Part shown: positions 1-25,915 of the stretch, piece after piece | Numbering within the stretch: the stretch's first letter is position 1 | How the letters are laid out: each line of letters starts with the position of its first letter | Source: a virus | IMG/VR virus record: IMGVR_UViG_3300009163_000158 | Coordinates: 1-25,915 of that record | DNA length: 25,915 bases | Strand: one strand, 5' to 3' | Made by a program: the position numbers and the translations under genes | The notes under the pieces: model-generated | Database searches by the model: none | The model's input: the letters and a program-made list of their open reading frames with translations, nothing else | Told to the model about the DNA's origin: nothing

Positions 1-36
1 CCAACTTCGCCTAAAGATTGTTGGTTGTTTCCTCTG

Positions 37-80
37 AAGAAGGGGGAGTGGGTGAATAACCTGCTCCCCCTTTTTCTTTT
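37..80 (+). terminator. Rho-independent terminator
   Basis: Bases 40-48 (AAGGGGGAG) pair with 64-72 (CTCCCCCTT). The stem extends inward through two G-T pairs and two G-C pairs to a 7-base loop at 53-59, and it is followed by a T-rich run to base 80. It sits just after possible ends of an upstream gene (stops at 12-14 and 35-37 in two frames; I cannot tell which is real) and before the glycosyltransferase gene, so it separates two transcription units. Confidence 0.9.
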
Positions 81-82
81 AA

Positions 83-117
83 TTGACATCCCTTAATAAC
101 TAGAAATCCTAGTCTAA
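83..117 (+). promoter_or_regulatory. Leader of the sugar cassette with TTGACA box and CTAG palindrome
   Basis: TTGACA at 83-88 lies directly after the terminator. An imperfect palindrome, CTAGAAATCCTAG, is at 100-112. No good -10 hexamer lies 16-18 bases after TTGACA, although TAGAAA at 101-106 is a weak candidate with a short spacer. There is no Shine-Dalgarno sequence before the ATG at 118. The 11-base string CTAGAAATCCT recurs at 8049-8059, just before another start codon. The position after a terminator makes a promoter likely, but the exact elements are uncertain. Confidence 0.45.
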
Positions 118-1776
118 ATGAAAATCCCTATTTCCCTTTACCTAATCGCTGGAAATGAAGAAGCCCACATCAAGCGAGTCATTGAATCTTTTAAGCCCAT
201 CGCAGAAGAAATTATTGTTTGTATGGCTAGGGGGTCAGCTACGCCAGACAAGACAGAAGAGATCGCTCTTTCGCTTGGGGCTAAAGTCATTCATTACAAG
301 AATAAGAAAACTGACTGGCCTCACATAGACGATTTTGCTTCTGCTAGAAACACAGCCCTAGATGCTTGTAAGAACGAGTGGTCTATTTGGGTGGATGCTG
401 ACGATATTATGGCCGAGGGCGGGGAAAAGGTTTTAGAAGAGGGATTGGAGCAAGCAGAAAAAGTGGGGGCTGAAATTGTTTGTTTCCGTTATCTGGTTGA
501 GAACGCCGGATTGAATCCTATTCGAGAGATGGCCTTGCGTAAGGGGTGCGGTAGGTGGAGGAATCGAGTTCACGAAGCCCTTGAGCCAAACGACAGAAAT
601 AAGCTATTGGCGATTGATAAGATATTTAGGATTCACCGCCCAATTACAAGCAAGGCAGATTCGGCAGATAGAAACCATCGAATCCTAGCAGACGAGCTAA
701 CCTCTACCCCATTCAATCTTTATTATCAGCACCAAGAGTTTTTCTTGAGGGGGCAAGTGGATAAGGCGATTGAGGTGGGGGAAAGAGCGTTGGCATTCCC
801 AGACCTAGACGAGACTCTCAAATATGAGCTTCTGTGTAACCTTGGGAGATGCTCACTCGGTGATAAACGATTTAGATATTTAGGGGAGGCGATTGCGATC
901 AATCCTATTCGGAGAGAGGCTTATTTTTATTTGATGGCCGAATACTCCGCAAGAGGCGATTGGCCGAAGGCTTGGCACTCTGGAAGGGCTTGTATGGCGA
1001 TGCCAAGACCACCTTTGCACTATTGGAATCAAGTTCACGCAATCTACGATTGGCAAGCCCTCGATGGATACAGAGTGGCTTCTCTTTGTTACAATCAAAA
1101 AGAAGAGGTTGCCAAGTTGACCAATATGTATCCCAAGCCAAAGATTAGTATTATTCACGCTACAAGGGGTAGGCCAGACTTGGCATTCCAAAGGAAAATT
1201 CAATGGCTTGCCTTGGCTAAAGAGCCACTGGCAGTTGAATGGCTATTTATGGTAGATCACGATGAACAAGTGAATTACACTCCCCACGATGCAAAAAGAG
1301 TTAATCCCGGTGGAATTATCAATGCTTGGAACGAGGGGGCAAAGATGGCAAAAAGCGAGGTTATTGTGCAAATGAGCGATGATTGGAGTCCTCCGAGGCA
1401 CTGGGATGCCCTAATTTTGAGCAGAATCGACAACCTAGAGGCCGAAAGGGTGCTGGCAGTATCAGATGGCCTCCGAACCGACAAACTGCTTTGTATGGCT
1501 ATCCTAACGCAAAAGAGGCTACGGAAGCAGGGGGGGTATATGTTTCACCCAAGCTATCAAGATTCGGACGGCATATACTCCGACAACGAGTTCACAGAAA
1601 GAGCCTATGCCGATGATTGCGTAATTGAGGCTAGGGACTTGGTCTTTAGGCACGAGAATCCTATGTTTGCAGGGGGCAACCCAGACGAGCAGTTAAAGAA
1701 TCACAACAAGCCAGAGTTTTATGAAAAGGGGAAAGCCATATATGAAAAACGCAAAAGCCAAAACTGGCAATCGTAA
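118..1776 (+). CDS. GT2-family glycosyltransferase with two GT-A-like domains
   Basis: A 552-residue protein. The N-terminus starts like a GT-A family 2 enzyme (ISLYLIAGNEE) and carries a metal/nucleotide-binding acidic motif, DADD, at residues 93-96. The middle part (about 190-310) looks like helical TPR-type repeats. From about residue 343 a second GT-A-like segment begins (KISIIHATRGRPDL), with DHDE near 380 and DDW near 421. It would transfer a sugar from a nucleotide sugar; donor and acceptor are unknown. It is the first gene after the terminator and leads the sugar cassette. The start lacks a Shine-Dalgarno sequence, but the reading begins exactly at the conserved first beta strand. The family call is firm; the two-domain reading is inference. 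Confidence 0.85.
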   Translation: MKIPISLYLIAGNEEAHIKRVIESFKPIAEEIIVCMARGSATPDKTEEIALSLGAKVIHYKNKKTDWPHIDDFASARNTALDACKNEWSIWVDADDIMAEGGEKVLEEGLEQAEKVGAEIVCFRYLVENAGLNPIREMALRKGCGRWRNRVHEALEPNDRNKLLAIDKIFRIHRPITSKADSADRNHRILADELTSTPFNLYYQHQEFFLRGQVDKAIEVGERALAFPDLDETLKYELLCNLGRCSLGDKRFRYLGEAIAINPIRREAYFYLMAEYSARGDWPKAWHSGRACMAMPRPPLHYWNQVHAIYDWQALDGYRVASLCYNQKEEVAKLTNMYPKPKISIIHATRGRPDLAFQRKIQWLALAKEPLAVEWLFMVDHDEQVNYTPHDAKRVNPGGIINAWNEGAKMAKSEVIVQMSDDWSPPRHWDALILSRIDNLEAERVLAVSDGLRTDKLLCMAILTQKRLRKQGGYMFHPSYQDSDGIYSDNEFTERAYADDCVIEARDLVFRHENPMFAGGNPDEQLKNHNKPEFYEKGKAIYEKRKSQNWQS

Positions 1777-1966
1777 ATCTGGAATCATTCGCTTTGGCAA
1801 GGCTCGGCCAGTTCCAAAGATGGTTGAGGTGGATGTGAGCTATGATGATAGAGCCGAGAAAGATTTATACAAAGCTGGGATGATTGCGTTGAAGCACGAC
1901 AAAGAGGCAGTAATTGCCTATGTGATTCGCAAGGCTTTAGAAGAGAAATTGAAATGCAAGAAGTAA
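1742..1966 (+). CDS. Small basic protein of unknown function
   Basis: A 74-residue protein overlapping the end of the glycosyltransferase gene. The N-terminus is very rich in lysine and arginine; the C-terminal half reads as helix (VIAYVIRKALEEKLKCKK). It is a little like ribbon-helix-helix proteins in size and in having a strand-like stretch (KMVEVDVSYDDR) followed by helices, but I see no decisive motif. I chose ATG 1742 because a GGGGA stretch lies about 9 bases upstream; ATG 1721 in the same frame would add 7 residues. The next gene overlaps its end. Confidence 0.6.
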   Translation: MKNAKAKTGNRKSGIIRFGKARPVPKMVEVDVSYDDRAEKDLYKAGMIALKHDKEAVIAYVIRKALEEKLKCKK

Positions 1967-2565
1967 CGATTAACGATTCGTTTGGGAAAGCCCTTGCAAA
2001 ATATAGTGAGGGGCTTGATGTTGGCCTAGAGATCGGTGGAGGAACTGGGGATGGCTCAACTCAATGCATTAGGACAAAAAGGCTATTCAGCATTGAGAAC
2101 CACCCAGACCGAATTGGTAGGCATTCAATGAACCTATCTGCAAGAGGCGGCGTTTCGGTTAAGGGAACTGCAACCCTTCCGAAGCTCTGGATGAATCAAC
2201 TAGATGTAGCAGAGTTTTACGGAACAAATAAAACAAATCTCAATCAATATCCCCTAGATCAAGTTCTTGGGTGGTATCACGAATGTATTGAATCTGCCGA
2301 ACCATATAGCACCAATTCAATCGAGGACATTCACTTTGAGCATAAGGTGGATTTTAACTTTGTGTTGATTGATGGCTCGCCTTTTTCTGGTGAGGCCGAA
2401 CTTCGTTGCGTTAGACCATTCCTAGCGGAGAAAGCAATCATCGCCTTGGATGATGTGAACGACATTAAGAACTTGGCGAACTATAACAAGCTCAAGGGAT
2501 TTTCTGAACTGCTCTGGGAGGATTGGTCTGTCCGTAATGGTGCGGCCATATTCCAATTATGTTGA
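1954..2565 (+). CDS. Class I methyltransferase-like protein
   Basis: A 203-residue protein. A glycine-rich loop after a beta strand (LEIGGGTGDGST, about residues 26-37) looks like SAM-binding motif I. Later strands, FVLIDGSPF and IIALDDVND, fit the acidic motifs of the FkbM/Methyltransf_24 type of class I methyltransferase. The length suits a single Rossmann domain. Its place between glycosyltransferase genes suggests modification of a sugar or glycan, but the substrate cannot be read from the sequence. It overlaps the small gene before it by 13 bases and the glycosyltransferase-like gene after it by 7 bases, so these genes are probably translated together. Confidence 0.6.
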   Translation: MQEVTINDSFGKALAKYSEGLDVGLEIGGGTGDGSTQCIRTKRLFSIENHPDRIGRHSMNLSARGGVSVKGTATLPKLWMNQLDVAEFYGTNKTNLNQYPLDQVLGWYHECIESAEPYSTNSIEDIHFEHKVDFNFVLIDGSPFSGEAELRCVRPFLAEKAIIALDDVNDIKNLANYNKLKGFSELLWEDWSVRNGAAIFQLC

Positions 2566-3326
2566 CCATCTTTACCATCGTCCTCAATGGGATGCCTTTT
2601 ATCGAGAGGCATCTTGCAGAGTTTCAAAAGCTCAAGATTCCTTGGAGATGGAGGATTGTCGAGGGGGTAAGTGAGCCAGTTGGATGCACCCGGTGGTGTA
2701 AGCAAGTACCCGACAAATGGCACAAGGATTTTAAGAGCATAGATGGAACGCACGAATATCTTAATAGTATCCAAGGCGGGAATGTTGTTGTTTATTCGCA
2801 GGGCAAGCCCTTTAACGGAAAGCTAGAGATGATTCAGCAAGCCCTATTTGGCGTGGATGATGGGGTCGTTATGGAAGTGGACGCTGACGAGATGTGGCGA
2901 GCAGAACAGATCGAGGAGATTTACGAATGCTTAAAGGGAGCAGAGGATGGGGCAACGATGCAATTCCATTGTAATTTCTTTGTTGGAGAAAATAAGCGAG
3001 TAGTTACTAGAGAGGGTTATGGCTCGAACTGGTATGAATGGATGAGGGCTTGGAAGTGGGGAAAGAATGTGTGCTTCACAAGCCACGAGCCACCCCGCCT
3101 AAGCATCCAGTCTCGCCTAGTTCCAAGGGGAGTGACTGAAACTTGGGGGCTGGTATTCAATCACTATGCCTATGCCATCGAAAAACAAGTTGAGTTTAAG
3201 GAGGATTTTTATGGCTACAAGGGATTGGTGGATGGATGGAAGGAATTGCAAAAGACTATCGGCCCAGTTCGATTGAGCGAATACTTCCCTCACCTACACG
3301 ACAAGAGCGTAGCCGATGACTGCTAA
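2559..3326 (+). CDS. GT-A-like glycosyltransferase
   Basis: A 255-residue protein. It begins with a beta strand typical of GT2-like folds (MLTIFTIVLNGMPFIERHL). The segment VVMEVDADEMW places a DxD-type motif at residues 108-110 at the end of a strand, where such enzymes bind the metal and nucleotide sugar. The C-terminal half is rich in tryptophan and aromatic residues. I infer a glycosyltransferase, perhaps divergent. The start overlaps the end of the methyltransferase-like gene and its own end overlaps the GT9-like gene by 11 bases, tying it to the sugar cassette. Confidence 0.65.
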   Translation: MLTIFTIVLNGMPFIERHLAEFQKLKIPWRWRIVEGVSEPVGCTRWCKQVPDKWHKDFKSIDGTHEYLNSIQGGNVVVYSQGKPFNGKLEMIQQALFGVDDGVVMEVDADEMWRAEQIEEIYECLKGAEDGATMQFHCNFFVGENKRVVTREGYGSNWYEWMRAWKWGKNVCFTSHEPPRLSIQSRLVPRGVTETWGLVFNHYAYAIEKQVEFKEDFYGYKGLVDGWKELQKTIGPVRLSEYFPHLHDKSVADDC

Positions 3327-3987
3327 AACAATCAAATACTCCCAGAGGCTAGGAGACATCATTCGTTGCCTACCAGCTTGCAAATATCTGGCCGACCAAG
3401 GCCACGAGGTATTCTTTGATTGCCTACCCCAATATCACGGCATCTTCGAGATGGTTTCCTATGTGAAGGTTGGCAATAAGGGCGATGTTATAGACCTTGA
3501 GATTTGGCCTAACAAATACCAACAATATCGTTTCTCAAATAAGACTTGGACAGAGTTTGTCTATGCTCACCCAGACATTAACAAGGCAGACCCAAAGGAT
3601 ATTCTGTTCGACAAGTTAGACGATGCCCCAGCCAAAGGATTCCCAGAAACCTATAATATGGTTGCCCCCTTCGGGATAAGCCAAGGGCATAAGAGAGACC
3701 CCCTGCAAATCATAGTTGAGGCAAGGAAGAAGTGCGGTGGGGATAATTTCTTTGTCCTATGCCAAGAGGGTACGGAGATTAAGGGATTGCAAACCTACAC
3801 AGCCCCAAGCATCCTAGAATTGGCTAGGGCAATAAGAGGGGCTAATGAGTTTTGGTCAATAGATAGTGGGCAAATGGCAATAGCGGCTGGGGTTAGGAAA
3901 GAAAGTAAGGTTGTGTATTTCCCGCAAACAATCGAGCCATTTGATAAGGACAATATCTTTATCTGGGACAGCGTAGAGATAAATTGA
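3316..3987 (+). CDS. GT9-like (heptosyltransferase-type) glycosyltransferase
   Basis: A 223-residue protein, shorter than usual GT9 enzymes (about 320-350). The N-terminus has the GT9-like pattern of a GDIIRCLPACKYLADQGHEV stretch (residues 13-32), in which a glycine-aspartate loop is followed by a helix and a second strand. The C-terminus has FWSIDSGQMAIAAGV (179-193), which resembles the GT9 donor-site motif (D-S-G/M-H-x-A-A-A). GT9 enzymes of Gram-negative bacteria add heptose or related sugars to lipopolysaccharide core. The middle is shortened, so it may be a reduced or divergent member. It ends the sugar cassette; the stop codon lies inside the TTGACA box at 3984. Confidence 0.7.
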   Translation: MTAKTIKYSQRLGDIIRCLPACKYLADQGHEVFFDCLPQYHGIFEMVSYVKVGNKGDVIDLEIWPNKYQQYRFSNKTWTEFVYAHPDINKADPKDILFDKLDDAPAKGFPETYNMVAPFGISQGHKRDPLQIIVEARKKCGGDNFFVLCQEGTEIKGLQTYTAPSILELARAIRGANEFWSIDSGQMAIAAGVRKESKVVYFPQTIEPFDKDNIFIWDSVEIN

Positions 3988-3989
3988 CA
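3984..3989 (+). promoter_or_regulatory. TTGACA box 20 bases before a start
   Basis: TTGACA lies exactly 20 bases upstream of the ATG at 4004. Its TGA is also the stop codon of the GT9-like gene. The gap contains AAGGGG, a plausible Shine-Dalgarno sequence. The same box recurs at the same distance before three other genes (see 7310, 11978, 15975). Confidence 0.4.
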
Positions 3990-4003
3990 TAAGGGGTGGG
4001 TTT

Positions 4004-4324
4004 ATGGCGGGGACAATCGATACCACCTATTTCTCAACCGATCTTACAAATATGATCGGAGACCTATATACAGTTGTCACCGGGCTTGGTTCTTCTGCTG
4101 TATCTGCCTCTATTACCGACTTAACGATTGCACAAGAGCTAGATGTGGGTGGAGAGATTTTCAGGGTCACGCAAAGTATGGTTGTGCCATCATCGGCTAT
4201 TTCCTCGCCAGTAACTATCGGGGCTTATATAACAGTAGGAACGACAGAGAGGATGATTGCTGGCTTTCAACAAAGTGCTGATGGAGTTAGCTACACTATT
4301 GATATAGCTGACCCAACGACCTAA
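4004..4324 (+). CDS. Probable virion protein, head-tail region
   Basis: A 106-residue protein rich in serine, threonine and glycine with alternating beta-strand patterns and no membrane segment, as is common for phage structural proteins. I do not recognise the family. It begins the tail block after the sugar cassette and is followed with a 1-base overlap by the first of two tandem paralogues. In the standard gene order of long-tailed phages this place would suit a head-tail joining or tail-completion protein. That is inference from position only. Confidence 0.55.
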   Translation: MAGTIDTTYFSTDLTNMIGDLYTVVTGLGSSAVSASITDLTIAQELDVGGEIFRVTQSMVVPSSAISSPVTIGAYITVGTTERMIAGFQQSADGVSYTIDIADPTT

Positions 4325-4734
4325 TGATCTCAATCGAGCGTCAGATTGAGAATGGGCTGGCAACAGCCCTAGCGGGTATTTCTGGCGTTAATATCTACAA
4401 GAGCGATACCGAAGGCCAACGATTGCTCCCAAACCTAGTAATTCAAGCCTCTATTGGGTCAGAGGAAATTATCCCCTATTCTGGGGTATTTCGTTGCCCA
4501 GCCACAATTACTTATGCGACAAGGGCAGACACAACCACAAGATCAACTTTCGATGCTAAGTTTCAAGAGATTCTGCAAGTGATGTATCAAAGCCCCAATC
4601 TGGCTAGTGTTCTAACCACGGCCACGCTCAAGGTATTCTTGGCTAATGTAGCCTCTGAATCCCCAGATATTAAGTCGGAGAACCGCACTTGGTCTAAAAG
4701 CCTATCCCTAGACATTTCCTGCACAAGTATATGA
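4324..4734 (+). CDS. Tail terminator/completion-like protein, copy 1
   Basis: A 136-residue protein that shares clear blocks with the next gene: RLLPNLVIQASIGS against RLFPYATIKASIGS, then IIPYSGVF in both. The N-terminal helix, a small beta domain and a C-terminal strand (WSKSLSLDISC) resemble the small tail-terminator or tail-completion proteins encoded just before tail tube genes in long-tailed phages. That assignment rests on size, order and the duplicated pattern. The ATG overlaps the stop of the preceding gene by one base, and the end overlaps the next gene by 4 bases. Confidence 0.55.
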   Translation: MISIERQIENGLATALAGISGVNIYKSDTEGQRLLPNLVIQASIGSEEIIPYSGVFRCPATITYATRADTTTRSTFDAKFQEILQVMYQSPNLASVLTTATLKVFLANVASESPDIKSENRTWSKSLSLDISCTSI

Positions 4735-5219
4735 TTAGCCCCCAATTTAAGATAGAGGATGCCTTGGCGAGCCTATTAACGCCAATTTCGGGGCTTAATG
4801 TGTTTATAGCGAATAGGAAGGGATTAAGATTATTTCCCTACGCAACCATTAAAGCCTCTATTGGTAGTCAGCAAATCATACCCTACTCTGGCGTGTTTGA
4901 GATTAGCGTAGAACTTAACTATTCAGATTCAGCCACACGGACTACTCAAGCCATTTTTGATGACAATTATTATAGCATCTTTTCGACTCTATATAGCAAC
5001 AACAACACATTGAAGGAAAAAGTCCAAGATAAAGTAACTGATTTGAAGATATTTATGGGCAGAATCACAAGCCAAGCCCCAACAATACGAGCCGATAAAA
5101 GGGCTTGGCAAAGGGGTTTAACATTATCATTTATAGTAACCCCAGACCCAACGGCTGACGGAACGAGGAATTATGACTTCTCGGATTTCTTAAACAGCTT
5201 CTATCTTGGCACGATTTAA
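4731..5219 (+). CDS. Tail terminator/completion-like protein, copy 2
   Basis: A 162-residue paralogue of the preceding gene. It keeps the N-terminal helix, the ASIGS-x-x-IIPYSGVF block and the late W-x-x-x-L-x-L motif (AWQRGLTLSF), but adds a C-terminal tail of about 20 residues (ending FYLGTI). The two copies are well diverged, so the duplication is old or was acquired separately. Its start overlaps the previous stop (ATGA), so translation is coupled. It probably sits in the virion at the head-tail interface or tail end; function is inferred. Confidence 0.55.
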   Translation: MISPQFKIEDALASLLTPISGLNVFIANRKGLRLFPYATIKASIGSQQIIPYSGVFEISVELNYSDSATRTTQAIFDDNYYSIFSTLYSNNNTLKEKVQDKVTDLKIFMGRITSQAPTIRADKRAWQRGLTLSFIVTPDPTADGTRNYDFSDFLNSFYLGTI

Positions 5220-5234
5220 CAAGGAGATTGAGTT

Positions 5235-6350
5235 ATGGCACTTTCCATTTTAGACGGCAACCAGTCAGCAACCACGCTTTCGACCATTGTAACGAGTGGC
5301 CAGCATATTCCCGCTCATACAGTTGTTAGCCTTGGTACGCAAGCAATTACAGATATGAGGGGTGCGGTAAGTGGAAGTGTTGTTTCAGTCTCCTCCCTCC
5401 CCGCCATCTCTGGCACTGTGACGGCAAATTTAGATTCAACTTCATTTATAAATGCAGTAATCGCAAACAACACTAATGGTGATCTGCTTGCTGTTGAAAT
5501 TGGTGGTGTTAGTTCACTCTTAACTTTCCCCATCTCTGGCACAGTCACGATTGGCTCTGCCCTCCCCGCTGGCACAAACCGTATCGGCGTGGTTACGATT
5601 GGAGGGGGGACGGTCACCATCGGAGCAGGAACGGCACAGATTGGAAGCGTCACGGCTAGTCTAGCATATTCGCAGACAGCGACCACAATATCATCCACAG
5701 CAGTCACAGCTATCCCAGTAGTGTTCCCAACTAGCGGAGCCTATGGCGGGTCATTACAAGGATACAATGGAGCTAACACATATATTTATTCTGGAATCCA
5801 AGCCATCGGAAACACTTCACTAGCCAGTGCAACAAGCCTTCCAGTATCACTAGGCACACTTCCCGCATTAGTTTCGGGCACAGCCCAAATCGGCTCAGTC
5901 ACTGCAAGCATAAGCGGAACAGTGCCCGTTAGCGGCGCATTCTGGCAAACTACGCAACCAGTCTCGCTTTCCTCTACCACTGTCACTGTTAGTTCGTTGC
6001 CAGCTCTGGCGGCTGGAACGGCTCAAATTGGTTCAGTCACTGCGTCAATTTCTAACAGCGTAGTAACATTTTTTCCAGCTCAAGGCACGACTGTAGCTAA
6101 CAGTAACTTTACCAGCATCACGCCCTCTACCACCCTTGTCTCGGCAGTAGCGGGCAGAGAAGTGCTAACAGTATTTAACGAAGGAGCAGGCAATCTACAC
6201 ATCTCGCCCGGAGCTACCTGCACAACTGTGGCCTACCAAGTGCGTCTATCGGCGGGCGATTATTGGGAGTGCCCAGCGGGACAGCTTACACTTGCCCATA
6301 CGGCAGTGTTCGCTACGGCTGGCACGGCTAGGGTAACGGAAGTTAGCTAG
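5235..6350 (+). CDS. Repeat-rich phage structural protein
   Basis: A 371-residue protein of low complexity, rich in S, T, A, V and G. The string GTAQIGSVTAS occurs three times (residues 132-142, 215-225, 261-271) within a longer pattern of beta strands with the form SSLPA-x-SGT-x-x-x-GSVTAS. The last 85 residues look like a separate beta domain (LTVFNEGAGNLHISPGA, then a YWECPAG turn and ARVTEV at the end), a pattern common at the C-terminus of phage surface and decoration proteins. AAGGAG lies at 5221-5226, about 8 bases before the ATG. It is probably a decoration, fibre or tail-surface protein; the exact role is unknown. Confidence 0.6.
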   Translation: MALSILDGNQSATTLSTIVTSGQHIPAHTVVSLGTQAITDMRGAVSGSVVSVSSLPAISGTVTANLDSTSFINAVIANNTNGDLLAVEIGGVSSLLTFPISGTVTIGSALPAGTNRIGVVTIGGGTVTIGAGTAQIGSVTASLAYSQTATTISSTAVTAIPVVFPTSGAYGGSLQGYNGANTYIYSGIQAIGNTSLASATSLPVSLGTLPALVSGTAQIGSVTASISGTVPVSGAFWQTTQPVSLSSTTVTVSSLPALAAGTAQIGSVTASISNSVVTFFPAQGTTVANSNFTSITPSTTLVSAVAGREVLTVFNEGAGNLHISPGATCTTVAYQVRLSAGDYWECPAGQLTLAHTAVFATAGTARVTEVS

Positions 6351-6359
6351 GAGTAGGCG

Positions 6360-6761
6360 ATGCCTATTCAAGTTGCAGTTCCATTGGCAAAAAACAATTC
6401 TATAAAAAGACAAAATGGAAATCTTTTGCAGGGGTGGGTAGTAACTTTTGGTCAAACAAATGCAAAAAAACTTTTTGCTTCAAATAATAACACCATAGGT
6501 ACGATATTTAACGAGTTGGATTTCACACAAGGCACTGCCTCGGGAACTGCCGATCAGATTCGAATTTACACTTCTGGGAGTTTTGTAAATTACTTCTTTA
6601 GATCAGATGTACAGAAATGGAGGCTTTCGTTAAATAGAAACGGCCCAGATCAAGAAAATGTTGTTATAGATAACAAGAATATAATTGCTTTTCAAAAAAT
6701 CATAAGTGGCTCAAAGACGATAACTCTTAAGGAAACCGCAAGAGTTGGAGTTTATCAATGA
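6360..6761 (+). CDS. Hypothetical phage protein
   Basis: A 133-residue protein with no membrane segment, rich in asparagine, lysine and isoleucine, with several beta-strand-like stretches (GWVVTFGQTNAKKLF, VNYFFRSDVQKWRLSL, KTITLKETARVGVY). The gene is more AT-rich than its upstream neighbour. AGGAG lies shortly before the ATG (about 6349-6353). It overlaps the small lipoprotein-like gene by 4 bases. I do not recognise the family; position in the tail module suggests a virion component. Confidence 0.55.
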   Translation: MPIQVAVPLAKNNSIKRQNGNLLQGWVVTFGQTNAKKLFASNNNTIGTIFNELDFTQGTASGTADQIRIYTSGSFVNYFFRSDVQKWRLSLNRNGPDQENVVIDNKNIIAFQKIISGSKTITLKETARVGVYQ

Positions 6762-6880
6762 AAATAGTTCTTATCTGCCTGTTTGTTTGTTCCTGCTGTC
6801 CAAAGCCAGAAGATAATAATAATTTGCTCCCACGCTATTCCGATATGGGTGCGGCTGAGGATGCGGGGAAGGCAAAGTGA
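6758..6880 (+). CDS. Small lipoprotein-like peptide
   Basis: A 40-residue gene. The start ATG overlaps the stop of the preceding gene (ATGA), and the stop is followed immediately by the ATG of the next gene. Residues 2-14 form a short hydrophobic signal (KIVLICLFVCSCC) ending in cysteines, as in a lipoprotein signal. The rest is short and polar. It could be a small outer-membrane lipoprotein such as an Rz1-like spanin or an exclusion lipoprotein, but it lies away from the lysis cassette. The tight spacing supports a real gene; the function is unknown. Confidence 0.5.
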   Translation: MKIVLICLFVCSCCPKPEDNNNLLPRYSDMGAAEDAGKAK

Positions 6881-7036
6881 ATGAGTGCCACGGAAGATCA
6901 AGAGACACCAAGCTGGAAGGATTTTATGGCAAGCCTCAAGTTCTTGGAGGCCGAGGGCTACATAGAGATATTCTATAACGACAAGGGCGAGCAGATGGTT
7001 AGGATTGCCCCCGGTGCAGAGCGAGCCACGCTATGA
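6881..7036 (+). CDS. Small acidic protein of unknown function
   Basis: A 51-residue gene lying exactly between two others: the ATG follows the previous stop without a gap and the stop overlaps the next ATG (ATGA at 7033). The sequence is acidic and soluble (SWKDFMASLKFLEAEGYIEI near the start). I do not recognise it. The perfect fit between its neighbours is the main evidence that it is translated. Confidence 0.55.
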   Translation: MSATEDQETPSWKDFMASLKFLEAEGYIEIFYNDKGEQMVRIAPGAERATL

Positions 7037-7308
7037 GTGCAGACCAAGTTGCTGAACTACAAGAACGCTTATCTACTGTCCGAGAGGCCATCGCAAGAAT
7101 AGAAGAAAGACAGCAAAATATAATCTCGGTTTTAGAGCGTCACACAAGCGAACTTGCTCAATGGACAAATAAAATTAACACCAAGGTAGATACCCTAGAA
7201 AGGGATGCTCACACCATTAAAACGAAGTTATGGCTAGTTGCTCTAGTGTCTGGGGCGGTATTCTCTACAATCTGGGAACTCATAAAGGTGCGTGTGTTCC
7301 CACGATAA
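7033..7308 (+). CDS. Coiled-coil protein with C-terminal membrane segment (XhlA-like)
   Basis: A 91-residue protein. Residues 1-65 are a predicted coiled coil with regular hydrophobic spacing (VAELQERLSTVREAIARIEE and following). Residues 67-85 form one membrane helix (LWLVALVSGAVFSTIWELI), followed by a short basic end. This layout matches XhlA-type phage membrane proteins that help holins, and also some small phage virion-assembly proteins. It lies in the tail block rather than next to the endolysin, so a lysis role is only possible. The next gene starts after a TTGACA box. Confidence 0.55.
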   Translation: MSADQVAELQERLSTVREAIARIEERQQNIISVLERHTSELAQWTNKINTKVDTLERDAHTIKTKLWLVALVSGAVFSTIWELIKVRVFPR

Positions 7309-7309
7309 T

Positions 7310-7315
7310 TTGACA
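7310..7315 (+). promoter_or_regulatory. TTGACA box 20 bases before the tail tube gene
   Basis: TTGACA lies exactly 20 bases before the ATG at 7330, just after the stop of the preceding gene. AAGGA in the gap could be a Shine-Dalgarno sequence. It belongs to the recurring set described in the findings. Confidence 0.4.
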
Positions 7316-7329
7316 CAAAGGAATATCAA

Positions 7330-7686
7330 ATGGCCGCTACAAGTATTGGACTTTCCTCCGTTGCCTTCGGACTCGCCGCTGAAACTGGCGTTGTTATTCA
7401 GAGCTTTTCTCTTACAAGCACAGCCGAGACAACCGAAGTATCAAAGCACAATGGAACTCACTCTGCTGTTGCGTTTTCTGCTTTTAAAAGGAATGTCAGT
7501 CTTTCTGGTAATTGTAGTGGTGCAGTTGCCTCTTCTGGAATTGGTGGGACTCTTGCCCTAACCAGCAACACAACCGCAGTATCTAGCGGAACTTACTTTG
7601 TGACTGATGTTTCTTTCTCACAAGCCGCCGATGGCTTTAACAGCTTTGACCTATCTGCAACCGCATACGATGGATTAAATACATAA
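7330..7686 (+). CDS. Major tail (tube) protein-like, copy 1
   Basis: A 118-residue beta-rich protein that is paralogous to the next gene. Both begin MAAT-I-G, both have GVVIQS or GMVIQS early, and both end with an ADGF/ADNF...F-A-YDG pattern. Phage tail tube proteins are small beta-sandwich proteins encoded before the tail assembly chaperones and the tape measure gene, which is exactly this position. The function is inferred from position, size and composition; I see no family-specific motif. Confidence 0.55.
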   Translation: MAATSIGLSSVAFGLAAETGVVIQSFSLTSTAETTEVSKHNGTHSAVAFSAFKRNVSLSGNCSGAVASSGIGGTLALTSNTTAVSSGTYFVTDVSFSQAADGFNSFDLSATAYDGLNT

Positions 7687-7687
7687 T

Positions 7688-8041
7688 ATGGCCGCCACAA
7701 TCATCGGGAATAGCACAGACCTAGCCTTCGGGATTGCCTCTGCACAGACTGGGATGGTAATTCAATCCATCTCTTCCTCTGCCTCTGCTGATGCGGTTGA
7801 GCTAAAGAATAAGGGTGGCGATGTTACGGCAGTTGTGTTCCGCAATAAGAAAGTCACCTACTCAGTAGAGGGTGCATATACAACCTTTAGCGGTAGCGTT
7901 GGGGCAACCATCACAGTATCCAACGGAAGCAACTACGACCTATCTGGTGCGGCCTATATTACCGAAACCGCTAGAAATCGTAGTGCAGATAACTTTGAGA
8001 CTGTATCCTTTACGGCAGTTCGATACGATGGTATAAGTTAG
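7688..8041 (+). CDS. Major tail (tube) protein-like, copy 2
   Basis: A 117-residue paralogue of the preceding gene, separated from its stop by 1 base. Shared features are the N-terminal MAATIIG, the TGMVIQSISSSASAD block against TGVVIQSFSLTSTAE, and the end SADNFETVSFTAVRYDG against AADGFNSFDLSATAYDG. Either both build one mixed tube, or one is the tube and the other a decoration or tip protein. The call is inference from gene order. Confidence 0.55.
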   Translation: MAATIIGNSTDLAFGIASAQTGMVIQSISSSASADAVELKNKGGDVTAVVFRNKKVTYSVEGAYTTFSGSVGATITVSNGSNYDLSGAAYITETARNRSADNFETVSFTAVRYDGIS

Positions 8042-8060
8042 TTTTAACCTAGAAATCCTT

Positions 8061-8447
8061 ATGCAAGAAAAAATCCTTTATACTCGCAACATCAAACTAG
8101 CCTCTGTTCTTGCCACTTTTGGCATTCCCTTTAGAGAGAAAGAGCCAATGGCTGTCATTGAGGATGCAGACGATAACAACCGCAGAAGCGTCACATTCTT
8201 CTTTAGCGACCTACCTAGTGGTCTGGGGGGCAAGATAGTTGATATATGGGAAAAGGGCTGGTCAGCTATCACGAACTATGATGACCCCATAGCCTATTGC
8301 AGAGCCGTACTAGAGAACAGAGAGCGTCTTTTGGACGCTATGAACAACGCAACCCCCCTAGTCAAAAAGCAGTTTGGGAAAGCTACCTTGCTGGTTAGCA
8401 AGAACGCATCCCCAGAACTACGAAAGAAATTGAGCAAATACCTATGA
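8061..8447 (+). CDS. Hypothetical protein between tail tube and chaperone genes
   Basis: A 128-residue soluble, charged protein with no motif I recognise. It lies between the tail tube-like genes and the frameshifted chaperone, and the chaperone start overlaps its stop (ATGA at 8444). Its leader carries CTAGAAATCCT (8049-8059), the same 11 bases found before the gene at 118, and no Shine-Dalgarno sequence. A tail-assembly role is plausible from position alone. Confidence 0.5.
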   Translation: MQEKILYTRNIKLASVLATFGIPFREKEPMAVIEDADDNNRRSVTFFFSDLPSGLGGKIVDIWEKGWSAITNYDDPIAYCRAVLENRERLLDAMNNATPLVKKQFGKATLLVSKNASPELRKKLSKYL

Positions 8448-8824
8448 ACCTAGACCTACAAAAAGATGAGGAGATTCTAAACAAGGCACTCGATAAATCC
8501 TTTGTCATAAACGAGAGAATGTTTAAGGGCAATAAGGTTGGTAAGTTCACCCTTGGCACACGAATTGTTATGAACCAGATTCGTGAGGAGGCAGATACCA
8601 CAGAGTTTTTTATTTGGTCTAGCTTATATTGCCTAACTCATCCAAGGTCGGAGTTAGTGAAGTTAGCTTGGGACAAGGCCAAGTTTAGAGAGGCGGTTCT
8701 GAATTGGTCTGATGAGTTTAATGAGGCTGATTTTATTGAAGGGGTAAAGATTGTTGATGAAATATTTTCTGAAATTGCAGAGGCTCGTGTTCAGACTAAT
8801 GGAGGGAACGACTCCCCAAAATAG
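8444..8824 (+). CDS. Tail assembly chaperone, short form (gpG-like)
   Basis: A 126-residue mostly helical, acidic protein ending at TAG 8822-8824. The stop directly follows a slippery heptamer (C CCA AAA, 8815-8821). In lambda-like and many other long-tailed phages the gene just before the tape measure makes two products, a short form (G) and a frameshifted long form (GT), that hold the tape measure protein during tail assembly. Size, place and the frameshift signal all fit. The sequence itself shows no lambda G similarity by eye. Confidence 0.75.
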   Translation: MNLDLQKDEEILNKALDKSFVINERMFKGNKVGKFTLGTRIVMNQIREEADTTEFFIWSSLYCLTHPRSELVKLAWDKAKFREAVLNWSDEFNEADFIEGVKIVDEIFSEIAEARVQTNGGNDSPK

Positions 8825-9024
8825 TACAGCCAGCCGGGATTGCTTCGTCCGTCTGGCTATTTGCAAAGGAGTTCGGGTGGACAGCAGAGCAAGTATTGTG
8901 GGAGATGGCCGAGGTGCAACTTGTTCAGCTAGAACACGCTATGCTTGTCAATCGTGGAATTGATGTCAGAAGGCACAACTCTAACGCAGTAAATATAATT
9001 GATGATATTCTTGACGATAGATAA
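8444..9024 (+). CDS. Tail assembly chaperone, -1 frameshifted long form (gpGT-like)
   Basis: Predicted 193-residue fusion. Ribosomes reading CCA AAA at 8816-8821 slip back one base to CCC AAA and continue at ATA 8821. The -1 frame is closed upstream by TAA at 8797-8799 and stays open from 8800 to TAA at 9022-9024, adding 67 residues. The added part has a protein-like helical sequence (SVWLFAKEFGWTAEQVLWEM) of the kind seen in T domains of tail chaperones (F-A-x-E-F-G-W-x-x-x-x-V/I-L). It has no plausible start of its own covering this region. It ends 8 bases before the next gene. Confidence 0.85.
8815..8858 (+). promoter_or_regulatory. Programmed -1 ribosomal frameshift signal
   Basis: The heptamer CCCAAAA at 8815-8821 fits the X XXY YYZ rule in the zero frame and is followed at once by the TAG stop. 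A 6-base spacer (8822-8827) leads to a hairpin: AGCCAG (8828-8833) pairs with CTGGCT (8853-8858), then after one C-T mismatch CGGG (8835-8838) pairs with TCCG (8848-8851, one G-T pair), closing a 9-base loop. Spacer length and hairpin placement are what known -1 sites use. Confidence 0.85.
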
Positions 9025-9031
9025 TAAATTT

Positions 9032-9733
9032 ATGGCTAATGTATTTAAGCTGGATACTAGGGATTTCAATAAAACTATTGATAGGTATATTGAATTGCGT
9101 AATGCTGATTTTCTAACAGAGGTCAATAGGCGAGCCGCCAACATTATTATGAAGGCGATGCAAGAAACAAAGGTTACAAACCCATTAAGAATTGAGGCCG
9201 ACCTAAAAGCAATCGTGCAATCTTTTAAGAGTGCAAGGCAATTAAAAACAGGTAAAGAATCCAAAAGGAAAAAATTTAAGCCCTTCTACAAGGGGACACC
9301 AGTAGGCTATAAAATTTTTAATTGGAGAAGAAAGAATAGGCCATTAAGCCTTCGTAAGCACTTGAGAGGAAAGGGGATTGCTTGGGAGCAAATGGGAACA
9401 CAATTCGATCTATTTGTTAAAGCAACAAAAAGCTCTGTAGCATATATAAAGGCGGGATGGTTGCCAGCACTTAATAGATACAAGCAACAAGGAATCAAAA
9501 TTAAATCTGATATTAAAAGAGAGCCAAGCCCACAAACTTCGGCTGGTAAGGGATATGCCATACCAGCACAAAGAGTTGGAGATTTGTTAAAAACAACATT
9601 TGCAAACGCCGCAAATGGGGTTGGCAAAATTGGCATACAAGCCTTGGCAAGAGCCTTTATTCGTGAGGAACAAGATATGAAGGGCAAGATAGCTGAAATG
9701 GAGCAAAAGAGGCTTAACAAGCTCCAAAGATAA
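9032..9733 (+). CDS. Basic tail-module protein of unknown function
   Basis: A 233-residue, strongly basic protein (many lysine and arginine residues) between the chaperone and the tape measure gene. It starts ANVFKLDTRDFNKTIDRYI and ends in a charged helix. The position just before the tape measure gene and the overall character suggest a minor tail protein or a gp10-like completion protein, but I see no defining motif. ATG 9032 is chosen because earlier in-frame starts (TTG 8999, ATG 9002) would overlap the frameshift extension. There is no Shine-Dalgarno sequence; TTGACG lies 21 bases upstream, close to the TTGACA boxes elsewhere. Confidence 0.6.
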   Translation: MANVFKLDTRDFNKTIDRYIELRNADFLTEVNRRAANIIMKAMQETKVTNPLRIEADLKAIVQSFKSARQLKTGKESKRKKFKPFYKGTPVGYKIFNWRRKNRPLSLRKHLRGKGIAWEQMGTQFDLFVKATKSSVAYIKAGWLPALNRYKQQGIKIKSDIKREPSPQTSAGKGYAIPAQRVGDLLKTTFANAANGVGKIGIQALARAFIREEQDMKGKIAEMEQKRLNKLQR

Positions 9734-9734
9734 T

Positions 9735-11027
9735 ATGAGCTTCAAGCTAGTCGGAGAGGTAGTAATTGACGGACGCAAGGGAACAACTGCGTTAAAAGAC
9801 CTTCAGAGGGAGGCCAACAAGACATCAGACACATTCCGTAGGGCTGGTGGAAATACAGAGCGATTGGGCAAAAGCCTTCTTTCCCTTGGGCTTAATGCTG
9901 GCAGGGCTGGCACATCTCTAGGTGCGTTGAGCAGACTTGGTGCTGGTGGATTGTTTGGGGCGGCTGTCCTTGGCTCAATCAATAAGTTTGGAGAAACTGT
10001 TAAGCAAGCCTCAACAGACTATTATCAATCCCAGAAAGCCTTGTCAGATGCCTTTGAAATGTCGTTTAAGAGTACGAGCGTTGAGCAAGCACAAGCTGGA
10101 TTAGAAAAGACAGAGGACACGATTGAATCTTTGCGTGGCAAGATTACTCAGCTTGGTGCTTTTGGTGGGATATTAAAAGGAATCGAAAAATTTTCGGGAA
10201 TCAATCTTGGTGTAGGAGATACTGAAAAAGCCCTAGAAACCGCAAGAGCAAATCTAACCGTACTTGAAAGCACGGTTGAAGCCAGAAAGAAGGAATCAGA
10301 TGCGGCCAAAATTCTTGAAGGAGAATTAAACTCCCTAGAACTTGCCAACAAAATGAATGCTATTGATATTAAAAATCAAGCATTAAAAGGAGATATTTTA
10401 GACGAAAACGCATCTATTGCTTTTAACGAACTGCAAACAGTTGAGCTTGAAATTTCAGCACAAAAAGAACTATTAAAAACACTTGAATCAATAACTGGTG
10501 TTAAAAAAAACCAAGAGGCTATTGATAAGAGTCTCGCTTATTTGGCAGACGCAAGAGTTCGCAAGGCTCAAGCAGAATATAATCTGGCAAAAGCAAATAA
10601 CGATGCGAATGCAAAACGCTCTAAACAAGCACAAGAGGCTGGCGGTGGTCTATTGGGTGCAAGCAGGGCTGGGCAACAAGCCCTTGATACAGCAAGGAAA
10701 GTAAGGGCAAGGGAAGTAAATAAGGAAGATTTCAGAACACAAGACCAAGTATTTGAAAAGATGAAAACAGAGGAAAATGTTAAGAGAAAGGCACAAGGAT
10801 TACCACCAGTAACAGCTCAAAGTATGCGGGAAAAAGTAGCCGCACAACAAGCCGCAGGAGAGATGCCATTACTATCTGAAAAACTCGGGGCTATGCAAAC
10901 TGGGACACCAGCAAGTCAAGTTGCCGCAGAAAAAGCCAAGGGTGGGGGTGGGGCAGATATGCAAAAATCATTATTAGACGCAATATCAGAACTCAATAAA
11001 AAGTTACCGGCCGCAGTAGCTCAATAA
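9735..11027 (+). CDS. Tail tape measure protein (short)
   Basis: A 430-residue protein rich in alanine, lysine and glutamate, with long helical stretches and a glycine/alanine-rich hydrophobic patch near residues 47-85 (LLSLGLNAGRAGTSLGALSR and following). The N-terminus (FKLVGEVVIDGRKGTTALK) is typical of phage tape measure proteins, which often begin with a short beta part before a coiled region. It follows the frameshifted chaperone, the usual order. Tape measure length sets tail length; at about 0.15 nm per residue this predicts a tail near 65 nm, short for a siphovirus. No lytic domain is visible. Confidence 0.8.
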   Translation: MSFKLVGEVVIDGRKGTTALKDLQREANKTSDTFRRAGGNTERLGKSLLSLGLNAGRAGTSLGALSRLGAGGLFGAAVLGSINKFGETVKQASTDYYQSQKALSDAFEMSFKSTSVEQAQAGLEKTEDTIESLRGKITQLGAFGGILKGIEKFSGINLGVGDTEKALETARANLTVLESTVEARKKESDAAKILEGELNSLELANKMNAIDIKNQALKGDILDENASIAFNELQTVELEISAQKELLKTLESITGVKKNQEAIDKSLAYLADARVRKAQAEYNLAKANNDANAKRSKQAQEAGGGLLGASRAGQQALDTARKVRAREVNKEDFRTQDQVFEKMKTEENVKRKAQGLPPVTAQSMREKVAAQQAAGEMPLLSEKLGAMQTGTPASQVAAEKAKGGGGADMQKSLLDAISELNKKLPAAVAQ

Positions 11028-11031
11028 TTAT

Positions 11032-11694
11032 ATGGCAACAACTATTCTCTCCAATATTTCCACATTTGAATTTGAGCCAGACATAACGACAGACAATGGC
11101 CGTGATGGGATTACAGCCTTTCAATTCTCTGTTGTCGGTTCGTTCTCTGCCCTAAATTCAAATTTTTCTTTAGATGAGGTATTGAGTGGAGTACCAGATC
11201 AACCACCCGGTAACTTCCGTGTTGTTCGCAGAAATATGAGTCATATAGCTGGTGATACAGCCGATGGGCTTTATAGGCTTCAAGTATCGGCAGAGGGCGG
11301 GACTGGGAATAATTCCCTTTATATTCTAGAAACAAGCTACCAATACCAGAGGGAGATTGTGAGTGGTTTTGTTCAAACCATACAGCTAGATATTTCTGTT
11401 AATTATATTTGTGAATGGTTGTCCCCAACAGTTACAATCACAACCAATAGCCCAACCGAAGATGTCACGGCAGTTCAAGAAAGGGTTAGGGATCTTGTTG
11501 CAAGCCAACAGGTGCAGATCATTAGAAATAAACCAGATAGGTCTGCGGTAATCGGAACTGTCCAATATCCAGTATTCGGGCCGGGAATAGATGTAAATGC
11601 AATCAACATCATAGGCTCTTCAGTTGAAACTGCTGGTGGTTTATTCAGAGTTAGGGCATCGGCTACAAAAGGCCAAATGCAATTAGTTCTATGA
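11032..11694 (+). CDS. Probable distal tail protein
   Basis: A 220-residue, beta-rich protein without a membrane segment. It comes directly after the tape measure gene, where long-tailed phages encode the distal tail or tail-tip proteins. I see no family motif; the many aromatic and threonine residues in alternating strands (VSGFVQTIQLDISVNYICEW) fit a virion protein. It overlaps the next gene by 4 bases. Confidence 0.5.
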   Translation: MATTILSNISTFEFEPDITTDNGRDGITAFQFSVVGSFSALNSNFSLDEVLSGVPDQPPGNFRVVRRNMSHIAGDTADGLYRLQVSAEGGTGNNSLYILETSYQYQREIVSGFVQTIQLDISVNYICEWLSPTVTITTNSPTEDVTAVQERVRDLVASQQVQIIRNKPDRSAVIGTVQYPVFGPGIDVNAINIIGSSVETAGGLFRVRASATKGQMQLVL

Positions 11695-11981
11695 GATCGG
11701 GTACTGGAAGTTCCTTTTCTAAAGTTCCAGTATTGGCCGACAATGGGCTAATCACAAAGACCTACCTTCACGACCTAGAGGCCGCAGTAAGACAACGCAC
11801 CCCTATTGCTGGTGCAAATATCGACATTAAAGTGACCGATGGTAGCTTTGTAATATCGGCAACAGCAGGAATAAACATTGGTGGGGCAGGAATAGCACCA
11901 AGTGGCTTTACAGCCGTTACACTTACAGTTTGTTCAAATGGAACTCCCGCCCAGATAGTTGTTTATGGCAAGTCAAATTGA
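11691..11981 (+). CDS. Small probable tail-tip protein
   Basis: A 96-residue protein whose ATG overlaps the previous stop. The C-terminal half is glycine-rich and beta-like (GINIGGAGIAPSGFTAVTLT). The N-terminus contains a short helix (KTYLHDLEAAVRQ). The family is not recognised. Its stop lies inside the TTGACA box before the large fibre-like gene. Position suggests a tail-tip or baseplate part. Confidence 0.5.
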   Translation: MRSGTGSSFSKVPVLADNGLITKTYLHDLEAAVRQRTPIAGANIDIKVTDGSFVISATAGINIGGAGIAPSGFTAVTLTVCSNGTPAQIVVYGKSN

Positions 11982-11983
11982 CA
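11978..11983 (+). promoter_or_regulatory. TTGACA box 21 bases before the fibre-like gene
   Basis: TTGACA lies 21 bases before the GTG at 11999 and contains the stop of the preceding gene. No clear -10 box or Shine-Dalgarno sequence follows (gap AGGGCATAGACTAAA). It belongs to the recurring set. Confidence 0.4.
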
Positions 11984-11998
11984 AGGGCATAGACTAAA

Positions 11999-14900
11999 GT
12001 GAACGCTCAAGAGCTATTTCTGGATGTTGCAAGCGGTAGATTTTTGGATGGCTCTACAAATATCCCTTCTGCTAAACCGGTAATTTATTCAAAGGAAAAA
12101 AGAAGGATTGCTGTAAATTTATATAAGGTTGCTGGTAACGCAAGAATTGCTGTTACTCCATCTAGTGATTCAACTTTTGGAGTAAGGCTTGGTTCTCAAG
12201 CCCTAAAGCTGGCAGATGGCACAAGTGTTCCAACTTCACCTATTTTCCCAACAAGGGCTACCGCCACAGTTGTTACGCAACGAAGCAGTAAGCCAGTTGG
12301 AGTTGCAAATATATATGATGATGCAGTTGTAACAGCAACTCTTCAAGCAACAGTTTCAACATTTCCAGTAACTACGGCAACCTTTATTATGCAGACAGCA
12401 TATACCGCACCAGTCACTGCGTCGATTGTTGCATATATCGGAGTAAGCACAATTCCAGCAATAACAAGGTCTATACCAATAGAGTCTGTTCCTATAACTG
12501 ATTATTTCACCCCCATAGTTGATGGAGTTGTTTTGGAAGTCACCCCAGTATTAAACTCACCAGTAACAGCAACATTTATTTCCTCAATATCTGGTGGGTC
12601 GATTTCCACAATCGCAATTTTATCTATTGGAGACGGCTATCCCAATGGTTCATATCCCCTTACAATATCGGGCACTGCCACAGTCACAGCATCAGCAAAT
12701 GCAGTAGCTTCGGGAGGAAAGATTGCGTCTGTAACAATAGTCGATGCCGGTTCTGGTTATTCAACAAACCCATCAATTTCATTCTTTACTCCCCTAAAAC
12801 AAGTTATTGATTTAATTCCATCAACAGCAAATTCAGTCAATCAGAATGGTAGTAGACAATTTCAATGGATTTCAACACAAACAACTGGAACTCGTGTGGG
12901 TCTTTCATTTACATCTGTTCCAACATTTACATCAGTAACACTTCCACAAAATTCATCGGTATCTGCCTTTTTGGTTAATATCGGCGGCACAAACTGGCAA
13001 ACAAGCATTGTTAGTTCTGGTTATGGATACACAACAGTTCCTAGTTGCACACACGAAGATTTTATTGGTTATGCCACAAGCACCGAAACACAAGTAACTA
13101 ATACAAGTTCTAGTCAAAAACCCCCGCAAGACAGTCGGGTTTTGCCTTCTTATGCTTCAGATGGAACTTACCGATCTATTAACCTATCGCTTGTGGCAAC
13201 AGCATCTAATATACCATTGAAAGTAAGAAGTTCGGCATTTAGCCCAAGATCATTAGCACAATCAAACTTAAAATGGAATACATATTTGGGCAACCTAAAG
13301 TCTGGGCCGTTTGCTTTCTCTAGCAATCTTCCAGTTAGAGGGAATAATGACGAGCCGTATAAACAATTTATTCCTTGGGAAATATCCGCTTTGCAAATTA
13401 AATCCTTTCAGACTCTACTCCCGCAACCAACTAACAATTTTCGATATCCCAACAGAATAGATCGCGGGCCAAACGCTGTTTATTTAGCTCAACAAGTAGA
13501 TGTAACCAATAGAGCAGTGCTTTCAGCCACTTCGGCGGTTGTAAGTATTCCATTTTTAGTCGGGCCAGCTAATTTTACGACACAACCACAGCCAGCCTTT
13601 GACCCCAGACATTCCGTGCTTGCCGACAAAACAATTTTTGCGGCGGTTGTTCCAAGGGACAAAACGATTTCCCCAACAAAATATGCTGTATGCAGAATTG
13701 ATATTCCACCAATCAATAATAATTATGTGTTTGTTCAAAAAAACAAACCAGCGGAGAGGACATATACTAATGGTCAAAACTATACCATAACTGATATGGA
13801 AGCCTCTGGATTCACATTTGATTATGGTGGTGGAATTTTTGAACCCAAAATTACTTTCCTTGATCTTGGCTACGGCTACACCTCTGCCGGGGGATTAAAG
13901 GGATATGATTTGGTTGGAATTTTCCCATTACAAGTCGATGCCACAAACTACATAGAAGCAACAGCAACAAGAAATGTATCCGTAGTAACATCAAATTTAA
14001 CTGGATATTATATTGATACAGAATACTCACAAGCACCAACGATTGTAACTGGATTATCAAGGAATGGATTCAAATACTATATAGCCAATGGTGGATATGG
14101 TTTTTACCGAAACGGAATCTTATCTGCTAATGCAACAACCATTACTAGCGGTGTTGTTTCTGCTCTTGTAACAAACATTCCCACCAATTATTCTGATGGG
14201 GATTATAGCTGTCTAGTGCAATCCCCGGCATCGGGAGTTACTGCATCAATCAGTTTAGTTTTAGAATCTGGGCGAGCCAGAGCCGTTGTTCTTAATTCTG
14301 GGCTTGGCTATACATCTGCCCCGATTGTAACAGCACCCCCCTCCAATGTCCAGTCTGGGCAAATCGTTGGCCTTGTTGTTGTGACTCAACCAAGCGGATA
14401 TTCATTAGATACTAAACATTATTTGACCCCATCCAATAGCTCAATCAGTGGGGCTAATGCCGCACTGGGCTTTGTCTTGAGCAAAAATGGCTTGTCTACA
14501 TTTATTGATAATGGCGGGTATGGGTACACTCAAGACGGGATAGCAACTGGATTAGACCCCGACCTAAGGGCATCAAACTCGTTCATTTCATCTATCAATA
14601 TAACTAATTCACCCAAGGGGTATCGGATTGGTGCTGATTATCCAGTCAAAATTCAAGCCAGCAATTCTCCCGCTGGGAACGCATCTGCTATTATGAGGAG
14701 AACATCTGCGGCTAGTTATATTGTAAATGTGGTAAATGAAGGATACGGATTTACTTCCGTTCCAATCGTTACAGCCCCAGCACCAGACCTAAAAACTGGT
14801 AACATTGATTTTGTTTCGGTTTCCTCTCTTGGCGTTGGCTATCCAGCCGGGACATATCGTTGCGATGTTTCTGCTCCTTCTTCTGGTGGAACTGTTGCTG

Positions 14901-15400
14901 AAATAGAATTTGTTGTTAGCTCTGATACATCTCAGAGTTTTAATATCATTAACTCTGGTGACGGCTATCTCAATTCAGCGACAGTATCCGTAGTTACCCC
15001 GATTGGAAATGTAATTTCATCAATTTCTATTACTTGCCAAGGAAGTTATTACAACACAGACAACGCAACATTTGTTTTATTAGATGCAAATGGTTCTGGT
15101 ACATCTCTAGTCCCAGTTGTTTCGGCTGGAAAGATCACTGGCGTTTCTGTTCTTTCAAAGGGTTTTGGCTTTGGGGACTCCCCAGATATTGTTTTTAATG
15201 TTCCAGAAGTAATACCCGCCATATTAGCCCCTTCAAATACTATTGTAAAAGATTTCAATATCACCACCGCCTCTGCTAACGCTATCCTATCGACAGCTAC
15301 CCAAAGAGACATCCTAATGGAAGTCTATGAGACAGACGGAACGAATGAACAAGTTGTGGCTCAAGCCACAGTCAGTCTTGCCAAGCGAGTTTTAGAATAA
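11999..15400 (+). CDS. Large repeat-built tail fibre or receptor-binding-like protein
   Basis: A 1133-residue protein starting at GTG. It is made of many beta-type repeats, each ending in a G-x-G-Y/F turn: near residues 211 (GDGYPNGSY), 251 (GSGYSTNP), 341 (GYGYTTVP), 624 (GYGYTSAG), 698 (GYGFYRNG), 768 (GLGYTSAP), 839 (GYGYTQDG), 914 (GYGFTSVP), 944 (GVGYPAGTY), 987 (GDGYLNS) and 1055 (GFGFGDSP). Such repeats are common in phage fibre and surface proteins. It is by far the largest gene here and lies at the end of the tail module, as expected for the host-recognition protein. The C-terminus (about 1090-1133) reads as a separate small domain. No enzyme motif is seen. Confidence 0.7.
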   Translation: MNAQELFLDVASGRFLDGSTNIPSAKPVIYSKEKRRIAVNLYKVAGNARIAVTPSSDSTFGVRLGSQALKLADGTSVPTSPIFPTRATATVVTQRSSKPVGVANIYDDAVVTATLQATVSTFPVTTATFIMQTAYTAPVTASIVAYIGVSTIPAITRSIPIESVPITDYFTPIVDGVVLEVTPVLNSPVTATFISSISGGSISTIAILSIGDGYPNGSYPLTISGTATVTASANAVASGGKIASVTIVDAGSGYSTNPSISFFTPLKQVIDLIPSTANSVNQNGSRQFQWISTQTTGTRVGLSFTSVPTFTSVTLPQNSSVSAFLVNIGGTNWQTSIVSSGYGYTTVPSCTHEDFIGYATSTETQVTNTSSSQKPPQDSRVLPSYASDGTYRSINLSLVATASNIPLKVRSSAFSPRSLAQSNLKWNTYLGNLKSGPFAFSSNLPVRGNNDEPYKQFIPWEISALQIKSFQTLLPQPTNNFRYPNRIDRGPNAVYLAQQVDVTNRAVLSATSAVVSIPFLVGPANFTTQPQPAFDPRHSVLADKTIFAAVVPRDKTISPTKYAVCRIDIPPINNNYVFVQKNKPAERTYTNGQNYTITDMEASGFTFDYGGGIFEPKITFLDLGYGYTSAGGLKGYDLVGIFPLQVDATNYIEATATRNVSVVTSNLTGYYIDTEYSQAPTIVTGLSRNGFKYYIANGGYGFYRNGILSANATTITSGVVSALVTNIPTNYSDGDYSCLVQSPASGVTASISLVLESGRARAVVLNSGLGYTSAPIVTAPPSNVQSGQIVGLVVVTQPSGYSLDTKHYLTPSNSSISGANAALGFVLSKNGLSTFIDNGGYGYTQDGIATGLDPDLRASNSFISSINITNSPKGYRIGADYPVKIQASNSPAGNASAIMRRTSAASYIVNVVNEGYGFTSVPIVTAPAPDLKTGNIDFVSVSSLGVGYPAGTYRCDVSAPSSGGTVAEIEFVVSSDTSQSFNIINSGDGYLNSATVSVVTPIGNVISSISITCQGSYYNTDNATFVLLDANGSGTSLVPVVSAGKITGVSVLSKGFGFGDSPDIVFNVPEVIPAILAPSNTIVKDFNITTASANAILSTATQRDILMEVYETDGTNEQVVAQATVSLAKRVLE

Positions 15401-15402
15401 GC

Positions 15403-15420
15403 TTGGGGCAGTTGCCCTAA
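15403..15420 (+). other. Short hairpin between fibre-like gene and next gene
   Basis: TTGGGGC (15403-15409) can pair with GCCCTAA (15414-15420) around a 4-base loop, with one G-T pair. There is no T run after it, so it is not a standard terminator. It sits 11 bases before the ATG at 15431 and could affect mRNA stability or translation of that gene, or be chance. Confidence 0.35.
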
Positions 15421-15430
15421 AGACATCCCT

Positions 15431-15970
15431 ATGGCTAAAGTTCTCCACGCTAGTTACAGCGGGTACTTTCCATCGTGTCTGCAAGTGAGTGATGAGTTTG
15501 CAATCTTTACTTTGGAAGAGGCGATGGAAATTTATTGGAGGGTCAAGGCTTGGACGATCAGCGGAACATATATAAATTACATTGGGGAAAGTTCATCCTT
15601 TTCTCAAACATTCACATCTACCCTTGCCGATGAAAGTCGCCTTGTTTGTCTGCCTAGAGACTACTCTCCATTCTTTGAAACAGATTTTACTCCGCAAACA
15701 GATGATACCTTTTTTCAGAGATCATCTCAGTTTTATATCAATTCTTCTGGAAGTCTTTATGGTGTAGATATTGCCTTCCAATTCATTCCTTCTGGGGCAA
15801 ACAGAGGAATAGGAACATCGGGAATAAATGAGCCTAGCACAGATGTTGGGGTTTTAAGTGTGCTTGGGAAATCAATTCCATTTTATGCAGAGGCCAGAGA
15901 CGGAGACGAAGTTCCAACAAGTGCAAATGGAACTATGACCCCTAGTGCATACTGGACTTACGAATCCTAA
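15431..15970 (+). CDS. Hypothetical protein following the fibre-like gene
   Basis: A 179-residue protein rich in serine, phenylalanine and tyrosine, with no signal peptide or membrane segment. The N-terminus contains EEAMEIYWRVKAWTISGTYI; the rest alternates polar and aromatic residues like a beta-sheet virion protein. It lies between the fibre-like gene and the lysis cassette, so it could be a second receptor-binding or fibre-assembly protein. I do not recognise it. The leader lacks a Shine-Dalgarno sequence. Confidence 0.5.
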   Translation: MAKVLHASYSGYFPSCLQVSDEFAIFTLEEAMEIYWRVKAWTISGTYINYIGESSSFSQTFTSTLADESRLVCLPRDYSPFFETDFTPQTDDTFFQRSSQFYINSSGSLYGVDIAFQFIPSGANRGIGTSGINEPSTDVGVLSVLGKSIPFYAEARDGDEVPTSANGTMTPSAYWTYES

Positions 15971-15974
15971 CCCC

Positions 15975-15980
15975 TTGACA
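15975..15980 (+). promoter_or_regulatory. TTGACA box 20 bases before the holin-like gene
   Basis: TTGACA lies exactly 20 bases before the ATG at 15995, in the short gap after the gene ending at 15970. The gap after it (CCTCTCATCTTCTT) is pyrimidine-rich with no Shine-Dalgarno sequence. This is the cleanest case for the box, because neither a stop codon nor a ribosome site explains it. Confidence 0.45.
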
Positions 15981-15994
15981 CCTCTCATCTTCTT

Positions 15995-16165
15995 ATGGAA
16001 CAAATTCTAACCTTCATTCAGTCGCAGGATGTGTTTGCTTGGGTAGGTGCGTTGGTTGCCCTTCTCTCTGCCGTGATTGCCGTGGCCTCTCTTATCCCCG
16101 GTGACGAGCCAGAGAATACCTTGCAGAAGGTTGTGGACTTCCTCTCCAAGTTCTCACGGAAATAA
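15995..16165 (+). CDS. Holin-like small membrane protein
   Basis: A 56-residue protein with one strong membrane helix at about residues 14-33 (FAWVGALVALLSAVIAVASL), then PGDEPENTLQKVVDFLSKF. The pattern of a membrane helix, a proline and acidic turn, and a short amphipathic C-terminal helix is seen in small phage membrane proteins next to endolysin genes. It leads a run of membrane protein, lipoprotein and peptidase, the usual makeup of a lysis cassette, so a holin that opens the inner membrane is the best guess. It follows a TTGACA box. Confidence 0.55.
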   Translation: MEQILTFIQSQDVFAWVGALVALLSAVIAVASLIPGDEPENTLQKVVDFLSKFSRK

Positions 16166-16167
16166 CA

Positions 16168-16329
16168 ATGTGGGAGGCCATTCTTGCCTCGCTTGCTGGT
16201 GTAATTGGAATCATAGCTTGGTGGACAAAAAACAGAGCCAAGACACGCAGGGAAAGAGACGATGAAGAAATTGCTTATAACCGCCGTCTCCGTGATTCGG
16301 AAGTCGATTCTTGGATTCATCGTCGCTAA
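16168..16329 (+). CDS. Short membrane protein with charged tail, possible i-spanin or antiholin
   Basis: A 53-residue protein starting 2 bases after the previous stop. Residues 5-20 form a membrane helix (ILASLAGVIGIIAWWT), followed by a strongly charged tail (RRERDDEEIAYNRRLRD). The lipoprotein gene begins inside it in another frame (16262), overlapping by 68 bases, as Rz1 does with Rz. It is shorter than known i-spanins (usually over 100 residues), so an antiholin or holin partner is also possible. Confidence 0.5.
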   Translation: MWEAILASLAGVIGIIAWWTKNRAKTRRERDDEEIAYNRRLRDSEVDSWIHRR

Positions 16330-16540
16330 TTTGATTTGTGGGTGTGCAACCACCCGCCCCTACGACATTGGGCAAACGCCGCACCAAGACTCGATCTCGG
16401 ACTTCATTATGCGATGGGACAAACTCGACCGACAAAAAGCAAGCCCACAAGAATACCGAGAGTTGTATGCCCAGACGCTCAAGGCGTTATCTCGATCAAT
16501 GGAGGAAACAGAACGATGCAAGTCGAGGCTTGACCAATGA
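16262..16540 (+). CDS. Lipoprotein, possible o-spanin
   Basis: A 92-residue protein with a basic start (MKKLL), a hydrophobic stretch and a lipobox-like ICGC with the modified cysteine at about residue 28, followed by a polar, mostly helical region (SPQEYRELYAQTLKALSRSM). It would be lipid-anchored in the outer or inner membrane, facing the periplasm. Its overlap with the membrane protein gene and the following endolysin gene (ATGA at 16537) suits an o-spanin that, with a partner, disrupts the outer membrane. The -2 cysteine in the lipobox is unusual. Confidence 0.6.
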   Translation: MKKLLITAVSVIRKSILGFIVANLICGCATTRPYDIGQTPHQDSISDFIMRWDKLDRQKASPQEYRELYAQTLKALSRSMEETERCKSRLDQ

Positions 16541-17043
16541 CGATTCGAGAGGCGGTGGAGAGGTCAAGAAGCCATATCGAAAAGTGTGAGCCTAGTTTTG
16601 GCAAGAGGGTTGGGGCTTGGTACTCGGAGTTGATGAGCAAAAAGATTCCAGTTCTGATCTACTGTTCGGTGCGTACTCCCCAAGAACAAGAGGAACTATA
16701 CGCCCAAGGGCGAACCAAGGCAGGAAGGAAAGTCACAAACGCTCGCGGGATACCCCCGCAATCGCTCCACATTGACCAAGGTAAAGGTTCTCACGCAATA
16801 GACTATGTTCCCCTATCCTGCACTCCGACTGGCAATCTATTGGCCTCGTGGGACGATGACCAAACCTATTCCATTTGTCAGAAGATAGCCGAGAAGCACA
16901 AGCTCCGGCATCTCGACTGGGAGCAACCTCATCTTGAGGACGCAACAATTTCTGGGTGGAGGGAATTAGTCTCACCACAAAAGCAAGAAGTGAATAATCA
17001 AAAAGTTTCTCTAGTCAGTAAAAGGCCGTGGTCTAGTCGTTAA
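16537..17043 (+). CDS. M15-family peptidase endolysin
   Basis: A 168-residue enzyme. After an N-terminal helical part it has CSVRTPQEQEELYAQGRT (about 43-60), typical of M15 peptidases (VanY/T5-type L-alanyl-D-glutamate or D-Ala-D-Ala peptidases). Zinc ligands expected are H78 and D89 in SLHIDQGKGSHAIDYVP and H132 in DWEQPHLED. In the usual motif, H and D are 7 residues apart (SxHxxGxAxD); here they are 11 apart, so a short insertion is present. The enzyme would cut peptidoglycan peptides to release virions. There is no signal peptide, so it needs the holin. Confidence 0.85.
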   Translation: MTIREAVERSRSHIEKCEPSFGKRVGAWYSELMSKKIPVLIYCSVRTPQEQEELYAQGRTKAGRKVTNARGIPPQSLHIDQGKGSHAIDYVPLSCTPTGNLLASWDDDQTYSICQKIAEKHKLRHLDWEQPHLEDATISGWRELVSPQKQEVNNQKVSLVSKRPWSSR

Positions 17044-17046
17044 TGG

Positions 17047-17406
17047 ATGACATCAACTCAAGGCGTGGAGAAAATCCAAAAGCATTTTACTAAAAAGCAC
17101 GAACTCCATTTAACGACTTTGCAAGTTGCGGCAGTCGAGTCGATGGAGAAGAAATACAAGAGGGGAGTTGAGGAAAACGGGGGAACGAAGTTATGGGAAA
17201 TGCCCACGGCCAGATTGGTTGAGGAGTCAATAGCGGAGGCAACCGATCAAATGGTTTATCTTTTGTCCCTACGCCAACAAATGCACATCGTTATGGAGTT
17301 GGCGAAAGAGGGATGCACGGATGAAACATTGACAAACCCAAGAGCAAGAGAGTGTTGTCACCTTATTTACACTACTCTAACTGGACAATCTAAACCCACA
17401 TTATGA
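17047..17406 (+). CDS. Hypothetical helical protein, possibly MazG-like
   Basis: A 119-residue helical protein. The middle reads KLWEMPTARLVEESIAEATD then QMVYLLSLRQQM, in which the acidic pattern EE-x-x-x-E-x-x-D on a helix recalls all-alpha NTP pyrophosphohydrolases (MazG-like), often carried by phages. The second half of that active-site pattern is not clear, so this is a weak match. It overlaps the metallophosphoesterase gene by 4 bases. Confidence 0.5.
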   Translation: MTSTQGVEKIQKHFTKKHELHLTTLQVAAVESMEKKYKRGVEENGGTKLWEMPTARLVEESIAEATDQMVYLLSLRQQMHIVMELAKEGCTDETLTNPRARECCHLIYTTLTGQSKPTL

Positions 17407-18143
17407 AGCCAATTAAGTTCGTTGCTTGTGGCGATATCCACGGTGACGAGCAAGATGCTCCCTCGATAAAGGCTCTACTCGCTTTCACGAAAGAATACCA
17501 ACCCGACCTAGTTGTTTGCATTGGTGACCTCTGGGACTTCCGAGCCATTCGCAAAGGAGCAGGGGATGAGGAGCAAGCATCCAGCTTGCAGAAGGATTGG
17601 GATTGTGGGGAGGAGTTCTTGCGGGAGTTCTTTAAGTTCGGGGATGAAAGAATCTTTTTGCGGGGCAACCACGATGAACGGATTTATGATATGGCTAGGA
17701 ACAGCCGAAGCGGAGTGGCTCGTGATTACGCCAACGATGGTATTGAAAATATCGAACTGATAATAAAGGAGACGAAGGCAAGGATGTTTCCCTATGATTC
17801 AGTTGGCGGGATTTACAAGTGCGGCAATCTTTCATTCGTCCACGGATACGGCCACGCTATGCACTCTGGCAAGCAACACGCAGACGCTTATGGCGATGTT
17901 ATCTTCGGCCACACTCACGCCATTGATTATTTCCGTAGCGTCTCCATCGACCCGAGAACCGGGTATAACATTGGATGCCTCTGCAATAAAACCCCCGAAT
18001 ATAATAGAGGCCAACTGCGGAGACTACGATGGCAACACGGCTGGGCGTATGGAATGATTCACCCCGACAAAACGCACGATGTATTCCAAGCAAGACAACG
18101 AGGAAATAAGTTCCATCTCCCAACAAATATAAAATCCTTCTAA
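17403..18143 (+). CDS. Calcineurin-like metallophosphoesterase
   Basis: A 246-residue enzyme with the full set of family motifs in order: GDIHGD (10-15), GDLWD (41-45), GNHDE (88-92), HGYG (147-150) and GHTH (169-172). These bind two metal ions. Members cut phosphodiesters, including cyclic nucleotides, nucleic acids and nucleotide derivatives; this substrate is unknown. The ATG overlaps the previous stop and the stop overlaps the next ATG by one base. In phages such genes often sit among DNA-metabolism genes. Confidence 0.9.
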   Translation: MKPIKFVACGDIHGDEQDAPSIKALLAFTKEYQPDLVVCIGDLWDFRAIRKGAGDEEQASSLQKDWDCGEEFLREFFKFGDERIFLRGNHDERIYDMARNSRSGVARDYANDGIENIELIIKETKARMFPYDSVGGIYKCGNLSFVHGYGHAMHSGKQHADAYGDVIFGHTHAIDYFRSVSIDPRTGYNIGCLCNKTPEYNRGQLRRLRWQHGWAYGMIHPDKTHDVFQARQRGNKFHLPTNIKSF

Positions 18144-18409
18144 TGAAATCCCCACGAAATCCTTGGCAGAAACTTCTCGAAGAACACATCCGAAATAAAG
18201 AATGCCCTCCACGACCAGAGGGATTTAAGACAAGGGCAGAGATAATGGAATTGAGTGGGAAAAAATCTAGTTCCATTGACCGCCTACTCCGTGAACTCCT
18301 AGATAAAAAGAAATTGGAGGTTACGAAAATTAAGGTTGTCCTTTCAAATAAGAAGGGACACACATTCTTTCGATGGATAAAAGCCTACAAAATGCTCCCT
18401 AGCAAGTAG
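18143..18409 (+). CDS. Small winged-helix-like DNA-binding protein
   Basis: An 88-residue basic protein. Residues about 28-62 read as a helix-turn-helix (TRAEIMELSGKKSSSIDRLL then RELLDKKKLE), followed by two strands of a wing (TKIKVVLSNKKGHTFFRWI). It likely binds DNA, as a regulator or accessory replication factor. The start overlaps the metallophosphoesterase stop by one base. Confidence 0.6.
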   Translation: MKSPRNPWQKLLEEHIRNKECPPRPEGFKTRAEIMELSGKKSSSIDRLLRELLDKKKLEVTKIKVVLSNKKGHTFFRWIKAYKMLPSK

Positions 18410-18493
18410 CGTGTTTATAGGGACTTACAAACAATCGTTAAGATAGCATAAAAAAAGAGTAGACAACTTGGGGAAGTGTGTTAGGGTTGGAGT

Positions 18494-18661
18494 ATGCAAA
18501 CAAAAAGCTGGAATGAAATGAGTCACAAAGAACAACAAGAAGAATTGATGCGAGTTCAGAAAGCAGATTGCTTGTTTAATAACCAAGCCAAAACGCCAAC
18601 GACTCCATACAAAGAAGACCCAGACGCAGAATTCTTTGCCCCTCCAACCCACATCCTTTAA
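18494..18661 (+). CDS. Small polar protein of unknown function
   Basis: A 55-residue gene after an 84-base gap. It begins QTKSWNEMSHKEQQEELMRV, a helical polar stretch, and ends proline-rich (FFAPPTHIL). A weak purine-rich site (TTGGAG) lies close before the ATG. The gap 18410-18493 contains an A-rich stretch (about 18450-18460) but no promoter I can defend. The family is not recognised. Confidence 0.45.
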   Translation: MQTKSWNEMSHKEQQEELMRVQKADCLFNNQAKTPTTPYKEDPDAEFFAPPTHIL

Positions 18662-18680
18662 CTAAAGAAAGAAAAACCAA

Positions 18681-18767
18681 ATGAACAAAATCCTAATAGC
18701 CTATATCATCGGACTAATCGTAGGTGCTGGCTCAACCCTTTTCATAGTTGAGCAACTACTTAAATAG
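18681..18767 (+). CDS. Tiny single-pass membrane peptide
   Basis: A 28-residue gene: MNK, a hydrophobic helix (ILIAYIIGLIVGAGSTLFIV), then a short polar end. An A-rich GAAAGAAAAACC stretch precedes the ATG. Such short membrane peptides are common in phages but rarely characterised. The evidence is the clean start, the membrane segment and the fit between neighbouring genes; it could still be unexpressed. Confidence 0.4.
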   Translation: MNKILIAYIIGLIVGAGSTLFIVEQLLK

Positions 18768-18805
18768 TTCTTTACACAACCCCACGAAATCCCTAGAAAA
18801 AAACA

Positions 18806-19375
18806 ATGACATCCTTACCACTCCCAGCAAGGCCAGTAGGTTCAGCCGTGCCAGCTAACCACGATGAGTTTGCCGATGGGTTCTCTATCGAGGGTAAGCT
18901 CAACGGGTGGCGGGGCTGGTTCGACCAAGAAACCCAGCAAGGCTACAATCGCCACGGACAACTCGCATCGAATCACAACCTAATGGCAGAGCGTCTGGTG
19001 GGTGCTGGCATTAAGTCACGCTTTATTGATTGCGAAATTATGGGGCAACGCACCAAGACTGGCAAAGGAACAATCGTGGTGATGGATGCCTTCGACCCAG
19101 CCAACCCCAAGCCATACGCCGAGAGGATGAAGGAGATTGAACACCTCGAAGCGGTGACCTTTGATGTGCCGCAGAACAAGCTCCTTCGCTTTGTTCAGCT
19201 TGCCCATCACAAAATCAATGCAATCTGGGAAGAGATGAACTTTCAGAATAACAAAGCCGGCGAGGTTATCTGGGAAGGCTTTGTGATGAAGGCCACGGAT
19301 GACGGCAAGTATCCCTTCATTACAAACCCTAACTACTGCTCACCCGCTTGGCAGAAACAGAGGATTCGCTGGTGA
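18806..19375 (+). CDS. Minimal ATP-dependent ligase-like nucleotidyltransferase domain
   Basis: A 189-residue protein with the motifs of DNA/RNA ligases: motif I EGKLNGWRG with K31 as the expected AMP-accepting lysine (KLNG in place of KxDG), motif III FIDCEIMG (73-80), motif IV WEGFVMK (156-162) and a motif V-like KQR near 184-186. The chain ends right after motif V, so only the adenylation domain is present and the OB-fold domain is missing. It would seal nicks or activate a nucleic acid end if active. TTTACA at 18771 and TAGAAA at 18794, 17 bases apart, are a possible promoter ending at the start. Confidence 0.75.
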   Translation: MTSLPLPARPVGSAVPANHDEFADGFSIEGKLNGWRGWFDQETQQGYNRHGQLASNHNLMAERLVGAGIKSRFIDCEIMGQRTKTGKGTIVVMDAFDPANPKPYAERMKEIEHLEAVTFDVPQNKLLRFVQLAHHKINAIWEEMNFQNNKAGEVIWEGFVMKATDDGKYPFITNPNYCSPAWQKQRIRW

Positions 19376-19587
19376 TCTTTGGAGTCATCATCTTTGTAGG
19401 GCTGGTGATTGTTCGAGGGCTTTATCTAATCGCCCAGCATATCGACCAGCAGAACTACGAGAGACGGAGATTCTATTTGTCCGTGGCCGCCGACCTAGAT
19501 CGCTTGGACAAGATCGTGGCCGAGGGCAACCAACCCAAACAGCCAGAGCTAGTCTTGCCCACAAAGAACTGGGTGGGGCGTAACTAA
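19372..19587 (+). CDS. Small single-pass membrane protein
   Basis: A 71-residue protein from GTG 19372, which overlaps the ligase stop (GTGA). A membrane helix is at the N-terminus (IFGVIIFVGLVIVRGLYLIA), followed by a charged cytoplasmic or periplasmic helix (NYERRRFYLSVAADLDRLD). An upstream TTG at 19348 would add 8 residues but overlap more. The function is unknown; it sits between two nucleic acid enzymes. Confidence 0.55.
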   Translation: MIFGVIIFVGLVIVRGLYLIAQHIDQQNYERRRFYLSVAADLDRLDKIVAEGNQPKQPELVLPTKNWVGRN

Positions 19588-19588
19588 A

Positions 19589-19909
19589 ATGAAGCTCACA
19601 CCATCTGCCAAGTTTGAGATTCTATGGAAGAGTCTTGGTGGGTGGGGGCTACTTAAAGAATACAAGTTTGCTGATAGTAGAAGATTTAGATTCGACTATT
19701 ACCACATCGAGGGCGTAGCAGTAGAATTGGAAGGGGGAATTTGGGTGCGTGGCCGCCATACGAATCCATCCGGGTTCTTAAACGATATGGAGAAATACAA
19801 TCTCGCCGCCTCTATGGGCATCCTAGTTTTTCGTGTTCCCTCCCACGACATCAGTACCAAGTGGCTTTCCCCGATAATTAAAACCATAAACGAAAGGACA
19901 AAAAAATGA
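19589..19909 (+). CDS. PD-(D/E)xK-type nuclease
   Basis: A 106-residue protein matching small phage endonucleases of the VRR-NUC/restriction-like type. The core is FRFDYYHIEGVAVELEGG (34-50), with D36 at the end of one strand and E46-L-E48 on the next, the expected metal-binding pattern with the usual lysine replaced by E48. RGRH-x-x-x-x-GF-x-x-D-x-EKYN follows, then a strand-helix end (GILVFRVPSHD). Such enzymes act as Holliday junction resolvases or other structure-specific nucleases. It lies with the ligase-like and annealing-like genes. Confidence 0.75.
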   Translation: MKLTPSAKFEILWKSLGGWGLLKEYKFADSRRFRFDYYHIEGVAVELEGGIWVRGRHTNPSGFLNDMEKYNLAASMGILVFRVPSHDISTKWLSPIIKTINERTKK

Positions 19910-20118
19910 GTGATTGTGTGCCAAGGTATCCCAAACGCCTTGAAGGAGAAACCCTAGAAGAATGGGTGACGAGAGTGGATGGCCCGATTCCAGACACGCT
20001 CTACGACCAGACGCACGATTTAAGATGTTTGAATCTTCCAATCAGAGGAAGCAGAGAAGATCGTGAGTCGCTGGGAGACTACGACTACAACCAACAACCA
20101 ATAAGGAGAATGAAATAA
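19906..20118 (+). CDS. Small acidic protein of unknown function
   Basis: A 70-residue gene joined to its neighbours by overlaps on both sides (ATGA at 19906; one base at 20118). It begins CVPRYPKRLEGETLEEWVTR and is rich in acidic residues, arginine and proline. No motif is recognised. A Shine-Dalgarno sequence for the next gene, AAGGAG, lies inside its end. Confidence 0.55.
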   Translation: MSDCVPRYPKRLEGETLEEWVTRVDGPIPDTLYDQTHDLRCLNLPIRGSREDRESLGDYDYNQQPIRRMK

Positions 20119-20951
20119 TGAGTGATAACCAATTAGTAGTTCAGAACGGCAACGGAGTCTCAACCCACATTCGCCAAGCAACGGATGTGGCTGGGGCTTG
20201 TCGTGCCATCGTTAAAGAAACTTGCCAACGCATAGGCCAAAAGGATTATGTCCGGGTCGAAGGCTGGCAAGCAATCGCAGTAGCTCACGGATGTGTGGCC
20301 TCGGCTAGAGATGTTGAGCGTCTCGAAGATGGCTATCGGTGCATCGGTGAGGTTAAGCGTATGGACAACGGCCAAGTAATCTCAAGTGCCGAGGGGTTCT
20401 TGGGTGATGACGAAAAGATGTGGTTCGAGCGTCCGACCTATGCAAAAAGGGCTATGGTTCAGACCAGAGCAATCAGTCGGGCTTGTCGTTCAGCATTCGC
20501 ACATATCGTTGTGCTAATAGATTCCAAATTAAGTACGACCCCAGCAGAGGAGATTCCTATTGGCGGGTTCGAGGACTTAAACACGGACAAGTACGAGCCA
20601 GCACCAAAGCCAGTTAAGCTAGACACGGTTAAGTCTGACTCGATTAGCAAAGCAGACCTAGCTGACATCACGGCAAAGCTCAACGGAGTTGCGGTTAAAA
20701 GTAATGGCGGTGAACCGAGAGATATGGAGTTGAAGTTCGGTAAGCACAAAGGCTCGACACTTCGGGAGATCGCCGCATTCGGAAACAAGGGCTTGGATTA
20801 CTTGGAGTGGTTGTCGAAGCAAGACCTCAAGCCCGGTGCAGATGGTAAGCCTTATAAAAACGATATAATCAGAAACGAAATCATCGCAGAGATTTTTGCA
20901 GAAGCTGATGCGATAGCGAAAGGAAATCCCAACGATGAAATCCCATTCTGA
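20118..20951 (+). CDS. Probable phage recombination (annealing-type) protein with extra C-terminal domain
   Basis: A 277-residue protein. The N-terminal part (about 20-140) has the pattern of a widespread phage protein: YVRVEGWQAIAVAHG, then a beta segment with CIGEVKRMDNG, and TYAKRAMVQTRAISRACR before a hydrophobic AHIVVLI. I think it is a single-strand annealing or ERF/Rad52-like protein, but I cannot confirm the family. After a linker (about 145-200), residues 203-235 (ELKFGKHKG with YLEWLSKQ) match a small domain also found at the end of exonuclease X-type proteins. AAGGAG lies 10-12 bases before the ATG. It sits next to nuclease and replication genes. Confidence 0.6.
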   Translation: MSDNQLVVQNGNGVSTHIRQATDVAGACRAIVKETCQRIGQKDYVRVEGWQAIAVAHGCVASARDVERLEDGYRCIGEVKRMDNGQVISSAEGFLGDDEKMWFERPTYAKRAMVQTRAISRACRSAFAHIVVLIDSKLSTTPAEEIPIGGFEDLNTDKYEPAPKPVKLDTVKSDSISKADLADITAKLNGVAVKSNGGEPRDMELKFGKHKGSTLREIAAFGNKGLDYLEWLSKQDLKPGADGKPYKNDIIRNEIIAEIFAEADAIAKGNPNDEIPF

Positions 20952-21111
20952 CCTAATCCAAGACATCATCAGCGATGCGATGAGCAAGGCCGCCACTCTC
21001 GAAAGGGAGCGGTGTGCCGAACTCGTCCAACGACTAGCAGACGGAACGGAAGACCAAGTCATTCAAGACATTCTCAATGAGGTTGTCGTAGCCCTGCGGA
21101 GGCTGGGATGA
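20935..21111 (+). CDS. Small helical protein of unknown function
   Basis: A 58-residue gene overlapping the preceding gene by 17 bases, with a purine-rich AAAGGAAA just upstream of its ATG. It reads as two helices (DLIQDIISDAMSKAATLERE and DQVIQDILNEVVVALRRL) separated by a short turn, so it may form a coiled coil or dimer. The next gene overlaps its stop (ATGA at 21108). The family is not recognised. Confidence 0.55.
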   Translation: MKSHSDLIQDIISDAMSKAATLERERCAELVQRLADGTEDQVIQDILNEVVVALRRLG

Positions 21112-21326
21112 GCGTTGATGTCGATGTTCCAAAGCTAAAATGGTCAATGCTAGAATGGAAAACACTAGAGGAGAAACCCAAGAACGATGAAAAAGTCCTT
21201 ATGGATATTGGCGGTGAGGTTTGCGTTGGTCGTTTCGTTGATGGCTCGTTTGTGTCTCGAAGCTGGGGGCATTCTGAAAATGATGTTCGGCTTTGGGCAA
21301 GCTGGCCGAAAGCACCCAAATGGTAA
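21108..21326 (+). CDS. DUF551-like small protein
   Basis: A 72-residue protein. The order WKTLEEKPKNDEKVLM, then GGEVCVGRFVDGSF, then a late tryptophan and proline-rich end (VRLWASWPKAP) recalls the short phage and bacterial DUF551-type family, whose function is unknown. It is translationally coupled on both sides (ATGA at 21108; 7-base overlap with 21320). Confidence 0.55.
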   Translation: MSVDVDVPKLKWSMLEWKTLEEKPKNDEKVLMDIGGEVCVGRFVDGSFVSRSWGHSENDVRLWASWPKAPKW

Positions 21327-21472
21327 GTTTCCTTTTATCCATCGTGAAAGCTTTGTGGGACTTATTCATAATAGGTTTAGGGTGCTTGAGTCTCTATCTC
21401 CTAATTCTATTCGTCAGCGGAGCATTGTGGGATTTAGCAAAAGATATTCTGGAAAGGATTAAAAAGAAATGA
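21320..21472 (+). CDS. Small membrane protein
   Basis: A 50-residue gene, too short to stand out, fitted between its neighbours. It starts at ATG 21320 inside the previous gene's end and stops at 21470-21472, overlapping the next ATG (ATGA). The central part is one long hydrophobic segment (LFIIGLGCLSLYLLILFVSG), followed by a basic helix (DLAKDILERIKKK). GTG 21344 is an alternative start. The function is unknown. The perfect stop-start overlaps support it. Confidence 0.6.
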   Translation: MVSFLLSIVKALWDLFIIGLGCLSLYLLILFVSGALWDLAKDILERIKKK

Positions 21473-21678
21473 GCGTTAAAAGATTAAAGTTAGTAGATGA
21501 GTTTCACGCAATCGTATCGAAAAGGTTGAAGGATTTATTCAAAGACTTCGACCACGCTAAGCGGGAGAACTACAAGGACATCATCAGCCACCTCGACTAC
21601 TCGCATCGTATCACTAAAGAGCTTTTAGAGCGAGCCAAGAAGTATCAAAAGATAGATATGGAAAAGGCCAAGAAGTGA
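21469..21678 (+). CDS. Small basic helical protein of unknown function
   Basis: A 69-residue, lysine-rich, all-helical protein (for example ENYKDIISHLDYSHRITKEL). It overlaps the genes on both sides by 4 bases, so the run from 20118 to 23258 is translated as a chain. It could be a nucleic-acid-binding or replication accessory protein; there is no defining motif. Confidence 0.5.
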   Translation: MSVKRLKLVDEFHAIVSKRLKDLFKDFDHAKRENYKDIISHLDYSHRITKELLERAKKYQKIDMEKAKK

Positions 21679-22409
21679 AGTTGCCGTGGATTAAATTCTT
21701 TGTGGCCGACTGGCTTTCCGATGAGGCTTTGCGTTCTTGCTCGGTTGAAGCTAGGGGTCTCTGGGCTGATATGATTTGCTTGATGGCAAAGTCAGATCGA
21801 CACGGATATTTGCTTATCGGCGGCAACCCAGCCCGAAGCGAACAGCTTGCGAGAATCTGTGGCCTAACTCCACAACGGACATCGGAGTTGATGGACGAGC
21901 TACACGCATCCGGGGTGTTCAGCTTCGACAAAGAGACCATCATTTCACGCAGAATGGTGAAGGATGAGCAATTGCGTAAGTCTGACGCTACTAGGAAGAT
22001 GCGTATGCGTCACGGCGATGTCCAGCAAATGTCCAGCAAATGTCCCAGCAATAGTCCGGGGCAGAAGCTAGAAGCTAGAGGCCAGAAGCTAGATAATACA
22101 AGGACGCAAGAGCGTCCTATGCGTGCGGATTGGATTGGGTATGCAAAGGAAATTGGCTGGATAGGAACGGATGTGGAAAGTGCTTTTGATTATTATGAAT
22201 CGAACGGATGGAAGGTCGGGGGCAGGGCATCGGTTAAGGATTGGAGGGCTTGTGCCAGAAATTGTCAGAGGCGGAGCAACCAACAACCAAGCAAAGGAAA
22301 CAACCAACCAATGAAAAAAATACACAAGTCGGGGTGCGAATCCCCGCCAACATACAAACTAGCAGGGTTTAATACTCACGCCGAGTGGGTGAATGCGGGG
22401 TGTCCGTGA
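21675..22409 (+). CDS. Phage replication-organiser-like protein
   Basis: A 244-residue protein. The N-terminus (LPWIKFFVADWLSDEALRS then EARGLWADMICLM) is typical of phage replication proteins that begin with a winged-helix domain. Residues about 55-75 form a helix-turn-helix (EQLARICGLTPQRTSELMDE). The middle (about 115-145) is a repetitive low-complexity linker (QKLEARGQKLD), and the C-terminal part has WIGYAKEIGWIG and YYESNGWKVGGRASVKDWRA, as in DnaD-like domains. It likely binds the phage origin or recruits helicase. The start overlaps the previous stop (GTGA/ATGA type). Confidence 0.7.
   Translation: MKLPWIKFFVADWLSDEALRSCSVEARGLWADMICLMAKSDRHGYLLIGGNPARSEQLARICGLTPQRTSELMDELHASGVFSFDKETIISRRMVKDEQLRKSDATRKMRMRHGDVQQMSSKCPSNSPGQKLEARGQKLDNTRTQERPMRADWIGYAKEIGWIGTDVESAFDYYESNGWKVGGRASVKDWRACARNCQRRSNQQPSKGNNQPMKKIHKSGCESPPTYKLAGFNTHAEWVNAGCP
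22018..22092 (+). repeat. Short direct repeats in the linker of the replication-like gene
   Basis: ATGTCCAGCAA occurs at about 22019 and again 12 bases later, followed by a third imperfect copy. AGAAGCTAGA-type units follow at about 22073-22092. They encode the low-complexity linker of the gene at 21675. This looks like slippage-prone linker DNA rather than a binding-site array. Confidence 0.6.
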
Positions 22410-22798
22410 ACGAGCTAGTTCTAGCGGCCACAATCCACAGGGTTAAGATGTGCGAGGACAAATTAAGGGAGTTTGAGCAAATGGTAAGCACACTCACTTC
22501 TACAATGGCACAGAATCGAGCAGAATTGGCCTCTAAAGGGCTTGAAAAGTTCGTAATAGGGGTAACTACCCCCCTAGACATTCCAAAAGAGCTTGTGCCT
22601 ACCTTTGGAAAGCATCGGGCGAAGCGGAATCGCTCCCATTCAACCGTAGTAAAGCGATGGACGCTCTGGAAGCATCAACTCGATAGCGGAATGTCGATGA
22701 GCGAGCTTGCAAGAGCTTGGGGAGTCCACCCAACCGCTATTTTGTTTGCCAAAAAGCAAAACTTCATAGTTCGCAAGGCCAAAGGAGGCTCAAGATGA
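22406..22798 (+). CDS. Helix-turn-helix protein
   Basis: A 130-residue protein from GTG 22406, whose TGA overlap with the previous stop (GTGA) marks the start; GTG 22385 in the same frame would add 7 residues. The N-terminal third is a helix that may form a coiled coil (MCEDKLREFEQMVSTL). The end carries a helix-turn-helix (SMSELARAWGVHPTAILFAK), so it likely binds DNA. It is followed by a strong ribosome site for the next gene. Confidence 0.6.
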   Translation: MNELVLAATIHRVKMCEDKLREFEQMVSTLTSTMAQNRAELASKGLEKFVIGVTTPLDIPKELVPTFGKHRAKRNRSHSTVVKRWTLWKHQLDSGMSMSELARAWGVHPTAILFAKKQNFIVRKAKGGSR

Positions 22799-23061
22799 TT
22801 GCTATAGTTGAAGCGGAGCAGTTCGAGTTGCCTTTTATGAGAACCACGCATCCAGTAAAAGCAGAAGGCCACGACCAGAACGCTCGCATCCTAGCCCACT
22901 TGCAATCGGGGAGAACACTCACGGCTTTGGAAGCGTTGGAATGGTTCAAGTGCTTCCGATTGGCTAGCCGAATTTGCGACTTGCGTAAAGCAGGGAATCA
23001 GATAGAAAAGAGAACAATCAAAACCAATAGTGGAAAGAGCATAGCCCAATATTATTTATGA
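22795..23061 (+). CDS. Winged-helix protein (HTH_39-like)
   Basis: An 88-residue protein. AGGAGG at 22783-22788 lies a good distance before ATG 22795, which overlaps the previous stop; this decides the start over a longer upstream reading. Residues 21-88 (NARILAHLQSGRTLTALEAL, then RLASRICDLRKAGNQI, then AQYYL) match the small phage winged-helix family in which a G-x-x-LT-x-x-A helix-turn is followed by an RI-x-x-LR recognition helix. It probably binds DNA. Confidence 0.75.
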   Translation: MIAIVEAEQFELPFMRTTHPVKAEGHDQNARILAHLQSGRTLTALEALEWFKCFRLASRICDLRKAGNQIEKRTIKTNSGKSIAQYYL

Positions 23062-23258
23062 ACCTTCAAGACCTGCCAACCAAAAGAAAAGAAAAGGTGT
23101 TCTACAAGATTCAAGAATACTCAATGAATTGCTGGAAGGAGAGGCCAAAAGCCTATGCGAGCCTTGAATTTGCAAGGCATAGTGCCTATGAGATACCAAA
23201 ATCAAGAATCGTTAAGAGGACAGACAAGGGGTGGGAAATAGTGGAGCAAATAGGATGA
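23058..23258 (+). CDS. Small hypothetical protein
   Basis: A 66-residue, basic protein coupled to its neighbours by ATGA overlaps on both sides (23058 and 23255). It contains KIQEYSMNCWKERPKAYASL and ends in a strand-like KRTDKGWEIVEQ. The family is not recognised. It immediately precedes the DNA-modification pair. Confidence 0.5.
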   Translation: MNLQDLPTKRKEKVFYKIQEYSMNCWKERPKAYASLEFARHSAYEIPKSRIVKRTDKGWEIVEQIG

Positions 23259-23656
23259 GTGAACAAATCTTTAAGCAAGTAAATCTCTTTGGACAATCAG
23301 AGCAAACAGATACCATATATTCAAAAAATATAAAAGCCCCAACCTATGAACCAAGCAACAAGAAACCACATCTTCTTGAATTGGTTGATACGACAAAAAC
23401 AAAGCAACTAATAAAAGAAATTGAGGAGTCAATGGCAGAGCCAGAAGAAAAGGCTTTTCTTATTGAGGCGGCAAGAAGGCATAGTGTTTTTAACTATGAA
23501 AAGATTGCAGATTATTATGCGCACGCTTCTGTGGATGTTCAGCATCTTATGGAAAGGTCTGCCCTTGTAATTATAGACTTTGAAAAGGCAATTCATAATG
23601 GGTTTGTAAAGCTATGTGAAAAGATTAAGGAGCAGTACATTGAGCAAGACAGTTGA
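23255..23656 (+). CDS. Conserved phage protein paired with the TAGT-like glycosyltransferase
   Basis: A 133-residue protein starting at ATG 23255 (overlapping the previous stop). After a variable N-terminus it has a helical core: FLIEAARRHSVFNYEKIADY, then YAHASVDVQHLMERSALV and IIDFEKAIHNGFVKL. I recall this kind of block as a recurring phage segment, sometimes as part of larger ParB/nuclease or DNA-modification-linked proteins, but I cannot name the function. The glycosyltransferase start lies inside its end. Base composition is AT-rich like its partner. Confidence 0.55.
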   Translation: MSEQIFKQVNLFGQSEQTDTIYSKNIKAPTYEPSNKKPHLLELVDTTKTKQLIKEIEESMAEPEEKAFLIEAARRHSVFNYEKIADYYAHASVDVQHLMERSALVIIDFEKAIHNGFVKLCEKIKEQYIEQDS

Positions 23657-24743
23657 AGAAAATAAAGAATTTGTGGTTTTCATCTTGACCCACGGAAGGC
23701 CACAAAAAGTAGTTACAGTAAATGCACTTAAAAAGGCTGGATATACTGGGAAAACCTATTTCATAATTGATAATGAGGACAAAACAGCAGAACAATATGT
23801 GCAGTTATATGGTAAGGACAATGTTATTGTTTTTAATAAAAAAGAAATAGCAGATACAATAGATGAGGGCAATAATTTTGATGACAGAAGGGCTACAGTT
23901 CACGCAAGAAATGCCAGCTTCAAAATAGCAGAAAGCCTTGGTGTAAAGTATTTTATATTGCTAGAAGATGACTATGAAAACTTTGAGTACAGATATCCCA
24001 GTTCTGATGGTCAAAAGTTAATGGGCGTTGATATAGATAATTTGGATAAGGTCTTTGAGCTTCACCTAGAGTTTTTCAAATCATCAACATTTACAAGCAT
24101 AGCCCTAGCACAGAATGGGGATTATATTGGTGGAATAGAAAACGCCAACGCAACCACCAAGAGGCTTTTAAGGAAATGTATGAACTCCTTTTTCTGCTCA
24201 ACTGATAGACCATTTAGATTTGTTGGTCAGTTTAACGACGATGTTAATACTTATGTAACATTGGGAAGCAGGGGCAATCTATTTGCAACAATCCCAATGA
24301 TAAGCCTTCGGCAGACACCAACTCAAAAAACAAAAAGTGGAATGACGGAAGTCTATTTGAAATATGGAACTTATTGCAAAAGCTTTACCACAGTTATGAT
24401 GCACCCATCTGGGGTTAAGGTTGCCATTCTAAATTCAAGCAACCCAAGAATCCATCATTCAATCAAATGGATAAACACAGTTCCAGTCATAGTCGATGAA
24501 TCTTATAAAAAGCCATATAAAGCAGTATTTAGAGAGCCATCAAAAGATGAGAGTATGGCAAAGATATATGGTGAAAGCCGTGTCGGGCCTATATTTATGC
24601 CAGTTGGAGAGGAAGGTAGGGCAATTTTTAGTAGAGGCAAGATGACCGAGGCAGTAAGATTGGAATGCTTAAGGCGCGGGGCTGAATGTATAGAAGATGA
24701 GCAACCCAAAACAACCCCTTGCATCAACCAAGACTCAAAGTAG
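23640..24743 (+). CDS. TET/JBP-associated (TAGT)-like DNA glycosyltransferase
   Basis: A 367-residue protein. The best start is TTG 23640, because AAGGAG at 23627-23632 sits 7 bases before it; GTG 23616 would add 8 residues. Features of a GT-A glycosyltransferase: VVFILTHGR near residues 13-20, LLEDDYENFEYRY with EDD at 109-111, CMNSFFCSTDRPFRF from 180, and FNDDVNTY with DD at 200-201. This resembles the TAGT family described next to TET/JBP dioxygenases in phages, which add sugars to 5-hydroxymethylpyrimidines in DNA. No TET, C5-methylase or hydroxymethylase is in this window, so the substrate base is unknown. The gene is markedly AT-rich. Confidence 0.75.
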   Translation: MSKTVEENKEFVVFILTHGRPQKVVTVNALKKAGYTGKTYFIIDNEDKTAEQYVQLYGKDNVIVFNKKEIADTIDEGNNFDDRRATVHARNASFKIAESLGVKYFILLEDDYENFEYRYPSSDGQKLMGVDIDNLDKVFELHLEFFKSSTFTSIALAQNGDYIGGIENANATTKRLLRKCMNSFFCSTDRPFRFVGQFNDDVNTYVTLGSRGNLFATIPMISLRQTPTQKTKSGMTEVYLKYGTYCKSFTTVMMHPSGVKVAILNSSNPRIHHSIKWINTVPVIVDESYKKPYKAVFREPSKDESMAKIYGESRVGPIFMPVGEEGRAIFSRGKMTEAVRLECLRRGAECIEDEQPKTTPCINQDSK

Positions 24744-24755
24744 CTTGAAAACTCA

Positions 24756-25052
24756 ATGAACGAATCTTATGTAACCCCAGAGGCCAAGGCCAACGGCATA
24801 CTTTCCGACCGCTACCCCGGAAAGGAACTGGAAAAGCTCTACGCCACGACTCGCAACCAAGCGACCATTGATATGCTCCGAGATGCCGTGTTCACCCTAA
24901 TCACCAACGAGATTCCGACCTGCACGATTGCCGAGGTGCTGAAGAAAACTCACGGAGCAATACAATACCACCTACGATATTTAGAGGGTAGGGGCAAGAT
25001 TAAAAGGCCAAACAAGCGATGCCATTGGACGGAGGTGAAGCGTGAAGATTAA
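24756..25052 (+). CDS. Helix-turn-helix protein (winged helix)
   Basis: A 98-residue protein. The C-terminal part has a classic winged-helix pattern: CTIAEVLKKTHGAIQYHLRY then LEGRGKIKRPNK, like small ArsR/MarR-type regulators. The N-terminal part is a helix with YPGKELEKLYATTRNQATID. It marks a return to higher GC content after the AT-rich glycosyltransferase (one line checked: 24781-24840 is 34 of 60 G/C, against 20 of 60 at 23761-23820). It overlaps the next gene by 11 bases. Confidence 0.65.
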   Translation: MNESYVTPEAKANGILSDRYPGKELEKLYATTRNQATIDMLRDAVFTLITNEIPTCTIAEVLKKTHGAIQYHLRYLEGRGKIKRPNKRCHWTEVKRED

Positions 25053-25596
25053 CAAGATGGAAGCCAAGGCAATCGAGGCACAGATCGACAAGCTCAAGAC
25101 CCCGATTGACACGGCAGAAGGCAAAAGAACCAAGGGAGACGAATCCCCATCGAGACGCTACCGCCACCTGTGCGAGCGACTCCACTTTCTAACGATGAAA
25201 AAAGCACTCATCATCCTAGCCATCACGCTCTTATGCTCAAGCCAAGCGGCCAACATAATGATTCAAACCCCAAAGCCAGTAGCCAAGAAAACCATCAAGG
25301 CTCGCATCACGGCATACTGGTTAGGTGAGGACGAGTTTGGCTATAAAAGCTCTACTGGAAAACGGTTAGTCTCTGGCAAATCTTGTGCAGTAGACCCAAA
25401 AATCATCCCCTACGGAACGACCCTTCTCATTGAGGGGAAAGCCTACCACGCTCACGATACTGGCACGGCGGTTATCTCACGGAAGGCATCGGGCAAAACC
25501 AAGCTCCCAGTCGTTGATCTTTTCTATGCCACGGAACGGCAAGCAAGGCGGGAATTGGCAAGGGTGGGACGGACAGCGTTAGTAGAAATCCAATGA
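25042..25596 (+). CDS. 3D-domain protein (muralytic type), two possible starts
   Basis: From GTG 25042 the protein has 184 residues. The C-terminal part is a 3D domain with the three conserved aspartates in CAVDPKIIPYGTTL (D118), HAHDTGTA (D139) and PVVDLFYAT (D159). 3D domains have the double-psi barrel fold of MltA-type lytic transglycosylases. An internal ATG at 25195 starts exactly before a signal peptide (MKKALIILAITLLCSSQA), giving a 133-residue exported form. The 51 residues before it are charged and helical. Either the short form is the real gene, with the upstream part a separate small product, or both forms are made. It overlaps its neighbours. Confidence 0.7.
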   Translation: MKINKMEAKAIEAQIDKLKTPIDTAEGKRTKGDESPSRRYRHLCERLHFLTMKKALIILAITLLCSSQAANIMIQTPKPVAKKTIKARITAYWLGEDEFGYKSSTGKRLVSGKSCAVDPKIIPYGTTLLIEGKAYHAHDTGTAVISRKASGKTKLPVVDLFYATERQARRELARVGRTALVEIQ

Positions 25597-25915
25597 ACCA
25601 CCACCAAGGCCAAGACCCAGCCGACAGCATCTTGGCATCCTATACGCCAAATATGGCTGACCAAATCGACACCCTAGAAGATCGGGTCAAGGAGAGGCTG
25701 GCGAAGATGCAGAAAATGAACCCATCTATCGACCTAGACCAACTAGCCAAGCTCACGGCAGAGGTGGTGGAGCAGACCATCAAGCACGAAGGCGATAGCC
25801 AGATGTTGAGGCATAGGCGGGACGATACCTTAGACGAAGCACTACTAGCCCTAGCCAGCAACCGAAGCCCCGACAGCCTAACTTCAATCGCAAAGCGTTA
25901 CATCAACCCAAGCAC
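25593..25915 (+). CDS. Partial gene cut by the window end
   Basis: An open frame from ATG 25593 (overlapping the previous stop, ATGA) running through the last base without a stop: at least 107 residues. It is helical and charged (DQIDTLEDRVKERLAKMQKM, then AKLTAEVVEQTIKHEGDSQM), with an end that may begin a helix-turn-helix (SLTSIAKRYINPS). This pattern is seen in small terminase-subunit-like or other DNA-binding phage proteins, but the visible part is too short to decide. Confidence 0.6.
   Translation, partial: MNHHQGQDPADSILASYTPNMADQIDTLEDRVKERLAKMQKMNPSIDLDQLAKLTAEVVEQTIKHEGDSQMLRHRRDDTLDEALLALASNRSPDSLTSIAKRYINPS

Follow-up and report, generated by a model that had tools for sequence, protein, structure and literature searches.

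The question raised by this locus is whether a short gene and the open frame that overlaps its 3′ end in the −1 register yield two proteins from a single start. The window, that is the whole stretch of DNA analysed, comprises 25,915 nt of an uncultured virus (IMGVR_UViG_3300009163_000158, positions 1 to 25,915), and the parts of the frameshift locus, the tube gene at 7688–8041 and the probable tape-measure gene lie on its + strand. The zero-frame gene, a putative gpG-like tail-assembly chaperone of 126 aa (8444–8824), ends in GAC TCC CCA AAA TAG. The −1 frame is open at 8800–9021, bounded by TAA at 8797–8799 and TAA at 9022–9024. A preliminary description of this DNA had proposed a −1 frameshift in a gpG/gpGT-type chaperone gene. 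Its coordinates for the zero frame, heptamer, TAG, −1 frame and hairpin match base for base, and its main reading is supported by conservation among relatives. On sequence evidence, it is very probable that two proteins are made from one start by −1 programmed frameshifting at C CCA AAA, in the manner of the lambda gpG/gpGT tail chaperone.

The slippery heptamer C CCA AAA (8815–8821) is a real signal with near certainty. A search of viral contigs yielded 31 relatives holding the full junction, with zero-frame proteins 58–99 % identical to that of the window; CCCAAAA is present with unchanged register in the window and all 31 of these (32/32). The residue preceding Pro (codon 125) is Ser, Pro, Asp or Asn depending on the sequence, and the third base of its codon is C in every case. 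Codons 125–127 show zero synonymous changes against ~290 pair differences expected, and the heptamer would survive a fresh draw of these three codons with a probability of ~0.06–0.11 per lineage, given the codon usage of this genome. In the fused frame, the synonymous change ratio stays near 1.1 for most of the zero frame and falls to 0.03 in its last four codons; the lowest synonymous variability of the fused ORF is found at the heptamer and hairpin. This comparison of relatives is strong evidence for reading the signal as a conserved −1 programmed frameshift.

A slip at the heptamer would give a 193-aa fusion with the junction S-P-K-I-V-Q-P, in which a T-like extension (8818–9024) runs 67 residues past the shared Lys. 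The −1 frame is stop-free in all relatives, and both other frames are interrupted in every sequence. Extension dN is 0.03–0.37 against a dS of 0.2 to saturation, which indicates purifying selection. When the zero-frame protein and the extension were used as separate queries, the same contigs were returned, barring one truncated contig. Neither a broken extension frame nor a lost heptamer, two of the findings named in advance as counting against a frameshift, is seen in any relative (0/31).

Three other accounts of the overlap were weighed. A separate small gene for the extension, with its own start or re-initiation after the TAG, is very unlikely. Overlapping coupled starts are frequent in the window (ATGA at 8444 and 19906), and the extension, which has no ATG, GTG or TTG before codon 27, does offer TTG and ATG at codons 27 and 30. 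However, no start codon is conserved: the extension of L061 lacks any ATG, GTG or TTG and thus cannot start alone, and in L056 and L058 the first such codon does not occur before codon 43. L061 alone comes close to refuting this account. Additionally, conservation sets in at the heptamer, ahead of every possible start, and a separate gene would leave the invariant heptamer unexplained.

Single-base indels in homopolymers are a frequent assembly error, and one gene could in this way appear split, or be a pseudogene. The likelihood of this is virtually nil, and the account is refuted: 32 separate contigs, with DNA identities as low as ~60 %, share the junction, purifying selection acts on both frames, and the stop varies between TAG and TAA. 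Transcriptional slippage and stop-codon read-through are both known recoding routes to a longer product, but either is extremely improbable here. The site holds only four A residues, whereas usually about eight or more are needed (An with n > 7; PMC3711429), and read-through of the TAG enters the zero frame rather than the conserved one. Frameshifting at the heptamer is the reading retained below. Among the genes of the window there are 37 in-frame X XXY YYZ sites, and at only 2 of them does a stop follow directly while a long −1 frame continues beyond it. One is C CCA AAA; the other, A AAA AAA TGA at 19900 (19893–19909), is a chance occurrence, as its −1 frame is the next gene with an ATGA start, and the heptamer is lost in 3 of 6 relatives (L133, L135 and L137).

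Downstream of the heptamer, a candidate stimulatory hairpin (8828–8858) was identified by folding and conservation. It begins 6 nt past the heptamer and pairs 8828–8833 with 8853–8858 (6 bp) and 8835–8838 with 8848–8851 (4 bp), separated by a C-U mismatch and closed by a 9-nt loop (8839–8847), with a minimum free energy of −13.4 to −13.9 kcal/mol. Every clade has a predicted hairpin (−13 to −16 kcal/mol), spaced 4–7 nt from the heptamer. Across extension codons 2–14, which cover the hairpin region, synonymous change is 0.41 of that expected. Extension codon 11 encodes Ser, Thr or Leu depending on the sequence, with the stem-pairing C invariant, and the Val/Ile codon after it is GTC or ATC in all cases. 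Paired changes in relatives had been suggested as a check; the stem is kept, and in L055 and L061 one C-G pair has become U-A through changes on both sides. Such counts are small, and stem covariation is not above column shuffles (101/500 on the covariation score). In shuffle tests the 34-nt hairpin element was modestly stable (z −2.06), and a 59-nt segment was no better than its shuffles (z +0.22). Synonymous recoding of single sequences gave equally stable hairpins in 1–25 % of cases. The hairpin is therefore likely, with conservation as its support.

Upstream lies a feature absent from the preliminary description, a Shine-Dalgarno-like GGAGGG (8801–8806) located 8 nt before the heptamer, which could act as a 5′ stimulator. 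Its predicted pairing with the anti-Shine-Dalgarno sequence is −9.8 kcal/mol; pairing is strong in 18 of the 20 sequences checked and weak in L060 and L061. The strength does not exceed the effect of the Gly-Gly codons. Because synonymous recoding gives similar strength and two relatives pair weakly, GGAGGG stays a candidate only.

The zero-frame stop, TAG at 8822–8824, is contiguous with the heptamer in 29 of the 32 sequences; the clade L056–L058 has CAA TAA in its place, which puts the stop one codon later. The Ile of the extension that overlaps the stop is always encoded by ATA, with 0 synonymous differences against 96 expected, and ATA is what preserves TAG in the zero frame. Selection for a prompt end of the short product is thus plausible. 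There is no support for the suggestion that the adjacent stop makes slipping more frequent, as the stop sits one codon on in L056–L058 and published reporter tests point the opposite way: both in mammalian cells and in a bacterial system, −1 frameshifting fell when a stop immediately followed the slippery site, and extra release factor reduced it further (PMC4373837). That the abutting stop is itself a working part, with release factor 1 termination competing with −1 slipping, seems unlikely. In that case, the balance between short and long chaperone would track the termination state of the host, tying tail assembly to host termination.

The identity of the gene was approached through database searches and its surroundings. 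The zero-frame protein is predicted to be mostly helical (pLDDT 77), and the sole match to the model is one uncharacterised viral protein. No match was found in Pfam or PHROGs, nor in the PDB by sequence or by the fold of the model; likewise, no relative was found among 50,697 phage records or in ~85,000 prokaryote genomes. The extension has no match in Pfam or PHROGs. The G/T ORFs of different phages share little sequence (PMC5009743), and the missing family match is for that reason neither defining nor decisive. As Pfam, PHROGs and the PDB give no match, the name ‘chaperone’ is drawn from gene order and from analogy, and the claim is limited to gpG/gpGT-like working in the same position.

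Upstream of the gene, a probable tail tube protein (7688–8041) gives a beta-rich model of low confidence (pLDDT 61), the best Foldseek matches of which are tail-tube and baseplate-tube proteins; it has no match in Pfam or PHROGs. It is the second of two tandem tail-tube-like paralogues (7330–7686 and 7688–8041), ~35 % identical and paired in all relatives examined, one of which might serve as a minor tube protein or as a tip form. Between tube and chaperone, 8061–8447 encodes a 128-aa protein to which no family was assigned; it is 75–97 % identical across clades and more conserved than the chaperone. Downstream, a 430-aa gene (9735–11027) probably encodes the tape-measure protein, judging by its position, as recognised tape-measure genes are likewise placed in L128 and L130; no direct match was found for its product, which is too diverged. 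A 233-aa gene separates the extension from this gene, and L130 has a similarly placed gene. At the left end of the window (118–3987), a family 2 glycosyltransferase (118–1776) and further genes lie beside the tail genes.

Searches with the tube reach the distant phages L128–L130, and the tube at 7688–8041 is related to that of L130. Their gene order is tube, one other gene, a small gene extended in the −1 frame, and tape measure, the tape-measure proteins of L128 and L130 being identified by PHROGs. The −1 overlap of L128 and L129 has the site G GGA AAG with the stop 9 nt on, and that of L130 the site GGGAAAAAAG with the stop 36–39 nt on. In their zero-frame proteins, L128 and L130 have diverged too far for a match to the chaperone of the window; the extension of L128 is related to that of the window (hhalign probability 94 %).

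Sequence and conservation show the site, the hairpin, the gene order and selection on both frames; that slipping occurs, how often, and what each of the two products does are inferred. The majority of ribosomes would translate 8444–8821 and terminate at the TAG, giving the 126-aa gpG-like chaperone. A minority would move back one base at C CCA AAA, tRNA-Pro exchanging CCA for CCC and tRNA-Lys one AAA for another; the hairpin that begins 6 nt past the heptamer would aid the slip, and GGAGGG upstream may do so too. Slipped ribosomes would continue to the TAA at 9022 and complete the gpGT-like fusion of 193 aa. If the products act as in lambda, the shared portion would coat the tape-measure protein and the −1 extension would recruit the tail tube subunit.

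The mechanism is an ordinary one, as frameshifting in tail chaperones is of a known kind; the phage family is new. The locus adds a family, with no annotated phage match at the sensitivity used, to those in which frameshifting sets the ratio of two chaperones, and the otherwise unannotated tail module becomes nameable through its chaperone gene. Only two points are uncommon: how close the stop lies, and C CCA AAA as the slip site. A literature search that did not extend to the slip sites tabulated by Xu et al. 2004 returned no report of CCCAAAA in this role in phage tails. Together with the distant phages there is a natural series of slip sites (G GGA AAG, GGGAAAAAAG and C CCA AAA), with the stop ranging from 36–39 nt to 0 nt, which could be useful for learning how the chaperone ratio depends on the position of the stop and the identity of the site.

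In lambda, gpG/gpGT frameshifting is ~30:1, with the tape measure as the binding partner of G and the tube as that of T (PMC5009743). The locus resembles that system in having a short gene between the tail-tube and tape-measure genes (the latter, in the window, assigned by position), a −1 overlap, a site of the X XXY YYZ type, and a C-terminal extension under coding selection with no start of its own. The lambda site, G GGA AAG, is also used by L128 and L129. Unlike lambda, the window has C CCA AAA as its site, a zero-frame stop abutting it, a conserved downstream hairpin and an additional gene (233 aa) ahead of the probable tape-measure gene, with no detectable match to known G/T proteins. 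The gene type is shared with the frameshifted tail-assembly chaperones of actinobacteriophages (SEA-PHAGES), and the −1 direction with most of them (PMC10885494). The distance from slip site to zero-frame stop, 0 nt here and 3 nt in L056–L058, compares with a mean of 26 nt in those actinobacteriophages and of 36 nt in the set of Xu et al. (PMC10885494). Some eukaryotic RNA viruses also have a stop right after the slippery site; the placement alone is alike, and the gene products and stimulators differ. Finally, as in −1 programmed frameshift signals with a downstream stimulator, a conserved stem-loop is present here a few nucleotides past the heptamer.
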